From assembly GCF_013403985.1 (NCBI RefSeq), contig NZ_JABFDF010000002.1, positions 186,001-250,000 of the forward strand: 64,000 nucleotides of DNA, written 5' to 3'. Below are positions 1 to 64,000 of the stretch, piece after piece. This DNA is from Winogradskyella ludwigii. GTDB taxonomy: Bacteria > Bacteroidota > Bacteroidia > Flavobacteriales > Flavobacteriaceae. The notes under the pieces are model-generated. The model was given only the letters and a program-made list of their open reading frames with translations, made no database searches and had not been told where the DNA came from. Position numbers and translations under genes: made by a program. Positions within the stretch are counted from its first letter, which is position 1, and each line of letters begins with the position of its first letter.

Positions 1-2224
1 TAATGGAAAAAAGCTGAAGGTTAAATCCTTTACCATTTATGATACCGAAAACTTATCTATTGAACTCGATGAAAACACCATAGCCCTTAATGACCTTAAG
101 ATTAACTTTCATGGAGCATTGTCTCTTTTTGAAGATGGCTTGGCTTACGACTTGTTATTTAATACTGAAAACGGCACTCTTGAAAAGGTGGTTAGTGCTT
201 TGCCTCCAAAATATACAACATGGTCGCAATCGGTAACACTGAAAGGAGATGTCGATGCTTCATTACATATAACAGGATATTCAGGTACAGTTCCTGACTC
301 CTCTAAACTAGAACGAACAGACATTAAGGTCGCGATTACTGATGGTACTATTCGCCATAACGATGCCCAAGACGCTATAGAACATTTGAATGTTGCGTTT
401 CAAGGTGATTTTAATTCTGAAGCCCTACACCTTAACCTGGATCGTTTAGATTTCGAGCTAAATAATGAAATTACTAAAGGCTCTATGATAGCTGAAGGTA
501 CAGCCGATTCGCTTTATATCAAGTCCCATTTAAAATCTAATCTCAACCTTGACATACTGAATCAAACCCTACAACTCCCCGACCTTGCGTTTCAAGGAGT
601 ATTAGCCACAGACCTTACCATAGATGGAGTTTATGCCCCTTTGACCTCTAAACTTCCTAAAACCAAAGGGCTTTTTACATTATCTCATGGCGCTTTGCAA
701 ACCTCAGGACATGCAGAACCTATTAAAGACATAGCGTTAGATGCTATTATTATAAACGAAGGTGGCACCTATGCTGAGTCGATTTTAACCATTAATGCCC
801 TCAACTTTAGTTTTCTAGGTAATCTGTTTACGAGCGAAGCTTTTTTTAAGAATTTTGACGAACCAGAATATCATATTAAAGGCCAAGGCGCTATAGATTT
901 CACCTCCCTTAACCAAGTGATTGCATTGCCTTTTTTAATTTCGAATGGGCAATTAAACGCTGATTTAAACTTAAACGGACAGCTTAATCATCCGCAAGCT
1001 GTAACCCGTAATAGTGGCACACTAGATCTTAAAAATATAGAACTTAAAACTAGCCTATTACCTTATCCTGTTGTTGTAAAAGAAGGGCGGTTTTTATTCT
1101 TAAATGACCAAATGGCCTTTTCTAACCTGAGTGTACAACACCAATCTTCTGCTGTTGTTATGGACGGTTACTTTACCAATTATATCGATTACGCTTTACA
1201 TTCTAAAGGAGTATTGCGAGGAGATCTTGAACTAAAATCTCCTAAAATTGACATTACCGAATTTTTCCCAACACAAGACGTTTTAACCTCTCCATCTGAT
1301 AGTCTAAGTGTTCCCCATACTGTTGAAAACGTTGTAAGTGGTGTGATGCAAGTTCCAAAAGACTTAGATTTAGCCCTTCAAATTAAAATAGACACGCTAC
1401 AATATAATAGCTTAACTATTACAGCACTTAATGGTCATTTAGGACTAAAAGATCAAGGACTTTTCTTAAAAGATAGTCAGTTAGAAATGGTCGATGGCAC
1501 AGCACAACTCGATGGCTTTTACCAACCGACATCAACCAAGGACGCCTTATTTTCTATAGATTTGAAAGCTGATCACCTAAACATAGAAAAAGGTTACAAC
1601 AGCATGTCTTTGTTTAAAGAATTAGCACCAGCTGCAGCGCAAGCCTCAGGCATCGCCTCTATAGATTACAGCCTTACAGGCACATTAGATGCTAACATGA
1701 CACCTGCCATGCCAAGTTTAAAAGGCCAAGGCACTTTAAAAGTCCATAACGTTAAGTTTGATGGCTATAAACTTTTAGGGAAAGTCTCTGAGAAATCAGG
1801 ATTTGAGGCCTTAAATAATCCTAAGATATCTGAAATTACTATAAAGTCTACCGTGAACAATAACGTCTTAGAAATCGAACGCTTTAAGTTTAAAGTCAGC
1901 CCATTTAGATTAAGAGCCGAAGGGCAAACCACCTTCGATGGAGACCTAAGTCTTAAAATGCGTATTGGCTTACCTCCTTTAGGCCTTATTGGTATTCCTG
2001 TTGTTATTGAAGGCAATAGTGACGATTTTGATGTAAAACTTGGCAAGAAACCGAAAGATCTTGCTACTGAAGATACTTCAGAAGACAGCTATTCTCAAGA
2101 TGAACTTAATCGCTTAAGTACACAAAAAGATTCCATTAGAAGCACCACATCAAAGCAGGCAATAAACAAGCTACAAGATGACATTAAACAGGTTACAGCA
2201 GATTCATTACAAACAAAACACTAA
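1..2224 (+). CDS. AsmA-like outer-membrane biogenesis protein, C-terminal part
   Basis: The reading frame is open from the left edge, and the first in-frame start-like codon (TTG at 119) lies inside continuous coding sequence, so this is the C-terminal part of a longer gene whose start is outside the window. The visible ~740 residues are low-complexity beta-rich sequence with many Asn/Leu/Asp repeats typical of AsmA/TamB-like periplasmic proteins. They end with a hydrophobic Pro/Gly/Ile segment (GLPPLGLIGIPVVIEG) and a Lys/Asp/Ser/Thr-rich polar tail. AsmA-family proteins are inner-membrane-anchored bridge-like proteins implicated in lipid transport to the outer membrane. The family is clear from composition and C-terminal pattern; the exact substrate cannot be read. 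Confidence 0.75.
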   Translation, partial: NGKKLKVKSFTIYDTENLSIELDENTIALNDLKINFHGALSLFEDGLAYDLLFNTENGTLEKVVSALPPKYTTWSQSVTLKGDVDASLHITGYSGTVPDSSKLERTDIKVAITDGTIRHNDAQDAIEHLNVAFQGDFNSEALHLNLDRLDFELNNEITKGSMIAEGTADSLYIKSHLKSNLNLDILNQTLQLPDLAFQGVLATDLTIDGVYAPLTSKLPKTKGLFTLSHGALQTSGHAEPIKDIALDAIIINEGGTYAESILTINALNFSFLGNLFTSEAFFKNFDEPEYHIKGQGAIDFTSLNQVIALPFLISNGQLNADLNLNGQLNHPQAVTRNSGTLDLKNIELKTSLLPYPVVVKEGRFLFLNDQMAFSNLSVQHQSSAVVMDGYFTNYIDYALHSKGVLRGDLELKSPKIDITEFFPTQDVLTSPSDSLSVPHTVENVVSGVMQVPKDLDLALQIKIDTLQYNSLTITALNGHLGLKDQGLFLKDSQLEMVDGTAQLDGFYQPTSTKDALFSIDLKADHLNIEKGYNSMSLFKELAPAAAQASGIASIDYSLTGTLDANMTPAMPSLKGQGTLKVHNVKFDGYKLLGKVSEKSGFEALNNPKISEITIKSTVNNNVLEIERFKFKVSPFRLRAEGQTTFDGDLSLKMRIGLPPLGLIGIPVVIEGNSDDFDVKLGKKPKDLATEDTSEDSYSQDELNRLSTQKDSIRSTTSKQAINKLQDDIKQVTADSLQTKH

Positions 2225-2284
2225 CGCTGTATCCTATTTAAGTATGTTGATGATTTCATTGTATTTGTGATACCTATGCTTCAC

Positions 2285-2313
2285 TTTGGATGACTGTAAA
2301 ATTTGTACCTTTG
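2285..2313 (+). promoter_or_regulatory. Bacteroidetes-type promoter of uvrA
   Basis: TTTG at 2285-2288 and TACCTTTG at 2306-2313 fit the -33 TTTG / -7 TAnnTTTG consensus with a 17-nt spacer. The predicted transcript starts near 2319, about 30 nt before the uvrA ATG. Confidence 0.75.
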
Positions 2314-2350
2314 CAACTTCTAAAAAACAATCGAAGGATTTATACCACAT

Positions 2351-5179
2351 ATGAGCCAATTTAACGATTCTATTGAAGTACAAGGAGCACGCGTTCACAA
2401 CCTTAAAAACATTGACGTTTCCATTCCAAGAGATAAGCTCGTGGTGATTACTGGGCTGTCTGGAAGTGGAAAATCATCTTTAGCTTTTGATACGATTTAT
2501 GCCGAAGGCCAACGCCGTTATATTGAAACGTTTTCAGCTTATGCACGTCAGTTTTTGGGCAGTTTAGAACGTCCTGATGTAGATAAAATTGATGGCTTAT
2601 CTCCTGTAATTGCCATAGAGCAAAAAACAACGAGTAAATCGCCACGTTCTACGGTTGGTACTATTACTGAGATTTATGATTTCCTGCGTTTATTATATGC
2701 TAGAGCTGCTGATGCTTACAGTTTTAATACTGGAGAGCAGATGATTAGCTATAACGATGCTCAGATTAAAGACCTTATTTTAGCCTCTTACAAAGGCAAA
2801 CGCATTAATATTTTATCTCCTGTTATTCGCTCTCGTAAAGGGCATTATCGTGAGTTGTTTGAACAAATTGCCAAACAAGGTTTCGTTAAAGTCCGCACTG
2901 ATGGCGACATTGTAGATATTGAAAAGGGCATGAAACTGGACCGTTACAAAACCCACGATATTGAAATTGTTATTGATCGCTTAAAAATTGATGATACCGA
3001 AAACGATGAGAAACGCTTAATGGAATCTATTGACACAGCCATGTATCATGGAGAAGATGTGTTAATGGTTATTGAGCATGACACTAATGAACCGCGTTAT
3101 TTTAGTCGGAATTTAATGTGTCCATCCTCTGGCATTTCTTATCCGAATCCTGAGCCTAATAATTTTTCTTTCAACTCACCAAAAGGAGCTTGTCAAAATT
3201 GTAATGGTATTGGAGAATTGTATGTGGTTAATGATACTAAATTAGTTCCGGATGCGACTCTATCTATAAAAAATGGAGCCTTAGCACCTCATGGTCCACA
3301 AAAGAAAAGTTGGATTTTTAAGCAGTTTGAAACTATAGCGCAACGATTTGAGTTTTCATTAAATGATGCTTGGTCCACGATTCCTGAAGAGGCCAAACAC
3401 ATCATTTTACATGGTGGCAAAGATAAATTTACTGTAGAAAGTAAACTCTTAGGAGTAACTAGAGATTATAAAATTGATTTTGAAGGTGTTGCTAATTTTA
3501 TTGAAAGTCAATACCACTCTAACTCGACCTCTTTAGTCCGTTGGGCCAAAGAGTATATGGACAAGGTGGCTTGTCCTGTTTGTGAAGGTTCGCGATTACG
3601 CAAAGAATCTCTTTATTTTAAAGTAGATGGTAAAAGTATAGCTGACTTAGTTAACATGGATGTTGTAGAATTAGGAGCTTGGTTAGAAGGTTTATTGGAC
3701 CGTTTATCAACTAAGCAGCAGCAAATTTCTGCAGAAATCATTAAGGAAATACGAAGTCGTGTTCAATTCCTATTAGATGTAGGCTTAACTTATCTCAGCT
3801 TGAACCGAAGTTCTAAATCGCTTTCTGGAGGAGAAGCTCAGCGTATACGATTGGCGACTCAAATTGGTTCGCAATTAGTTGGTGTTCTTTATATTTTAGA
3901 TGAGCCCAGTATTGGTTTGCACCAGCGCGATAATGAGAAACTGATTAACTCCTTAATTTCATTAAGAGACGTTGGTAATTCTGTAATTGTTGTAGAACAT
4001 GATAAGGATATGATAGAACGTGCCGATCATGTTATTGATATCGGTCCTTTTGCAGGTAAGTATGGAGGCGAAATTATTAGTGAAGGTACTCCTCAAGAAT
4101 TGCTAAAGCAAAACACCTTAACCGCTGCCTATCTTAATGGAGAACGCGAAATTGAAATCCCAAAAGAACGACGAAAAGGTAATGGTAAAAAACTAGTACT
4201 AAAAGGTTGTACTGGGAACAATTTAAAGAATGTAGATGTAGAGTTTCCTTTAGGTAAAATGATTGGTGTTACTGGAGTTTCCGGAAGTGGTAAATCGACC
4301 TTAATTAACGAAACCCTATATCCTATTCTTAATGCCTTTTATTTTAATGGAGTCAAAAAACCAATGCCTTATAAAAGTATTAAAGGTTTAGAGAATTTAG
4401 ATAAGGTGATTGATATTAACCAATCGCCAATTGGACGAACACCACGAAGTAATCCTGCCACTTACACCAAGACTTTTGATGAAATACGCAGTCTGTTTTC
4501 TAAAATCCCTGAAGCTATGATTCGTGGTTATAAACCAGGACGTTTTAGTTTTAACGTTAAAGGAGGGCGCTGTGAAACCTGCCAAGGAGGAGGATTACGT
4601 GTGATTGAAATGAATTTTCTTCCTGATGTTTATGTAGAATGTGAAACCTGCCAAGGCAAACGTTTTAATCGAGAAACTTTAGAGATTCGTTATAAAGGAA
4701 AATCTATTAGTGATGTGCTAAATATGACGATTGAAGAAGCCGTGAGTTTCTTTGAAAACATTCCTAAAATTCATAGGAAACTAAAAACCATCAAAGATGT
4801 TGGTTTAGGTTATATTACCTTAGGTCAGCAAAGTACAACGCTATCTGGAGGAGAAGCCCAACGTATAAAATTAGCTTCAGAATTAAGTAAACGCGATACA
4901 GGAAATACCTTTTATATTTTAGATGAACCTACCACAGGTTTACATTTTGAAGATATTAGAGTCCTTATGAAAGTGCTTAATAAATTGGCCGATAAAGGCA
5001 ATACGGTTTTAATCATAGAACACAATCTTGATGTGATTAAAACGGTAGATTACATTATTGATATTGGTTACGAAGGAGGAAAAGGAGGAGGTCAGTTAGT
5101 TGCTAAAGGCACACCAGAGCATTTGGTAAAAGACAAGAAGAGTTACACTGCCAAATTTTTAAAGAAAGAATTGTCATAA
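2351..5179 (+). CDS. uvrA: Excinuclease ABC subunit A
   Basis: UvrA is the damage-recognition ATPase of nucleotide excision repair, loading UvrB on damaged DNA. The 942-residue length is normal. Two ABC ATPase modules are visible: Walker [10 protein letters not shown] near residue 35 and GVSGSGKST near 640, and the signatures [13 protein letters not shown] and [13 protein letters not shown], each followed by an ILDEP Walker B. The C-terminal zinc finger is intact (CETCQGGG ... CETCQGKRF). The interdomain site near residues 257-284 is altered: it reads CPSSG where E. coli has CPxCG, so one cysteine of that zinc site is missing while C281 and C284 remain. The gene is transcribed alone from a strong consensus promoter. 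Confidence 0.97.
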
Positions 5180-5291
5180 TACCTCGTTTAGGGCCAACAC
5201 TAACCGATTTACATTTATTATTAGCTCATATAATCATGATTTGTTCATGCGTTGTTTTTATTGTTTAATTTCGATTAACACTAACAATTAA

Positions 5292-5471
<180 letters not shown>

Positions 5472-5491
5472 TAAAAACAAACAAAAATTCT

Positions 5492-5525
5492 AAGCGTGTA
5501 GATTAATTTCTACACGCTTTTTTTT
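5492..5525 (+). terminator. Intrinsic terminator after the Lmo0937-family gene
   Basis: Perfect 10-bp stem AGCGTGTAGA / TCTACACGCT with a 6-nt loop, followed by at least seven T residues. Confidence 0.9.
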
Positions 5526-5558
5526 ATTAATAAAACGGCTATTTCAATCAATTTAACT

Positions 5559-5610
5559 TAACTTTGGAAGTCTTATTTTTTAAGACAAAGCCATATTTAT
5601 GTATGGCTTT
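5559..5610 (+). promoter_or_regulatory. Promoter and structured 5' leader of the LOG gene
   Basis: TAACTTTG at 5559-5566 matches the -7 element. Directly behind it lie two adjacent hairpins: GTCTTA-TTTTT-TAAGAC (5570-5586) and AAAGCCATA-TTTATG-TATGGCTTT (5587-5610), the latter followed by TTATAG. They occupy the first ~40 nt of the predicted leader, before the ATG at 5644. Confidence 0.55.
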
Positions 5611-5643
5611 TATAGTGTTTATAACTAAAATATATTTAATCAT

Positions 5644-6330
5644 ATGCAAAAAGAAAGCAGTAGCAAAGGCTGGAACGAAATAAAAACGAATGACTCTTGG
5701 GCGATTTTTAAGATTGTTGGAGAATTTGTAAACGGTTATGAAAAACTAAGTAAAATAGGGCCTTGTGTTTCTATTTTTGGATCGGCACGCACAAAGCCAG
5801 ATCATAAATATTATAAATTAACTGAAGAAGTAGCCTCTAAAATTGTAGATCAAGGTTATGGTGTTATCACAGGTGGTGGACCAGGTATCATGGAAGCTGG
5901 GAATAAAGGTGCCCATATTGCTGGAGGAACTTCTGTTGGTTTAAACATTGAGTTGCCATTTGAGCAACACGATAATCCTTATATAGATTCTGATAAAAGC
6001 TTAGATTTTGATTACTTCTTTGTAAGAAAGGTGATGTTTGTAAAATACTCTCAAGGTTTTGTAGTCATGCCTGGTGGTTTTGGTACCCTTGATGAATTGT
6101 TTGAAGCGATTACTTTAATTCAGACTCACAAAATAGAATCGTTTCCTATTATTTTAGTTGGAACAGAATTTTGGGGAGGTCTTATGGATTGGGTAAAAAC
6201 AACACTTTTAGATGCTGGTAATATTAGCGAAAAAGATTTAGACCTTATTCACCTTGTAGATTCAGGAGATGAAGTTATAGAGATCCTTAACGACTTCTAT
6301 AAAGAATACGATCTTAGTCCTAATTTCTAA
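5644..6330 (+). CDS. LOG / TIGR00730-family Rossmann-fold nucleotide hydrolase
   Basis: 228 residues with both family signatures: GGGPGIMEAGNKGA near residues 79-92 and PGGFGTLDE near 141-149. The second is the catalytic/phosphate-binding motif of lysine-decarboxylase-like LOG proteins. Members hydrolyse N6-substituted nucleoside 5'-monophosphates or other NMPs to base plus ribose 5-phosphate. In bacteria without cytokinin they are thought to act in purine salvage. No lysine decarboxylase function should be inferred. The gene is monocistronic, with a structured leader and a hairpin downstream. Confidence 0.88.
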   Translation: MQKESSSKGWNEIKTNDSWAIFKIVGEFVNGYEKLSKIGPCVSIFGSARTKPDHKYYKLTEEVASKIVDQGYGVITGGGPGIMEAGNKGAHIAGGTSVGLNIELPFEQHDNPYIDSDKSLDFDYFFVRKVMFVKYSQGFVVMPGGFGTLDELFEAITLIQTHKIESFPIILVGTEFWGGLMDWVKTTLLDAGNISEKDLDLIHLVDSGDEVIEILNDFYKEYDLSPNF

Positions 6331-6349
6331 CATTGAATTTAAACTTTTT

Positions 6350-6385
6350 AAATGCAGCAAAACACTACTGTTTTTTGCTGCATTT
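6350..6385 (+). terminator. Terminator-like hairpin after the LOG gene
   Basis: A 13-bp inverted repeat (AAATGCAGCAAAA / TTTTGCTGCATTT) with a 10-nt loop. The arms supply A and T tracts, but there is no long T-run beyond the stem. Confidence 0.6.
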
Positions 6386-6488
6386 AAATTCTACTCAAGC
6401 TGGATAGCTCCAACTACGGCACAAGAGTCAGTTAAAAATTAATGAATTGATCATTTACAGCCCATTGCAAACATTTATCACCTCTCTA

Positions 6489-7790
6489 ATGCATCTTAGT
6501 TTTTCATTCTTTACTCTGAAAAAAAAATTCTTAGTTTTTATACTCCTTTTCCTTTTCACTTTTTCTAATGTCTCTGCTCAAGAAAACATTAAAGTGATGT
6601 TTTATAATTTACTGAATTATCCATTAGAGGATGCCGTACCTAATCGTATTAATGATTTGTCGTATATCCTAGGTGATTATCAACCTGATCTATTCTTAGT
6701 TTGTGAACTTAATAATAGTACAGGAGCGAATACTATTTTAGACACTACCAAAGCTGTTATTAATTCTAATTTTGAAATGGCAACCTTTGTAACCAATACT
6801 TCGGACGATGCCTTTGGAGATCAAAATGATTTACAAAACCTCATCTATTTCGATAGCACAAAATTTAGTTTAGAAGAACAAATTATTGTTCCCTCTCAAT
6901 TTAGAGATTTTAATGTTTATCGTTTGCTATTAAATACTGTAGATAAAGTTACAAACCCTATAGAACTCTATGTTGTTGTTTGTCATTTAAAAGCTTCTAG
7001 CGGGACTTACAATGCACAAAAACGTTATGAGATGGTCTTAGATTTAGAAACCTATCTAGACACTTTGCCTGCAGACGTTAATGTGTTATTAGGAGGAGAT
7101 TTAAACCTATATCGATCTAGTGAAGATGCGTTTCAAGAACTTATTAGTACCAATAATCACATTACGTTTACAGACCCTGCAAACCGCATAGGTAGTTGGA
7201 ATAACAATCTTGATTATATAGACGTCTTTACTCAATCTACACGTACCGAAACCGGATTAGGAGGTGCTAATGGTGGTTTTGATGATCGCTTTGATTTTTT
7301 ACTAACCTCAGAAAACCTGTTAAGTACCGCGAATATTACTTATATCCCTGATTCTTATAAAGCTTTTGGGAATAATGGATTAGCATCTTGTTGGAATAAA
7401 TCTATTAATGCGTCGGAATGTGGAACCACAAGCTCTGAATTTTCGTATACATTAAGAAATGCATTGCACAATTTTAGTGATCACCTTCCCGTTACACTAT
7501 CTTTAGAGATTGCCTCTGACTTTTTAAGTGTCGATGACTTTAAAGTTTCATCTGGTATACATCTCGAAGAGACGGTTGTAACTAGTACGCTGGTATTAAA
7601 TATTGACAACGCCTTATTGTTTAATCAGCCTATTGTTATTTATAATAATTTGGGGCAAAAAATAAAAACATTTCAAATGACTTCTGATACCAAGCAATAC
7701 TTTAATGTTTCCGATTTACCTACTGGAATGTTCTATTTATCTGTACCAACACATTACTCTAACCCGATTAAATTCATTATTTCAAATTGA
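6489..7790 (+). CDS. T9SS-secreted endonuclease/exonuclease/phosphatase-family protein
   Basis: I chose the ATG at 6489 because it gives a clean signal peptide (basic KKK, hydrophobic core, SAQ cleavage). An in-frame TTG at 6447 would add 14 residues in front. After the signal comes an EEP fold: MFYNLLNYP (metal Asn), LLGGDLNLY (Asp/Asn pair) and FSDHLPVTL (catalytic Asp-His), as in DNase I-like and sphingomyelinase-like hydrolases. The last ~80 residues form a T9SS type A sorting domain with the IYNNLGQKI and LPTGMFYLSV pattern, so the protein is probably exported to the surface. Substrate (DNA, phospholipid or phosphoinositide) is undecided. The stop overlaps the next gene's start. Confidence 0.82.
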   Translation: MHLSFSFFTLKKKFLVFILLFLFTFSNVSAQENIKVMFYNLLNYPLEDAVPNRINDLSYILGDYQPDLFLVCELNNSTGANTILDTTKAVINSNFEMATFVTNTSDDAFGDQNDLQNLIYFDSTKFSLEEQIIVPSQFRDFNVYRLLLNTVDKVTNPIELYVVVCHLKASSGTYNAQKRYEMVLDLETYLDTLPADVNVLLGGDLNLYRSSEDAFQELISTNNHITFTDPANRIGSWNNNLDYIDVFTQSTRTETGLGGANGGFDDRFDFLLTSENLLSTANITYIPDSYKAFGNNGLASCWNKSINASECGTTSSEFSYTLRNALHNFSDHLPVTLSLEIASDFLSVDDFKVSSGIHLEETVVTSTLVLNIDNALLFNQPIVIYNNLGQKIKTFQMTSDTKQYFNVSDLPTGMFYLSVPTHYSNPIKFIISN

Positions 7791-10627
7791 ATAAAACTTC
7801 ACTTATAGCGTTTATAATATGTGTTATCAGTTTCAGTCTTGCAGCTCAAAACGCGATGGATATTAATGCCACTGTTCAGGTAGAGACCAAAACAATTACT
7901 ATCGCTCAAACTATTGTTTATCAAAATGAAAGTGATCACGTTTTAGACACTATTTACCTTAATGATTGGAACCATAGCTATTCTACAAAAACAACTCCAT
8001 TAGCCAAACGTTTTGAAGAAGAGTTTAGCACAAAATTCCATTTAGCAAAAAATGAGCAACGTGGCTATACCGTCATAACCTCTATTAAAAATGAGAATCA
8101 AATTGCTTTAGATTACAACCGCTTAAAAGACCATCCTGATGTTATACAAGTGGTATTAGAAAATCCATTACAACCTGGAGACGCTTACACTACTCAACTC
8201 GAGTATACATTATTAATACCAGATGCGACTTTTACAGATTATGGAGTAACTAAGGCCAATGATTTTGACTTAAAATATTGGTATATAACTCCTGCTGTAT
8301 ACAACGGTTCATGGCAGTATTATAGCAATAAAAATTTGGATGATTTATTTGTTCCAAAATCAGACGTTACGTTACACATTACCTATCCTCGAAATTACAA
8401 AGTGACTTCGGAGCTCGATTTTAATGCAACTTCTGTAGACACGGAGCAGCACATGCAAACGACTGTACTCAGAGGAAAAGATCGTGTTAATACATATCTA
8501 TCGCTTCATAAATTCCCTAGTTATAACTTTATACAAACTGACGATTTTATTTTAATTTCTGATCTCAATGAAAAAGGTTTACCAGAACCTGCTAAAGCTA
8601 TTTTAACCGATAAAATTACCCGATTCTTAACCCAACATCTGGGAGCGTATCCGCATAAACAATTGTTGGTCTCTTCGATAGACTACAATAAGAATCCCTT
8701 GTATGGCCTTAACCAATTACCTTCCTTTTTTAGACCTTTTCCAAGTGATTTTCAATATGAATTGAAACTTGTTAAAACCGCATTAAAAAAGTATATTGAT
8801 AATACACTACTACTTAATCCAAGAAAAGAGCATTGGTTAAGTGAAGGGCTTCAGATCTACTATTTAATTACATATGTAGAGGAAAATTATCCTGAAATGA
8901 AACTCTTAGGTACCTTGGCAGATGTTTGGGGTATACGCGCTTTTCATGCTGCAGATTTAGACTTTAATTTTCAGTACTTTCTCTACTCCATGGAAATTGC
9001 TAGAAAGAATCGAGATCAGCCATTAACCACTTCTAAAGATTCCTTAACCAAATTCAATACCAATATTGCCGGAAAGTATAAAGCTGGAGTTGGCTTAAAC
9101 TACCTGGACCAATTTACTGACGATATTAATTTATCAAATATTATCACGGAGTTTTTAGAACAACATAAACTTAAAACGGTCTCTACAAAAGATTTTGAAA
9201 CGTTTGTAAGCTCTAAAACATCCAAAGATGTTCAATGGTTTTTCACCGATTATATTGGCTCTAGAAAGAAAATAGACTTTAAGATTACAGACATAGAAAC
9301 CTTAGACGATTCCTTAAAACTTACGATAAAAAATAAGAGAGACAACACCATGCCTATCTCGCTTTTTAAGATGAAGAATGATTCGGTTATTGGAAAATTA
9401 TGGGTAGAAAACATACAAGGCACCAAAACCATAACCTTCCCAAAGGATAGTACAGATAAGTTTGTTCTTGATTATGACAATGTGATCCCAGAATACAATC
9501 AACGTGATAATTACAAAGCTGTAAACGGTAGTTTTTTAAACAACAAACCTTTACAATTTCGATTATTTAAAGATATTGAAGATCCTAATTACAATCAAAT
9601 CTTCTTTATGCCTTTGGTTGAGTTTAATAATATCTATGATGGCTTAACCTTAGGTACCAAGGTTTACAATAAAACCATATTGAGAAAACGATTAAATTAT
9701 CGTTTCTCACCACAATATGCTACAAAATCGAGAGCACTTACAGGTTCTACTTCTATATTTTACACCCATAATATTGAAAATAAAAACCTTTATGATATTA
9801 CCTATGGTATTGCTGCAGGATATCAATCGTTTGCTAGTGATGCCTTCTTTACAAGGATAAGACCTTCTGTGTCATTTAGCTTTAGAGACGATTCTAATTT
9901 TAGATCTAACCAAACCGATCAAATTACAGCGCGGTATGTTAGTATTTCTAGAGAGCTTGGAGACGATGCTATCGTAGAATTGGATGAGCCAGATTACGGA
10001 GTCTTTAACTTAAGGTATACCCATTACAATCCTGGAATTATCAATTATTCTAAATTAAATACAGACATTCAAATTGCAGATAAGTTTAGCAAAATCTCAT
10101 TAAACTATGAGTTTAGAAAATTAACTCAAGGCAACCGAAATATCAACTTTAGATTTTTTGCTGGTTTTTTCTTAGATAACAATTCAGATCCATTATCTAA
10201 CTATTTTAGTTTTGCTCTCGATAGACCAACAGATTACCTATTTGATTATAGTTATTTAGGACGCTCAGAAGACTCAGGTATTTTTAGTCAGCAATTGATC
10301 ACTGCCGAAGGTGGTTTTAAATCTAAATTAGCAACCCCTTTTGCTAATCAATGGATAACAACAGCTAATTTTAGTACTTCTATCTGGAGATACATACAAG
10401 CTTATGGTGATGCTGGTTTGGTGAAAAATAAATTTAATAACGCCAAGTTTGTATACGATTCTGGCATACGTTTAAACCTTGTAGAAGACTATTTTGAAAT
10501 TTACTTTCCTATATATTCTAATCTTGGTTGGGAAATAGGACAACCCAATTATGACCAAAGCATTCGTTTTATGTTTACTGTAGACCCACAAGTTCTTCTG
10601 GGTCTTTTTAGACGTAAATGGTATTAG
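7787..10627 (+). CDS. M1-aminopeptidase-like protein lacking HEXXH, with C-terminal barrel-like region
   Basis: 946 residues beginning with a signal peptide (MNKTSLIAFIICVISFSLAAQ). The TTG start shares TTGA with the preceding stop, which indicates translational coupling. The N-terminal half follows the gluzincin M1 layout: beta-rich domain, then LGAYPHKQL, and EHWLSEGLQIYYL corresponding to the WLNEGFA zinc-glutamate motif. The position that should hold HEXXH, 18 residues before the motif Glu (E353), reads KTALK (residues 330-334), and no HEXXH exists elsewhere. The last ~350 residues have alternating aromatic beta-strands ending in LFRRKWY, like an outer-membrane barrel. It is probably a catalytically dead, surface-associated scaffold or binding protein; peptidase activity is unlikely. 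Confidence 0.75.
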   Translation: MNKTSLIAFIICVISFSLAAQNAMDINATVQVETKTITIAQTIVYQNESDHVLDTIYLNDWNHSYSTKTTPLAKRFEEEFSTKFHLAKNEQRGYTVITSIKNENQIALDYNRLKDHPDVIQVVLENPLQPGDAYTTQLEYTLLIPDATFTDYGVTKANDFDLKYWYITPAVYNGSWQYYSNKNLDDLFVPKSDVTLHITYPRNYKVTSELDFNATSVDTEQHMQTTVLRGKDRVNTYLSLHKFPSYNFIQTDDFILISDLNEKGLPEPAKAILTDKITRFLTQHLGAYPHKQLLVSSIDYNKNPLYGLNQLPSFFRPFPSDFQYELKLVKTALKKYIDNTLLLNPRKEHWLSEGLQIYYLITYVEENYPEMKLLGTLADVWGIRAFHAADLDFNFQYFLYSMEIARKNRDQPLTTSKDSLTKFNTNIAGKYKAGVGLNYLDQFTDDINLSNIITEFLEQHKLKTVSTKDFETFVSSKTSKDVQWFFTDYIGSRKKIDFKITDIETLDDSLKLTIKNKRDNTMPISLFKMKNDSVIGKLWVENIQGTKTITFPKDSTDKFVLDYDNVIPEYNQRDNYKAVNGSFLNNKPLQFRLFKDIEDPNYNQIFFMPLVEFNNIYDGLTLGTKVYNKTILRKRLNYRFSPQYATKSRALTGSTSIFYTHNIENKNLYDITYGIAAGYQSFASDAFFTRIRPSVSFSFRDDSNFRSNQTDQITARYVSISRELGDDAIVELDEPDYGVFNLRYTHYNPGIINYSKLNTDIQIADKFSKISLNYEFRKLTQGNRNINFRFFAGFFLDNNSDPLSNYFSFALDRPTDYLFDYSYLGRSEDSGIFSQQLITAEGGFKSKLATPFANQWITTANFSTSIWRYIQAYGDAGLVKNKFNNAKFVYDSGIRLNLVEDYFEIYFPIYSNLGWEIGQPNYDQSIRFMFTVDPQVLLGLFRRKWY

Positions 10628-10729
10628 AGAATTCTTATTGAAAAGTTAATATTTTTAATTTATTTGAAGTATTATCAGATATTAACTATTTTTAGTAAGA
10701 ATATCACAGCATTATAACTCCTTATGCTG

Positions 10730-10760
10730 TTGCATAAAATTTTAATTTTTCGTACTTTCG
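10730..10760 (+). promoter_or_regulatory. Promoter of the E1 dehydrogenase gene
   Basis: TTG at 10730-10732 and TACTTTCG at 10753-10760 (one mismatch to TAnnTTTG) with a 20-nt spacer. A start site near 10766 lies downstream of the ORF's upstream TTA/ATG codons, so it supports ATG 10781 as the real start. Confidence 0.6.
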
Positions 10761-10780
10761 CAAGACACAAACATGCCTAT

Positions 10781-13192
10781 ATGAAGACGGATCCTAACAC
10801 CAAAACAGAGATAACATTTAACGATTTTAAAATTGAGGTTTTAAATGATTACAAAATTGCTGTAACTAGTCGTGAATGTAGTTTACTTGGTCGTCGGGAA
10901 GTTTTAACAGGTAAAGCAAAGTTTGGTATTTTTGGTGATGGAAAAGAAATCCCACAAATAGCTTGGGCAAAAGCCTTTAGAGATGGCGATTTTAGATCGG
11001 GTTATTATAGAGATCAAACTTTTATGATGGCTATTGGAGAATTAACCATTGAACAATTCTTCGCAGGCTTGTATGCCAATACAGATCTCAAGGATGAACC
11101 CATGTCTGCCGGACGACAAATGGGAGGGCATTTTGCAACCCATAGTTTAGATGAAAAAGGCAATTGGAAAAATCTCACCGAACAAAAAAATTCTAGTGCA
11201 GACATCTCTCCTACAGCTGGTCAGATGCCAAGACTTTTAGGGCTTGCACAAGCTTCTAAAATATACCGACAAGTTAAAGGTATAGACACAACCAATTTTT
11301 CTAAAGCAGGAAACGAAATTGCTTGGGGAACTATAGGAAACGCAAGTACAAGTGAAGGTTTATTTTTTGAAACCATAAATGCAGCAGGTGTTTTACAAGT
11401 CCCAATGGTAATTAGTATTTGGGATGATAATTACGGCATCTCAGTACATGCAAGACATCAAACTACAAAAGAAAATATTTCTGAAATACTAAAAGGATTT
11501 CAACGTAACGAAGACGAAAAAGGTTACGAAATTTTTAGAGTAGATGGTTGGAACTATCCGGAATTAATGGATACTTACCAACGTGCTGCTAAAATATCGA
11601 GAATGGAGCATGTTCCTGTGATGATACACGTCCAAGAACTAACCCAGCCACAAGGACATTCTACTTCTGGATCTCATGAACGTTATAAAAATCAAGAGCG
11701 TTTAGCATGGGAAGCCGAATACGATTGTAATGTGCAAATGCGTAAATGGATTGTTGAGAATAATATTGCAACAGACGACGAATTAATCCTTGTAGAACGA
11801 AAAATTAAAAAAGAAGTAAGAGCTGGTAAAAAAGCCGCTTGGTCTGCATTTATAGACCCTATTATTGCAGAAAGTAAAGAAGCTCTTCGTTTATTAGACA
11901 ACCTTGCGACTTCTAGTCCTAATGGTGCGTTTATTAATAAATTAAAAAATGAATTAGAAGGTTTTGACGAGCCTTTAAGACGAAACATTCTTTCTGCCAC
12001 TAGAAGATCGCTGCGTTTTGTTGTTGCAGAAACATCTTCTGAAAAAACAATATTACAACAATGGGTCACTAATTATATTAAAACAATTCAACCCAAATAC
12101 AGTTCGCATCTCTATAGCGAATCGGAACAAAGTGCATTAAACAATACTGAAATTGTTCCCACTTACGACTCTGATGCGGAAGAAGTTGATGGTCGTGTGG
12201 TTTTAAGAGAAAACTTTGATGCTATTTTCAACAATTATCCAGAAGCTTTAATTTTTGGTGAAGATGCTGGTTATATTGGTGATGTTAATCAAGGTTTAGA
12301 AGGTCTTCAAGAAAAATACGGAGAATTAAGAGTTTCAGATACAGGAATTAGAGAAGCAACTATAATTGGTCAAGGTATTGGAATGGCTATGCGAGGTTTA
12401 AAACCTATTGCCGAAATTCAGTATTTAGATTACATAATGTACGCGCTTCAAATCATGAGTGACGATTTGGCAACGGTTCAATACAGAACCAAAGGTCGCC
12501 AAAAAGCACCATTAATTATAAGAACACGAGGACACCGACTAGAAGGCATTTGGCATTCTGGATCACAACTTGGAGGAGTCTTAAATTTAATTAGAGGTAT
12601 CCATGTATTAGTCCCAAGAAACATGACTAAAGCAGCAGGATTTTACAATACCTTATTAGAAAGTGATGAACCTGCCTTAGTGGTAGAATGTTTAAATGGT
12701 TACCGCCTGAAAGAAAAATTACCCAACAATATTGGTGAATTTAAAACACCTTTAGGAGTTGTAGAAACTGTTAGAGAAGGTGAAGACATAACACTAGTGT
12801 CTTATGGCTCTACGTTACGTATTGTAGAGAAAGCAGCAAAACAATTGGTGCAAGTAGGTATCGATGCAGAAATTATTGATGTGCAGTCGTTATTACCATT
12901 CGATTTAAATCATGATATTGTTAAGAGTATTGCTAAGACAAATCGTGTCATGGTTATTGATGAAGATGTTAAAGGTGGAGCTTCAGCTTATATACTAAAC
13001 GAGATATTAAATACGCAACATGCATTTCAACATTTAGATAGCACACCTATAACTTTAGCCGCAAAACCACATAGACCTGCTTATGGTACTGATGGAGATT
13101 ATTTTTCAAAACCATCTGAAGAGGATATTTTTGAAGCTATTTATGACGTTATGCATGAATCTAACCCAACAGATTATCCTAAGTTGAGATAA
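10781..13192 (+). CDS. Fused alpha/beta E1 of branched-chain 2-oxoacid dehydrogenase
   Basis: About 803 residues, an alpha-beta fusion of thiamine-diphosphate-dependent E1 as is usual in Flavobacteria. The alpha half (to about residue 450) shows AGRQMGGHFATHS, GNASTSEGLFFE (ThDP/Mg site region) and QPQGHSTSGSHERY, resembling the phosphorylation-loop segment. The beta half begins near VVLRENFDAIF and has FGEDAGYIGDV, KPIAEIQYLDYI, RTRGHRLEG and VIDEDVKGGASAYI. It decarboxylates branched 2-oxoacids from Val/Leu/Ile, the first step towards branched acyl-CoA primers for iso-fatty acids. An upstream in-frame start at 10724 overlaps the promoter and was rejected. The E2 gene is not adjacent. Confidence 0.9.
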   Translation: MKTDPNTKTEITFNDFKIEVLNDYKIAVTSRECSLLGRREVLTGKAKFGIFGDGKEIPQIAWAKAFRDGDFRSGYYRDQTFMMAIGELTIEQFFAGLYANTDLKDEPMSAGRQMGGHFATHSLDEKGNWKNLTEQKNSSADISPTAGQMPRLLGLAQASKIYRQVKGIDTTNFSKAGNEIAWGTIGNASTSEGLFFETINAAGVLQVPMVISIWDDNYGISVHARHQTTKENISEILKGFQRNEDEKGYEIFRVDGWNYPELMDTYQRAAKISRMEHVPVMIHVQELTQPQGHSTSGSHERYKNQERLAWEAEYDCNVQMRKWIVENNIATDDELILVERKIKKEVRAGKKAAWSAFIDPIIAESKEALRLLDNLATSSPNGAFINKLKNELEGFDEPLRRNILSATRRSLRFVVAETSSEKTILQQWVTNYIKTIQPKYSSHLYSESEQSALNNTEIVPTYDSDAEEVDGRVVLRENFDAIFNNYPEALIFGEDAGYIGDVNQGLEGLQEKYGELRVSDTGIREATIIGQGIGMAMRGLKPIAEIQYLDYIMYALQIMSDDLATVQYRTKGRQKAPLIIRTRGHRLEGIWHSGSQLGGVLNLIRGIHVLVPRNMTKAAGFYNTLLESDEPALVVECLNGYRLKEKLPNNIGEFKTPLGVVETVREGEDITLVSYGSTLRIVEKAAKQLVQVGIDAEIIDVQSLLPFDLNHDIVKSIAKTNRVMVIDEDVKGGASAYILNEILNTQHAFQHLDSTPITLAAKPHRPAYGTDGDYFSKPSEEDIFEAIYDVMHESNPTDYPKLR

Positions 13193-13222
13193 TTTTCAAT
13201 CAAACATATTAAATATTAGTAT

Positions 13223-13255
13223 AACGCTTTCCTTTTTATTGGAAAGCGTTTTTTA
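13223..13255 (+). terminator. Intrinsic terminator after E1 gene
   Basis: Stem AACGCTTTCC / GGAAAGCGTT around an 8-nt AT-rich loop, followed by TTTT. Confidence 0.85.
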
Positions 13256-13312
13256 CTCCTTCTATTCAGTCTCCTGTATTATTCAATGAAAATTTCAATA
13301 ATTTAATTATTG

Positions 13313-13320
13313 TATTTTCG
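13313..13320 (+). promoter_or_regulatory. -7 promoter element
   Basis: TATTTTCG, one mismatch to TAnnTTTG and followed by CACG, lies 59 bp upstream of the secreted-protein ATG at 13379. Confidence 0.5.
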
Positions 13321-13378
13321 CACGTTGATTTCATTCAGAATAGATAGTAATAACAGCCCTAATTTAAAATAACAAATC

Positions 13379-14809
13379 ATGAAAAAAATTATTCTAGCCT
13401 TGCTTATTTCGCTTCCCTTATTAAGTTTTGGTCAAAAAATAAAGGTAAAAAAAGGCCTTGTAACTTTTGATGGTACAACGGTTGCCAAAATTGATGATGA
13501 TACCAGAGATCACTATAAATTTTCAACTTTAAAAGGAGAAAAAGCATTTGATGTTGTTTTTAAAGGCATGTCTGCGTCTAACCTTGAAGGATTTCAATGG
13601 TTAGAAATGACTTCAGCAGATGGTACAAAAACAGAAATTCCTTATGAAGTTTTAATGACGTCATTCAGTGTAACAAAACTTGTTATTAAATTACTAAGCG
13701 AAAAATACGAACTCATTACAACGAATGGTATAGACATGGCCAAAGTTGATGAATTCTTTGCTATAGAGCGCGAAGTGTTAAGCGATAAATATGCTAAAGC
13801 TGTAGTTGCGGCAAAAACAGATGCTGCTGAACGTGAGAAGACCGTTGGGAAATATAATCCTTTTGTAAAAGATGATGGTACTATTTTATTTGGTGGCTCT
13901 ACAGGAACCACTATTGTAGGTCGTGCTTATTTCTCTAACAATACTTACACTGTACAAGATTTAGACCGCATCACTGTTGGTACAGCTAAAGGTTGCTCTA
14001 CATGTACCGATGTGGATGCAACAACTTATACTGACGAAACTTTTAAATTTGATTATGGTTCTAAAACAATGATGACAGGTCGTTTCTCAAGATCGTTTGC
14101 ACAAATTTTTGTTGAAGAATTATTAGGTCGCGGTTATCACTTGGGTCATGAAGCTAAAGCTTATAAAAATAAACTACATAACGAACGCGTTAATGTTGCT
14201 AAAGCACAAAGCATTAACCTTTATGGTGTTGCAGGTAAAATAACCGATAAAGATGGTAAAGTATACCAAGGTACTGTATTTGCGGTTTTCGAAAAATTAG
14301 AACTAGATCAATCACAACAAGAAAGTGGTATCTACGATCTCGATGCTATTGATAAATACGGAAAATTTGTAAGCGTTAAATACAAAAATGAAAAGAATAG
14401 AGATCGTATTAAAAAATTCGCCGCTAAAGACAATGTTACGTTTTGTGCTAATGATGACGGTACTGAAAAGTGCTTTATGGGAATAAAAACCAAAGGAAAC
14501 GCTCTTAAAAAAATATCTAATGCTACTAACTTAGGGTTTGATAATTCTTATTTCTACGAAATCATTTATGAGAATAATGGACACATGGTATTATCTAAAC
14601 CGGGAGAAGAAGGTACTTATGTTTTAAAATTTACAGATCAGAAAGCTGGTTTTATGATTGATAGTCGAAACAATGATAAAATCTCTGAAAAACTAGCCAA
14701 GTTTACTGCAGGTTGTAAAACATTAGCAAATGATATTAATAATGGAGAGTTTGATTTAAGCAACATAGATAACTTAAAACAAATTGTAGATGAGTATTGT
14801 AAAAAATAA
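13379..14809 (+). CDS. Secreted protein of unknown function (476 aa)
   Basis: A signal peptide (MKKIILALLISLPLLSFGQ) is followed by a mixed alpha/beta protein I cannot place in a named family. Visible features are a charged, Ala/Lys-rich helix around residues 120-160, a Cys pair KGCSTC near residue 205, a further Cys pair near residues 360-367 (VTFC ... EKCFMG), and a C-terminal helical segment with two Cys (AGCKTLAND ... VDEYCKK). The even cysteine count suggests periplasmic or surface disulfides. There is no T9SS sorting domain or lipobox. It is monocistronic, with its own promoter and terminator. Family unknown; the gene itself is certain. Confidence 0.85.
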   Translation: MKKIILALLISLPLLSFGQKIKVKKGLVTFDGTTVAKIDDDTRDHYKFSTLKGEKAFDVVFKGMSASNLEGFQWLEMTSADGTKTEIPYEVLMTSFSVTKLVIKLLSEKYELITTNGIDMAKVDEFFAIEREVLSDKYAKAVVAAKTDAAEREKTVGKYNPFVKDDGTILFGGSTGTTIVGRAYFSNNTYTVQDLDRITVGTAKGCSTCTDVDATTYTDETFKFDYGSKTMMTGRFSRSFAQIFVEELLGRGYHLGHEAKAYKNKLHNERVNVAKAQSINLYGVAGKITDKDGKVYQGTVFAVFEKLELDQSQQESGIYDLDAIDKYGKFVSVKYKNEKNRDRIKKFAAKDNVTFCANDDGTEKCFMGIKTKGNALKKISNATNLGFDNSYFYEIIYENNGHMVLSKPGEEGTYVLKFTDQKAGFMIDSRNNDKISEKLAKFTAGCKTLANDINNGEFDLSNIDNLKQIVDEYCKK

Positions 14810-14834
14810 ACATTCACACCTATTATAACAATTT

Positions 14835-14866
14835 AAGGAAGGCATTTTTGTCTTCCTTATTTTTTA
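14835..14866 (+). terminator. Intrinsic terminator
   Basis: AAGGAAG / CTTCCTT stem with a 10-nt loop, followed by a T-rich run (ATTTTTT). Confidence 0.75.
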
Positions 14867-14882
14867 GCACTAATTTTATAAC

Positions 14883-15359
14883 ATGAAGATTGAATCTATC
14901 GTTACCATTAAAAAAGAATTAAAACACTTGTCTCAAGAAGAGTTGCTAGAGTTATGCTTGCGATTGGGGAAATTCAAAAAAGAAAATAAGGCACTGCTCA
15001 CCTATTTGTTATTTGAATCTCATGACGAGGATGGCTATATTGAAAGTGTAAAATTAACTTTAGATGAATTGTTTGAAGGTATTAACTCTGATAGTTATTT
15101 CTATATGAAAAAGACGATCAGGAAAATTCTAAGACAGATTCGTGTGTATAGCAGGTACTCACTTAAGAAAACAACTGAAGTAGAACTCCTGCTCTATTTT
15201 TGCGAGCAAATGAATGACTTAAAACCATCTATTCATAAAAACATTACATTAAGCAATTTGTATGAACGACAAGTCCTTTCAATTAAGAAAAAAGTTGCCG
15301 TTTTACATGAGGATTTGCAGTATGATTATAATTTACAATTAGAAGCATTAGAACGCTAG
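14883..15359 (+). CDS. Conserved helical cytoplasmic protein, unknown function
   Basis: 158 residues, strongly helical and charged (Glu/Lys/Leu rich), with no signal peptide or membrane segment. The N-terminus SIVTIKKELKHLSQEELLEL looks like a helical hairpin, and a basic stretch (KKTIRKILRQIRVYSRYS) sits near the middle. I recognise it only as the sort of conserved hypothetical found in flavobacteria and assign no function. Its stop is only 4 nt from the stop of the convergent methyltransferase gene, with no hairpin between them, so the two transcripts probably overlap at their 3' ends. Confidence 0.75.
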   Translation: MKIESIVTIKKELKHLSQEELLELCLRLGKFKKENKALLTYLLFESHDEDGYIESVKLTLDELFEGINSDSYFYMKKTIRKILRQIRVYSRYSLKKTTEVELLLYFCEQMNDLKPSIHKNITLSNLYERQVLSIKKKVAVLHEDLQYDYNLQLEALER

Positions 15360-15363
15360 ATTT

Positions 15364-16524
15364 TTAAAGATTCTTCTTCGTTTTTTTACTTCCTTCATAC
15401 ATTTCGTACTTCACTAATCTCGCTTCCAGTTTTGCGTTATAAACTTTAATTTTACGAGAAGGTCTTAGTCCTACAAATTTTAATGCTTCGAGATTAGACG
15501 TAATTAACCAAGCATTGGTATTTGGATAACCATGTTTTAAAGTCGTACCAATATCTCCATAAAATTCTTCAACATTCAAATTTTCTAAACGTTCACCATA
15601 AGGAGGGTTAAAAACCATATGAAGTTTATCGTTTCCGGATTTTTGAGTTTTAAAGAAATCTTCATGCTGGATATGAATAAATTCATCTAAATGCGCATTT
15701 TTAATATTCTCTATCGCTTTAGCTACAGCTGAAGGTGACTTATCATAACCGGTTATTTTATAATGAAAATCTCGGGTTTTCTTTAAGAGTGAATCTTCAA
15801 TGGTTTCAAACAACTCTACATCCCAATCTTCCCAACGTTCAAACGCAAACTCTTTTCGCATTAAATTTGGCGGAATATTACAAGCTATCATCGCAGCTTC
15901 TGCTAACATAGTTCCACTACCACACATAGGATCCATAAAATCACTTTGTCCGTCCCATCCTGTCATCATAATTAAACCAGCAGCTAAAACTTCATTTATT
16001 GGTGCAATGTTGGTTGCAGATTTATAACCTCTTCTGTGTAAAGATTCACCAGATGTATCTAAAGAAATTGTACAAACCTGACGATCTATATGCACATTAA
16101 TTTTTAAATCAGGGAAACGAAGATCAACATCTGGACGTACACCTTCTAAATCTCTAAAACGATCTACAATAGCATCCTTTGTTTTTAAAGCCGTATAAAG
16201 CGAATGCGTAAACACACTATTGTGTACAGTAGCATCTACAGCCAAAGAGCCTGTTGCTTTCATATAGGTTTCCCACTTCATACTCTTTACGTTTTTGTAA
16301 AGGTCATCCTCTTTTGTAACTCTAAAAGAATGAATAGGTTTTAGGATTTTAATCGCAGTTCTAAGACCAAGATTAGCCTTATACATAAAGCCTTTGTCAC
16401 CAACAAAACTTACATTTCGCACTCCTTTCTCTACTTGCGTAGCACCAAGTTTTGTTAGTTCGTTTGCTAATAAATCTTCGAAGCCAAATAATGTTTTGGC
16501 TAACATCTTATAATTATTGTCCAT
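15364..16524 (-). CDS. THUMP-domain RNA N2-guanine methyltransferase (RlmL-like)
   Basis: 386 residues. The N-terminal part (to about residue 155) is a ferredoxin-like/THUMP RNA-binding region. The SAM-dependent methyltransferase follows: DPMCGSGTMLAEAA is motif I and FNPPYGERL is the catalytic NPPY motif of the m2G/m6A-type family. It corresponds to the N-terminal (RlmL) half of E. coli RlmKL, which makes m2G2445 in 23S rRNA; there is no RlmK half. The exact target (23S G2445 or another guanine) is inferred. It is divergent from the methyltransferase at 16740 and shares the palindromic promoter region at 16703-16725. Confidence 0.88.
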   Translation of the reverse strand: MDNNYKMLAKTLFGFEDLLANELTKLGATQVEKGVRNVSFVGDKGFMYKANLGLRTAIKILKPIHSFRVTKEDDLYKNVKSMKWETYMKATGSLAVDATVHNSVFTHSLYTALKTKDAIVDRFRDLEGVRPDVDLRFPDLKINVHIDRQVCTISLDTSGESLHRRGYKSATNIAPINEVLAAGLIMMTGWDGQSDFMDPMCGSGTMLAEAAMIACNIPPNLMRKEFAFERWEDWDVELFETIEDSLLKKTRDFHYKITGYDKSPSAVAKAIENIKNAHLDEFIHIQHEDFFKTQKSGNDKLHMVFNPPYGERLENLNVEEFYGDIGTTLKHGYPNTNAWLITSNLEALKFVGLRPSRKIKVYNAKLEARLVKYEMYEGSKKTKKNL

Positions 16525-16702
16525 CAGTTGCTATTAATTAATAAACCCAAATTAACCTTTCTATTACCACTAAAATTTTCATTTTGTGCTCTAATTTTTA
16601 TCTTTTATAGAATCTTAGCCATGCTAGGATGATGAAAAAAACTTTATTACAGTCCAAAAGTTAAACTTTTCGGTTTAAAACTAAAAGTCAACATGAGTTC
16701 GT

Positions 16703-16725
16703 TGCAAAAATACAGTATTTTTGCA
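16703..16725. promoter_or_regulatory. Perfect palindrome containing divergent -7 elements
   Basis: The arms TGCAAAAATAC and GTATTTTTGCA are exact complements around a single A. The right arm contains TATTTTTG (16716-16723), a -7 element reading right into the methyltransferase gene. The left arm contains the same element on the minus strand (16705-16712), reading towards the RlmL-like gene. Confidence 0.65.
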
Positions 16726-16739
16726 GGACATTTAACGTT

Positions 16740-17471
16740 ATGAGTAAATCTACTGAACAATGGTATGCATCTTGGTTTGACACACCTTACTACCATATTT
16801 TATATAAAGACCGAGATTATACAGAAGCCCAAGGGTTTATGGACAATCTTACCGACTATCTTAATTTACCAGAGCATGGTAAAATACTAGATTTAGCCTG
16901 CGGAAAAGGCAGGCATTCTGTATACTTAAATTCTTTAGGCTATAATGTCACTGGAGTCGATTTGTCTGAGCAAAGTATTGCGCATGCTAAGCAATTTGAA
17001 AACGAAACTTTAAAGTTTAATGTTCATGATATGAGCAAACCGTACCCAGATACATTTGATGCGGTTTTTAACCTCTTTACGAGTTTTGGTTATTTTGAAG
17101 ATGAAAATTGTAATCTTGAAACTATAAAATCAATCCAAGCCGAATTAAATGATTATGGGTTTGGTGTTATCGATTTTATGAATGTGAACTACATTATTGA
17201 AAATTTAGTCCCTGAAGATGTAAAAACTGTTGACGGAATTGACTTCCTTCAAAAGCGTTCTTTTAAAGATGGTTACATTATTAAAGACATTAGTTTTGAT
17301 GCCGATGGACAACATTTTGAATTTCAGGAACGTGTTAAAGCGTTTACTTTACAGGATTTTGAAACGCTTTTTGAAAAAGCTGGAGTTCATTTATTAGATG
17401 TTTTTGGAGATTTTAAGTTACATAAATACCATTCTAAAACATCTGAACGCTTAATTATGATTTTCAAGTAA
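16740..17471 (+). CDS. Class I SAM-dependent methyltransferase
   Basis: 243 residues with the glycine-rich SAM motif LDLACGKGRHS near residues 50-60, an acidic motif II (VTGVDLSEQSI) and FDAVFNLFTSFGYF as motif IV region. The layout is that of the Methyltransf_25/SAM-binding small-molecule family, with an insertion after the core strand. Substrate is not readable. The ATG is about 10 nt after the predicted transcription start in the palindromic promoter. A ZIP transporter gene begins 7 nt after its stop, so they are likely cotranscribed with DUF4268. Confidence 0.85.
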   Translation: MSKSTEQWYASWFDTPYYHILYKDRDYTEAQGFMDNLTDYLNLPEHGKILDLACGKGRHSVYLNSLGYNVTGVDLSEQSIAHAKQFENETLKFNVHDMSKPYPDTFDAVFNLFTSFGYFEDENCNLETIKSIQAELNDYGFGVIDFMNVNYIIENLVPEDVKTVDGIDFLQKRSFKDGYIIKDISFDADGQHFEFQERVKAFTLQDFETLFEKAGVHLLDVFGDFKLHKYHSKTSERLIMIFK

Positions 17472-17478
17472 TTTATGC

Positions 17479-18153
17479 ATGAATAGTTATTTATTACCAT
17501 TACTAGCTGTTATAATTGGTATTGCTATTGCAATGTTAACAAAAAAACGAAAGTCAATTTACACCAAATTGCTTTTGTCTTTTAGTGGTGCTTTTTTATT
17601 AGCACTAACTCTTTTTGATTTGTTGCCAGAAGTTTACCACCACCTAGATGCCAAACAAACAGGTTTGTACATTATGTGTGGAATTTTACTTCAGATTATT
17701 TTAGAATTTTTCTCTAAAGGAGCAGAACATGGTCATGTACACATTCATAAAGACGATACCGATTTTCCTTGGCTACTTTTTATAAGTTTATGTATTCATA
17801 GTTTTTTAGAGGGTTTTCCTATTCACCAGCATAATGACATGGTGTATGGAGTGCTTATTCATAAAATTCCCATTGCCATATTAATCACCACATTTTTACT
17901 TCAATCTAGTTACAGTAAATTACAAATTGTAATCTTCTTGGTTGTGTTTGCTTCGATGACACCTTTGGGTACTTTTATTTCTAATAACTCTACTGTTATG
18001 GCTAATTCTGTAGATATTATTAATGCTTTTGTTATTGGTATATTTTTACATATTTCTACAACTATTTTGTTTGAATCTGGAGAAGGTCATAAATTCAACT
18101 TATCCAAGTTAGTAGCTATTTGTTTAGGTATTTTAATCGCTTATTTTATATAA
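17479..18153 (+). CDS. ZIP-family divalent metal transporter
   Basis: 224 residues, multi-pass membrane protein. It has a His-rich cytoplasmic loop (GAEHGHVHIHKDD, about residues 76-88) and the two ZIP metal-site helices, CIHSFLEGFPI and VLIHKIPIAI, with the conserved His and Glu. ZIP proteins import Zn2+, Fe2+ or Mn2+ down their gradients. It is shorter than E. coli ZupT but contains the core helices. It is translationally coupled to the next gene: stop TAA and start ATG share one base (TAATG at 18151-18155). Confidence 0.88.
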   Translation: MNSYLLPLLAVIIGIAIAMLTKKRKSIYTKLLLSFSGAFLLALTLFDLLPEVYHHLDAKQTGLYIMCGILLQIILEFFSKGAEHGHVHIHKDDTDFPWLLFISLCIHSFLEGFPIHQHNDMVYGVLIHKIPIAILITTFLLQSSYSKLQIVIFLVVFASMTPLGTFISNNSTVMANSVDIINAFVIGIFLHISTTILFESGEGHKFNLSKLVAICLGILIAYFI

Positions 18154-18581
18154 TGTTTTCAAAAGAAGAATCACGCTTACTACGACAAGAATTCTGGACC
18201 AGCTTCGGAAAATCATTTCCAAGAAAATGGTTATTGTACGATACAAAGATTAAAGGCGTTGCTTTTAAATTTCACTTTGATACTAAGTCTGCTTTAATCG
18301 CATTAGATTTAGAAGACGATCTCGAAAACCGTATTAATTGTTGGGAGAAGTTAACCGCTTTAAAAGGCATTCTACATAGCGAATACTTACCTGATGCTAT
18401 TTACGATGAAGAATATTTTCTAGATAATGGTAAAGAAATATCACGTATTTACTTGCCTCTAGAACAAAAAGTATCTATCCACAATAAAAAGACTTGGAGA
18501 GACGTGATGGAATTCTTTAATAAAAACATGACTTTATTTGAAGCCTTTTATGACGAGTATCAAGATATCATAAAAGACTAG
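18153..18581 (+). CDS. DUF4268-type protein
   Basis: 142 residues from the ATG that overlaps the ZIP stop. An in-frame upstream start at 18120 lies inside the ZIP gene and gives no better N-terminus. The sequence opens EESRLLRQEFWTSFGKSF and continues with an alternating alpha/beta pattern containing many aromatic and acidic residues, as in DUF4268 proteins, which are sometimes fused to restriction or nuclease modules. Here it stands alone with no nuclease partner. Function unknown. Confidence 0.82.
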   Translation: MFSKEESRLLRQEFWTSFGKSFPRKWLLYDTKIKGVAFKFHFDTKSALIALDLEDDLENRINCWEKLTALKGILHSEYLPDAIYDEEYFLDNGKEISRIYLPLEQKVSIHNKKTWRDVMEFFNKNMTLFEAFYDEYQDIIKD

Positions 18582-18693
18582 AACACTCTTTTTCGTTGAT
18601 TTTTTAGAACAAAAAAAGTTTAATTCCATCGTCTTAAGTCAAGATTTAAAACGTTCGGTTATTGCTTTTAAGAAAATTTTAAACCTTCTCTTG

Positions 18694-18724
18694 TTGGTAA
18701 TATTAATCTATTAGTATAGTTTTG
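18694..18724 (+). promoter_or_regulatory. Promoter of the efflux-associated small gene
   Basis: TTG at 18694-18696, a 20-nt spacer and TAGTTTTG at 18717-18724. The predicted start near 18730 leaves almost no leader before the ATG at 18734. Confidence 0.6.
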
Positions 18725-18733
18725 TCCACTGAA

Positions 18734-19162
18734 ATGAAAACCGCTTTCAAAACATATCTATCTTTATTTTTTGTTTTAGTACTAAATGCATTTGCTAGTT
18801 TACAAGCCAATAGCGTTATAAGTTCTATTACGGAAGATGTTGCATTTTCTAATTTTAATGCATCAAAGGTTTCAATAGAAAGCACAGATAGTTATAGCAA
18901 TGCAACTGCTAATTATAGTGCGCTAACTAAAGAGACTGATAAAGATTTACTTTTTGATGTTATTGAAATTAGCGAAGGAGAAGAAGACGAATTATCCTCT
19001 AGATATAAAGCTTCTTTTAAAGATTATTTAGAGATTCTTTTAATTTACGCAAAGCTTTTTGAGAACACTTCTGATCTTCAAAACAATAATTATAGCCCTC
19101 AAAGCGCTATTAATGAACCTAGTCTTAGGCTTCATATACAATTCCAAGTTTTTATAATCTGA
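18734..19162 (+). CDS. Small secreted protein upstream of the RND efflux operon
   Basis: 142 residues from the first ATG; a TTG four codons earlier lies inside the promoter's -7 element. A signal peptide (MKTAFKTYLSLFFVLVLNAFASLQA) is followed by a Ser/Thr/Asp-rich stretch and a helical acidic segment (EISEGEEDELSSRYKASF). I do not recognise a family. It lies in the same direction as the adaptor-permease-outer membrane efflux genes, 128 bp upstream, with only a weak hairpin between, so it may be coexpressed with them. Confidence 0.7.
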   Translation: MKTAFKTYLSLFFVLVLNAFASLQANSVISSITEDVAFSNFNASKVSIESTDSYSNATANYSALTKETDKDLLFDVIEISEGEEDELSSRYKASFKDYLEILLIYAKLFENTSDLQNNNYSPQSAINEPSLRLHIQFQVFII

Positions 19163-19171
19163 TAATACAAT

Positions 19172-19198
19172 AACAGACCTTACTTCAATACGTCTGTT
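19172..19198 (+). terminator. Weak hairpin between small secreted gene and efflux operon
   Basis: AACAGAC / GTCTGTT stem with a 13-nt loop, followed by TATAATTT rather than a clean T tract. It could attenuate transcription into the efflux genes. Confidence 0.35.
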
Positions 19199-19290
19199 TA
19201 TAATTTAGAGCTTCAGAAAAACTCTAAAAAACATCATTCCTACTTTGGTTTGATTCCATTATTATATCATTTTATAAAATATTTAAACAC

Positions 19291-20382
19291 GTGAATATCA
19301 TTAAGAAAACAACCGTTTTCACAGGATTAGTTATGCTTTTATGTTTAGCTAGCTGTGAAGAACACAAAGAAGAAAAACATGAAGTCGTAACCTTTTTGGT
19401 TACCAATCCCGTAAAAAAAGACACTTCTATTACAAAGGATTATGTGAGCCAAATCCATTCTATCAGGCATATTGAATTACGAGCTTTAGAACGTGGCTAC
19501 TTAAAAAATATTTATGTAGACGAAGGACAACACGTTACCAAAGGGCAACGCATGTTCCAGATTATGCCAAACATTTACCAAGCCGAATTACAAAAAGCAA
19601 AAGCAGAATCTAACGTTGCGGAAATTGAACTCAACAACACGCAGTTATTAGCCGATGGTGATGTGGTTTCTCCAAATGAGTTGGCAATGGCGAAAGCAAA
19701 TTTAAACAAAGCCAATGCTGAAGTGTCTTTAGCACAAACACACTTAGGTTTTACAAGCATAAAAGCCCCTTTTGATGGTATCATGGATCATCTAGAAGCA
19801 AGAGAAGGAAGTCTTTTAGATGAAGGAGAATTACTTACAACATTATCTGACAACAGCAAAATGTGGGTTTATTTCAATGTTCCTGAAGCTGAATATCTAG
19901 ATTACATTATGAGTGATGCTAAACAGAACAACAAAAACGTTGCGCTTTTAATGGCGAATAATAAGCGTTTTAATCAGAAAGGTATCGTAGAAACTATTGA
20001 AGGAGAATTTGATAGTGAAACCGGAAACATTGCTTTTAGAGCGACTTTCCCAAATCCGGATGGCATTTTAAGACATGGTGAAACCGGAAGTATTTTAATG
20101 AGTGTGCCTTACAAAGATGTTGTAATTGTACCACAAAAAGCTACGTTTGAAATCTTAGATAAAACTTATGTTTTTGTGGTAGATAAAGATAACGTGGTTC
20201 ACCAAAGAGAACTAACCATTGGGGCAGAGTTACCTCATTTATTCATTGTAGATAAAGGCTTATCAGAAAACGATACCATATTACTTGAAGGTATTAGAAT
20301 GGTAAAAGACCAAGAAAAGATTCATACTAAGCTGGTAGATCCTACTACAGTATTATCTAACCTAGCGCTTTACGCAGAGTAA
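19291..20382 (+). CDS. RND efflux periplasmic adaptor lipoprotein
   Basis: 363 residues from a GTG start, chosen because it gives a lipoprotein signal ending CLASC (Cys22). The membrane-fusion-protein layout is visible: first half of the lipoyl domain RALERGYLKNIYVDEGQHV, alpha-hairpin rich in Ala/Lys/Asn (residues ~95-150), second lipoyl half SIKAPFDGIMDHLEAREGS, then beta-barrel and membrane-proximal domains. It links the inner-membrane RND pump to the outer-membrane channel. First gene of a three-gene efflux operon, 23 bp before the permease. Confidence 0.93.
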   Translation: MNIIKKTTVFTGLVMLLCLASCEEHKEEKHEVVTFLVTNPVKKDTSITKDYVSQIHSIRHIELRALERGYLKNIYVDEGQHVTKGQRMFQIMPNIYQAELQKAKAESNVAEIELNNTQLLADGDVVSPNELAMAKANLNKANAEVSLAQTHLGFTSIKAPFDGIMDHLEAREGSLLDEGELLTTLSDNSKMWVYFNVPEAEYLDYIMSDAKQNNKNVALLMANNKRFNQKGIVETIEGEFDSETGNIAFRATFPNPDGILRHGETGSILMSVPYKDVVIVPQKATFEILDKTYVFVVDKDNVVHQRELTIGAELPHLFIVDKGLSENDTILLEGIRMVKDQEKIHTKLVDPTTVLSNLALYAE

Positions 20383-20405
20383 ATCTCATTTAATCTACAA
20401 ACATC

Positions 20406-23400
20406 ATGTTTAAAAAATTTATAAAAAGACCCGTCTTGGCCATTGTCATTTCGGTGATCATTATATTTATAGGTGGCCTTGCGATAAAGCAATTACCTAT
20501 ATCTCAATTCCCACAAATTGCACCTACAACGGTCAATATTTTTATCGCTTATCCAGGTTCTAGTGCAGATGTGTTGGTAAATTCAACATTAATTCCTCTA
20601 GAAACTGCGATTAATGGTGTGCAAGATATGCGTTACATTGCTTCTGATGCTACAAGTGCTGGTGAAGGAACATTACGTGTCATTTTTGAACCAGGAACCG
20701 ATCCTAATGAAGCCGTCGTTAGGGTAAAAACTAGAGTCGATCAGGTGATGCCTTTGTTACCAGAATTGGTACAACGTGAAGGGGTTATTATTACACCTGT
20801 TCAGCCAAGTATGTTAATGTACGTTAACCTATCGAGTGAAAATAAAGATAACGACGAAAAGTTTTTGTACAACTATGCTTACACTAAGATAATTCCAGAA
20901 ATACAACGTATCAATGGTATTGCAAGTGCTCAGATTTTAGGAAGTCGAAAATATGCGATGCGTGTATGGTTAAAACCAGACCGAATGCGTGCTTACAATA
21001 TTTCTGCAGAAGAAGTCTTAGAAGCCATGGAAGATCAAAGTATTTTGGCGAGACCTGGTCGTTTAGGTCGTAGTTCTGGGCAAACTGCTCAATCTCTAGA
21101 ATATGTATTAACCTATCAAAACAGATACAATGAACCAGAACAATATGAAGAAATTATTATTAAAGCCAACAAAGAAGGCCAAATTGTAACCCTTGCCGAT
21201 ATTGCTGATGTTAAGTTAGGAAGTGAATTTTTTGACATCTACTCTAACCTAGACGGAAAGCCTTCAGCCTCTATTGTTTTAAAACAAACCTTTGGTAGTA
21301 ATGGTAGCGATGTTATTGATGCTGTAAAGGAAAAATTAGATGAACTAGAAGTCGATTTACCACCAGGAGTTGATTTTCAAATTAGTTATGATGTTTCTAA
21401 TTTCTTAGATGCTTCAATCGATCAAGTTATACACACTTTAAGAGATGCTTTTATTCTTGTTGCCATTGTGGTATTCTTATTTTTAGGAGATTGGCGTTCC
21501 ACATTAATTCCTATTATTGCCGTTCCTGTGTCCTTAATTGGCGCCTTTTTTGTGATGCAAATGTTTGGGTTATCCATTAATCTTATTACACTTTTTGCCT
21601 TAGTATTGGCTATTGGTATTGTGGTGGATAATGCCATTGTGGTCGTAGAAGCCGTCCATGTAAAAATGCACGAAGAAAACCTTACACCATATAAAGCCTC
21701 TTCTGAAGTTTTAGGTGAAATTGGAGGTGCTATTGTTGCTATTACTTTGGTTATGGTTTCTGTATTTATTCCAATTTCGTTTATGACAGGTCCTGTTGGT
21801 GTTTTCTACCGCCAATTCTCAATCACTATGGCTGGTGCCATCGTTATTTCAGCCATTGTAGCATTGACATTAACACCTGTACTTTGTGCCATGTTGTTAA
21901 AAAATAACCATGGTAAAAAACGCACGTCTCCATTAGATAAATTTATTGATTGGTTTAACGGAGGTTTCGATAAACTAACAGGTGGTTACGTTACAATTTT
22001 AAATAAAATAGTAGCAAGACGCTTCATCACTTTCGGAATATTAGCGGCATTCTGTGCTGGTATTTTCTTTACAAATGAAGTATTGCCAGCCGGATTTATT
22101 CCTAATGAAGATCAAGGAATGATCTATGCCATTATTCAAACACCACCTGGTGCCACTCTAGAGCGTACCAATGAAGTAGCTAAGAAACTTCAACAAATAT
22201 GCGAAGATACTGAAGGTGTACAGTCCGTTTCTTCTTTAGCGGGTTATGAGATTATGACTGAAGGTCGTGGTTCTAACGCTGGTACTTGTTTAATTAACCT
22301 TAAATCTTGGTCTGATCGCGAGCATTCTGTTCATGAAATCATGGAAGAGCTTGAAGAGAAAACCAAAGATTTAGGAGCAATCATAGAGTATTTTGAACCA
22401 CCTGCAGTACCAGGATTTGGATCTTCTGGAGGATTTGCCATGCGATTGTTAGACAAAACAAACTCTACAGATTATCATCATTTTGAGAGCGTGAATAATG
22501 AATTCATGGAAGCTTTATCTGAACGTGAAGAACTCACAGGTTTATTTACATTCTTCTCGGCAAATTATCCGCAATACGAATTGAAAATAAACAATAAAAT
22601 TGCCATGCAAAAAGGGGTTACTATTGGTAAAGCCATGGAAAACCTCAACATTTTAATTGGAAGTACATATGAGCAAGGATTTATTCGTTTTGGTCGTTTC
22701 TTTAAAGTGTACACGCAAGCTGCACCAGAATACAGACGTTTACCAACAGATCTTGAGAAGTTATTTGTAAAAAATGAAGAAGGTGAAATGGTACCATATT
22801 CTGCTTTTATGAGTATTGAAAAGAAATTAGGTCCAAACGAAATTACGCGTTACAACCTTTACAACTCAGCTTCAATTAGAGGATTGCCTGCACCAGGTTT
22901 TACTAGTGATGATGCTATTAAAGCGATAAAAGAAGTTGCTGCAACACAATTACCTAAAGGTTATGATATTGCTTGGGAAGGTTTAAGTTTTGATGAAGCC
23001 CAAAGAGGTAACGAATCTATTTACATCTTCTTAGTAGTACTCATCTTTGTATACTTTGTACTTGCTGCACAATACGAAAGTTTCTTATTGCCTTTAGCTG
23101 TTATTTTATCCTTACCAATTGGTGTTTTTGGATCGTTTATAATGTTAAAAGGAATGGGATTAGCCAACGATGTTTATGCGCAGATTGGTGTGATCATGCT
23201 AGTTGGTTTACTCGGTAAAAATGCCGTGTTAATTATAGAATTTGCGGTACAAAAACAGAGGCAAGGTGCTACTATTTTAGAAGCTGCAATTGAAGGTTCT
23301 AAGGCCAGGTTTAGACCAATTTTAATGACATCGTTTGCTTTTATAGCAGGATTAATTCCGTTAATCATAGCTTCAGGTGCAGGTGCTATTGCTAATAAAA

Positions 23401-23654
23401 CTATTGGTAGCTCGGCTTTAGGTGGTATGTTAATTGGTACACTTGGAGGTGTTTTAATTATTCCCGGTTTGTATTACATTTTTGCTAAAATGGCAGAAGG
23501 CAAAACACTGATTAAAGATGAAGCTAGTGAGCCTATTTCAGAAGAAATGATGCGTGTTAGTGAAACTAAAAATCAAAGTGCTGCTAATGCTGAAAAAATC
23601 AGCAAGCTTACTAAACTTTTCAAAAAATTAGGTAAAAAGAAAAATGATGAATAA
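20406..23654 (+). CDS. RND multidrug efflux permease (AcrB/HAE1-like)
   Basis: 1082 residues, the normal size for HAE1-type pumps, with the duplicated 6-TM plus periplasmic-domain plan. It opens FKKFIKRPVLAIVISVII, and the porter-domain motif GSRKYAMRVWLKPDRM is present. In TM4 the AcrB Asp407-Asp408 pair reads Asp408-Asn409 (GIVVDNAIVVVEAV), so one proton-relay aspartate is replaced. The TM10 lysine is kept (LLGKNAVLIIEFA, Lys938). A charged C-terminal tail is rich in Lys. The stop overlaps the next gene by 11 nt. Drug, bile salt or solvent substrates cannot be told apart from sequence. Confidence 0.95.
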   Translation: MFKKFIKRPVLAIVISVIIIFIGGLAIKQLPISQFPQIAPTTVNIFIAYPGSSADVLVNSTLIPLETAINGVQDMRYIASDATSAGEGTLRVIFEPGTDPNEAVVRVKTRVDQVMPLLPELVQREGVIITPVQPSMLMYVNLSSENKDNDEKFLYNYAYTKIIPEIQRINGIASAQILGSRKYAMRVWLKPDRMRAYNISAEEVLEAMEDQSILARPGRLGRSSGQTAQSLEYVLTYQNRYNEPEQYEEIIIKANKEGQIVTLADIADVKLGSEFFDIYSNLDGKPSASIVLKQTFGSNGSDVIDAVKEKLDELEVDLPPGVDFQISYDVSNFLDASIDQVIHTLRDAFILVAIVVFLFLGDWRSTLIPIIAVPVSLIGAFFVMQMFGLSINLITLFALVLAIGIVVDNAIVVVEAVHVKMHEENLTPYKASSEVLGEIGGAIVAITLVMVSVFIPISFMTGPVGVFYRQFSITMAGAIVISAIVALTLTPVLCAMLLKNNHGKKRTSPLDKFIDWFNGGFDKLTGGYVTILNKIVARRFITFGILAAFCAGIFFTNEVLPAGFIPNEDQGMIYAIIQTPPGATLERTNEVAKKLQQICEDTEGVQSVSSLAGYEIMTEGRGSNAGTCLINLKSWSDREHSVHEIMEELEEKTKDLGAIIEYFEPPAVPGFGSSGGFAMRLLDKTNSTDYHHFESVNNEFMEALSEREELTGLFTFFSANYPQYELKINNKIAMQKGVTIGKAMENLNILIGSTYEQGFIRFGRFFKVYTQAAPEYRRLPTDLEKLFVKNEEGEMVPYSAFMSIEKKLGPNEITRYNLYNSASIRGLPAPGFTSDDAIKAIKEVAATQLPKGYDIAWEGLSFDEAQRGNESIYIFLVVLIFVYFVLAAQYESFLLPLAVILSLPIGVFGSFIMLKGMGLANDVYAQIGVIMLVGLLGKNAVLIIEFAVQKQRQGATILEAAIEGSKARFRPILMTSFAFIAGLIPLIIASGAGAIANKTIGSSALGGMLIGTLGGVLIIPGLYYIFAKMAEGKTLIKDEASEPISEEMMRVSETKNQSAANAEKISKLTKLFKKLGKKKNDE

Positions 23655-25089
23655 TTTAAAAAAGATAAGAAAATCGCAACTATTTGGTGTGTTCGCTTTG
23701 CTACTACTCTTCTCTTGTGTACCAATGCAAAAGGCCATAAGAGAAGAAAACAAAGCCGTACCTGAACAGTATACAAATGAAACTTCAGATTCCACTAATA
23801 CAGCCAATGTACAATGGAAAACGTTTTTCTCTGATCAAAAATTGGTCGCTTTAATTGATACGGCTTTAGCAAATAATCAAGAGCTTAATATTATGCTACA
23901 GAAAATTTCGATGGCTAATAATGAAGTCAAGGTTAGAAAAGGAGAATATTTACCTTTTGTAAATGTATATGCTGGAGCTGAAGTTGAAAAAGTTGGAGAA
24001 TACACTAGAGATGGTGCTGTAGAACATAATTTAGATATTCGTGAAGGCGAAGAATTTCCTGAGCCTTTAACTGATTTTTCTGTAGGCCTAGATGTTTCAT
24101 GGGAACTCGATGTTTGGAAAAAACTACGTAACGGTAAAAAAGCGGCCGTTTTAGAATATCTAAGTACTATCGAGGGTAAGAATTTCATGGTGACCAACAT
24201 TGTATCGGAGATTGCAAATTCGTATTACGAACTTTTAGCTTTAGATAATCAGTTAAACATTATAGAGCAGAATTTAGATATTCAGAAAAACGCTTTAAAA
24301 ATGGTAAAACTACAAAAACAAGCTGCTAGAGCAACACAGTTAGCTGTTAGACGTTTTGAAGCTGAGGTTTATAAAAACCAAAGTAATAAGTTTGAAATCC
24401 GTCAAAGCATCGTAGAAACTGAGAATAAAATCAATTTTCTTTTAGGTCGCTATCCGCAGACCATCGATAGAGATTCTGATGATTTTATTGGGAGTCCTAT
24501 TGATGCTATTCAAGCCGGTATTCCGTCACAGCTTTTGGCTAATAGACCAGATATTAAACAAGCAGAATATGAATTAGCAGCTTCCAAGTTAAATGTTAAA
24601 ATAGCCAAAGCTAATTTTTATCCTTCTATTGGTATACAAGCAGGTGTTGGATTGCAAGCTTTTAAAACAAAGTATTTAACCAGCACACCAGAATCGGTTT
24701 TGTATTCGTTAGTTGGCGATATGGTAAGTCCTTTAATAAACAGAAATGCCATTAAAGCAGAATACAGCAATGCCAACAGCCGACAATTGCAAGCGATTTT
24801 CGAATATGAAAAGGCCATTTTAAATGGTTACATGGAAGTGGCTAATGAGCTTTCTAATATTAATAATTTAAAAGAAAATTATGATTTAAAAGCCAAACAA
24901 GTAGAAGCCATGACAGAAGCCATTGAGTTGTCTATTCAGCTTTTTAAATCTGCAAGAGCAGAATACACAGAAGTGCTACTCACACAAAGAGAAGCTTTAG
25001 ATTCTAAAATTGAAATTATTGAAACCAAAAGAGACCAATTCTTGGCGAACGTAAAAGTTTACCAAGCCTTAGGTGGTGGATGGAATTAG
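23644..25089 (+). CDS. RND efflux outer-membrane channel lipoprotein (NodT/OprM type)
   Basis: 481 residues. Two adjacent ATGs (23644 and 23647) are possible starts, both inside the permease's last codons. The signal ends LLLFSCVPM, a lipobox. Two TolC-like repeats follow, with long helices rich in Gln/Asn/Glu and the family pattern LANRPDIKQAEYELAASKLNVKIAKANFYPSI. It forms the trimeric outer-membrane duct for the adjacent pump. A strong terminator follows, closing the operon. Confidence 0.93.
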   Translation: MMNNLKKIRKSQLFGVFALLLLFSCVPMQKAIREENKAVPEQYTNETSDSTNTANVQWKTFFSDQKLVALIDTALANNQELNIMLQKISMANNEVKVRKGEYLPFVNVYAGAEVEKVGEYTRDGAVEHNLDIREGEEFPEPLTDFSVGLDVSWELDVWKKLRNGKKAAVLEYLSTIEGKNFMVTNIVSEIANSYYELLALDNQLNIIEQNLDIQKNALKMVKLQKQAARATQLAVRRFEAEVYKNQSNKFEIRQSIVETENKINFLLGRYPQTIDRDSDDFIGSPIDAIQAGIPSQLLANRPDIKQAEYELAASKLNVKIAKANFYPSIGIQAGVGLQAFKTKYLTSTPESVLYSLVGDMVSPLINRNAIKAEYSNANSRQLQAIFEYEKAILNGYMEVANELSNINNLKENYDLKAKQVEAMTEAIELSIQLFKSARAEYTEVLLTQREALDSKIEIIETKRDQFLANVKVYQALGGGWN

Positions 25090-25110
25090 TTGAAGAGTGC
25101 CCTGAATCTG

Positions 25111-25147
25111 AAAGCCATTTTGCACAATTGCAGAATGGCTTTTTTAT
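25111..25147 (+). terminator. Intrinsic terminator of the efflux operon
   Basis: AAAGCCATT ... AATGGCTTT stem with an inner TGC/GCA pairing, followed by a T-run. Confidence 0.85.
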
Positions 25148-25237
25148 TTATTCAAATTAGTTTGATTGTTTCTTAACATTAACCGAATATAATAATGATT
25201 ACATTTATCATATCTATAATTTGAATTTCAAAAAAAC

Positions 25238-25690
25238 ATGAAAAATATTTTCGACAAACAAGTTACCGAAGAAGTTATTAACCGCATTAATCAACTTCAA
25301 ACAACCACGAAACCACAATGGGGCAAAATGTCTGTTGATCAAATGTTAGCACATTGCAATGTTACTTATGAGTTTCTCTATGAAAACGTGCACCCAAAAC
25401 CAAAAGGCTTCAAAAAATGGATGCTTAAAACATTTGTAAAAAGCATAGTCGTTAGCGACAAGCCCTATAAAAAAAATGGTCGTACCGCTTCAGAATTCTT
25501 AATAACAAGCCAAAAAGAATTCACTACAGAACAAGACCGTTTAACCTCTTACATTCAAAAAACACAAGACTTAGGAGGTGATTATTTTGACCAGAAAGAA
25601 AGTCATTCTTTCGGGAAATTATCAAAAACAGAATGGAACAATATGTTTTACAAACACCTTGATCACCATTTGTCACAATTTGGAGTGTAA
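25238..25690 (+). CDS. DUF1569 (DinB-like) protein
   Basis: 150 residues, no signal peptide. PQWGKMSVDQMLAHCNVTYEF near the N-terminus and MFYKHLDHHLSQFGV at the end are the two histidine-bearing helices expected of the DinB/DUF1569 four-helix bundle, a candidate metal site. Function unknown. It is monocistronic between a terminator and a long non-coding stretch. Confidence 0.82.
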   Translation: MKNIFDKQVTEEVINRINQLQTTTKPQWGKMSVDQMLAHCNVTYEFLYENVHPKPKGFKKWMLKTFVKSIVVSDKPYKKNGRTASEFLITSQKEFTTEQDRLTSYIQKTQDLGGDYFDQKESHSFGKLSKTEWNNMFYKHLDHHLSQFGV

Positions 25691-26051
25691 CCAAAGAGTA
25701 ACTGCTTTTAATCTATTTAAAACAATATAAATAGTTGATACACCTTGTTTTAAAATAATAAGATAAAAAATAACGAGAAGAAAACCATTAATTCTAATAT
25801 CTATTAGAATGTTTGTTATTACAACTTCTCAAATATTGTCTCAATTTAAATAATTAACTGATTTCATCAAAGGTGCATTTATAGCAATTGGCCTCAGACT
25901 CCGACTTATTTCTATAATTTTAGGGAATTTTAAAATTGTTTAATAGATTTTATTCTAAAATATCTAACTAAAAAAGATCACAGGAACTCAGCATAAAAAA
26001 CAATCTATCTACGACATAAATAATTTTAAGCTAATTTAAAAATCATTGTAT
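25691..26051. other. 361-bp intergenic stretch with nested inverted repeats
   Basis: No convincing ORF on either strand. It contains the palindrome ATTCTAATA-TC-TATTAGAAT (25791-25810), flanked by GAGAAG (25775-25780) and CTTCTC (25825-25830), giving a possible two-level cruciform. The rest is AT-rich without recognisable motifs. Confidence 0.6.
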
Positions 26052-26663
26052 TTACCCTTCCTTTTTATACAAACTAGGCAAGCTAATTTTAAATTTAACT
26101 GCAATTAACCTTACCGTTATAACGACTAAACCTGCAATGAGATACAAAACGTTTTTATCTTCAAAAAAACGTAATAATATAAAATAGGTAAGACCTCCCA
26201 AAATACAAGCTGTAGCATAAATTTCTTTCCTAAAAACCACGGGAATTTCATTACATAAGATATCTCGTAATACACCACCAAAGCAAGCTGTCATTGTACC
26301 TAAAGCAATACAAATTAAGGGATGTAAACCAGCAACAATACCTATTTCTACGCCAACAATAGTGTAAAGTGCAATGCCAATAGTATCGAATAAAAACAAT
26401 GATTTACGAAGGTAATTAATGCGTTTTCTAAAGATTACAGCAAAGGTTGCAGAAGCAATAATAACATAAACAAAGGTCATATTTTTCATCCAAGAAACAG
26501 GTTCAATACCAATCATAACATCTCGTAATGTTCCACCTCCTGTTGCTGTGACAAAAGCAATAATGAGCACACCAAATGGATCCATACGTTTGTTCATGGC
26601 TATTAATGCTCCAGAAATAGAGAAAGCGATGGTTCCTAATATATCTAAGATTTGAAAAAACAT
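26052..26663 (-). CDS. TRIC/UPF0126-family membrane channel
   Basis: 203 residues, about seven hydrophobic helices in two similar halves. Each half contains a glycine-rich pore motif: TATGGGTLRDVMIG in the first and CFGGVLRDILCNEIP in the second. These are the hallmarks of the bacterial TRIC (trimeric intracellular cation channel, YicG-like) family, proposed cation-permeable channels. It ends in a basic tail. It is transcribed leftward, separated by 143 bp from the RDD gene behind it. Confidence 0.88.
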   Translation of the reverse strand: MFFQILDILGTIAFSISGALIAMNKRMDPFGVLIIAFVTATGGGTLRDVMIGIEPVSWMKNMTFVYVIIASATFAVIFRKRINYLRKSLFLFDTIGIALYTIVGVEIGIVAGLHPLICIALGTMTACFGGVLRDILCNEIPVVFRKEIYATACILGGLTYFILLRFFEDKNVLYLIAGLVVITVRLIAVKFKISLPSLYKKEG

Positions 26664-26806
26664 AGGTTATTTAATGGTTTTGGGGTTATCATTTTGCACT
26701 TGATGCAGCATCCAATTCATAATCGCAGTTATAGATTAAATACTTCAGCCTCGCTCAGTATAAGCAATTCATACAATTGTCGAAAAAACGAAAATTGATT
26801 CTCTGC

Positions 26807-27523
26807 TTACATGTTTTGAGTGTAATAATTATAATCCTTAATCACTTTAGCAACAAAATCTACGGGCTTCTCGCTAGTTTCTATCGTCATTATTTTTAAT
26901 AAGCGATGGTGCAAATTTACAATGATGTTATGATTTCCATTTCTAATAGCATCGTCATATAGATTTTTAATCGTTTGCATATCACTATCATTTAACATGG
27001 TAACCTGACTATATGTTGGTACATAATCTAAAGGGATATCTTTAATAAGTGTATCATGAATAGTTAAGAGTTGTTTTTCACTAATTACAGTAGTACCAGC
27101 AGCAATATCACCGATACGCTGTCCATTTCCTTTAATTAAAATAGTAAAAGCAGCAACACCTCCAGAAGTTAAAGCGACATCTATAATTCTTAAAATCCAA
27201 CGTACAAAATAATTAGAAAAACTAGGTTTAGAGCCGTCTAGCTTTACAACTCTAGTTTTCATAAGCATTTTCCCTACAGTTTTACCGTTTGTAAATGTTT
27301 CTAACAACACATAATATAGAAACGCTGGTAAAGACACAAGTAGATAGATTGCCCATGAATCTCCCATATCCAAATTTAAGGTCGTTAAAAGGAGTATAAC
27401 ACAGATCGTATATAAAAGAATAATGGCGCTATCTATAAGATAACCAAGCATTCTGTCTCCAATACTGGCAACATTTTGATTAATCCCTACATTTTGGGCA
27501 GTTTCTATTTGAAATTCATCCAT
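26807..27523 (-). CDS. RDD-family membrane protein
   Basis: 238 residues. The RDD domain occupies the first ~150 residues: IGDRMLGYLIDSAII holds the conserved Arg and Asp, with further helices and NGQRIGDIAAGTTVI closing the domain. A soluble C-terminal tail of ~90 residues follows. RDD proteins are small transporters or membrane accessory proteins, some linked to Na+/H+ exchange. It is divergent from the SpoIIM gene with only 35 bp between starts, so it shares a regulatory region with the MoxR/DUF58 operon and belongs to that locus. Confidence 0.88.
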   Translation of the reverse strand: MDEFQIETAQNVGINQNVASIGDRMLGYLIDSAIILLYTICVILLLTTLNLDMGDSWAIYLLVSLPAFLYYVLLETFTNGKTVGKMLMKTRVVKLDGSKPSFSNYFVRWILRIIDVALTSGGVAAFTILIKGNGQRIGDIAAGTTVISEKQLLTIHDTLIKDIPLDYVPTYSQVTMLNDSDMQTIKNLYDDAIRNGNHNIIVNLHHRLLKIMTIETSEKPVDFVAKVIKDYNYYTQNM

Positions 27524-27558
27524 ATTTTCTTTACTTTGAAAGTCTAAAAGGGAATATA

Positions 27559-28566
27559 ATGCGTGAAGCAGCTTTTGTAAAGCAAAATAAAGACAAATGG
27601 TTAGAATTTGAAAACATTCTTACAAATAAAACGCAAATAGATCCCGATTTACTTTCTGACCTTTATATTGAAGTCACAGATCATTTAAGTTATGCCAAAA
27701 CATTTTATGCGAATAGTAATACAGAGCGTTACCTTAATCAACTCGCATCTAATGCGCATCAAAGTATTTATAAGACTAAAAAAGAACCCAAAAACAGACT
27801 TATTTCATTTTTTAAAACGGAATTCCCTACGCTCTTTTATCAGCATCATCGGGAACTCTTAATTACCTTCTTAACCTTTACCCTTTTTGTAACTGTTGGA
27901 GCATTTTCTGCCGCTAATGAAGGTGATTTTGTAAGATCTTTTCTTGGTGATGGTTACGTTAATATGACCCTTGAAAACATAGAAAAAGGCGACCCAATGG
28001 CTGTTTACAAAAAACAAGGTGAATTTAATATGTTTTTAGGTATTACACTTAACAACATAAAAGTAGCACTTCTTGCTTTTGGCTATGGTATTTTATTAGG
28101 CCTAGGAACTTTATATATTATGATGCAAAATGGCATTATGCTAGGCAGTTTTCAATATTTCTTTTATGAACAAGGCTTACTATGGGAGTCTGCTCGTACC
28201 ATTTGGATCCATGGTACCATTGAGATATCTGTAATTATAATTGCTGGTTGTGCTGGTCTTGTTATGGGAAATGGCATGTTGTTTACAGGCACTTTGCCAC
28301 GACTAGAAGCTTTTAAACGCGGAGTTATTAATGGCTTAAAGATTTTAATGAGTACTATTCCATTTTTTATTCTAGCAGGATTTTTAGAAGGTTTTGTAAC
28401 CAGACATACTGAAATGCCAGATTGGCTAGCCATAGTAATTATTACAAGTTCTCTTGCGCTTATCCTATTTTACTACGTTATTTACCCTATTCAATTAAAT
28501 AAAAGATTAAAACAACATACAGAACTAAAAAACACCATAGCACTAACCAATAAATCAACAGATTAA
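27559..28566 (+). CDS. SpoIIM-like (stage II sporulation protein M) membrane protein
   Basis: 335 residues. A soluble N-terminus opening MREAAFVKQNKDKWLEFE is typical of the non-sporulating SpoIIM-like group. It is followed by about six hydrophobic helices, including LNNIKVALLAFGYGILLGLGT. These are conserved companions of RDD, DUF4129, MoxR ATPase and DUF58 in Bacteroidetes and Actinobacteria; biochemical role unknown and unrelated to sporulation here. First gene of a six-gene operon, 2 nt before the next gene. Confidence 0.88.
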   Translation: MREAAFVKQNKDKWLEFENILTNKTQIDPDLLSDLYIEVTDHLSYAKTFYANSNTERYLNQLASNAHQSIYKTKKEPKNRLISFFKTEFPTLFYQHHRELLITFLTFTLFVTVGAFSAANEGDFVRSFLGDGYVNMTLENIEKGDPMAVYKKQGEFNMFLGITLNNIKVALLAFGYGILLGLGTLYIMMQNGIMLGSFQYFFYEQGLLWESARTIWIHGTIEISVIIIAGCAGLVMGNGMLFTGTLPRLEAFKRGVINGLKILMSTIPFFILAGFLEGFVTRHTEMPDWLAIVIITSSLALILFYYVIYPIQLNKRLKQHTELKNTIALTNKSTD

Positions 28567-28568
28567 AA

Positions 28569-29456
28569 ATGAACAAAGCCTACATAGAATTCAGAAAACA
28601 GCGTGATTTTAGCGCTATATTAACCGATACTTTTGGATTTATAAGAAATGAATTTAAACCCTTTGTAAAAACTATTTTTAATATTGCAGGGCCAGCAATT
28701 GTTATTTTTATGCTTTCTCTTGCCGCTTATAATTATGTTGCTGGAGATCTTTTTAACTTTACAGGCTTAGATGAACCTAGTATAAATTCATCTAGTGCCA
28801 TAGTGACTATAATTGCTGTTGCGTGTTATTTTATTTCGGCCATTGCTGCGTATATTTTAACGGCCTCTACAGTACTTTTCTATATTAAATCTTATGTAGA
28901 TCATAAAGGAGAAGTAGACAGCTCTGAAATTAAAACGAATGTTTATCAATCGTTCTGGTCATTTTTTGGACTTAGTTTTTTAAAAGGTGTCACATTAATT
29001 ATTGCCATGATGCTTTGCTTTTTACCAGTCCTTTATGCTATGGTACCTATGGCTATTGTATTTAGTGTTTATGTTTTTGAACCTAAACGATCAACTTCAG
29101 ATGCCTTTGGTCAAAGTTTCACGTTAGTGAATTCAGATTTTTGGACCGCCTTTGGTGCTTTTTTAGTTTTAGGAATTATCTATTATTTACTTGGCTTAGT
29201 CTTTTCAATACCATCTATTATATATGCTTTAATTAGTACAGGTATTTTTTCAGGTGAAATTGATCCAGCCAATTTAAATACCTTTTCAGCAGATCCTGTT
29301 GTTATCGTTTTAAATGTGCTAAACACCTTCTTTCAATTTTTACTAAATACTATAATGATGGTTGCAGGAGCTGTTATTTATTTTCATTTACATGAAAAAA
29401 CAAATTTCACTGGCACCTACGATCGAATTAGCGAAATTGGAAAAACCGAAGATTAA
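28569..29456 (+). CDS. Polytopic membrane protein of the MoxR/DUF58 operon
   Basis: 295 residues with about six hydrophobic helices and an N-terminal cytoplasmic lead FRKQRDFSAILTDTFGFI. No catalytic motif is visible, and it resembles the unnamed membrane proteins regularly found between SpoIIM-like and DUF4129 genes. Spacing (2 nt before it, and its stop adjacent to the next ATG) shows tight cotranscription. Function unknown; probably a structural part of the same membrane complex. Confidence 0.8.
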   Translation: MNKAYIEFRKQRDFSAILTDTFGFIRNEFKPFVKTIFNIAGPAIVIFMLSLAAYNYVAGDLFNFTGLDEPSINSSSAIVTIIAVACYFISAIAAYILTASTVLFYIKSYVDHKGEVDSSEIKTNVYQSFWSFFGLSFLKGVTLIIAMMLCFLPVLYAMVPMAIVFSVYVFEPKRSTSDAFGQSFTLVNSDFWTAFGAFLVLGIIYYLLGLVFSIPSIIYALISTGIFSGEIDPANLNTFSADPVVIVLNVLNTFFQFLLNTIMMVAGAVIYFHLHEKTNFTGTYDRISEIGKTED

Positions 29457-30194
29457 ATGCTAGTATTTAGACTTTTACTTCTATGTGTTTTTGTTGGGCA
29501 ATTTTCTATTGCGCAACAAAACACGCCTTCTGTAAAGTTTGATGATACAACTATTGAAAAACAACATATTTCTGAAGATGATTTAGAGACCTATAAAGCA
29601 AACGACGACTTTAATTATAAAGAGGCTGTAGCCGAAGATAATTTTTTAGATAAAGCCTATAGCTGGTTTCAAAATATACTTAGAAAATTCTGGGAATCCA
29701 TCTTCGGTGTTGGTACAGCTTCAGGATTTATATATTTTATATTTAGAATCTTACCCTATTTATTATTAGCCTTTTTAATTTTCTTATTAGTCCGGTTTTT
29801 CTTAAAAGTAAATTCTAACAACCTTATTACGAAAGCAAAACAACAAGGCTCTATTTTATTTACAGAAGAAGAACAAATTATTAAAAATGAAGATATTCCT
29901 GCTTTAATAAAAGATGCTATTGATCAAAAGAATTTCAGATTAGCTATTCGTTATTATTACCTGTTATCTTTAAAACATCTAACAGAAGGAGATCGTATTT
30001 CTTGGCAACCGCAAAAAACAAATGAAGATTATATTAAAGAGATTACTATAAATCATTTAAAAGTCGATTTTAAAAACATCACAAGAATCTACGATTACGT
30101 ATGGTATGGTGAGTTTAACGTAGATGTTGTAAAGTTTGAAGCATTAAAAATCCCTTTCGAAAACTTAAATAAAACAATACAAAGCATTGACTAA
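29457..30194 (+). CDS. DUF4129-domain membrane protein
   Basis: 245 residues. N-terminal signal/anchor (MLVFRLLLLCVFVGQFSIAQ), periplasmic stretch, one strong TM helix (ILPYLLLAFLIFLLVRFFL, about residues 100-120), then a cytoplasmic helical DUF4129 domain with NFRLAIRYYYLLSLKHL and a Tyr/Trp-containing end (YDYVWYGEFNVD). In such clusters it is thought to act with the MoxR AAA+ ATPase in envelope or complex assembly. The ATG immediately follows the preceding stop, and its 3' end overlaps the next gene by 8 nt. Confidence 0.85.
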   Translation: MLVFRLLLLCVFVGQFSIAQQNTPSVKFDDTTIEKQHISEDDLETYKANDDFNYKEAVAEDNFLDKAYSWFQNILRKFWESIFGVGTASGFIYFIFRILPYLLLAFLIFLLVRFFLKVNSNNLITKAKQQGSILFTEEEQIIKNEDIPALIKDAIDQKNFRLAIRYYYLLSLKHLTEGDRISWQPQKTNEDYIKEITINHLKVDFKNITRIYDYVWYGEFNVDVVKFEALKIPFENLNKTIQSID

Positions 30195-31413
30195 AAGAGG
30201 TAAAATATACATTATACTTGTTGCCTTAGTTATGCTGGCAATTGTTGCTCTAGAGATGAGTAAACCAAAGGCTATAAATTGGTTTCCATCTTATGCTACG
30301 CATCATAAAATTCCATTTGGAACGTATGTTTTTAACGCGCAATTAAAACGTGTTGCAGATTCTGTTACGACTGTAGATCGTCCGCCTTTTGAATACTTAC
30401 AGAATAATGATTTTAAAGGCACTTATGTTTTCTATAATGACGGTGTTGCTTTTGGTAACGAAGAACTTAATAGTTTATTAGATTGGGTCTCTAATGGAAA
30501 TACACTTATGCTTGCTGCTGTAAATTTCGAAGAAAAATTATTAGACACTTTAAATTTAAGCACAACATCTGTTAACACCATTGATAATTTTGATAACGAA
30601 TATCAAGTACAACTTGTAAATCCCAAATTAGACGCTACCAAATCTTACAAATACGATAGGTCTACAACCTTTTATCATTTCAACAAAATCGATACGTTAA
30701 AAACAACCGTTATTGGATTAATTGATACTTACAGAGGCGAAAACAAACCCGTTGAAGACACTTTGATTAGTAGTATTAAACAACCATTTGGCAATGGAGA
30801 AATTATTCTAAGTACGTTTCCTCAGGCATTTACTAATTACTTTATGTTGCAATCTCCAAATCAGGATTATACAGCAGGACTTTTATCTTACATAGACACA
30901 TCAAACCCCATTTATTTAGATACTTATTATAAAACAGGAAAGACATTTTACACCTCTCCAATGTACATGCTTTTAAACACAGTGTCATTAAAATGGGCTT
31001 ATTACTTGATGCTTATTGGTGCCTTAATCTATATTATTTTTGAAGGCAAACGAAAACAACGTGCGATACCAATTATTTCACCTTTACAAAATCAGACTGT
31101 AGATTTTACAAGAACTATTGCTAATATGTATTATGAAAGCGGAAAACATAAAGATATTTCGCAACATAAAGTACATCACTTCTTTGAGTATATAAGAAAC
31201 ACATTGCATCTGTCAACAGCAGAAATTAATACTAGTTTCATTAAAAACTTAGCTGCTCGAAGCAATAATACCGTTGAAGACACCCAAATTCTATTTAACG
31301 TTATTTCAACTTTAGATCAAAAAACAGAAATCAACAGCATAGAATTAGAAAGACTAAACACCTTAATAGAACAATTTAAATCCCATAATCAATGGAAGAA
31401 AACGACATCGTAA
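30187..31413 (+). CDS. DUF4350-domain protein
   Basis: 408 residues from a TTG start overlapping the previous gene, giving an N-terminal anchor (KIYIILVALVMLAIVALEM). A Rossmann-like DUF4350 domain follows (YVFYNDGVAFGNEELNSLLDWV), then a second TM helix (WAYYLMLIGALIYIIFEGK, about residue 280) and a cytoplasmic helical tail. DUF4350 proteins are conserved companions of MoxR ATPases. It overlaps the ATPase gene by 22 nt, so translation is probably coupled. Function unknown. Confidence 0.82.
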   Translation: MTKRGKIYIILVALVMLAIVALEMSKPKAINWFPSYATHHKIPFGTYVFNAQLKRVADSVTTVDRPPFEYLQNNDFKGTYVFYNDGVAFGNEELNSLLDWVSNGNTLMLAAVNFEEKLLDTLNLSTTSVNTIDNFDNEYQVQLVNPKLDATKSYKYDRSTTFYHFNKIDTLKTTVIGLIDTYRGENKPVEDTLISSIKQPFGNGEIILSTFPQAFTNYFMLQSPNQDYTAGLLSYIDTSNPIYLDTYYKTGKTFYTSPMYMLLNTVSLKWAYYLMLIGALIYIIFEGKRKQRAIPIISPLQNQTVDFTRTIANMYYESGKHKDISQHKVHHFFEYIRNTLHLSTAEINTSFIKNLAARSNNTVEDTQILFNVISTLDQKTEINSIELERLNTLIEQFKSHNQWKKTTS

Positions 31414-32390
31414 ACGACGACTTAAATTTTGATAATAGAATTCAACTTGAAGATTTAAAAAATGCCGTAGAAAGTATTAAAAGTGAATTACGTAAAGTTA
31501 TTATTGGACAAGATAATTTTGTAGAATTACTAATCGTAGCTTTATTAGCAGATGGACATGTTTTAATTGAAGGTGTACCAGGAATTGCAAAAACAGTAAC
31601 CGCAAAATTGTTTGCTAAGGTTTTGAAAACGGATTTTAGCAGAATTCAATTCACTCCAGATTTAATGCCTAGTGATGTTTTAGGAACTTCTATTCTAAAT
31701 ATGAAGGAGTCGGAATTTGAATTTAAAAAAGGTCCTATTTTCTCTAATATTGTTTTAATTGATGAAATTAATAGAGCTCCTGCAAAAACGCAAGCGGCTT
31801 TGTTTGAAACCATGGAAGAGCGACAAGCAACTATTGATGGGACTACTTATAAATTTGATAATCCATTTATGGTTTTAGCGACTCAAAATCCTATTGAGCA
31901 AGAAGGAACATATGCGTTACCAGAAGCACAATTAGATCGTTTTATCTTTAAAATAAAAGTTGGTTATCCTTCTTTAGAAGACGAAATTAAAATTATAGCC
32001 TCTCATCATGAACGCAAAGGTGAGAAACCACAAACATTAATTAATGCGATTTTGGATACCGCATCATTAGAAGACTACAAAAGCAAAACACAATCTATTC
32101 TTGTTGAAGAAAAGATTATAAAATATATTGCCGAAGTGGTTTCTAAAACTCGAAATCATCCGCATTTATATCTTGGTGGTTCGCCAAGAGCATCAATTGC
32201 TATTTTAAATACTGCAAAAGCATTTGCGGCGATAAGCGCTCGTGACTTTGTAATTCCTGAAGATGTAAAAAAAGCATTAAATCCGGTATTAAATCATCGT
32301 ATTATTTTAACGCCGGAGCGTGAAATGGAAGGTATGACTACTGAAAATGTCATTGAAATGATAGTACAGTCGGTTGAAGTACCGAGATAG
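31392..32390 (+). CDS. MoxR-family AAA+ ATPase
   Basis: 332 residues. Walker A GVPGIAKT (61-68), Walker B VLIDEIN (Asp124-Glu125), sensor 1 ATQNPIEQEGTY, and sensor-2 region GGSPRASIAIL are all present, giving an intact AAA+ ATPase with lid domain. MoxR proteins are chaperone-like ATPases that mature partner proteins, often VWA/DUF58 proteins such as the one downstream. The 92-bp gap to DUF58 is filled by a heptanucleotide tandem repeat, the only sizeable gap in this operon. Confidence 0.95.
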   Translation: MEENDIVNDDLNFDNRIQLEDLKNAVESIKSELRKVIIGQDNFVELLIVALLADGHVLIEGVPGIAKTVTAKLFAKVLKTDFSRIQFTPDLMPSDVLGTSILNMKESEFEFKKGPIFSNIVLIDEINRAPAKTQAALFETMEERQATIDGTTYKFDNPFMVLATQNPIEQEGTYALPEAQLDRFIFKIKVGYPSLEDEIKIIASHHERKGEKPQTLINAILDTASLEDYKSKTQSILVEEKIIKYIAEVVSKTRNHPHLYLGGSPRASIAILNTAKAFAAISARDFVIPEDVKKALNPVLNHRIILTPEREMEGMTTENVIEMIVQSVEVPR

Positions 32391-32400
32391 TTTCCGTTTT

Positions 32401-32477
32401 CAGTAATCAGTAAGCAGTAAGCAGTAAGCAGTAAGCAGTAAGCAGTAAGCAGTAAGCAGTAAGCAGTAAGCAGTAAG
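32401..32477. repeat. Heptanucleotide microsatellite, CAGTAAG x10 plus one variant copy
   Basis: Ten perfect tandem CAGTAAG units (32408-32477) follow one variant unit CAGTAAT (32401-32407) and end 5 nt before the DUF58 ATG at 32483. The unit is not a multiple of three, has no dyad symmetry, and sits inside an operon in the translation-initiation region. Confidence 0.97.
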
Positions 32478-32482
32478 CAAGT

Positions 32483-33814
32483 ATGAAATTTCTAAAATCA
32501 TTATACATACACAAACAACTCTATATTTATATAGCTGTGGCTTCGGTATGCTTTCTTTTATCTTATTGGATTTCCGTTTTATATGCTATAGCTTGGATGA
32601 TAACTATTAGTATCGTTGTCTTGTTACTAATCGATCTACTTCTACTCTATCAACCACAAAATGCAATACAAGCGCGACGAATTTTACCCGATAAATTTTC
32701 GAACAGCGATAATAACCCTGTACCAATTACAATCACTAACAAATACGGTTTCAAAACGTATATTGATGTTATTGATGAATTACCTGTACAATTTCAAAAA
32801 CGCGATTTTCTTTACCAAACATCTTTAAACCCGAATCAAAATCACGACTTTGATTATATTGTAAGACCTGTAGATCGTGGTGAATACTATTTTGGACACC
32901 TTAATGTTTTTGTGTCTTCTATTCTTAAAATTGTAAAACGCCGATATCAGTTTCAGAATCAGCAAATGGTAATGGTTTATCCTTCCATTATTCAAATGCA
33001 GAAATACGATTTTCTTGCCATTAGCAACGCATTGACAGAAATTGGTCTTAAAAAAATTAGACGAATTGGTAATACTTCAGAATTTGAACAAATAAAAGAA
33101 TACGTTAATGGTGATGATTTTAGAACCGTAAATTGGAAAGCGACAGCGAAACGCGGACAGTTAATGGTGAATCAGTATCAAGATGAAAAATCGCAACCCA
33201 TCTACTCTATTATTGATACTGGCAGAATAATGAAAATGCCTTTCAATGGTTTAAAACTCTTGGATTATGCGATTAATTCTACGTTAGCTTTTAGTAATGT
33301 CGCTTTAAAGAAGCATGATAAAGTAGGTATGATTTCATTCTCAAAAAAGATTGAAAGTTTTTTACCTGCAATTCAAAAACTCACCTATCTCAACCGTATT
33401 TTAGAAACCTTATATAATATAGATACGCAATTTACAGATAGTGATTTTGGGCTTCTCTACGCGCAATTAAAGCGTAAAGTAACACACAGAAGCTTATTGC
33501 TTCTTTATACCAATTTTGAACATATTAGTGGCTTAAAGCGTCAGATGCCATACTTGCAAGCCATTTCTAAAAAGCACATGCTTGTTGTGGTTCTGTTTGA
33601 AAACACTGAACTAGATACTATTCTTAAAGAAAATGCAGAAGACCTACAATCTATTTACCACAAAACTATTGCCGAAAAATTTGCTTTCGAAAAACGATTG
33701 ATGGTAAAAGAACTTCAAAAACATGGTATTCAATCTATACTAACGGCACCAGAGAATCTAACCATTAATACCATCAATAAATATTTGGAGATTAAAGCGC
33801 GTGGACTTTTGTAG
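32483..33814 (+). CDS. DUF58-domain membrane protein
   Basis: 443 residues. Two TM helices near the N-terminus (about 14-55) precede a beta-rich domain and the DUF58 signature EYVNGDDFRTVNWKATAKRG near residue 205. A VWA-like domain follows, starting YSIIDTGRIMKM: the MIDAS-like DxGxxM is reduced compared with true VWA proteins. DUF58 proteins are the usual partners of MoxR ATPases. Its start directly follows the heptamer repeat, so its translation could depend on repeat length. Last gene of the operon. Confidence 0.9.
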   Translation: MKFLKSLYIHKQLYIYIAVASVCFLLSYWISVLYAIAWMITISIVVLLLIDLLLLYQPQNAIQARRILPDKFSNSDNNPVPITITNKYGFKTYIDVIDELPVQFQKRDFLYQTSLNPNQNHDFDYIVRPVDRGEYYFGHLNVFVSSILKIVKRRYQFQNQQMVMVYPSIIQMQKYDFLAISNALTEIGLKKIRRIGNTSEFEQIKEYVNGDDFRTVNWKATAKRGQLMVNQYQDEKSQPIYSIIDTGRIMKMPFNGLKLLDYAINSTLAFSNVALKKHDKVGMISFSKKIESFLPAIQKLTYLNRILETLYNIDTQFTDSDFGLLYAQLKRKVTHRSLLLLYTNFEHISGLKRQMPYLQAISKKHMLVVVLFENTELDTILKENAEDLQSIYHKTIAEKFAFEKRLMVKELQKHGIQSILTAPENLTINTINKYLEIKARGLL

Positions 33815-33972
33815 TGAATAGTGCATTTTTAAACGCACAACTCTCAACTAAAACACAACTCATCCTACTTAAATCACAATTCAGTATTTACAATTATTTA
33901 AACTGAAGCTTTTCCGTGATATTTGAATCATCAACAAAGAAGTACACCATTTTACTAACTATTAAATCTTAC

Positions 33973-34392
33973 ATGATGAAAAAATTACTTTTAACATTCG
34001 CACTCGCATTAACAACATTATTTAGCTTTTCACAAGACTCTAAAACAACCATTACGGTAACTATAGACAATGTAAAAAGTGATAAAGGAAACGTACAAAT
34101 GTCGCTACATACAGCAGATACTTTTATGAAAGGCAACGGAGTTCAGAATGGTATATCTGAAATAAAAGACGGAAAAATAACCATCACTTTTAAAAATGTT
34201 AAACCTGGAGATTATGCAATTATAGCTTTCCACGATGAAAATGAAAATAAAAAAATGGATTTTATGGAAAACGGAATGCCATTAGAATCTTACGGAATGT
34301 CTAATAATTCTATGGCTTTTGGACCACCAAATTACGAAGATGCTAAATTTACAGTTGCAGATAAAGATTTAGAATTAAATATTAGATTCTAA
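33973..34392 (+). CDS. DUF2141-domain secreted protein
   Basis: About 139 residues from ATG 33973 (or the adjacent ATG 33976), which gives a clean signal peptide (MKKLLLTFALALTTLFSFSQ); an in-frame GTG at 33916 would bury it. The mature part is a small beta-sandwich with GDYAIIAFHDENENKKMDFM and GMPLESYGMSNNS, the DUF2141 pattern with an acidic Asp/Asn loop that could bind calcium. Function unknown; extracytoplasmic. It ends at a bidirectional terminator shared with dps. Confidence 0.88.
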   Translation: MMKKLLLTFALALTTLFSFSQDSKTTITVTIDNVKSDKGNVQMSLHTADTFMKGNGVQNGISEIKDGKITITFKNVKPGDYAIIAFHDENENKKMDFMENGMPLESYGMSNNSMAFGPPNYEDAKFTVADKDLELNIRF

Positions 34393-34413
34393 TAAAGTAA
34401 CCCGTTATAAAAC

Positions 34414-34446
34414 AAAAAACCTTCAGAATAAATCTGAAGGTTTTTT
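34414..34446. terminator. Bidirectional terminator between DUF2141 gene and dps
   Basis: AAAAAACCTTCAGA / TCTGAAGGTTTTTT symmetrical hairpin with a 5-nt loop, flanked by an A tract and a T tract so it can stop both convergent transcripts. Confidence 0.9.
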
Positions 34447-34467
34447 CATATAAAATCTTTGGTCTTC

Positions 34468-34947
34468 TTATACAGTCTCACCTAACCAAGCTTTCATCAT
34501 CCAAACTGTTTTTTCTTGTTCAGTAATAAAATCGCTCATCATAGAATTTGTACCTTCATCATTCGCATCTCCTGCAGCTTCTAATATAGCACGTTCCATT
34601 TTTAGTAATTGGCCTAAAGAATCTACAATTAACTCTACTGCTTTTTCATCTTTAGATATATTTTTTCCAACAGGAACTTTTGCGGCTTTGGTATAATCTT
34701 CAAACGTATGTAACGGAGTTTCTCCTAAAGTTAAAATACGTTCTGCAATTTCATCTACTTTAAGATTTGCATCTGTATATAATTCTTCAAACTTAACATG
34801 AAGATCAAAAAAACCACGTCCTTTTATATTCCAGTGAATACCTCTTAAGTTTTGATAGTACAATTGAAAATTAGCTAATAATTGATTTAAATCGTTTGCT
34901 AATTCTTTTGTTTTTATGGTGTCTAAACCTATGCTATTTAATGTCAT
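34468..34947 (-). CDS. dps: Dps-family DNA-protection / mini-ferritin protein
   Basis: 159 residues. The intersubunit ferroxidase ligands line up with Listeria Dps spacing: His38 (GIHWNIKG), His50, Glu54, Asp65 and Glu69. The enzyme oxidises Fe2+ with H2O2 and stores iron as a 12-mer, protecting DNA from Fenton chemistry. It is divergent from an OxyR-type regulator with a 102-bp shared upstream region. Its -7 element (TAAATTTG on the minus strand, 34969-34976) has no good -33 box, as expected for an activator-dependent promoter. Confidence 0.95.
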   Translation of the reverse strand: MTLNSIGLDTIKTKELANDLNQLLANFQLYYQNLRGIHWNIKGRGFFDLHVKFEELYTDANLKVDEIAERILTLGETPLHTFEDYTKAAKVPVGKNISKDEKAVELIVDSLGQLLKMERAILEAAGDANDEGTNSMMSDFITEQEKTVWMMKAWLGETV

Positions 34948-34968
34948 AATATTGATTTTTTAGTTATT

Positions 34969-34976
34969 CAAATTTA
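34969..34976 (-). promoter_or_regulatory. -7 element of dps
   Basis: CAAATTTA on the plus strand is TAAATTTG on the minus strand, 22 bp upstream of the dps start. No TTG lies at the proper -33 distance. Confidence 0.55.
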
Positions 34977-35000
34977 CGGATGAAATAAGTATTATTTGTC

Positions 35001-35050
35001 ATAGTTTACATGAATACTTTTTATACTTTTATAGCTTAAATGAATACCTA
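35001..35050. promoter_or_regulatory. Two direct repeats, candidate OxyR sites
   Basis: ATAGTTTACATGAATACTTT (35001-35020) and ATAGCTTAAATGAATACCTA (35031-35050) match at 16 of 20 positions and are exactly 30 bp apart. The first sits just upstream of the dps -33 position; the second runs up to the oxyR start codon, suitable for autorepression. Confidence 0.6.
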
Positions 35051-35988
35051 TGACAATTACACAATTAAAGTACGCTTTAGCCATAGCAGAACATAAGAAT
35101 TTTACCAAAGCAGCAGAGAAATGCTTTGTTACACAACCTACTTTAAGTACTCAGATTCAGAAGCTAGAAGACGAATTGGATATTATTATTTTTGACCGAA
35201 GTAAAAAACCCATAGAGTTAACTGAAGTTGGACGTAAAATTGTGTATCAAGCAAGAAATATTGTTAATGAAGCCGATAGAATTCAAGATATCGTCGATCA
35301 GCAAAAAGGATTTATTGGAGGTGAGTTTCGCTTAGGAATAATCCCAACCATTATGCCTACGCTTTTACCGATGTTTCTGAAGAGTTTTATTAAGAAATAT
35401 CCAAAAGTTAAATTAAAGATTGAAGAATTAACCACTGAAGAAATTTTAACTAGACTTAGTGATGGTCATTTAGATGCCGCAATTGCAGCAACTCCTTTAG
35501 AAAGTGATAATATAAAAGAACGCGTTTTATATTACGAACCTTTTGTCGCATACATTCCTGAAAATCATCGATTAAAAGACAAGAAAACCATTGAGGTTTC
35601 AGACTTAAATATTGACGATATGTTGCTACTAGAAGATGGACATTGTTTCAGAGATGGTGTCATTAACCTCTGTAAAACTTTTAAAGATCAGATAGATGAA
35701 AACTTTCAATTGGAAAGTGGCAGTATAGAAACCTTAATAAAATTATCTAATGAAGGCTTAGGAATGACACTTCTTCCATATCTGCACACTTTAGATATCA
35801 AAGAAAAACTAAGTCCTAATTTAAGACACTTTAAAGAACCTTCTCCTGCACGTGAAGTCAGTATTATATATCATAAAAGTGAATTAAAAATGCAAATCAT
35901 TAATGCCTTGCATGATGTGGTTTCTGGTATTATTCGCGGAGCAATAGCTTTTCAGAATGTAGAAATTATTAGTCCTAAAGCGAAATAA
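35050..35988 (+). CDS. oxyR: OxyR-type LysR-family peroxide sensor
   Basis: 312 residues. An N-terminal LysR winged helix-turn-helix (NFTKAAEKCFVTQPTLSTQI) is followed by a LysR substrate domain. The redox motif GHCFRDGVINLC places cysteines at residues 199 and 208, the same numbers as the peroxidatic Cys199 and Cys208 of E. coli OxyR, so this is a genuine disulfide-switch peroxide sensor. The divergent dps gene is the expected target. A terminator-type hairpin follows. Confidence 0.95.
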   Translation: MTITQLKYALAIAEHKNFTKAAEKCFVTQPTLSTQIQKLEDELDIIIFDRSKKPIELTEVGRKIVYQARNIVNEADRIQDIVDQQKGFIGGEFRLGIIPTIMPTLLPMFLKSFIKKYPKVKLKIEELTTEEILTRLSDGHLDAAIAATPLESDNIKERVLYYEPFVAYIPENHRLKDKKTIEVSDLNIDDMLLLEDGHCFRDGVINLCKTFKDQIDENFQLESGSIETLIKLSNEGLGMTLLPYLHTLDIKEKLSPNLRHFKEPSPAREVSIIYHKSELKMQIINALHDVVSGIIRGAIAFQNVEIISPKAK

Positions 35989-36036
35989 AAATTCCTTTTC
36001 GATTTAAAAGTAGTAGAAAAAATAATTCTGATACTG

Positions 36037-36075
36037 TAAAAAAAGCTAATGGGATATATCCATTAGCTTTTTTTT
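36037..36075 (+). terminator. Intrinsic terminator of oxyR
   Basis: AGCTAATGG / CCATTAGCT stem flanked by an A tract and a run of at least seven T. Confidence 0.88.
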
Positions 36076-36264
36076 ATTACACTAAAAAAAGCATCATTCC
36101 CCTCTTTGAAGCATTTATTTAAAGTATTGAAATAGAACACTTAACAAAAACAACCTTCATCGGACAAAACACACATTTCATCGTTGAAAAATCAACCGTT
36201 ATCGAAAAGTTGTGTTTTTCAACCGATTAAATCAACATTTAAACGATTGCTTGTCAATATTTTA

Positions 36265-36272
36265 TAAGTTTG
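36265..36272 (+). promoter_or_regulatory. -7 element of the T9SS-protein gene
   Basis: TAAGTTTG, 37 bp before the ATG at 36310. Upstream, the heptamer TCAACCG occurs twice in direct orientation (36192-36198 and 36219-36225), and a small hairpin GTTGA-AAAA-TCAAC (36183-36196) covers the first copy. Confidence 0.5.
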
Positions 36273-36309
36273 TAAAATCAAAATACCTCACTGATCTAAA
36301 ACCTATAAA

Positions 36310-38025
36310 ATGAAAAACTTTACCTCAACTTTACTTTTCTTAACCTTCCTATCTGTTTTCAATCTATCAAAAGCAGAAAATTCAACTTTAAATTCAAATA
36401 AAAAAATTGAAACGTCAAATTCGAGTACATCTAGCGCAAGAGCAGATGTAACATCTGTAATTTACACATACGATGCAGGAGCATGGCTTCCAACTAATCC
36501 TTTTGGTTTATTAACCTCTGTTGATGATATTATAATAGAGTCTGGTATTGTAAACATCACGGCAAATGCCATATGTAATACCCTAACAGTAAAACCAGGT
36601 GCAACTTTAGTCATAGACTCTGGTGTTACTCTTAATATAGTAACATTAAACTTGAATTCTACGTCTCAAAAATATTCTAGTTTAATATCTGATGGTACTA
36701 TTCTTGGAGCCGTTATATACCATAGATATACAGCTATAGTAGGAACAAATGATTTAATTTCTGCACCGATTTCGGGTGAACTTTTTCCTGATTTTGCAAC
36801 GTTAAATCCAAATTTAGCCGAGTCAGGATTTATAAGAGCTTTCGCTCCTTATACGACATCTGCAGGAGCTTATCAAAATTATAATATACTCTCTAATGCT
36901 ACAACATTAATTGAAGCAGGAAAAGGTTATAGAGCTGCAACAACAGACGGAAGTGCTTTAAAATTTACAGGTATTATTAGAACTGATGATGTATTGGATA
37001 TACCTATTTCAGACGCTGCAGCTGGTAATGCTTGGAATTTAATTGGGAACCCATATCCTTCTTATATAGATTTTGATACTTTTTTCTCAATAAATAAATC
37101 ACAAATTGAAACCGGATCTTACCAAGCTATTTATGGATACGATGGAGATGCGTCAAACGGGTGGACCGTGTGGAACCAAGCAACAATTGATTCTCCTGCA
37201 ATAACAGAATTAATTGCTCCTGGTCAAGCCTTTTTTGTAAGAGCCAAAGCTGGTGGTGGACTTATTGATTTTACTAAAGCCATGCGTACGTCAGGTTCTT
37301 CTGATGATTTTATTTTAGGCAGAACATCTACACCACATTATGGTCATATAAAACTAAATTTAGCTTCTAGTGATGCTAACTTCAATACCGATTTTTACTT
37401 CAATAGTAATGCAACACAAGATTTTGATGCAGGTTATGATACTGCTTTATATAATGATAACCCTCCTGAATTATCTATTTATTCTCATTTAGTAGACAAT
37501 AATTCGGGTACAAAATTTGCTGTACAATCATTAAATTCTAATGCCATGAACGACATTATTGTTCCTTTGGGTGTTAATGCTGTACAAGGCCAGGAAGTAA
37601 CATTTAGCATTATTGAAAGTGATATGCCAGATGAAATAGATATCTATTTAGAAGATACTATGAATAATTCATTTACTTTACTTAACACAAGTGATTATGT
37701 TTTTACAGCTAATACTAATATTACTGGTACAGGACGTTTTTACCTTAGATACACATCTGCTGCGTTATCTATAAAAGATAATGAATTGAATAGTTTGAAA
37801 ATTATTAATTTAGTAACCCCTAATCAAATTATTATAAAAGGTGTTTTAACAACTGATACTACAGCTCAATTGTATGATACACAAGGTCGATTGGTTTCAA
37901 ATCAAACATTAGATTTATCTAGCAGCACAAATACCATAGATGTTTCTAGGATAAATACAGGGATATACATCATTAATGTTTTCAATGACAGCCAGAAAAT
38001 AACACAAAAATTGATTCTTAAATAA
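36310..38025 (+). CDS. T9SS type A sorting-domain surface protein
   Basis: 571 residues. A signal peptide (LLFLTFLSVFNLSKA) is followed by a Ser/Asn/Thr-rich linker and a repeated beta-strand region with ICNTLTVKPGATLVIDSGVT, the usual start of flavobacterial adhesin-like parallel beta structures. A domain containing WNLIGNPYPSYIDF and APGQAFFVRA then follows, common in large gliding/adhesin proteins. The last ~75 residues are a T9SS sorting domain (TAQLYDTQGRLVSNQ ... INTGIYIINVF), which directs secretion and surface attachment by Por/Gld machinery. The ligand is unknown. It is a single-gene unit, convergent with a small gene across a perfect palindromic terminator. Confidence 0.85.
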   Translation: MKNFTSTLLFLTFLSVFNLSKAENSTLNSNKKIETSNSSTSSARADVTSVIYTYDAGAWLPTNPFGLLTSVDDIIIESGIVNITANAICNTLTVKPGATLVIDSGVTLNIVTLNLNSTSQKYSSLISDGTILGAVIYHRYTAIVGTNDLISAPISGELFPDFATLNPNLAESGFIRAFAPYTTSAGAYQNYNILSNATTLIEAGKGYRAATTDGSALKFTGIIRTDDVLDIPISDAAAGNAWNLIGNPYPSYIDFDTFFSINKSQIETGSYQAIYGYDGDASNGWTVWNQATIDSPAITELIAPGQAFFVRAKAGGGLIDFTKAMRTSGSSDDFILGRTSTPHYGHIKLNLASSDANFNTDFYFNSNATQDFDAGYDTALYNDNPPELSIYSHLVDNNSGTKFAVQSLNSNAMNDIIVPLGVNAVQGQEVTFSIIESDMPDEIDIYLEDTMNNSFTLLNTSDYVFTANTNITGTGRFYLRYTSAALSIKDNELNSLKIINLVTPNQIIIKGVLTTDTTAQLYDTQGRLVSNQTLDLSSSTNTIDVSRINTGIYIINVFNDSQKITQKLILK

Positions 38026-38120
38026 ATTAAGTCGCTATCATAATAATTAGTTATGGTAGCTTCTTTTTACCTATATAATGACCATACAAAGGTTTTAGTC
38101 TATTCCTATTTAAGAATAAA

Positions 38121-38150
38121 AAAACGTCCCGATAATTATCGGGACGTTTT
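38121..38150. terminator. Perfect 30-bp palindromic bidirectional terminator
   Basis: AAAACGTCCCGATAA followed directly by TTATCGGGACGTTTT; both ends carry A or T tracts. It separates the convergent T9SS gene and the small gene at 38154. Confidence 0.9.
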
Positions 38151-38153
38151 ATT

Positions 38154-38354
38154 TTATGATGCTTTTAAATAAATTAAACATTGATCTAATTCTGGATTCT
38201 GACTTATTAAAGACTGAATATAAATTCTTAGCTCTTCAAGTTCGTGAGGCAACAAGCGTCTTACTGCTTTTTGCACTTCCTTACAGAATAATGTCGCATC
38301 AAAACTGACTTTGTTGAGTACCACCTTAGTGTACTCGTACATTGCTCGCGCCAT
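38154..38354 (-). CDS. Small conserved helical protein (66 aa)
   Basis: 66 residues, MARAMYEYTKVVLNKVSFDATLF at the N-terminus written here in part: the visible pattern is FCKEVQKAVRRLLPHELEEL followed by a helix and LDQCLIYLK. It has no signal peptide and a predicted all-helical fold. I recognise it as a type of small protein seen repeatedly in flavobacterial genomes but with no assigned function. It is an isolated gene with its own terminator and a 323-bp region upstream. Confidence 0.75.
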   Translation of the reverse strand: MARAMYEYTKVVLNKVSFDATLFCKEVQKAVRRLLPHELEELRIYIQSLISQNPELDQCLIYLKAS

Positions 38355-38677
38355 AGTTATTTTTTTTTGGTTTTTAGGTTAACAAAAAGTAATTTTTATC
38401 TATAGGCTGTTGTTTCAATTCTGATTTAAAGATAGTAAAAAAACCGAACTCATATTTAGTAAGCTTAAAGTTTAACAGCTTATTATGTTAAAAATTAGAC
38501 TAACTCTGAATAAAAAACCTATTCTTTTAAACAGCAACACTTAAAAAATAAAAATCTGATATTCAGATAATTGAAAAATAAAACACCGAAATATATAAGC
38601 CTATTGTTTTACAAATTTCAGAGTATTCCTATTACTTCGGTAATTTATATTTTGATTGAAAACTTTATTCAGAAAAT
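38355..38677. other. 323-bp intergenic stretch
   Basis: AT-rich with no supportable ORF. The only clear structure is the 6-3-6 inverted repeat ATCTGA-TAT-TCAGAT (38554-38568). Nothing else recognised. Confidence 0.55.
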
Positions 38678-39475
38678 CTAAAAACGATTATCACCATCTA
38701 ACAAATCGCCTAAACCACCAAGAATACTACCTTCACCTTTAGACTTTCCTCCTTTTGGTATAGATGCCAAAACACGTCCTGCTAATCTACTAAATGGCAA
38801 CGATTGTATATAGACTTTTCCAGGACCTTGAAGCTTTGCAAAGAATAGTCCTTCACCACCAAAAATTGAATTTTTTATACCACCAATAAACTCAATGTCA
38901 TAATCTATTCCTTGAGTAAAACCAATGATACAACCTGTGTCTACGCGCAAAACTTCTCCTGCTTCTAAGGTTTTTACTGCTGTTGTTCCTCCAGCATGAA
39001 CAAATGCCATACCATCTCCTTCTAGTTTTTGCATGATAAAGCCTTCTCCACCAAAAAGGCCTCGACCTAATTTTTTAGAAAACTCAACACCTATACTAAC
39101 CCCTTTTGCTGCACATAGAAATGCATCTTTCTGACAGATAAATTTCCCTCCAAATTCGGTTAAGTCTATTGGAATTATTTTCCCTGGATAAGGAGATGCA
39201 AACGACACATTTCGTTTACCTGTAAGATCATTGTAAAAAGCGGTCATAAATAAGCTCTCTCCTGTAAGAATACGTTTTCCTGCGCCTAATATTTTCCCTA
39301 GGAAACCTGTATCTTTTTGTGAACCGTCACCAAAGATAGTATCCATTTTAATACCATCATCCATCATCATAAAGCTTCCGGATTCTGCAACTACACCTTC
39401 TTGCGGATCTAATTCTATTTCTACATATTGCATTTCTTCTCCGTAAATGCGATAATCTATTTCGTGTGCTGTCAT
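38678..39475 (-). CDS. TIGR00266 / AIM24-family protein
   Basis: 265 residues, soluble, beta-rich. Gly-rich hairpins [25 protein letters not shown] and [14 protein letters not shown] are the repeated signature of the AIM24/TIGR00266 tryptophan-RNA-binding-attenuator-like fold. The C-terminus is Gly/Lys-rich ([13 protein letters not shown]). Bacterial members are of unknown function; yeast Aim24 is mitochondrial. It is transcribed leftward with the DUF4442 gene 154 bp behind it. Confidence 0.88.
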
Positions 39476-39629
39476 AATGATTAATTGTTTTTAATGTTGA
39501 ACTGTTTATTTATAAGTTGGTCAATTTGATAATTTGTTACATAATTATAAAAATAACAACGTCCAACACTTACTAATTAATAGTACCAACTTAACACGCA
39601 ACACGCTTTATTTCTAAAGTTAAACTACT

Positions 39630-40085
39630 TTAGGATTTCATTTTAAGTGTCCATTCAAAATTAAACGCAGAAACTTCTACTCCATCTGCATTAACTCCTT
39701 TTGAATTTAACCAAACGGTTTGTCCTTCTCCTGTTTCTATAGCGTTAGTAATTGCTTCATCAATTTTATTGCCTTCGTTACATGTAAACGTAATCCGTCC
39801 TGTGGCTTTTTTTGTAAATGAAGCATTATTTGAGGCTACCAACATAGAGACTTTCTTTCCGCTTTCTCTAATCTTTTTCATGACTAAAGCACCTGTTGTT
39901 AACTCTGCAGCCATGCCTTGCACTGCCCAAAACATAGAATTAAAAGGGTTTTGATTTGCCCAACGATGTTTAACCGTTACTATACAAGTAGTATCATTTA
40001 ATGATTTAGTTCGCACACCTGTAAAATACGCTGCAGGTAGCTTAAACATTAAGAACTTATTAAGTTTAGAAGGAGATATATTCAT
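39630..40085 (-). CDS. DUF4442 hotdog-fold protein (thioesterase-like)
   Basis: 151 residues from ATG 40085; a TTG one codon upstream is the only alternative. The sequence fits the hotdog fold: VKHRWANQNPFNSMFWAVQGMAAELTTG contains the long central helix and its conserved Asn/Pro, followed by the beta-sheet segments KVSMLVASNNASF and RITFTCNEG. DUF4442 members are predicted acyl-CoA or acyl-ACP thioesterases or acyl-binding proteins. Substrate unknown. Confidence 0.8.
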   Translation of the reverse strand: MNISPSKLNKFLMFKLPAAYFTGVRTKSLNDTTCIVTVKHRWANQNPFNSMFWAVQGMAAELTTGALVMKKIRESGKKVSMLVASNNASFTKKATGRITFTCNEGNKIDEAITNAIETGEGQTVWLNSKGVNADGVEVSAFNFEWTLKMKS

Positions 40086-40195
40086 CAAGTAAGGTTATAA
40101 TTTCTACTAAAATAAGTGAAAATTACAAACCTAACTAATGTTAAAGAAATGTTAATTTACAGTACTATGCGTAACATAATACCTTTTTAAAGACA

Positions 40196-40203
40196 TATAT
40201 TTG
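40196..40203 (+). promoter_or_regulatory. -7 element of the DUF4870 gene
   Basis: TATATTTG, exact TAnnTTTG, 30 bp before the ATG at 40233. Confidence 0.6.
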
Positions 40204-40232
40204 TATAAGCAACTATTATATACTTTTAAATT

Positions 40233-40679
40233 ATGTTAGATAACCATCATAAAAATTTAGCGACATTCATTCATCTGTCTACCTTTTCAAGATTTATAAT
40301 TCCTTTTGGAAACTTCATTGGTCCAATTGTATTATGGGCCGCAAATAAGAACAAATCAGATTTTATAGATCAGCATGGTAAGCAAGCCATAAATTTCCAG
40401 ATTAGTATTTTGCTCTATGCTATAATTATAGGGACTATAAGTGTTCCCTTTTTTATATTTAAAGTACTTAGAGGTATGGATGTTTTAGATTTTCATGGTT
40501 TCAACAATTTTCATATTAACATTGGCGAGCCTTCTCCTCTACTTTACATTGGAGGTGGTTTAGGTGCCTTAGCAATCATTGCTTTTATTATAGAATTGGC
40601 GCTTATTGTTAAAGCAAGTTTGTCTGCACGAGATGGACATGTTTATAAGTATCCATTTACCATTAATTTCTTAAAGTAA
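40233..40679 (+). CDS. DUF4870-domain membrane protein
   Basis: 148 residues with about three TM helices. FGNFIGPIVLWAANKNKSDF and DQHGKQAINFQISILLYAII carry the conserved Asp-x-His-Gly-Lys and Asn-Phe-Gln of DUF4870. These small membrane proteins have no assigned function. It precedes the PadR-PspC cassette by 93 bp, with a weak hairpin (GCTGA/TCAGC, 40684-40700) between, and may be part of the same envelope-stress locus. Confidence 0.88.
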   Translation: MLDNHHKNLATFIHLSTFSRFIIPFGNFIGPIVLWAANKNKSDFIDQHGKQAINFQISILLYAIIIGTISVPFFIFKVLRGMDVLDFHGFNNFHINIGEPSPLLYIGGGLGALAIIAFIIELALIVKASLSARDGHVYKYPFTINFLK

Positions 40680-40772
40680 TTACCGCTGACTTTTTTCAGC
40701 AATTAAAATATTCATCAATAATCAAATCAATCAAAAAATGAACAGTTTAATCGAATTAAAGACACATCGAGT

Positions 40773-41114
40773 ATGAAAATAGAAAACACAAAAGCACAAA
40801 TGCGCAAAGGTGTTCTAGAATATTGCATATTATCTATCTTAAAAGATGAAGATGCATACGTTGCCGAAATTCTAGGCACACTAAAAGATGCAAAAATGCT
40901 TGTTGTAGAAGGTACCATATATCCACTATTAACAAGACTTAAAAACGCAGGATTGCTTAATTACCGTTGGGAAGAGTCTACTTCTGGACCACCACGAAAA
41001 TATTATGGACTTACAGAAACAGGGAAACTGTTTTTAAATGAACTAAACTCCACTTGGAGTGACTTACAAAATGCCGTTAACCTAGTAACCAACTCAAAAA
41101 CACCAAAAAAATGA
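40773..41114 (+). CDS. PadR-family transcriptional regulator
   Basis: 113 residues: AQMRKGVLEYCILSIL at the start, a winged helix with EGTIYPLLTRLKNAGLLNYRWEE as recognition helix and wing, and SGPPRKYYGLTETGK, the classic PadR wing/helix. The C-terminal dimerisation helix is short, as in the small PadR subgroup. It overlaps the PspC gene by 4 nt (ATGA), so regulator and membrane protein are coupled. It probably represses its own operon; the inducer is unknown. Confidence 0.93.
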   Translation: MKIENTKAQMRKGVLEYCILSILKDEDAYVAEILGTLKDAKMLVVEGTIYPLLTRLKNAGLLNYRWEESTSGPPRKYYGLTETGKLFLNELNSTWSDLQNAVNLVTNSKTPKK

Positions 41115-42919
41115 ATAAAACAGTCAATATAAATTTAGCAGGTATATTCTTCCATATAGACGAAGATGCATACCTAAAACTACAACGCTATCTTGAGGCT
41201 ATAAAACGTTCATTTACAGATTCTCAAGGACGTTCAGAAATTATATCAGACATTGAAGCTCGTATTGCCGAATTGTTTGCAGAACGTATACAAAATGAAA
41301 AACAAGTCGTTGGTGTTAAGTTGGTAGACGATGTAATTACCATTATGGGACAACCTGAAGATTATTTGGTCGATGACGAAATTTTTGAAGATGAACCTCA
41401 ACAAAGGCCGAAACAAAAATCTACCTCAACAAGACGTTTCTTCAGAGACACAGACAACTCATATATTGGTGGTGTTGCTGCTGGTGTTGGACATTATTTT
41501 GGCATCGATGCCTTATGGATTAGATTAATCTGGGTAATATTATTTTTTAGTGCTGGTACAGGTGTTTTACTTTATATTTTACTTTGGGCTTTAATCCCTG
41601 AAGCAAAAACTACAGCAGAAAAGCTAACTATGACTGGCGATCCTGTAAACATTACTAACATTGAAAAAAAAATTAAAGATGGTATTGATACCGTTTCAGA
41701 AACCGTAAAAAATGTAGATTTAAAAAAACATGGAGACAAACTAAAAGAAGGTTTTGATCATGTATCTGATAATATCTCTGAAACTGTAAAAGGTGTCGAT
41801 TTTCAAAAACAAGGAAGTAAACTAAAATCGAGCTCACAAAAGTTTTTTGATGGTATAGGTTCTATTATCCTATTTTTCCTAAAAGTGATTGCTAAGTTTA
41901 TTGGCATTATCTTAATTGTTGTTGGGATTAGTACTTTAATAGCATTAATTATTGCCTTTTTTACTGTAGGTATTACTGATGCTATCCACTTTCCTGGTAT
42001 GGATTTAATTGACGCTTCCAATGCTGCTAACCTTCCTATTTGGTTAATGTCTATGCTCATCTTTTTTGCTGTTGGTATCCCATTCTTTTTTGTATTCTAC
42101 TTAGGACTTAAAATATTAGTAAACAATCTAAAATCTATTGGTAACGTTGCAAAATTTTCTTTATTAGGTCTGTGGTTAATGGCAATTATTGGCTTAGTAG
42201 TCACCGGAGTAAAACAAGCTACTGAACATGCTTATGACACTAATATCACACAAGTTGAAGAGACTTTAAATATCGTTTCTAGCGATACTTTAACTATAAA
42301 AATGATAGGCCATGATGACTATAATAAATATATACATAAATATTACCATGAGTATAAAATAGGTCGAAATGAAAACAACACTAATGTTATTTCTAATACA
42401 GATATTAGGTTAATAATTAAGTCTACTACAGATTCTGTGGCAAGCATTAAAATTAAAGGCTTTGCAAGTGGTAGTAACTACGATTTGGCAAGAGAGCGTG
42501 CACAAAATATTAATTACAACTACACCTTTGTAGATAATGAACTACGCTTAGACGCTTACCTAACAACAGACGTTATCAATAAATTTAGTAATCAAAACAT
42601 TGAAGTAATAGTGTTCTTGCCAGAAGGGACTGTATTCTATGCCGATGAAAACACTCACAAATTTCATCAAAACAATAGCTATGTTAATGATATTTTAAAA
42701 ACAGGACAGGAAGAGCATTACCTTAAAGTTATTGAAGATGATGTAGAATGTTTGGATTGTGTTGAAGACATTGAAGAAGAAATAGCAGAATTTACTGAAG
42801 AAGCAACGGAAATCATTGAAGATATAACGAATGAGAAGTCGTCTGAAGAAGAAACACCAAATGTGAGCATTAAAATTAATGACGAGGATGGTGTGAAAAT
42901 TGAAGTCAAAGACAATTGA
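41111..42919 (+). CDS. PspC-domain membrane protein
   Basis: 602 residues. An N-terminal cytoplasmic segment (VNINLAGIFFHIDEDAYLKL) precedes the PspC domain (RFFRDTDNSYIGGVAAGVGHYFGIDALWIRLIWV, given here only for orientation in parts: GGVAAGVGHYFGIDALWIR). Amphipathic Lys-rich helices, three to four further TM helices and a periplasmic beta-rich domain similar to DUF2807 follow, then a Glu-rich C-terminus. Such proteins are envelope-stress sensors/effectors paired with PadR. The next gene encodes a DUF2807 lipoprotein. Confidence 0.85.
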   Translation: MNKTVNINLAGIFFHIDEDAYLKLQRYLEAIKRSFTDSQGRSEIISDIEARIAELFAERIQNEKQVVGVKLVDDVITIMGQPEDYLVDDEIFEDEPQQRPKQKSTSTRRFFRDTDNSYIGGVAAGVGHYFGIDALWIRLIWVILFFSAGTGVLLYILLWALIPEAKTTAEKLTMTGDPVNITNIEKKIKDGIDTVSETVKNVDLKKHGDKLKEGFDHVSDNISETVKGVDFQKQGSKLKSSSQKFFDGIGSIILFFLKVIAKFIGIILIVVGISTLIALIIAFFTVGITDAIHFPGMDLIDASNAANLPIWLMSMLIFFAVGIPFFFVFYLGLKILVNNLKSIGNVAKFSLLGLWLMAIIGLVVTGVKQATEHAYDTNITQVEETLNIVSSDTLTIKMIGHDDYNKYIHKYYHEYKIGRNENNTNVISNTDIRLIIKSTTDSVASIKIKGFASGSNYDLARERAQNINYNYTFVDNELRLDAYLTTDVINKFSNQNIEVIVFLPEGTVFYADENTHKFHQNNSYVNDILKTGQEEHYLKVIEDDVECLDCVEDIEEEIAEFTEEATEIIEDITNEKSSEEETPNVSIKINDEDGVKIEVKDN

Positions 42920-43020
42920 AGATAAGTAATCTACAACTCATCCTATTATAATTTAGAACTAAGCGTAATCAACTTAAATTTATAAAAAACAATTCATCAA
43001 TCAAAAAACTAACAGAAACC

Positions 43021-43749
43021 ATGAGCACATTATCAAGAATTATAGTTACCAGTATTATTAGTTTATTAATGCTATCCTGCAGCTTTTCTAAGAATTTTAA
43101 TTCAAGTAAAGATGGCAACGGAAATGTTATAACCGAAGATAGACCTATAAAGAATAACTTCGATGAAATAAAAATTAGCCAAGGACTAGACCTTTACATT
43201 ACACAATCTGATGAAACAACATTAATCGTTGAAGCTGACGAAAATCTTCAAGATCTTATTAAGACTGAAGTAGCGGATGGTGTTTTAAAAATTTATTCTA
43301 CAGAGAATATAAGACGTGCGTCTTCAAAAAAAGTAATGTTGAGTGTTAAAACCATTTCAGCTATAAAAGCAACAAGTGGTAGTGATGTATATTCTGAAAA
43401 TACCATTGAGGTTTCTAATTTAGAACTCACGTCTACAAGTGGAGCAGATATCAAGTTAGATGTAAAAACCGAAACTTTAGATTGTACTTCTACAAGTGGC
43501 AGTGATATAAAATTGAGCGGAACTACCAAAACCTTTATAGCATCTGCAACAAGCGGAAGTGACATTAATGCCTCTAAATTACAGGCAGAAACATCTAACG
43601 TAAGAGCTACAAGCGGAGCAGACATTTCTGTTAATACCTCTAAAGCGTTAACCGCTAAGGCTACAAGTGGTGGTGATATAAGGTATTCTGGAAATCCAGA
43701 AAAAATATCTAAATCAGATACTTCTGCTGGTCGTGTAAAACAACAATAA
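43021..43749 (+). CDS. DUF2807 (GIN-domain) lipoprotein with beta-helix repeats
   Basis: 242 residues. The signal ends LLMLSCSF (lipobox Cys near residue 20). The mature domain begins with the DUF2807 signature FDEIKISQGLDLYITQ and then repeats T-S-G-[S/A/G]-D-[I/V] about every 20 residues, six times, a right-handed beta-helix ladder with Ser/Asp stacks. This outer-leaf lipoprotein lies 101 bp behind the PspC gene and is likely cotranscribed. Function unknown, presumably envelope stress. Confidence 0.88.
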   Translation: MSTLSRIIVTSIISLLMLSCSFSKNFNSSKDGNGNVITEDRPIKNNFDEIKISQGLDLYITQSDETTLIVEADENLQDLIKTEVADGVLKIYSTENIRRASSKKVMLSVKTISAIKATSGSDVYSENTIEVSNLELTSTSGADIKLDVKTETLDCTSTSGSDIKLSGTTKTFIASATSGSDINASKLQAETSNVRATSGADISVNTSKALTAKATSGGDIRYSGNPEKISKSDTSAGRVKQQ

Positions 43750-43806
43750 AATGTTATATAACCATTAATTTTAAATCAATAACAAACTTTAAATCAATCA
43801 ATTATA

Positions 43807-43845
43807 AGCCATCCTAAATTTCATTTGAAGTTTGGGATGGTTTTT
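43807..43845 (+). terminator. Intrinsic terminator of the PadR-PspC-DUF2807 operon
   Basis: CCATCCTAAA / TTTGGGATGG (one G-U pair) with a 12-nt loop, then TTTTT. Confidence 0.8.
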
Positions 43846-43995
43846 GCGTATCTTAGTATATTATCTTTTAATTGACCAATATTAAACAGAAATCATTAAT
43901 ATTGACAATCATAAAATCATAAGGATCTTAAAACTTAAAAAAAGTGACTTATATTATGCTTTGGTGTCTTATATAAAGACGGTAAAATCTAGAAT

Positions 43996-44832
43996 ATGAA
44001 AAAATTATTACTCACACTTATTTTAATAATTACTGCTATAACAGCTGTAACCGCTCAATCTGCTGACAAAGTTAAAGGCGATAGAAATGTAACGATAAAG
44101 CAAACGTACCTTGATGATTTTCATTCGATTGTAGTGGATGGAGATTTTTCAATCGAAATCGTTTATAATAGTGAGCCATCTGTAAATGTAGAAGCCGATG
44201 ATAATTTACACGAAATTATACAATTTAACGTAGTAGATGGTATCCTAACTTTTACAGAAACAACGAGAATCACCTCTAAAAAGAAATTAAACATAACCGT
44301 AAATTATGGTGATAATCTTAGTAATATTGAAACTAAAGGAGATGGTGAAATTAGATCATTGACTTCAATGGAGCTTGGTGATGTTTCTCTAATTACTTCA
44401 GACAACTCAAGAGCCTATTTAAATATTAATGCTAAAAATTTCAATTATAAAAGTTCAGGTAAATCTAAAACGCGATTAAATTTAAAAGCAGATAGCACCA
44501 AAATTGAATTAAGCGACAATAGTAAATTAGATGCTTTAATTATAAGTAAAGTTGCAGACTTTGATTTATACACACGTGCAGATGCTGTTATTGAAGGCTC
44601 TGCAAATAGCTCAGTAATTAAAATGGATACATCTGCCAATTTTAATGGTTCAAAATTTGACGTTAAAACTACAGATGTTAATTTAGAAGACACCAGTGAT
44701 TTAACCATCTCTGCAATAGATAATATTACTATTGCAATTTCTGGTGATAGTGAAATTTACCTTTTTGGAAGTCCTGCTATAACAATTACTAAGTTTGAAG
44801 ATACTGCTAAATTACAGAAAAAGAAACGCTAA
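43996..44832 (+). CDS. DUF2807 (GIN-domain) secreted protein
   Basis: 278 residues. A signal peptide (MKKLLLTLILIITAITAVTAQ) with SAQ-type cleavage is followed by FHSIVVDGDFSIEIVYNSEP and VEADDNLHEIIQFNV, the same DUF2807 opening as the lipoprotein upstream (shared pattern VEADDNL/VEADENL), so the two are paralogues. It has no lipobox and lacks the T-S-G-S-D repeats, with strands of Asn/Ser/Asp instead. It has its own promoter region after a terminator. Its stop overlaps the stop of the convergent YceI-like gene. Confidence 0.83.
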   Translation: MKKLLLTLILIITAITAVTAQSADKVKGDRNVTIKQTYLDDFHSIVVDGDFSIEIVYNSEPSVNVEADDNLHEIIQFNVVDGILTFTETTRITSKKKLNITVNYGDNLSNIETKGDGEIRSLTSMELGDVSLITSDNSRAYLNINAKNFNYKSSGKSKTRLNLKADSTKIELSDNSKLDALIISKVADFDLYTRADAVIEGSANSSVIKMDTSANFNGSKFDVKTTDVNLEDTSDLTISAIDNITIAISGDSEIYLFGSPAITITKFEDTAKLQKKKR

Positions 44833-45431
44833 TTAAATCCTAAAATCTTAAGCGAAAACTGAATCTCAATTTCAGGTAAAACTTTAACCATACCTAACAT
44901 TTTTGTTGGTGCTGTTAGATTAAAATCATTTATATCTAAAGGCATACGACCTGATGCATGTAAACCTTGATTACTAGTTATAGATATAGGAATAGTATAC
45001 GTTTTTATAACATTACTGATATTAATTTCTACAGTTGCGGTAACTAAGTCATCCGCTAATTGAGACTTAGAAATCTCCTTTAATTTTAAAATTATTTCAG
45101 GAAATTGATCTGTATTAAGTAAATTATTAAAGTCTTTATTAATAATCTTACCTCCACAGTTAAACTCTACATTAGGAAGTATTAATTGTGTATCATCAAA
45201 TTTTATGGTTTCATCATGATCCTTATATTTAATACTAATGGCCTCTGAAATAGTATTCATATCAAAGTGACACTCAAACTTGCTTACATTAGTTTTTCCT
45301 TTAATTTTCAAATAACTTTCTGAAGCCAAAAACACAGTTGACTCCTTAGTTATAGGTTCTCTCCATTCTGAACTAGTAATAGCAGATCCTAAAAAAAATA
45401 TAATGATAAATGACAGTGTTTTAAGTACCAT
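44829..45431 (-). CDS. Divergent YceI-like periplasmic protein
   Basis: 200 residues with an N-terminal hydrophobic signal (LSFIIIFFLGSAIT). LKIKGKTNVSKFECHFD matches the YceI start (structural equivalent of GTSSLHDW), and VTATVEINISNVIKTYTIPI and MPLDINDFNLTAPTKMLGMV match the C-terminal strands (compare MTDFGVDPPTALLG in the neighbour at 46818). The fold is thus a YceI lipocalin-like barrel that binds isoprenoid or fatty ligands in family members. A transcription-terminator hairpin separates it from the barrel gene. Confidence 0.75.
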   Translation of the reverse strand: MVLKTLSFIIIFFLGSAITSSEWREPITKESTVFLASESYLKIKGKTNVSKFECHFDMNTISEAISIKYKDHDETIKFDDTQLILPNVEFNCGGKIINKDFNNLLNTDQFPEIILKLKEISKSQLADDLVTATVEINISNVIKTYTIPISITSNQGLHASGRMPLDINDFNLTAPTKMLGMVKVLPEIEIQFSLKILGFN

Positions 45432-45458
45432 AATTTAAAAACATAATGATATAAAAAT

Positions 45459-45492
45459 AAGGCCTTTATCTTAATTGACAAAAGCCTTTTTT
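45459..45492. terminator. Terminator/attenuator between barrel gene and YceI-like gene
   Basis: AAGGCCTTT ... AAAAGCCTTTTTT imperfect hairpin usable on either strand; on the minus strand it would end the barrel transcript or attenuate expression of the YceI-like gene. Confidence 0.6.
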
Positions 45493-45503
45493 GAACAAAC
45501 TAT

Positions 45504-46781
45504 TTAGAAACTAATTACAGCTTCAAGTATAAGGCCATCAAACTTACCATCTTCTAGAAGGTTTCCTGTTGGGTAATCCTTATATTCCTGTGTTACATAT
45601 TCCGCTTTCATTAATACATTTTTGGTTAAAAACCAACCTGCACCTAATTGAAATCTATTTACACTTACATCATCTCCACTTGCTAATTCAGCACTAACCG
45701 TATTGTAACGTGCTCCTAAAAACACGTTTTCAGTTTCACCAAATCTGTAGATTACCTCTCCTGCATACTGATCTGCATTTCTTCTATCTGTCTCACTTAA
45801 TGCTTTCCCAGAAGATAACTCAACAGTACCAAAGAACTCTAAACCACCATACTTTACAAATGGGTTAATCATAATAGCAGTAATTTGATTTTTGAAACCA
45901 GGATCAAAACGTCCAGATCTAAAGTTATCACTAGTTGCTGTAGCATCTTGCATTATGTTATAATATCTAGAACCCGCTCTATCTGCTGAGTATAAATATA
46001 CATTTTGTGCATATCCTGTATTATATAAAGATCCTGTTAATCTAAATCTTAAATCTTCTGAAATTTGCTTGTCATAACCTAATTTAGCTAAAAACGCTGC
46101 TCCTCCTGTAGATCCATCAGCCATAGTAGTACTTTGGTTTAATTTACCATTAGAAAATCCAATCATTCCAAAAAGTCCCATATCTGTTGTATAATAAACT
46201 TCTGCACCAACTTCTGTTGTAAACGAATCCATTATTAGGTTTCCAACAAATGGATTGTGAATAGCTTGAGCATTATCACTTCTTCTAAAGTGTGCATCAC
46301 CATAATTGTTCTCCATATGTCCAATCTTAATTGTGGTATGCTTCATAAGATCTTCCATAAACCCTTTACTAACAAAATCTAATTTATCAATTTTGAAATA
46401 ACCACCTTTAACGTATGGTTCATGGTGGTGTCTAGAAGATAAATACGTTCTTAAGTGCATGCTTACACCATCGTAAAGAGCGACATCTAAATCTAAATTA
46501 GCCGTTGCCAAATTAAAGTTACTACCTACTTCTGATAAAGGTGTGACTCCTGAATTCTCATTATCTAATGCTTGATACTGAAGCGCAAAAGAACCTCCAA
46601 TTCTAACGTATAATTCATCAAAAGAAGTAACCGTGTCTTTCTTTGCTTCAAAAACATTAACACCTCTTTGATCTGGTTGCCTATAATTATCAAAGTCTCT
46701 TAGGTTTTTTTTCTGTGCAGATATTGATTGTACCATTGTTATAGCAATGATAAATGTTGCGATTTTTAATACTGATTTCAT
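45504..46781 (-). CDS. Outer-membrane beta-barrel porin-like protein
   Basis: 425 residues. Signal peptide (IATFIIAITMVQSISAQ), a short Asp/Arg-rich linker, then about 16 alternating beta-strands with aromatic girdles, ending in LEAVISF, the terminal-aromatic barrel signal. GHMENNYGDAHFRRSDN and AKLGYDKQISEDLRFRL resemble phosphate-selective or general porins of Bacteroidetes, but I cannot name the substrate. It lies between two YceI genes on the same strand (36 bp and 72 bp away), suggesting cotransport of a lipid-like ligand. Confidence 0.8.
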   Translation of the reverse strand: MKSVLKIATFIIAITMVQSISAQKKNLRDFDNYRQPDQRGVNVFEAKKDTVTSFDELYVRIGGSFALQYQALDNENSGVTPLSEVGSNFNLATANLDLDVALYDGVSMHLRTYLSSRHHHEPYVKGGYFKIDKLDFVSKGFMEDLMKHTTIKIGHMENNYGDAHFRRSDNAQAIHNPFVGNLIMDSFTTEVGAEVYYTTDMGLFGMIGFSNGKLNQSTTMADGSTGGAAFLAKLGYDKQISEDLRFRLTGSLYNTGYAQNVYLYSADRAGSRYYNIMQDATATSDNFRSGRFDPGFKNQITAIMINPFVKYGGLEFFGTVELSSGKALSETDRRNADQYAGEVIYRFGETENVFLGARYNTVSAELASGDDVSVNRFQLGAGWFLTKNVLMKAEYVTQEYKDYPTGNLLEDGKFDGLILEAVISF

Positions 46782-46817
46782 AATTAATTATTTAAGGTTG
46801 ATGTTCTATTGTTGTAT

Positions 46818-47408
46818 TTAATTTTTGTCGAATACGGTTTTGAATACAATTGTAATCTCATTTCCTGTTTTAATAGTTCCTAATAATGCTGTAGGTGGAT
46901 CTACTCCAAAATCAGTCATTTTAAATGATTTTTCACCTTCAAGTAAAAGTTTACCTTCTTCTAGTTTAACTGTCATATCAAGAGAAATTGTTTTTGTAAC
47001 ACCAGAAATAGTCATTTTACCAGTCGTAAACACTTTAAAAGAATTATCCGTTATTTTTTTTACTTGTTTAACAGCACTAAGGCTAAAGTCCATTGTTTTA
47101 TGATCGTCTGTCTTTAACGCTTTATAAGTGTTTTTATCCATTGAAGACTTTCCACTTTTAAGACTTTCTGCTTCAACAGAAAAATCAAGATTACTAATCT
47201 CTAACGTTTCAGCATTAGATAGCACTACATTACCTGATTGCTTTTCTGTTTCTAAAGTCCAATCATGTAAAGACGATGTACCATTAACTTCTAATACTGA
47301 AGATGAATTATTTAAAATGTAATTTTGAGATAAAGCAACCTGAAAAGAAAATAGACTACTTATAAAAACTGTAAGAAAAAATACTCGAAATTTAGTTGAA
47401 TGCTTCAT
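46818..47408 (-). CDS. YceI-family periplasmic lipid-binding protein
   Basis: 196 residues. Signal peptide, then NNSSSVLEVNGTSSLHDWTL, the N-terminal YceI strand, LKSGKSSMDKNTYKALKTDD and KTISLDMTVKLEEG, matching the YceI barrel that binds polyisoprenoids or fatty amides. Length and termini are canonical. It is the first gene of the leftward YceI-barrel-YceI unit. A possible -7 element with one mismatch (AATCTTTG on the minus strand, 47430-47437) lies just upstream. Confidence 0.9.
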   Translation of the reverse strand: MKHSTKFRVFFLTVFISSLFSFQVALSQNYILNNSSSVLEVNGTSSLHDWTLETEKQSGNVVLSNAETLEISNLDFSVEAESLKSGKSSMDKNTYKALKTDDHKTMDFSLSAVKQVKKITDNSFKVFTTGKMTISGVTKTISLDMTVKLEEGKLLLEGEKSFKMTDFGVDPPTALLGTIKTGNEITIVFKTVFDKN

Positions 47409-47530
47409 GGTTCAATTTTTATGTTTCCTCAAAGATTGACATAAAAAGCAGTTTAAATTATGACAAAAGTCATTTCTTAATAAAAACTTAAAACAGTAAA
47501 AACTTAGAAGCTATAACAATCTATAAAACA

Positions 47531-47560
47531 CAAAAAAGCCGAAGTATTGAACTTCGGCTT
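47531..47560 (-). terminator. Intrinsic terminator of trxB
   Basis: AAGCCGAAGT / ACTTCGGCTT stem with a 5-nt loop; on the minus strand it is followed by TTTT. Confidence 0.85.
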
Positions 47561-47583
47561 CCTATAAATATGTACTAAATTAT

Positions 47584-48567
47584 TTAGTTATAACTAGACG
47601 TTGCTACTTCAAAATCAGAATCCATAGCTGCTAAATAACGCTCTGCATCTAAGGCTGCCATACAACCTGTACCTGCAGCAGTAATCGCTTGTCTATAGAC
47701 ATGATCTGCAGCATCACCACTTACAAATACACCTTCTACATTGGTTTTACTTGTTCCTGGTATAGCATTGATAATATAACCTGTTTCATCTAAGTCTAAA
47801 TAGCCTTTAAAGATATCTGTATTAGGTTTATGACCTATAGCAACAAAGAAACCTGTAGCTTCAATATCATGCTTTTCGTTTGTTTTATTGTTAGTTACAC
47901 GAACACCTGTAACCACTTGTCCATCTCCTAATACCTCATCAGTTTCTGTATTGAATAAGATTTCGATGTTCTCTGTATTCTTAACACGTTTAGCCATAAT
48001 CTTAGACGCTCTAAACTCGTCTCGTCTTACCAACATAGTTACTTTCTTACATAATTTAGATAAGTAATGTGCTTCTTCACAAGCAGAATCTCCCGCTCCA
48101 ACAATCACTACATCTTGATTTCTGTAAAAGAACCCATCACAAACAGCACAGGCAGAAACTCCACCTCCTAGTTTTAAATATTTTTGCTCAGAAGGTAAGT
48201 TTAAATATTTTGCAGAGGCACCTGTTGAAATAATAATAGTATCTGCGTGAATTTCTTTTTCTTCATTTACCCAAGCTTTATGAACATCTCCAGAAAAATC
48301 TACTTTAGTAATCCAACCGTGACGTATATCAGTCCCAAAACGTTCTGCTTGTTTTTGTAACTGAACCATCATATCAGGTCCTGTAATTCCTTCTGGATAG
48401 CCAGGAAAATTCTCAACATCATTGGTTGTGGTTAATTGTCCACCAGGCTGCTCTCCTTGATATAAAACAGGAAACATATTAGCTCTAGACGCATAAATTG
48501 CAGCTGTGTAACCTGCTGGTCCAGATCCTATAATTAAACACTTTACTTTTTCTATTGTATCTGACAT
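47584..48567 (-). CDS. trxB: Thioredoxin-disulfide reductase
   Basis: 327 residues. FAD-binding GSGPAGYTAAI (14-24), redox-active CAVC at Cys140-Cys143, NADPH-binding GAGDSACEEAHY near 165, and the C-terminal FAD motif GVFVSGDAAD. It is a typical low-molecular-weight NADPH thioredoxin reductase supplying electrons to thioredoxin. Two exact -7 elements lie upstream on the minus strand: TAAGTTTG (48597-48604) and TACTTTTG (48635-48642), giving leaders of roughly 25 and 60 nt. It has its own terminator. Confidence 0.97.
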   Translation of the reverse strand: MSDTIEKVKCLIIGSGPAGYTAAIYASRANMFPVLYQGEQPGGQLTTTNDVENFPGYPEGITGPDMMVQLQKQAERFGTDIRHGWITKVDFSGDVHKAWVNEEKEIHADTIIISTGASAKYLNLPSEQKYLKLGGGVSACAVCDGFFYRNQDVVIVGAGDSACEEAHYLSKLCKKVTMLVRRDEFRASKIMAKRVKNTENIEILFNTETDEVLGDGQVVTGVRVTNNKTNEKHDIEATGFFVAIGHKPNTDIFKGYLDLDETGYIINAIPGTSKTNVEGVFVSGDAADHVYRQAITAAGTGCMAALDAERYLAAMDSDFEVATSSYN

Positions 48568-48596
48568 ATCTTGTAATTTAATTCTTAAAATCTACC

Positions 48597-48642
48597 CAAA
48601 CTTATTCCTAAAAACAAGTCCAAATACGCTAAAACAAAAGTA
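48597..48642 (-). promoter_or_regulatory. Two candidate promoters of trxB
   Basis: Minus-strand TAAGTTTG at 48597-48604 and TACTTTTG at 48635-48642, both exact TAnnTTTG. The -33 boxes are poor. Confidence 0.5.
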
Positions 48643-48773
48643 GGTTTTTTAGTCAAAACCTTACATAGAAGTTATTAACAGCTTATATCATTCCTATAAA
48701 TACTAAGAATAGAGGCTATTTGTTAATTTAATTCATTAATTTATAGCAGTTTAACCATAAAACACAACATATT

Positions 48774-49253
48774 ATGAAATCTAAAATTTTAACCTTGTGC
48801 ATGATAGTGTTACTTTTAAATTCATGTAAGGACCAACCAGAAAATGATGTAAAAAATAAAGATCTAGAAACGGAAATGAAAGAAAAACCTATGAGTCTCA
48901 ATGGCACTTGGGAACTTAAAGGGTTCTATAACTATAAAGATAATGTGGTGGTAGATTCGTTTTCTAACCATACTATTGCTAGGCAGGTTAAAATGTATTC
49001 AGACCATAAAGTAATGTGGTGCAAGCTTTTAAAAACGGACTCTATAGAGTTTTTTGGATATGGTTCTTATAGTTATGATGAAGGGAGTTTAACTGAAGTT
49101 TTAGATTTTGGTTCTGCTTTTATGAACGAAGTTATAAAGGAACAACAAGAGTTTAAGTTTCAACTTAAATTACAACCCGATAGTTTTCAACAAATTGAAT
49201 TAGATGAAGATGGTAACCGTATTTATTCTGAAAATTATGTCCGTGTAGAATAA
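48774..49253 (+). CDS. Lipocalin-like lipoprotein
   Basis: 159 residues. Lipobox LLNSC (Cys18), Asp/Glu/Lys linker, then MSLNGTWELKGFYNYKDN, which reads like a lipocalin-type strand, and a C-terminal strand (IYSENYVRVE). I recognise it only as a small lipocalin-like lipoprotein of flavobacterial type; ligand unknown. Divergent from trxB across about 205 bp; a hairpin follows. Confidence 0.75.
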   Translation: MKSKILTLCMIVLLLNSCKDQPENDVKNKDLETEMKEKPMSLNGTWELKGFYNYKDNVVVDSFSNHTIARQVKMYSDHKVMWCKLLKTDSIEFFGYGSYSYDEGSLTEVLDFGSAFMNEVIKEQQEFKFQLKLQPDSFQQIELDEDGNRIYSENYVRVE

Positions 49254-49290
49254 CTCTACATCGTTGCAGTAAAATATCGTTTAAGACAGA

Positions 49291-49328
49291 AAAATACCCT
49301 CAAGAACCTAACGTCCTCAAGGGTATTT
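49291..49328. terminator. Terminator-like hairpin after the lipoprotein gene
   Basis: AAATACCC / GGGTATTT arms with a ~20-nt loop; T tract within the right arm only. It could serve this gene and the convergent YtjA-type gene. Confidence 0.55.
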
Positions 49329-49359
49329 ATATAATTATATGGATTTATTGTCAGCTAAA

Positions 49360-49521
49360 TTATTTCTTAACAACCCCTTTTAATAGTGATAGTACAAAAA
49401 GCACTATAAATATAAAGAAGATTATTTTTGCGATTCCAGCAGCAGCTCCTGCTATGCCTCCAAATCCTAAAATGGCTGCGATTATTGCTATTATAACGAA
49501 TGTGATTGTCCAACGTAACAT
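49360..49521 (-). CDS. YtjA/DUF1328-type small membrane protein (53 aa)
   Basis: 53 residues, [20 protein letters not shown] at the start, then a Gly/Ala-rich turn and a second helix ([17 protein letters not shown]) with a Lys tail. This is the DUF1328/UPF0391 pattern, a stress-induced small membrane protein (E. coli YtjA). It is too short to be found by length-limited gene calling. It is adjacent to hemerythrin, AraC and YtxH genes, a stress-type neighbourhood. Confidence 0.88.
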
Positions 49522-49664
49522 ATATTTTGGTTTTTAGTTAATAATTAATAGTTAGTATCTCTAACTTCTATTACAAAGATCACGATTATCACTGACACCC
49601 ATTTGCTCATACACTACTGATTTTAACCGCATTACTACTAAATAGATCTTTTTATTACATAAAA

Positions 49665-49695
49665 AAAGCGAACTCCTTAACCGAGAATTCGCTTT
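49665..49695 (-). terminator. Intrinsic terminator of hemerythrin gene
   Basis: On the minus strand: GCGAA(TT)CTC ... GAGTTCGC then TTTTTTT; one 2-nt bulge. Confidence 0.7.
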
Positions 49696-49724
49696 AATCA
49701 CTACTTAACAAACCAATACCTTTA

Positions 49725-50159
49725 TTATCTGTGTTCTTTCATATACGCATTATACTTTATAGCCAAATCTTCTTTTTCTTTAGCACTGAAGACTTTTCCG
49801 GATAATTGAAAAAAGGAGTGTTCTTCATCTTCTAAATGATGTTCTACTTTATGCTTTAAATCCTTAGCTATTTTTAACCACGCTGAAGAATCCATTTCAG
49901 TGTCTTCTAATTGTTCTACAAGCTCATCTATTTCGTGATGTTCTGCGATACCATGTCTAGCATCTTCTTGCATCATATCTGTAGGAATTAAAGGTTTGTA
50001 GAAATGACGTTCTTCTGCATTAGCGTGCAGTGATAATTCTTTACGTAGCTCCTTAAATAATGATGTACGTTTTTTAGTATCTCCAGAAGTCTCCACTAAC
50101 TGATTTAAAAGATTTCTTTGTATGTCATGATCGTTTCTAATGGCTTCGTATATGTTCAT
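49725..50159 (-). CDS. Hemerythrin-domain protein
   Basis: 144 residues, helical bundle. His/Glu positions fit a di-iron hemerythrin: NDHDIQ (His11), LHANAEERHFYKPL (His54 and Glu58 region), AEHHEIDELVEQL, and HHLEDEEHSFFQL. Such proteins bind O2 or NO or protect iron-sulfur centres, as in the YtfE/RIC group, but this one is shorter than RIC and lacks its N-terminal domain. The promoter was not identified; 320 bp upstream separate it from an AraC-type gene. Confidence 0.88.
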   Translation of the reverse strand: MNIYEAIRNDHDIQRNLLNQLVETSGDTKKRTSLFKELRKELSLHANAEERHFYKPLIPTDMMQEDARHGIAEHHEIDELVEQLEDTEMDSSAWLKIAKDLKHKVEHHLEDEEHSFFQLSGKVFSAKEKEDLAIKYNAYMKEHR

Positions 50160-50479
50160 AATTGTGTTTATTAAATGTTTTTATTGTACTTTATAAAGGT
50201 ATAATTACAGGCTCGTGTGTTTTTGCTCAATTGAGTTAAAAATTAACTGATATAAAAAATGATTACCCTATTCACGCTTATTTGTAAATTTTTAAGAAAT
50301 ATCAATTGTTAAAGAACTATTTTTACACTCTAATATTATCGTTTACTCTGTTTACATGTGTTTCCGGTATAATGTTTTATTCAGTTTAAGCGTGATGCAC
50401 AAACCATTGCGATAAGTGATTAAGTGAAATAAGTTACGTAGATTTAAACCCATTGAGTTTTATAAACAAGTAGATTTAT
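50160..50479. promoter_or_regulatory. 320-bp divergent intergenic region with overlapping palindromes
   Basis: No ORF. CTCAATTGAG (50226-50235) is a perfect 10-bp palindrome overlapping AGTTAA-AAA-TTAACT (50234-50248). It lies between the hemerythrin and AraC genes and could bind a dimeric regulator. A clear -7 element is not visible; TAGATTTA (near 50470) is a one-mismatch candidate. Confidence 0.45.
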
Positions 50480-51511
50480 ATGATTGAAATTGAAATAAAC
50501 CCTTCAAACACTAGAGATATCCTTACTCAAATAAGCGAACATCTTGATGGAACCATAGACGAACGTTGGGGAGAATACACAATGACGATTGATAATGCAA
50601 ATGCTCGTGGTAAAATCACCTATATTCCTTTTGATTGGGGAGTAAATCTGCTTGATTTTGATATCATATTTTACAAAGAATTCATTTTAAAAACTGAAGG
50701 AGAACAATTTAACCCAATACGTTTTATTTATAACCTACAGGGTTATTTTTTACATCGTTTTGGAGTGCAAAATCATGAACACAAAACAGAACAATTTCAG
50801 TCTGTAATTTTTACGAATAAATCGGAAGGTATTAATTACATGCACTTTCCTAAAAATCAGAAACTACAAATAAATATAATTCAGATTGTACGTAAAGAAT
50901 TCATGAAAAAGAGGACTACAAATGTAGCTTCACTTAATAAAAAATTATATGAAGTTTTTGTAGATACAGATCATGAAAATAGATATGCTCATTTTGGCGA
51001 ATTAAATTTAAAAATGGCAGATGATGTAAAGACTATAAGACAGGTAAAGTCTAAAGGTATGTTGCGTATTTTAAAAATTGAAGCCAAAGTCTACGAAATC
51101 CTTTCTTTACACATACAACAACACGAAAGACAAACGGTTGGTAAAAAGTTACCTAATTCACTTACAAAACAAGAATTAAAAACCATAAAGAAGATTTGTG
51201 ATATTATACAAAAAGAGCCTTCAAAACAGTATTCGTTAGATCAATTATCTATCGACTTTGGATTATCACAAGCTAAGCTTCAAGATGGATTTAAATTTCT
51301 TTATAAACGTACGGTTACAGAATTTATACGTCATGTTAGATTAGAAAAAGCTAGATTCTTTATAAAAAATAGCGACTTGAATATCTCTCAAATTGTATAT
51401 TCAATAGGTTTTACAAGTCGAAGCTATTTCTCTAAAATATTTAAAGAAAAATATAGTATATCACCAAGCGAATTCAAAAAACAAATTGTAGCCAAAATTA
51501 TAGTCAACTAA
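50480..51511 (+). CDS. AraC-family transcriptional regulator
   Basis: 343 residues. The C-terminal ~100 residues are two helix-turn-helix motifs: LDQLSIDFGLSQAKLQDGF and ISQIVYSIGFTSRSYFSKIF, followed by KEKYSISPSEFK, the classic AraC/XylS signature. The N-terminal ~220 residues contain no cupin or response-regulator motif I can name and are flavobacterial in style (sequence similar to regulators near membrane-stress genes). Its stop is 1 nt from the stop of the convergent gene. Its target may be the stress genes on either side. Confidence 0.9.
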   Translation: MIEIEINPSNTRDILTQISEHLDGTIDERWGEYTMTIDNANARGKITYIPFDWGVNLLDFDIIFYKEFILKTEGEQFNPIRFIYNLQGYFLHRFGVQNHEHKTEQFQSVIFTNKSEGINYMHFPKNQKLQINIIQIVRKEFMKKRTTNVASLNKKLYEVFVDTDHENRYAHFGELNLKMADDVKTIRQVKSKGMLRILKIEAKVYEILSLHIQQHERQTVGKKLPNSLTKQELKTIKKICDIIQKEPSKQYSLDQLSIDFGLSQAKLQDGFKFLYKRTVTEFIRHVRLEKARFFIKNSDLNISQIVYSIGFTSRSYFSKIFKEKYSISPSEFKKQIVAKIIVN

Positions 51512-51512
51512 C

Positions 51513-51719
51513 TTACTTACCAAACAACCATTTTTTAATAATCGCTATAAAGCTGTATTTTCCAGTTAGTTTTAAAGCTGAACTTATCCAATTTAATGGT
51601 TGTAAATCTTCTTTAAACTCACCTTTTACAAGTTTGAGTTCCTCCCATGCAATATCGCGTTCCAACTTGTAGAGCTTTAGATCGTTATCTATTTCCTTAA
51701 AATTTGTATATGTTTTCAT
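51513..51719 (-). CDS. Small conserved protein of the YtxH cluster (68 aa)
   Basis: 68 residues: acidic/basic helix (FKEIDNDLKLYKLERDIAWE) then a short hydrophobic part and LFGK tail. I think it belongs to the small DUF6327-like flavobacterial group, but this is not certain. It starts 1 nt after the stop of the holin-like gene and completes the YtxH-holin-like operon. Probably membrane-associated; function unknown. Confidence 0.75.
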   Translation of the reverse strand: MKTYTNFKEIDNDLKLYKLERDIAWEELKLVKGEFKEDLQPLNWISSALKLTGKYSFIAIIKKWLFGK

Positions 51720-51720
51720 A

Positions 51721-52068
51721 TTAATTGAAAAAATTAGTTCCCACTTTTTTAATTACAAAAGAATTAAATTTAGACCTAAGAAGATACATTATAATCCCAA
51801 GCGCTATGTAAATTAAACCTACCAATAAACATCCAAGAGCATAGCTATTCACCGCATTTCCTAATTCTATAGCACCTGCTATAGATAAGAAAACGAGACC
51901 TGCGAACATTAAACTTCCAATGATTAAAACCTTAGTCATCATACTTAACGAAAGTGTTAGCTGCTGAAAAACTTTTAATCTAAAGTATTGGTGAGACGAT
52001 TTAATGTAACGCTCACCAATTTGAGAAGCTCTATCCGTTGTGTTATTTATATCTTCAAATACACTCAT
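51721..52068 (-). CDS. Phage-holin-like (DUF1469) membrane protein
   Basis: 115 residues. An amphipathic N-terminus (ASQIGERYIKSSHQYFRLKV) is followed by two TM helices (VLIIGSLMFAGLVFLSIAG and CLLVGLIYIALGIIMYLL), the layout of the Phage_holin_3_6/DUF1469 family. It lies 3 nt behind YtxH, so they are cotranscribed. These clusters respond to stress and starvation; no phage genes are nearby, so a lytic role is unlikely. Confidence 0.78.
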   Translation of the reverse strand: MSVFEDINNTTDRASQIGERYIKSSHQYFRLKVFQQLTLSLSMMTKVLIIGSLMFAGLVFLSIAGAIELGNAVNSYALGCLLVGLIYIALGIIMYLLRSKFNSFVIKKVGTNFFN

Positions 52069-52071
52069 GGA

Positions 52072-52404
52072 TTATGCTTTTTTCTGTAAATTTTTATTTT
52101 TAGCCTTCAAATCTTTTAATCTAGCCTCTAAAGTTGTAATAACATCTTCTGCCTTATAACTTGCGTTAGACACGATGGCCTCAACTTGATGATCTAAGTT
52201 ATCCTTTTGTGCAGATATAGTACTTCCCAGTGTGTCTCTTAACTCAACAGCTTTCTCAGCCATTAAATCTCTCTTCGTTGCAGCTTCATCTGCTATTCTC
52301 TGTCTCGTTACACTCCCTTTTTCTGGTGCAAATAATATTCCTAAGACTGCTCCTACTGCTGTTCCTGCTAATATTCCTAATACTGTATTTCCGTTATTAC
52401 TCAT
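52072..52404 (-). CDS. YtxH-domain protein
   Basis: 110 residues. GILAGTAVGAVLGILFAPEKG at the N-terminus is the YtxH signature: one TM helix followed by the conserved APEKG. A long coiled-coil/amphipathic helix rich in Lys, Ala and Glu follows. B. subtilis YtxH is a general stress protein. First gene of the leftward three-gene unit. Confidence 0.92.
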   Translation of the reverse strand: MSNNGNTVLGILAGTAVGAVLGILFAPEKGSVTRQRIADEAATKRDLMAEKAVELRDTLGSTISAQKDNLDHQVEAIVSNASYKAEDVITTLEARLKDLKAKNKNLQKKA

Positions 52405-52451
52405 GATATTTTTTTTTAAGTTAATTAAAAGTATAGCACGTTGCTATGATA

Positions 52452-52459
52452 CAAAGGTA
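52452..52459 (-). promoter_or_regulatory. -7 element of the YtxH operon
   Basis: CAAAGGTA on the plus strand is TACCTTTG on the minus strand, exact consensus, 48 bp upstream of the YtxH start. Confidence 0.65.
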
Positions 52460-52574
52460 GGCGCATTGCTAAGCTTAACTTAACTCTTTACCTAGCATTA
52501 TTAGCTGTAATGCTATTTTACTATTAGCGTTAAAAATTTAAGTTATCGCATTAACCAAAAACGTCCATTTCCTT

Positions 52575-52582
52575 TATTTTTG
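52575..52582 (+). promoter_or_regulatory. -7 element of aldehyde dehydrogenase
   Basis: TATTTTTG, exact TAnnTTTG, 16 bp before the ATG at 52599; predicted leader about 10 nt. Confidence 0.55.
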
Positions 52583-52598
52583 GGAAAGTTCAAAAATT

Positions 52599-53963
52599 AT
52601 GAAATCAATAATAAAAACATACAATCCGTATAATGGCAATCCATTAGATACTTATAGTATGGATTCTGAGGCTGTTTTAAAAAATAAATTAGAATTAGCA
52701 GACAAAACATTTAAGACTTGGAGACACGTTGAAATAAAGAAACGTATGCAGCTACTTAACAAACTAGCTGATGAAGTTTCAAAAAACAAATCTAAATTAA
52801 GTCTTCTAATGACATCAGAAATGGGAAAACCGATTACTGAAAGTGAAGCCGAAATAGAAAAATGTATAGGTCTTATTAATTTCTACGCTATAAATACGGA
52901 ACAATTTTTACGAGACGATGTTATTAAAACCGATGCCAAAGAAAGCTTTATAAGCTACGACCCAATGGGTTGCATACTAGCCATTATGCCATGGAATTAC
53001 CCGTTTTGGCAAGTATTCAGGTTTGCTATCCCTACATTGGCGGCTGGTAATGTGGCCTTATTAAAGCATGCCTCTAATGTTACAGGATGCGCTCTTGCTA
53101 TTGAAAAATTATTCATTGATGCAGGATTCGATCAAGGTTGCTTTCAAACATTAGTGACCAATCATGACGAAATTGAAAAACTTATGGCCAACGATATTAT
53201 AAAAGCAGTATCCTTAACAGGGAGTGAAAAAGCTGGTCGAAAAATAGCAGAACTCGCTGGAAAAAATTTAAAACCATCACTTTTAGAGTTAGGAGGAAAC
53301 AACGCTTGTATCATTTTAAAAGATGCCGATTTAGACAAACACATATCTACAATAGTAAAAGCTAGAATGCAAAATTCTGGTCAAAGTTGTATTGCTGCAA
53401 AACGTTTTATAGTTGTGGATGCTATATATGAAAAATTCGTAGAAAAATTCACCTCTAAAGTTGAAGAACTAAAATATGGAGATCCCACCAACAGAAACAC
53501 AACCATATCTTGTCTTGCACGTGAAGATCTAGCTGATATTTTAGAAGAACAAGTTCAAAAATCCTTAGATCTAGGAGCAAAATTAATTCATGGAAACAAA
53601 CGAGATGGTTCTTATTACCAACCCACCATACTCACCAATATTACTAAAGACATGCCTGTTTTCACAGAAGAAACATTTGGACCAATTGCCGCTATAATTA
53701 AAGTAGATTCTGAAGATGACGCTTATAAAATGGCAGCCAACTCTAAATTTGGGTTAGGCACCATGGTATTTACAACAGATTATAAATCTGCGTCAAAACG
53801 AACTTTAGAGATTGAAGATGGAGCCTTTTTTATAAACGAAATGGTAAAATCAGATCAACGATTACCATTTGGAGGCACAAAAATTTCAGGTTACGGTCGT
53901 GAATTATCTAAAGAAGGTATGTTAGCATTTATAAATAAAAAAACAGTTTACATTAATAAATAA
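52599..53963 (+). CDS. NAD(P)-dependent succinate-semialdehyde dehydrogenase-type aldehyde dehydrogenase
   Basis: 454 residues. Cofactor motif MPWNYPFWQVFRFAIPTLAAGN, general base Glu230 in LLELGGNNACI and catalytic Cys264 in NSGQSCIAAKRF are all present. Length and the FFINEMVKSDQRLPFGGTKISGYGREL C-terminus fit the short GabD/Sad-like group, which oxidises succinate semialdehyde to succinate in GABA/4-hydroxybutyrate catabolism. The semialdehyde substrate is inferred from family. It is followed 12 nt later by a 50-aa membrane-peptide gene, probably cotranscribed. Confidence 0.88.
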   Translation: MKSIIKTYNPYNGNPLDTYSMDSEAVLKNKLELADKTFKTWRHVEIKKRMQLLNKLADEVSKNKSKLSLLMTSEMGKPITESEAEIEKCIGLINFYAINTEQFLRDDVIKTDAKESFISYDPMGCILAIMPWNYPFWQVFRFAIPTLAAGNVALLKHASNVTGCALAIEKLFIDAGFDQGCFQTLVTNHDEIEKLMANDIIKAVSLTGSEKAGRKIAELAGKNLKPSLLELGGNNACIILKDADLDKHISTIVKARMQNSGQSCIAAKRFIVVDAIYEKFVEKFTSKVEELKYGDPTNRNTTISCLAREDLADILEEQVQKSLDLGAKLIHGNKRDGSYYQPTILTNITKDMPVFTEETFGPIAAIIKVDSEDDAYKMAANSKFGLGTMVFTTDYKSASKRTLEIEDGAFFINEMVKSDQRLPFGGTKISGYGRELSKEGMLAFINKKTVYINK

Positions 53964-53975
53964 AAACCAAAAAAT

Positions 53976-54128
53976 ATGAAATTTGTAAAAGAAGAAGATG
54001 AAGAAAGAAGAGATTATATCTTACAAAAAGATGCCAAAACTAAATTTGGAGCCAAATTTATTATCCTAGTACTTATTATTTTGGTAGGTGCTGTTGTAGC
54101 GTCTGGAATACACTTTGAATGGTATTAA
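53976..54128 (+). CDS. Small single-pass membrane protein (50 aa)
   Basis: 50 residues: a charged cytoplasmic N-terminus (KFVKEEDEERRDYILQKDAK) and one TM helix (FIILVLIILVGAVVASGI) with a short HFEWY tail. No family recognised. It follows the aldehyde dehydrogenase by 12 nt and ends 18 nt before the convergent symporter gene. Its consistent ATG/stop and compact layout support a real gene. Confidence 0.7.
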   Translation: MKFVKEEDEERRDYILQKDAKTKFGAKFIILVLIILVGAVVASGIHFEWY

Positions 54129-54146
54129 TAAATTAGAACAACAGAT

Positions 54147-55118
54147 TTACTCAATTTCTATTTGTTTATCACTTGCTCGCTTAGAAGCTACCACGCTAAT
54201 AACCAATATTTGCGTCGCATGAAACAACATTAAAGGCAACAACATAATACCTATAGTTGCCATGTTACCAAATATTATTTTAGAGAAAACGGTACCATGA
54301 ACTAACGATTTTTTAGTTCCGCAAAACTGTGCTGTAATTTGGTCTTCTTTGTTCATGTGTAATTTCCGAGCAATAAAACCAGTCAACCAAAAAGCAAGTC
54401 CAAACAATACAACGACACCTATAAAGAGATAAAGCAAGTCTAAAAGTGAGACAGCACTAAAAATGTTGTTATAAAAAGATTCTGCAAAACTTTTGTAGAT
54501 AATTAACAAGATAATAGATTTATCAAATAAGGTTAGCTTACTACTATGCTTACGCGCAAATTCCCCAAAAAAGCGTTGTAATAAAAGTCCAAAAATTACA
54601 GGTAAAATAATCTGAATTATTAATTTTAGGTAAATTTCAGTAAAATCAAAATCGGTTTGAGAGTTGTCTATGAATAAGCCCATCCAAAGCGGCGTCAGTG
54701 CAATTCCAATAATTCCAGAAATACTTGCATTAAAAATTGCAGCTGGTATATTTCCTTTTGCCATAGATACCATGACAACAGATGAAGATACTGTTGATGG
54801 TAACGCTGCTAAGAAAAAGAAAGCTAGCCAGATGGTTTCTTGTTCTTCATTTTGAATAAATGGTCTTAGAATTAAGACTAATAGTGGAAACATTAAAAAT
54901 GTAGAACCTTGAACTAAAAGGTGCAATTTCCAGTTTTTGAGCCCTGCTCTTAATTGTGTTGGACTCAATTTTAAGCCATAAAAAAAGAAAATAAGTGAGA
55001 TTCCTATGGCACTAATCGTGTTTGTAGGAATTTTACTATTCTCGATTCCCCATTCTGGAAAAAAATAAGCTATAATTATTACAACTATTATGGATAATAC
55101 AAATTTATCGATCTTCAT
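54147..55118 (-). CDS. Bile acid:Na+ symporter-family (SBF-like) transporter
   Basis: 323 residues with about ten TM helices. TISAIGISLIFFFYGLKLSP, AALPSTVSSSVVMVSMAKGN (crossing helix motif) and QFCGTKKSLVHGTVFSKIIF (second crossing motif) are hallmarks of the SBF/BASS-like YfeH group. These import Na+-coupled organic anions (bile acids, 2-keto acids) in characterised members. Substrate here unknown. Confidence 0.9.
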   Translation of the reverse strand: MKIDKFVLSIIVVIIIAYFFPEWGIENSKIPTNTISAIGISLIFFFYGLKLSPTQLRAGLKNWKLHLLVQGSTFLMFPLLVLILRPFIQNEEQETIWLAFFFLAALPSTVSSSVVMVSMAKGNIPAAIFNASISGIIGIALTPLWMGLFIDNSQTDFDFTEIYLKLIIQIILPVIFGLLLQRFFGEFARKHSSKLTLFDKSIILLIIYKSFAESFYNNIFSAVSLLDLLYLFIGVVVLFGLAFWLTGFIARKLHMNKEDQITAQFCGTKKSLVHGTVFSKIIFGNMATIGIMLLPLMLFHATQILVISVVASKRASDKQIEIE

Positions 55119-55288
55119 ATTTAGGTATAGACTCTAATGTCTTAGTTTAAAACGCTAAAATAATATCAAATAATCACTTAATAGACAAGTGCGTTATCTT
55201 AATTCTTTTCAACCTTAAACGTTTTATTTTTAAAAATAACAGATTTAAAAAATTAGGAAAATTTTAAAAAAAAGAAGACCTTTACATT

Positions 55289-55654
55289 GTGAAGACAGCA
55301 ACTCTCTTTCTAGCATTATTTATGCTTTTGAAGCCTACCATTCCCTTTGTGGAGTACGCTGCTTTCTATGACTATATTAAAAACGAACTTTGCGTTAATA
55401 AAGACAAGCCCGAATTGGCTTGTAATGGTAAATGTCATTTAATGCAAGGATTGGCCAAAGCTTCCGATTCAGAAAATAGTAAAGACAAAAATCACTCATC
55501 ATCTTCAGAACACCAAGTTGTGTTTTTTCATGATGCCTATAAAATTCCTCTTGTTTCTTTTATTAAAGAACAAAATTCTAAAATAGTTACTTCATACAAC
55601 AGAATTTATAAATTCCATTTTACAGATTCTATTTTTCATCCACCACTAGTATAG
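55289..55654 (+). CDS. Small secreted Cys-motif protein (121 aa), island member 1
   Basis: 121 residues from a GTG start, chosen because it gives a hydrophobic N-terminal segment (KTATLFLALFMLLKPTIPF). The core is C-V-N-K-D-K-P-E-L-A-C-N-G-K-C-H-L, with three cysteines, followed by a Ser/Glu/Asp/His-rich linker and a C-terminus HPPLV. A close paralogue lies at 58883 inside the copper island (14 of 17 motif residues identical). I infer metal (copper) handling from cysteines and neighbours; no enzyme domain is seen. A terminator follows, so it is separate from the receptor operon 308 bp downstream. Confidence 0.78.
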   Translation: MKTATLFLALFMLLKPTIPFVEYAAFYDYIKNELCVNKDKPELACNGKCHLMQGLAKASDSENSKDKNHSSSSEHQVVFFHDAYKIPLVSFIKEQNSKIVTSYNRIYKFHFTDSIFHPPLV

Positions 55655-55680
55655 TTTCAACATAGAGACTCTTTTTTTTA
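55653..55680 (+). terminator. Intrinsic terminator of Cys-motif gene 1
   Basis: AGTTTC / GAGACT (one G-U pair) with a 6-nt loop and a run of eight T. Confidence 0.6.
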
Positions 55681-55962
55681 AGAACTTGTATTTAGCAAAA
55701 TGATTTTTCATTTCGCCAAATGATGCTATCTATTATTTTAATAAGGAATAATTCATTCCTCTTAAAATGTGGTATAAAATAGCCACATCAAAAGCATTGC
55801 ACACCGTTCTCTATACACGAGGTTTCTATCCTTATTTCCCATAGTTACGCTTGGTTGTACAATCATTGTATTGACCTTAAAACTAATATGTCTAATAATA
55901 TTTTAGACATCAATAGTCGCAACTATAATTTCAAGAGTTTTAAATAAAACACTTTATTAGTT
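55655..55962 (+). promoter_or_regulatory. 308-bp region upstream of the copper island operon, with operator-like dyad
   Basis: No ORF supported. The strongest feature is the inverted repeat ATGTCTAA (55888-55895) / TTAGACAT (55903-55910) separated by 7 nt, centred about 64 bp before the lipoprotein ATG at 55963. This is an 8-7-8 operator-like site for a dimeric repressor or activator. Upstream sequence also has a short hairpin AAATGA/TCATTT. I see no known riboswitch. Confidence 0.55.
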
Positions 55963-56886
55963 ATGAAAAAGATTTCTTTTTTTATGACTGCAATGCTATT
56001 TGCAGTTACCGCATGTACCTTAGACAAAACAGATTACGAAGATGAAATAAACACCGTAGTTACAGAATACATTGATTACGAAGAGGTTGTTTCCATCACA
56101 AAAGATCAATATTTAATTAATATAGTGGCATTAAACGGAACATTCTATAAAGGTTATAACGAAATCCGTTTAAATATCACTAATACTGATACAAACGAAA
56201 ATGTAAACACCTCTGATGTTACATTTTTACCACTTATAACTAATTATAGTGGAAATAGCACATCTTGTCCACATCAATACAACTTAGATTACAATACTGC
56301 TGACGATTATTATTTAGGATATGCCGTATTCACTGAAGAAAGTAATGATTCTGAAAACTGGGAACTTTACATCACTTTTACTGATAATGAAGAAACACAT
56401 TATGTAACACAAGCTATTACAGTTGAAGAGCAAACTAACATGAATTTAAACATGACGTCCTTTACTGCAGATGATGGCGAACAATATTTTATAGCTTTAG
56501 TTGCACCACAGAAACCTGCAATAGCAGAAAACGAATTAGTTGCAGGTATTTATAAATACAATCAGCCCACAAATGAGGCCGGAACTTTCCCTGATCCCAC
56601 TCAATTTTCATATACAGAAGTTACTGATTACACCTTATTGTTGGACCCAAGAATGCCAGAACCTTCTATGGGAAATCATTCATCTTTAAATAATGAAGAC
56701 CTCACACAACAAGATGATGGTTTATATTATGGTGTGGTGAATTATACAATGACAGGTAACTGGACTTTAAACTTTAGAATGCAAAATCAATATGGTGAAA
56801 TCATTAAAGGAACTGAAGTTTCTACTGAATTTACACCAGGTATTGAAGGTGCAAGAAGTGAATTACATATCGATATATTATTTTAA
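55963..56886 (+). CDS. Two-repeat YtkA/FixH-like lipoprotein with Met/His motif
   Basis: 307 residues. Signal ends AVTAC (lipobox Cys18). Two similar beta-sandwich halves are visible: the first has FLPLITNYSGNSTSCPHQYN, the second DPRMPEPSMGNHSSLNNED (Met231, Met236, His239). The MPxPSMGxH pattern resembles YtkA/FixH-type copper-chaperone domains. It sits immediately before (2 nt) the OprC-like TonB receptor and is the first gene of the operon. Inference: surface lipoprotein that captures or hands on copper to the receptor. The family call is by pattern, not a search. Confidence 0.7.
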   Translation: MKKISFFMTAMLFAVTACTLDKTDYEDEINTVVTEYIDYEEVVSITKDQYLINIVALNGTFYKGYNEIRLNITNTDTNENVNTSDVTFLPLITNYSGNSTSCPHQYNLDYNTADDYYLGYAVFTEESNDSENWELYITFTDNEETHYVTQAITVEEQTNMNLNMTSFTADDGEQYFIALVAPQKPAIAENELVAGIYKYNQPTNEAGTFPDPTQFSYTEVTDYTLLLDPRMPEPSMGNHSSLNNEDLTQQDDGLYYGVVNYTMTGNWTLNFRMQNQYGEIIKGTEVSTEFTPGIEGARSELHIDILF

Positions 56887-56888
56887 GA

Positions 56889-58877
56889 ATGAAGCGATTA
56901 CTAATCATATTTACACTTTTACTTTCTAATATTTTTGTCAATGCACAAGACACTAATAAAAAGAAAGACAGCATTATAGCGTTAGATGAAGTTGAACTCA
57001 TTACTGTTATTAAAAAGAAGATTGAAACCGAAATGAAAATGGCCGTTTCAGTTGATGAATTTTTAGCATCATCAGATAATATTAGTTTTATAAAACGTGG
57101 CGCTTATGCTTGGGAACCGTTATTAAATAACATGAGTTCTGAACGTTCTACCATTACCATTGATGGCATGCATGTTTTTGGTGCGTGTACCGACAAAATG
57201 GATCCCATAACCTCTTATGTAGAAAGCAATAATTTAGCCGCTATTGATATAAAATCTGGACAAGAAGGTAATATGCATGGTGCTACTGTTGCCGGAAGCA
57301 TCGATTTAAAACGAAGGAGCACGCCTTTTAGTTTGACTAAAAAATGGAAAGGTGCCTACCAAACTGGTTTTGAGATTAATAACAAGCAGTTTTTTAACTT
57401 AGCAAATGCTTCTTATTCTAGTAATAAATTTGTAGCCGATGGAAGTTTGGCCTACAGAAAAGCAGAAAATTATAGTGATGGAAATAACGATGAAGTTAAT
57501 CACTCTCAATTTACAAAATTCAACGCGTCATTAGGATTAGCTTATAAAACCAGTGAATTATCTTCTTTAAAAGTAGAAGCAATTTATGACCAAGCCAATG
57601 ATGTTGGTTATCCTGCATTGCCAATGGATTTATGGTTATCACGTGCCTTAATTACCTCAGCAACGTATAAGCAATTATTTGAAAATGGACTATTTAAAGC
57701 CTTAGATACCAAAATCTATTTTAATGCTATTGAGCATTATATGGATGATACCACACGTCCTGAAAATTTGGTTCATATGGATATGCCAGGTTGGAGTACA
57801 ACTTACGGTTTGTTATCTAAAGCTAACATTAAAAAAAATCGTTTTAGTTCAGAAATTCAACTGAATGCTTATAACAATTACTCTATTGCAGAAATGCGCA
57901 TGTATCCACAAGACCGAAGTGAACGTACCATGTTTGCTTACAGTTGGCCTGGAGTTACAACGACATTTGCAGGTTTATCTATAAACAACGCTTGGGAAAT
58001 CTCGGATCAAAGTTTACTGAATTTTGGTGGTTCTTTAGGTGTCAATTATAACCATTCTAAATATGTGGAATTCAACTGGATTTTTCACCCAGGAACACCA
58101 CAAGAAAAAACAAGAATACTGCCTAGTTTACACGCAGGCTATCAGTTAAACATTGATAATTTCAATTTTTCTGTAGGAGGTGGTTACGGACACCGAGCGC
58201 CATCAGTTTCTGAAGGTTATGGCTATTACATCTATAATAGTTTTGATCGTTACGATTATATTGGAAATCCGGATCTAGAAAATGAAATATCATACGAAGG
58301 AAATGCAAGTGCTGGCTACGCTAATGATAAATTTAGCTTACAAGCCAATGTAAATTACTTCTACATTGAAAACTACATTATTGGTCGTATTTTAAGTTTA
58401 GGAAGTCCAATGAATTATCAATCAATTGGTGTAAAAGGTTATACCTCTTTAGATTATTCAACCTTATTTAATTTTTCATTAAATGGAAGCTATTCAATTT
58501 TAGATAATTTACATTGGAAAGGGACTTTAACCTACGCGAGAGGAAAAGATGAGAATGAAAACAATTTGCCATTCATTAGACCATTAAGTTATCAAACCTC
58601 ATTACACTATCAGTATAACAAACTTAGTTTTCAAACGTCTATTAATGGCGATTTAGAACAAATTCATTACAGTCCAGAATACGGAGAAGACCAAACGCCA
58701 TCATACACTATATGGAATCTATCTGCAGATTACACCTTCAAAATTAAAGATTATAAAACGGTAGTTCAAGTTGGTGCAGAGAATGTATTAAATGAATATT
58801 ACAGTACGTATGCAGATTGGGGAAACATTCCACGTATGGGTCGTAATATTTTCACTTCTTTAAAATTCAATTTCTAA
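56889..58877 (+). CDS. OprC/NosA-like TonB-dependent copper receptor
   Basis: 662 residues: signal peptide, TonB-box region, plug and 22-strand barrel ending LKFNF. There is no carboxypeptidase-like N-terminal domain, unlike most flavobacterial SusC receptors. The plug carries GACTDKMDP, i.e. Cys100-x-x-x-Met104, and the barrel carries EHYMDD, i.e. His283-x-Met285. P. aeruginosa OprC binds copper through a CxxxM (143/147) and HxM (323/325) pair; the spacing between M and H (179 here, 176 there) is nearly the same. The DGMHVFG/DKMDP plug pattern also fits the NosA/OprC group. Copper import is therefore well supported by motif. Operon with 55963, 58883, 59310 (5-nt and short gaps). Confidence 0.85.
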   Translation: MKRLLIIFTLLLSNIFVNAQDTNKKKDSIIALDEVELITVIKKKIETEMKMAVSVDEFLASSDNISFIKRGAYAWEPLLNNMSSERSTITIDGMHVFGACTDKMDPITSYVESNNLAAIDIKSGQEGNMHGATVAGSIDLKRRSTPFSLTKKWKGAYQTGFEINNKQFFNLANASYSSNKFVADGSLAYRKAENYSDGNNDEVNHSQFTKFNASLGLAYKTSELSSLKVEAIYDQANDVGYPALPMDLWLSRALITSATYKQLFENGLFKALDTKIYFNAIEHYMDDTTRPENLVHMDMPGWSTTYGLLSKANIKKNRFSSEIQLNAYNNYSIAEMRMYPQDRSERTMFAYSWPGVTTTFAGLSINNAWEISDQSLLNFGGSLGVNYNHSKYVEFNWIFHPGTPQEKTRILPSLHAGYQLNIDNFNFSVGGGYGHRAPSVSEGYGYYIYNSFDRYDYIGNPDLENEISYEGNASAGYANDKFSLQANVNYFYIENYIIGRILSLGSPMNYQSIGVKGYTSLDYSTLFNFSLNGSYSILDNLHWKGTLTYARGKDENENNLPFIRPLSYQTSLHYQYNKLSFQTSINGDLEQIHYSPEYGEDQTPSYTIWNLSADYTFKIKDYKTVVQVGAENVLNEYYSTYADWGNIPRMGRNIFTSLKFNF

Positions 58878-58882
58878 AATAG

Positions 58883-59251
58883 ATGAAAAGAGTTTTTAGT
58901 TTACTTATAACGTTTCTGTTTCTGCTTGTGATTTCACAACGCGCAGTCGTTATGGTGCACTTTAAACTCAACCAAAAAATTATCGCCAAACAATTCTGTG
59001 TTAACCAAGATAAACCCGAATTACAATGTAACGGAAAGTGTTATTTACATAAAGAATTACAAAAAACAGAACATAAAGATTCCGAAAAAATAATTAACAC
59101 AAAGAATTTTGATTTGGTTCTCAATCCAAATTACGAATATCATATAGACATAAAAAAAATCACCAAGAAAAAAGAATTAGTCATTTACCAAGAAACCCAA
59201 CACAAAGAACCTTATTTAGAAATTTTAGTTCCACCACCCATATATGTTTAG
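58883..59251 (+). CDS. Small secreted Cys-motif protein (122 aa), island member 2
   Basis: 122 residues. A hydrophobic N-terminus (VFSLLITFLFLLVISQRAVV) is followed by C-V-N-Q-D-K-P-E-L-Q-C-N-G-K-C-Y-L, identical at 14 of 17 motif positions to the protein at 55289, then Lys/Glu-rich sequence, and the C-terminus VPPPIYV. It lies 5 nt behind the copper receptor and 58 bp before MbnP, firmly inside the operon. The paralogous pair suggests a conserved step around copper delivery. No enzyme motif. It has three Cys within a 15-residue loop, a plausible Cu(I) site. Confidence 0.8.
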   Translation: MKRVFSLLITFLFLLVISQRAVVMVHFKLNQKIIAKQFCVNQDKPELQCNGKCYLHKELQKTEHKDSEKIINTKNFDLVLNPNYEYHIDIKKITKKKELVIYQETQHKEPYLEILVPPPIYV

Positions 59252-59309
59252 TTTTTTGTAGCATACTAAAAATAAAAACACGCATATCAATAAATACAAA
59301 ATTTCAAAA

Positions 59310-60176
59310 ATGAAAAATCTTAAAAATTATATTTTATCAGCAGCAGTATTAGTCGGTTTTATGTCATGTAGTAGTGATGATAACAATGCCGTTGCAAACA
59401 ATGTGACATTAGAATTTACAAACACGTTTAACAATACAACAATTGTTCTTGGAGATGCAACTTCTGCAGATGCCACAGAAAACACTTCTGAAATGGGACA
59501 AGTTCACCATTTTTCTGAATTAAAATATGTTGTAAGTAACATTCGTCTTATAAAAGCTGATGGAACCGAAATTCCTTATAATGTAAATGATTTAGACAAT
59601 GGTGCAACAGTAATAAACCAAGCAAATACTGAAACACTAAGCTATGTATTAAGTGATATCCCAGTTGGAGATTACACTGAAATAAAGTTTGGTTTAGGTG
59701 TAAAATCTGATTTAAATGATTTAGACCAAGTTAGTTTCCCTGAATTTTATGATAACGCAGGATCTAATGAAACACAAATGCATTGGGAATGGGGAACAGG
59801 ATACCGTTTTACTAAAATTGAAGGTTTCTACGATACCGATAATAAAGAATTGTCTTTCCATTCTGGAAGTACTTTAGAAGGAGAAGAAGGTAATTACACA
59901 CAAGGTGTTGATGCTTATAGAGATATCACATTAAGTCTTCCTACTACAGCTACTGTTGGTAATAGTGCACCAACAATTGCTATTAACGCTAATTTTGATT
60001 ATTTATTAAGTGGAGAAAACTATACTATAACATTAGTTACTACTGAAGATATTACTAATAACGCTACACCTAGTGCTCATACAGCTACTGAAATGATGAA
60101 GTTTGTAGAGAATATTGGAGGCAACGGAACAACTGATACAACAGGAATGTTTTCTATTACTTCTGTAGAAAACTAA
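59310..60176 (+). CDS. mbnP: MbnP-family copper-binding protein
   Basis: 288 residues. Lipobox MSC (Cys20). HFSELKYVVSNIRLIKADG, VPVGDY-type turn IPVGDYTEIKFGLGV, and MHWEWGTGYRFTKIEG are the MbnP family signatures. The Trp pair at 159 and 161 is a good candidate for the tryptophan that its partner MbnH converts to kynurenine to create a copper site, as shown for MbnP/MbnH pairs. The MbnH-type peroxidase gene follows 79 bp later. Last gene before a strong terminator. Confidence 0.88.
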   Translation: MKNLKNYILSAAVLVGFMSCSSDDNNAVANNVTLEFTNTFNNTTIVLGDATSADATENTSEMGQVHHFSELKYVVSNIRLIKADGTEIPYNVNDLDNGATVINQANTETLSYVLSDIPVGDYTEIKFGLGVKSDLNDLDQVSFPEFYDNAGSNETQMHWEWGTGYRFTKIEGFYDTDNKELSFHSGSTLEGEEGNYTQGVDAYRDITLSLPTTATVGNSAPTIAINANFDYLLSGENYTITLVTTEDITNNATPSAHTATEMMKFVENIGGNGTTDTTGMFSITSVEN

Positions 60177-60189
60177 ATCTATATTTTAT

Positions 60190-60228
60190 GAGTCGGTTTT
60201 GATGAAAAACTCAAGCCGACTCTTTTTT
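60190..60228 (+). terminator. Intrinsic terminator between mbnP and mbnH
   Basis: GAGTCGGTTT / AAGCCGACTC (one G-U pair) with a ~13-nt loop, followed by TTTTTT. It sits between two partner genes, so read-through would set a high MbnP:MbnH ratio. Confidence 0.82.
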
Positions 60229-60255
60229 AACTATTCTTCATCATATATCTTACAA

Positions 60256-61281
60256 ATGAAAAACCTATTAAGAACCTTATTTATTGTACTGTTATTGTCT
60301 TCGTGTAGCAATGATGATTCATTGCTTGTTTCTTATAACAATCCTGAGGTATCATTAAATATTCCTAGTGATTTCCCTGAACTAAACAGTTCATTTTACA
60401 CCAATATACCTACCGAATTTGGTGTAGAGTTAGGTAAAAAACTATTTACCGATGTACGTTTAAGTACAGATAATACAATTTCTTGCTCTAGTTGCCATAT
60501 ACAAGAAAGTGCCTTTGCAGATCATAATCCAAAAGGTATAGGTATTGAAGGACGAATAGGACTTCGTAATGCACCACCAGTTCAAAACATGGCTTTTATG
60601 CAAGTTTATAATTGGGATGGCAATAAGCTTCAACTCGAAGATCAACCATTAGTCCCTATTATTACACATGAAGAAATGGACTCTTCTATTTTAGAAGTTA
60701 TTGGTAAAATTGAAAATGATGAATCTTATATTGAATTATTTAAGAATGCCTTTAATGGTGAAGGAATTACTGCAGATGGAATTTATAACAGTATAGCTCA
60801 ATATGAATACACACTTATTTCAACAAACAGTAAATACGATAAAGTAAAACGAAATGAAGGTGAAACATTCACAGAAAGTGAAGCTCAAGGATTTGCCGTT
60901 TTTCAAGAAAAATGTATCAGCTGTCATAGTACAGAATTATTTACGGATCAAACCTATAGAAATATCGGATTTCCTATAAACCCAGACACTGAAGAAGCAG
61001 GACGAGCAAGAATTACAGGAAGTACTGAAGATTACATGAGTTTCCGTGTACCGAGTTTAAGAAATATTGAATATACATCACCTTACGGCAGTTTTGGGCA
61101 ATTTGCAACCTTAGAAGACGTACTCGATTATTTAAATAATGGTGTTTTAGAAGCCGATAATCTTGATCCTATTTTAAAAGATAATGACAATAGAATTCCA
61201 CTTACCGCACAAGAAAAAATAGATCTAATAGCTTTTATGAAGACTTTAAGTGATTCTGAATTTGTAAATCTTGATAATTAA
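60256..61281 (+). CDS. mbnH: MbnH-type di-haem cytochrome-c peroxidase
   Basis: 341 residues from ATG 60256, which gives the lipobox LLSSC; an upstream in-frame ATG at 60199 would bury it and overlaps the terminator. Two c-type haem sites are visible: CSSCH (Cys77-Cys80-His81) and CISCH (Cys220-Cys223-His224). This is the bacterial di-haem peroxidase/MauG family, and the lipoprotein subtype beside MbnP is MbnH, which oxidises the MbnP tryptophan. The stop lies in the adjoining Fur-type gene's 3' end (4-nt overlap, convergent). Confidence 0.9.
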   Translation: MKNLLRTLFIVLLLSSCSNDDSLLVSYNNPEVSLNIPSDFPELNSSFYTNIPTEFGVELGKKLFTDVRLSTDNTISCSSCHIQESAFADHNPKGIGIEGRIGLRNAPPVQNMAFMQVYNWDGNKLQLEDQPLVPIITHEEMDSSILEVIGKIENDESYIELFKNAFNGEGITADGIYNSIAQYEYTLISTNSKYDKVKRNEGETFTESEAQGFAVFQEKCISCHSTELFTDQTYRNIGFPINPDTEEAGRARITGSTEDYMSFRVPSLRNIEYTSPYGSFGQFATLEDVLDYLNNGVLEADNLDPILKDNDNRIPLTAQEKIDLIAFMKTLSDSEFVNLDN

Positions 61282-61652
61282 GAACAATTCTTACAAACCC
61301 CAGTTAAAACACAATTTACACTTTCAACCAAATAACCATCTGGAATAGAAAAATTAACCTGATTAGGAAGACACTCTACGGTATCACATTTTGTACATTT
61401 AAAATGAAAATGTTGATGTGTTGCGGCTTTGGTGTCATAAGTTTCACACAAAGCAAAATACTGCTTACCATCTTCCGCCATGACTTTATGAAGCACACCA
61501 TCGTCACAAAATCGATTTAAAACACGATAGATGGTTGCCCTATTGATATCAATAGCAATTTCTTCCTCAATCGCATCTTGACTCATCGCTTTCCCTGCCT
61601 TAGTTATAACACTTAAAACGGCTTCTTTACTAGGCGTATTTCTTCTTTTCAT
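61278..61652 (-). CDS. Fur-family metal regulator, probably Zur-like
   Basis: 124 residues. Winged helix (DINRATIYRVLNRFCDDG, recognition helix) followed by HFHFKCTKCDTVECLP, the Fur metal-site His/Cys segment, and a C-terminal zinc pair CVLTGVCKNC. Cys pairs for structural zinc are intact. I favour a Zur-like role because it lies divergent to a MerC-domain gene and a zinc-type TonB receptor, with a palindrome in the promoter. PerR or Fur cannot be excluded from sequence alone. Confidence 0.82.
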   Translation of the reverse strand: MKRRNTPSKEAVLSVITKAGKAMSQDAIEEEIAIDINRATIYRVLNRFCDDGVLHKVMAEDGKQYFALCETYDTKAATHQHFHFKCTKCDTVECLPNQVNFSIPDGYLVESVNCVLTGVCKNCS

Positions 61653-61668
61653 TATTAATGCGATTTAT

Positions 61669-61687
61669 TTGCAATAATTTATTGCAA
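61669..61687. promoter_or_regulatory. Near-ideal Fur/Zur-type palindrome
   Basis: TTGCAATAA-T-TTATTGCAA is a perfect 9-1-9 inverted repeat, 17 bp upstream of the Fur-family start. Further TTGCAA copies occur at 61693-61698 and 61720-61725. The last overlaps the TATATTTG -7 element (61715-61722) reading toward the MerC gene, so a bound regulator would block both promoters. Confidence 0.7.
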
Positions 61688-61714
61688 CAACATTGCAATA
61701 TTATAAATAAATAA

Positions 61715-61722
61715 TATATTTG
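61715..61722 (+). promoter_or_regulatory. -7 element of the MerC/zinc receptor operon
   Basis: TATATTTG, exact TAnnTTTG, 57 bp before the MerC start and overlapping the last TTGCAA operator half. Confidence 0.6.
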
Positions 61723-61778
61723 CAAAACTTACTAATGCGACAAAATCGCTTTAATAAATCAATATAAGTCAAATAAAA

Positions 61779-62177
61779 TTGAAGAACGTGAGCAGAACAA
61801 AAAACAACCCTCTAGATATTATAGCAATGACAAGCTCATTAGTTTGTGCTATTCATTGTGCTTTTCTGCCAATATTGCTTTCGTTTTCATCTTTTAGCAG
61901 TTTATATTTTTTAAATAACCCAATGATTGAGTGGACCTTTATTTGCCTAGGTCTTGTATTTATATTCACTTCACTTTGGCCTAGTTATAAAAACACCCAC
62001 CATAAAACTAAACCTTTAAAAGTCGCTTTATTAGGTTTTTTACTTTTAGCAATAAGTAGACTTCACTTAACGGATTTATGGGAAGTTAGCAATACCGCTA
62101 TTGGCGCTACTTTAATCGCTTTTGCGCATTATATTAATTGGAATTTATTAAGAAGAATAGCGAAACAAAAACAGTAA
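61779..62177 (+). CDS. MerC-domain membrane protein
   Basis: 132 residues with about four TM helices. CAIHCAFLPILLSF in the first helix region holds the metal-binding Cys-x-x-x-Cys plus His of MerC. It begins at a TTG (61779), with GTG 61788 as alternative; both keep the MerC fold. MerC moves Hg2+ in mercury operons, but no mer genes are here and flavobacterial MerC-domain proteins typically sit next to Zur. Zinc or another divalent metal is more likely. Confidence 0.82.
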   Translation: MKNVSRTKNNPLDIIAMTSSLVCAIHCAFLPILLSFSSFSSLYFLNNPMIEWTFICLGLVFIFTSLWPSYKNTHHKTKPLKVALLGFLLLAISRLHLTDLWEVSNTAIGATLIAFAHYINWNLLRRIAKQKQ

Positions 62178-62244
62178 ATCACAACTTTAGCACATTTTAA
62201 ACCATTGTAATAAACTCAAAAACCTTAAATATTTCTAGTCTTAA

Positions 62245-62538
62245 ATGAAAAACAGCATCACATATTTCTTTATTATTCTTTTTCTATCCATTAAGTTGTT
62301 AGGACTTCATGCATTAACGCATGAAGATGATAAAGATGATGCTGTACATTGTGCAGTTTGTGATAATGCAACAATTCATAATTTAACGCCTGCTTTTATA
62401 CTAGAGCCTCAAGAATTTTCAATTGAAAATACCGAGCTAATCATTAATAGAAGTACAATAAAGCATTTCTCTTTTGTAACTTCTAATACCATTGCTTCTA
62501 ACCAATTATTTGGTCGGCCTCCACCCTATTCACTATAA
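62245..62538 (+). CDS. Small secreted His/Asp/Cys peptide (97 aa)
   Basis: 97 residues. Signal peptide (ITYFFIILFLSIKLLGLHA) then HALTHEDDKDDAVHCAVCDN, dense in His, Asp and Cys, a candidate metal-binding patch. The C-terminus reads LFGRPPPYSL. Its Pro-Pro end resembles those of the two Cys-motif proteins of the copper island (HPPLV, VPPPIYV). It lies 67 bp behind MerC and 188 bp before the receptor, in the same direction. Function inferred as zinc-related. Confidence 0.78.
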   Translation: MKNSITYFFIILFLSIKLLGLHALTHEDDKDDAVHCAVCDNATIHNLTPAFILEPQEFSIENTELIINRSTIKHFSFVTSNTIASNQLFGRPPPYSL

Positions 62539-62726
62539 ATTATCCTATACTTTTTTATTAAAATAAGTTTCGTTTAACTACTTAACGCTTCAAGCTACAT
62601 TATAGATTTCAACAACGTTGATTTTATAAATTATTGTAATTGATGCAACTATTTAATACGAATAAATATAGGCTTTGTTAAAGTTCAATCTTAAGAACAG
62701 TTAATTAAATTTTATAGTATTTCATT
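62539..62726 (+). other. 188-bp gap before the partial receptor
   Basis: No ORF. It contains the short palindrome CAACGTTG inside TTTCAACAACGTTGATTTTA (positions near 62610) and no exact -7 element. The only near match, TAGGCTTTG, has one base too many between TA and TTTG. Confidence 0.4.
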
Positions 62727-64000
62727 ATGTTTTACAGAACACTGAGTTTATGGCTATGCTTTAGCTTTAGCTCAATATTGTTTGCGCAAGATTCTTTTCA
62801 AATAAAAGGAATTGTAGCAAACGCAAAAACTTTACAACCTATTGAAGGTGCTAATATTATTGGCAAAGGTTCATTTTCTACGTCGTCATCTACAGGGATT
62901 TTTACTTTAAAAAATGTTTCTGAAGGCGACTATACTTTCACCATATCGCATTTAGGTTTTACTTCTAAGACTATAACTGTTAACGTAGGAAACGATCAAG
63001 AAACACATAAAATTTTATTAGAAGAATCTACCACTGCGCTTGATAAAATTGAAATTAATGGAAAAACAAAAAAAAGAGAACGTAATGAATCACCTGTAGT
63101 TTCACAGCTAGTAACTAAAGAATTTCTTTCTAATAACAGAGAGAATAGCCTGATGCAAACGCTTAGTAAAATTCCAGGTGTCAGTACTATTAAAATTGGC
63201 TCTGGACAATCTAAACCTGTGATTAGAGGTTTAGGCTTTAACAGAGTTGCTGTGGTTCAAAATGGTATAAAACACGAAGCACAGCAATGGGGAAATGATC
63301 ATGGGTTAGAAATTGATCAATATGGAATTGAAAATATACAAATTGTAAAAGGACCTGCTTCATTAGTTTACGGATCAGATGCTATTGCTGGTGTTGTAGA
63401 TATTCAACCCAATAAAGTACCCCTTATTAATTCTTTTAGTGGTGAAGTAAATGTATTAGGTGAAAGTAATAATGATTTATTAGGAATTTCAGCAGGAATC
63501 CAAGCAAGAAAAGAAAAATGGTTTTATCGTGGACGTATTACATACAGAGATTATGGCGACTACAAAGTACCCACAGATAAAATAAATTACGAGAGTTATA
63601 TCTTTGAGTTATACGATAATAATTTACGTAATACAGCTGGACGAGAAGCTAACGCTAGTATAAGTCTCGGTTATGTCACTGATAAATTCACCTCAGAAAC
63701 GACGATTAGTAATGTTAACGCTAAAAACGGTTTTTTTGCCAATGCACATGGTTTAGAAGTTAGAACATCTAGCATAGACTATGATAGCTCTAACAGAGAT
63801 ATTGACCTTCCCTATCATAAAGTTAACCATTTTAAAATTACAAATAACACCTCATTAGCTTTAGACAAACACACTATTCATGCTGATTTAGGCTTTCAAA
63901 ATAATATTAGAGAAGAACATTCAGAACCTGTACCGCATGGTTTCATGCCAACACCTTCTAATAGCAAAGAGCGAAGTTTTAATAAAAACACATTTTCTCT
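62727..64000 (+). CDS. TonB-dependent receptor with carboxypeptidase-like N-domain, zinc-type (partial)
   Basis: Start ATG 62727 with signal peptide (FSFSSILFAQ); the gene runs off the right edge after ~424 codons, so only the N-terminal domain, plug and first barrel strands are seen. IKGIVANAKTLQPIEGANI and FTLKNVSEGDYTFTIS form the carboxypeptidase-regulatory-like domain. The plug has KIPGVSTIKIGSGQSKPVIRG and QWGNDHGLEIDQYG, a His/Asp-containing loop that resembles the zinc receptor ZnuD group. Context with the Fur-type regulator and MerC supports zinc uptake. Barrel completeness cannot be judged. Confidence 0.85.
   Translation, partial: MFYRTLSLWLCFSFSSILFAQDSFQIKGIVANAKTLQPIEGANIIGKGSFSTSSSTGIFTLKNVSEGDYTFTISHLGFTSKTITVNVGNDQETHKILLEESTTALDKIEINGKTKKRERNESPVVSQLVTKEFLSNNRENSLMQTLSKIPGVSTIKIGSGQSKPVIRGLGFNRVAVVQNGIKHEAQQWGNDHGLEIDQYGIENIQIVKGPASLVYGSDAIAGVVDIQPNKVPLINSFSGEVNVLGESNNDLLGISAGIQARKEKWFYRGRITYRDYGDYKVPTDKINYESYIFELYDNNLRNTAGREANASISLGYVTDKFTSETTISNVNAKNGFFANAHGLEVRTSSIDYDSSNRDIDLPYHKVNHFKITNNTSLALDKHTIHADLGFQNNIREEHSEPVPHGFMPTPSNSKERSFNKNTFS

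Follow-up and report, generated by a model that had tools for sequence, protein, structure and literature searches.

The window analysed here is a 64,000 nt stretch of the genome of the marine bacterium Winogradskyella ludwigii (NZ_JABFDF010000002.1, nt 186001 – 250000), in which six genes lie on the forward strand in the order SCP1, YTK, OprC-like receptor, SCP2, MbnP and MbnH (Table 1). All six were present in the common direction and at about the positions originally predicted, although the block (nt 55289 – 61281) spans 6.0 kb rather than seven. The order YTK-receptor-MbnP-MbnH is kept in all 80 of the named loci compared (the nearest 80 of 573), so the neighbourhood extends far beyond a single strain. 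Since the median intergenic gaps are small (YTK-receptor -17, receptor-MbnP 31 and MbnP-MbnH 64 nt, using mechanically assigned ORF starts), the block is considered to be one operon. A Fur-family gene (nt 61278 – 61652) on the opposite strand overlaps the end of mbnH, and is followed by a MerC gene.

Table 1. Features of the six-gene block, numbered from the first nucleotide of the window.
Feature	Position (nt)	Strand	Basis or remark
SCP1, small Cys-motif protein (C-x9-C-x-G-K-C, C-terminal FHPPLV); proposed copper-sensing leader ORF	55289..55654	+	
SCP1 Pro-Pro codons (residues 118-119); proposed stalling motif	55640..55645	+	
SCP1-to-YTK gap, 308 nt, RNA strongly structured (z -4.2); proposed attenuator region	55655..55962	+	
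YTK, beta-sandwich lipoprotein with YtkA-like C-terminal domain; invariant Met231, His239, Met263, Trp267	55963..56886	+	
OprC-like TonB-dependent receptor	56889..58877	+	profile and PDB sequence search, alignment, fold
Cys100-xxx-Met104 half of predicted copper site (plug)	57186..57200	+	alignment, conservation
His283-x-Met285 half of predicted copper site (barrel)	57735..57743	+	alignment, conservation
SCP2, second small Cys-motif protein, C-terminal VPPPIYV	58883..59251	+	position kept in 37/80 clade loci
MbnP-family lipoprotein; HWEWG (WxW), invariant His66, His184, Met262; +2..+6 SSDDN	59310..60176	+	
MbnH-family di-haem MauG-like lipoprotein; +2..+6 SNDDS	60256..61281	+	

The YtkA/FixH-like lipoprotein of the original prediction could be recognised, although the window copy (YTK) remains below the Pfam gathering score for the YtkA-like family PF13115 (23.2 versus 25.9 bits), and it is a paralogue in the same genome that exceeds it (30.1 bits). 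The closest structural relative of the receptor is OprC. A sequence search of the PDB aligned the two (E 7.3e-9) in such a way that the predicted copper site matched column by column in each of its half-motifs, and OprC (six sequences) was the only PDB relative at a phmmer E-value of 0.001 or less. When an AlphaFold2 model of the receptor (pLDDT 76.9) was used in a fold search, OprC chains occupied ranks 1–28 (query TM 0.76–0.81; 16–17% identity across the fold match), followed by ZnuD at rank 31 and by 8bmx, a B12 receptor with a surface lipoprotein, at ranks 39, 40 and 42. By PDB sequence and by fold, no other receptor class is a better fit, but among the NCBIfam models the haemoglobin/transferrin/lactoferrin receptor family TIGR01786 (87.8 bits, far under its cut-off of 323.75) scores slightly above the copper receptor family TIGR01778 (80.3 bits, far under 472.45). 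In a midpoint-rooted tree, three Proteobacterial OprC relatives join other Bacteroidota receptors (L149, L156, L157 and L165; support 99) and not the clade of the window. Both this placement and the TIGR01778 score (80 versus 472 bits) speak against orthology with OprC; on this evidence, OprC and the receptor are sisters and not orthologs. The receptor shares with OprC/NosA the CxxxM-HxM site, the barrel-plug fold and conserved Met residues, and differs from the OprC system in having a YtkA-like lipoprotein as partner and, in this clade, MbnP and MbnH (MbnPH) as well.

The copper ligands of OprC are Cys143, Met147, His323 and Met325 (PMC8610252), and they align with Cys100, Met104, His283 and Met285 of the receptor, bearing out the proposed CxxxM...HxM match. 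All four residues are invariant in 32 of 32 receptors recovered by protein search (window and paralogue included), while ACxxxMDP and HxM occur in 40 of 40 recovered by protein or profile search, many of which score only 143–410 bits against the clade profile, so homologues clearly retain the site. The residues are also conserved, along with nine invariant Met, in 81 of 81 loci, a set that was picked by patterns of which one contains CxxxM. The predicted spacing of 179 residues is accurate for Met104–His283 and close to, but not equal to, OprC-type values: in the three Proteobacterial relatives the distances are 176–177 (Met-His) and 180–181 (Cys-His) residues, and Cys100–His283 of the receptor is 183.

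The two small Cys-motif proteins (SCPs) had been regarded as extra parts of a copper route. From their Pro-Pro ends, spacing and structured gap they look more like built-in copper sensors, encoded by leader ORFs and controlling the operon, than parts of the transport system. SCP1 begins with GTG, which aligns with the ATG of its relatives, and an SCP precedes YTK in 77 of 80 loci, the remaining 3 being cut by contig ends; SCP2 is missing from its place in 43 of 80. Either BLAST or the Cys pattern served to identify the SCPs, and the invariance of the three Cys is partly a product of this procedure. Pro-Pro played no part in their selection and is found within the last 14 residues of 85/86 SCP1, 36/38 SCP2 and 32/34 SCPs outside the clade, versus 9/742 control neighbouring proteins. 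It follows the last Cys by 65–70 residues in SCP1 and 63–65 in SCP2, the middle of the proteins is variable, and the N-terminus is hydrophobic by inspection. The SCP1-to-YTK gap is 75–433 nt long (median 265, 77 pairs) and folds more strongly than coding DNA does (mean z -2.69 vs -1.40 for 24 sequences of each kind, p 0.0014), with z above -2 in 6 of the 24 gaps and below -2 in 8 of the 24 coding controls. SCP2 is followed by a short gap of 58 nt that has no marked structure (z -0.45), and outside the clade the post-SCP gap is often short (from 42 nt).

The leader interpretation is suggested because this Pro-Pro/Cys layout and structured gap reproduce the layout of CruR and CutF. CruR has a Cys motif, a C-terminal RAPP, a long gap and a TonB-dependent receptor (TBDT) gene behind it, and operons of its relatives include OprC-type receptors and MbnPH-like genes (PMC9426467); its arrest was demonstrated in vitro (PMC12992588). 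CutF-like proteins are, after normalising, 40% in Bacteroidota (PMC9973294), and by the features used in that source the SCPs have a Cys/His metal motif, a C-terminal motif (Pro-Pro) in the last 15 residues and a same-strand gene not more than 1000 nt downstream. Like both groups, they would be small exported-type leader ORFs, and they have a Cys motif, C-terminal prolines, a gap and a TBDT behind. A search of the SCPs for CXXC and RAPP at the 45-residue spacing of CruR and CutF found instead CxxxC (as C-x(8-10)-C-x-G-x-C), mostly FHPP or VPPP, and 63–70 residues. They also differ in DUF2946 (PF11162), which matched none of six SCP1/SCP2-type proteins, an HCAVC protein and one group-C protein, and did match both Proteobacterial leader ORFs scanned. 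RAPP/RGPP leader ORFs are reported to be universal in Gram-negatives for TonB-related genes, and absent in Bacteroidota for Cu-related genes (PMC12992588). As CutF is described as working in the opposite sense to CruR, regulation by the SCPs may run in either direction.

It is possible, though rather doubtful, that the SCPs are working Cu(I) chaperones, periplasmic or membrane-tethered, which pass on imported copper and have a Pro-Pro end of structural significance. In favour are their conservation as ORFs, the hydrophobic N-terminus, the three Cys of the motif and the fact that CxxxC is common among Cu-binding proteins (PMC9973294), but folding hardly explains a Pro-Pro at the very end of 153/158 SCPs combined with a poorly conserved middle. 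Nor does a chaperone account readily for the long intergenic stretch that follows SCP1 in clade members, or for the small ORF ending in RAPP at the same place in the Proteobacterial OprC relatives (n=3; DUF2946 in the two scanned).

MbnP scores 122.1 bits against PF20243 (gathering score 27) and 59 bits against TIGR04052, under the cut-off of 140. Its Trp159, Trp161, His66 and His184 are invariant (81/81), which is compatible with, rather than diagnostic of, a Trp-to-kynurenine copper site, and as a search for a PDB relative of MbnP found none, this step rests on family names. For MbnH, the start proposed at TTG (nt 60199) is replaced by the ATG at nt 60256, since that Met is invariant in 81/81 MbnH. 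The c-type haem motifs C96/C99/H100 and C239/C242/H243 (numbering from the TTG start) are likewise present in 81/81. In PDB searches 6e1c, the di-haem enzyme MbnH, ranked first of 27 with a profile and only seventh with the single sequence; the TIGR04039 score, 197.9 bits, is under the cut-off of 362.85. A feature of MbnH is that Tyr replaces the distal Met of the peroxidase on the second haem. Here there is no Met, the aligned position being Phe (61) or Leu (20) of 81, and an invariant Tyr311 is found one residue before.

In combining an MbnP-family protein with WxW and two invariant His and a di-haem MauG-like partner, the pair resembles MbnP/MbnH of methanobactin operons, CorA/CorB and MopE/SACCP. 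It is unlike these pairs in its fixed partnership, in this clade, with an OprC-like receptor, in its surface-lipoprotein signals, and in occurring in a genome without an MbnB-family gene: methanobactin had been predicted to be absent, and a search of the W. ludwigii genome for the MbnB/TglH/ChrH family (PF05114) found no member (0/1). MbnPH pairs without methanobactin are already known to be widespread (PMC3621798).

Processing on MbnP had been placed after passage through the outer membrane. Because both proteins carry export signals, our data suggest that MbnP and MbnH lie outside the cell, before the receptor. The acidic surface-export signal of lipoproteins (LES) is located at +2..+6 (PMC5080379), and an adjacent acidic pair occurs there in 69/79 MbnP and 55/81 MbnH (the window's own both included), compared with 24/75 control neighbouring lipoproteins, which include surface ones. 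It is seen in 0/80 YTK of the clade and only 5/24 YTK of the most distant clades; among MbnH, 22/81 are without two acidic residues at +2..+6. CorA is surface-associated, and the cell surface is also where MopE and SACCP occur together (PMC3912023). According to the same paper CorB is mainly periplasmic, and MbnP and MbnH might similarly come after the receptor, working in the periplasm to load or store the copper that it has imported; the acidic pair is, moreover, shared by some neighbouring lipoproteins and missing in 26/81 MbnH. This location appears unlikely given that MbnP and MbnH are enriched in the signal, that YTK of the same operon lacks it, and that a count by eye found no acidic pair among the lipobox N-termini of 12 NosZ and 17 NosL.

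The same genome carries a second small-Cys/YtkA/receptor cassette, without MbnPH, behind nos genes. Its receptor paralogue follows nosZ, nosL and nosD (PF18764, PF05573, PF05048), and nos genes adjoin 22 of the 52 related loci that do not belong to the MbnPH clade, versus 1 of the 88 that do, a context which links the receptor to copper. Same-strand ORFs closely precede the SCP of this cassette, so that the transcript may begin further upstream in this case. Import of complexed copper, on a chalkophore or a protein, instead of the bare ion is improbable: Bordetella CrtA does import chelated copper (PMC12914433) and isolated Methylosinus MbnPH pairs adjoin MbnT-like receptors (PMC3621798), but the full CxxxM-HxM ion site is kept here, and the CrtA logo has no conserved Cys or Met. 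A receptor for another metal, above all zinc, is very hard to credit, since the Zur-like (Fur-family) gene and MerC gene next door and the early appearance of ZnuD among the fold matches are set against copper-type Cys/Met ligands, nos and MbnPH partners, and a Zur-like gene that lies within the fetched stretch of only 8/80 clade loci, 5 of them Winogradskyella, on the opposite strand.

The block thus looks like a widely conserved set for taking up scarce copper. The original concept of a copper island stands as regards the OprC-like receptor, the MbnP/MbnH pair and their conservation, and has been revised as to OprC orthology, the order of processing and the role of the small proteins. From the observed gene content, order, conservation, motif alignment, fold, Pro-Pro/Cys layout and signal enrichment we infer the biochemical steps, direction of regulation and protein locations of a copper-scarcity operon, to which we assign a probability of about one half. 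SCP1, and SCP2 in mid-operon, would be translated as copper-sensing leader ORFs, the ribosome pausing at the C-terminal Pro-Pro once the three-Cys motif has emerged from the tunnel; copper on this motif would alter the pause and, following the logic of CruR, switch off the downstream genes. MbnH and MbnP would be flipped to the cell surface as lipoproteins, where MbnH may oxidise a Trp of the WxW in MbnP to make a copper site with which MbnP captures copper. The receptor would then take the ion at Cys100/Met104/His283/Met285 and move it inward with TonB energy, to be received in the periplasm at the Met/His site of YTK, which has no export signal in this clade.

Flavobacteriaceae CxxxM-HxM receptors, MbnPH outside methanobactin operons and Bacteroidota CutF-like proteins are already in print. 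Beyond these, we tentatively propose, at rather less than even odds, that Bacteroidota have a form of copper uptake with its own leader-peptide class (C-x(8-10)-C-x-G-x-C and, at a nearly constant distance, a C-terminal FHPP/VPPP, with many species having two such leaders in the operon) and a receptor fed from outside by surface MbnP, whose copper site surface MbnH builds in situ; in the same cell, a sister cassette that shares this leader and receptor, and has a surface YtkA protein replacing MbnPH, would serve nitrous oxide reductase. The SusCD/BtuBG-type systems of Bacteroidota are also pairs of a TonB receptor and a surface lipoprotein; the present set is similar in having lipoprotein partners, some bearing surface signals, and differs in its predicted substrate, copper. 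The conserved set described here, from a phylum of importance in the sea and in soil, comprises a receptor with an ion site of known type, a pair that may make a copper site at the surface and leader genes that may sense copper in the course of translation. Its nos-linked twin connects copper supply with the removal of N2O, a greenhouse gas. If the leader interpretation is true, many small Bacteroidota proteins of unknown function gain a role. The Bizionia argentinensis receptor G2EC70, a Flavobacteriaceae CxxxM-HxM receptor for which a NosL gene is listed a few loci away (PMC11213822), looks like the nos-linked type; unlike for the window, the available part of that paper names neither MbnPH nor a small Cys protein nor a YtkA partner.

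The original observation of a copper block with all six genes in one direction was confirmed (table below), and the block is likely to serve copper uptake, a prediction to which we attach a probability of about 0.85. It encodes two small Cys-motif proteins (SCP1, SCP2), a lipoprotein with a YtkA-like C-terminal domain (YTK), an OprC-like receptor, MbnP and MbnH. The start of mbnH was moved because the Met now chosen is invariant in 81/81 sequences. Across the nearest named loci, median gaps are -17 (YTK-receptor), 31 (receptor-MbnP) and 64 nt (MbnP-MbnH), consistent with one transcript, and 265 nt behind SCP1.

Genes of the copper block (window positions)
Gene	Position (nt)	Remark
SCP1	55289-55654	one direction with other five genes
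YTK	55963-56886	one direction with other five genes
Receptor	56889-58877	one direction with other five genes
SCP2	58883-59251	one direction with other five genes
MbnP	59310-60176	one direction with other five genes
MbnH	60256-61281	start corrected to ATG 60256

The block is not unique to one strain, and its order is conserved in other Bacteroidetes. It is present across four families (Flavobacteriaceae, Weeksellaceae, Sphingobacteriaceae, Chitinophagaceae), and YTK, receptor, MbnP and MbnH follow one another in 80/80 of the nearest named loci; these stand closest among 573 confirmed loci and were chosen by two peptide patterns, one containing CxxxM, which biases the set towards this clade and its motif. 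An SCP lies upstream in 77/80 (the other three loci start no more than 1.1 kb from the receptor, at a contig end), and SCP2 is present in 37/80. The nearest named relative of the window receptor is that of W. undariae (99% identical). Samples drawn without the motif comprised 149 family genomes, 20 stretches, 395 genomes of the phylum (receptor and MbnP) and a set of 40 receptors. The receptor was found in 36/149 family genomes (E≤1e-40). Among 20 stretches fetched from these 36, one being the second copy of the own genome, all 7 belonging to the clade whose receptors are accompanied by MbnP and MbnH (MbnPH clade) carry SCP, YTK, receptor, MbnP and MbnH, while the 13 non-clade stretches all have SCP, YTK and receptor, with MbnP or MbnH in 0/13. 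Across the phylum, the receptor occurs in at least 47/395 genomes (E≤1e-60), a lower bound because just three candidates were scored per genome, and MbnP in 96; the two adjoin in 18/47 receptor genomes and 18/96 MbnP genomes (counted by eye). In a distant group MbnP-MbnH is placed before the receptor, not behind it. A second 'MBNH' label at three Winogradskyella loci (35–38% identity) was taken as false, the single one scanned (in locus L051) being a DUF4625 lipoprotein, and none of these entered any count. No title describing the block was present among the best matches (at most 20 per listing) from the open-licence literature.

In a phmmer search of the PDB the only relatives of the receptor at E≤0.001 were six OprC sequences (best 7.3e-9), aligned with CxxxM and HxM, the two halves of the predicted copper site, in register. 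All four ligands are kept in 32/32 receptors (29 relatives from the family sample, that of locus L050, the window receptor and its paralogue). A further set of 40 receptors has both motifs in every member, and all of these were found without using the motif. The four ligands and nine Met are invariant in 81/81, of which 80 were picked with two peptide patterns, one of them containing CxxxM. The AlphaFold2 model (pLDDT 76.9) retrieved OprC at ranks 1–28 of a fold search. The copper-island interpretation stands in part, and copper uptake is likely. The receptor misses the curated OprC cut-off (80.3 of 472 bits) and by that measure is not an OprC ortholog. A haemoglobin/transferrin/lactoferrin model scores 87.8 of 324 bits on it. 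In a midpoint-rooted tree of 70 rows the MbnPH clade is a single group (support 100), and three gains or losses of MbnPH are needed when rows without an MbnPH, nos or OprC label are excluded. Three Proteobacterial OprC relatives group with four Bacteroidota loci, L149, L156, L157 and L165 (support 99), where receptors with the OprC-like motif ACPxRMDP stand beside an SCP with no recognised YTK. Elsewhere, a nos-linked receptor gene (L039:8218-10218) is interrupted, in the sequence as deposited, by a single in-frame stop.

MbnP passes PF20243 and misses the TIGR04052 cut-off; both Trp of its WxW and two His are invariant, and its profile gave no believable match in the PDB. MbnH has two haem motifs, its nearest structure by profile is the di-haem enzyme 6e1c, and it misses the TIGR04039 cut-off. 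Where the peroxidase has its distal Met on the second haem, MbnH has Phe (61/81) or Leu (20/81), with an invariant Tyr311 one residue earlier. The stated absence of a methanobactin gene agrees with a search of the own genome, in which no MbnB-family gene was found.

The only MbnP of this genome is that of the window. Its second receptor, 44% identical to the first, has an SCP and a YTK and lies behind nosZ, nosL, nosD, an ABC ATPase, a likely permease and one small ORF. Genes of the nos type are near 22/52 loci outside the MbnPH clade vs 1/88 inside (fetched stretches of unequal length). Their presence by this twin cassette and by non-clade loci supports copper as the substrate, and suggests two copper supply lines in one genome. 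A receptor from Flavobacteriaceae that has CxxxM-HxM and is listed near NosL has been published before (PMC11213822). At L031:840-13216 (G000:C25) a nos cluster is followed by SCP-YTK-receptor and then by a ScdA_N/hemerythrin protein, with an apparent Rrf2-type regulator, judged by eye, also beyond the receptor.

An acidic pair at +2 to +6 behind the lipobox Cys, of a type described as a surface-export signal for Bacteroidota (PMC5080379), is found in 69/79 MbnP, 55/81 MbnH and 24/75 neighbouring lipoproteins. For YTK the counts are 0/80 in this clade, 15/20 in the nearer nos-type clades and 5/24 in distant clades; the twin's own YTK has STDND there, which is acidic with no adjacent pair. This pattern points to MbnP/MbnH as the putative surface partner of the receptor in this clade, and to YTK in the broader clade to which the twin belongs. 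Copper proteins at the cell surface have precedents in CorA and MopE/SACCP, CorB being mainly periplasmic (PMC3912023). Met231, His239, Met263 and Trp267 of YTK, kept in 53/53 across clades, are a likely copper site. The YtkA-like model is confident (pLDDT 85.1), and nearly all of the 50 Foldseek matches listed are antibody-like beta sandwiches with a query TM of 0.12–0.22, so among these the protein has no specific structural relative.

The small Cys proteins had been regarded as extra parts of the uptake route. Their C-termini suggest leader ORFs instead: Pro-Pro falls within the last 14 residues in 85/86 SCP1, 36/38 SCP2 and 32/34 from other clades, vs 9/742 neighbouring proteins, and these prolines played no part in selection. 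Three Cys are invariant (86/86 SCP1, 38/38 SCP2), which is partly built in because a BLAST match to SCP1/SCP2 or the Cys pattern itself served to identify an SCP. Only K2, I30, C35, C45, G47, C49, L51, K53, F116, P118 and P119 reach 80% in SCP1, and the distance from the last Cys to Pro-Pro is 65–70 in SCP1 (sd 1.28) and 63–65 in SCP2 (sd 0.6). In Bordetella a copper TonB receptor is preceded by the leader ORF CruR, which carries a Cys motif and has RAPP at its C-terminus; OprC-type receptors and MbnPH-like genes occur in operons of CruR relatives (PMC9426467). CutF, which works via its Cys motif and prolines at the C-terminus, has the sense opposite to CruR (PMC9973294). The SCPs are well-patterned putative leader ORFs. 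In three Proteobacterial records RAPP closes the ORF that precedes oprC; DUF2946 matches both of the two such ORFs scanned, and 0/8 Bacteroidota small proteins scanned. CutF-like proteins are numerous in Bacteroidota (PMC9973294), so the list given there may already include the SCPs. PMC12992588 reports Cu-related RAPP/RGPP leaders as missing in Bacteroidota and TonB-related ones as universal in Gram-negatives; FHPP/VPPP ends could explain the former. Leaders of secA and secDF with C-terminal prolines are described as exclusive to Bacteroidota (PMC10987492). Near the receptors of a distant group, another Cys/His-rich protein of 142–160 aa ending in RPP or KPP (ten loci: L131, L132, L133, L135, L137, L138, L140, L141, L159, L161) is perhaps a further leader-ORF family. 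A fourth SCP relative (L177:1483-1689; G000:C22, near 136156), of 68 aa, has the three-Cys motif without C-terminal Pro-Pro; no copper gene was recognised by eye in about 3 kb, and it resembles a remnant.

The RNA of the window SCP1 gap folds with z -4.2 (0/100 shuffles equally good). Over the window and 23 loci (gaps ≥120 nt, truncated to 250 nt, each with 25 shuffles) mean z is -2.69 vs -1.40 for coding DNA (p 0.0014), with z above -2 in 6/24 gaps and below -2 in 8/24 coding controls; the shuffle, Fisher and rank tests take no account of kinship between sequences and serve only as guides. Eight Winogradskyella-type gap sequences (one cut short) were too divergent for pair scoring. In loci outside the clade this gap is often much reduced, down to 42 nt. 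Rfam matched nothing in 55000-62000 up to E 0.5. Promoter and terminator counts were near shuffle values (49 vs mean 41.4, sd 7.0; 5 vs 3.4, sd 1.8), and none of the terminator-like sites fell in the SCP1 gap.

A zinc island comprising the six genes was rejected, a Zur-like neighbour occurring in just 8/80 loci; it may exist as a separate neighbour with its own leader ORF. In nt 61278-64000 (relative L051:12390-17576) a Fur/Zur-like gene on the minus strand overlaps the mbnH end, and is accompanied by MerC and by a protein of 97 aa in which 52 residues separate HCAVC from a C-terminal GRPPPYSL; a CarboxypepD/Plug TonB receptor stands further on, beyond a long gap, and L051 also has two DUF4625 lipoproteins, one His-rich.
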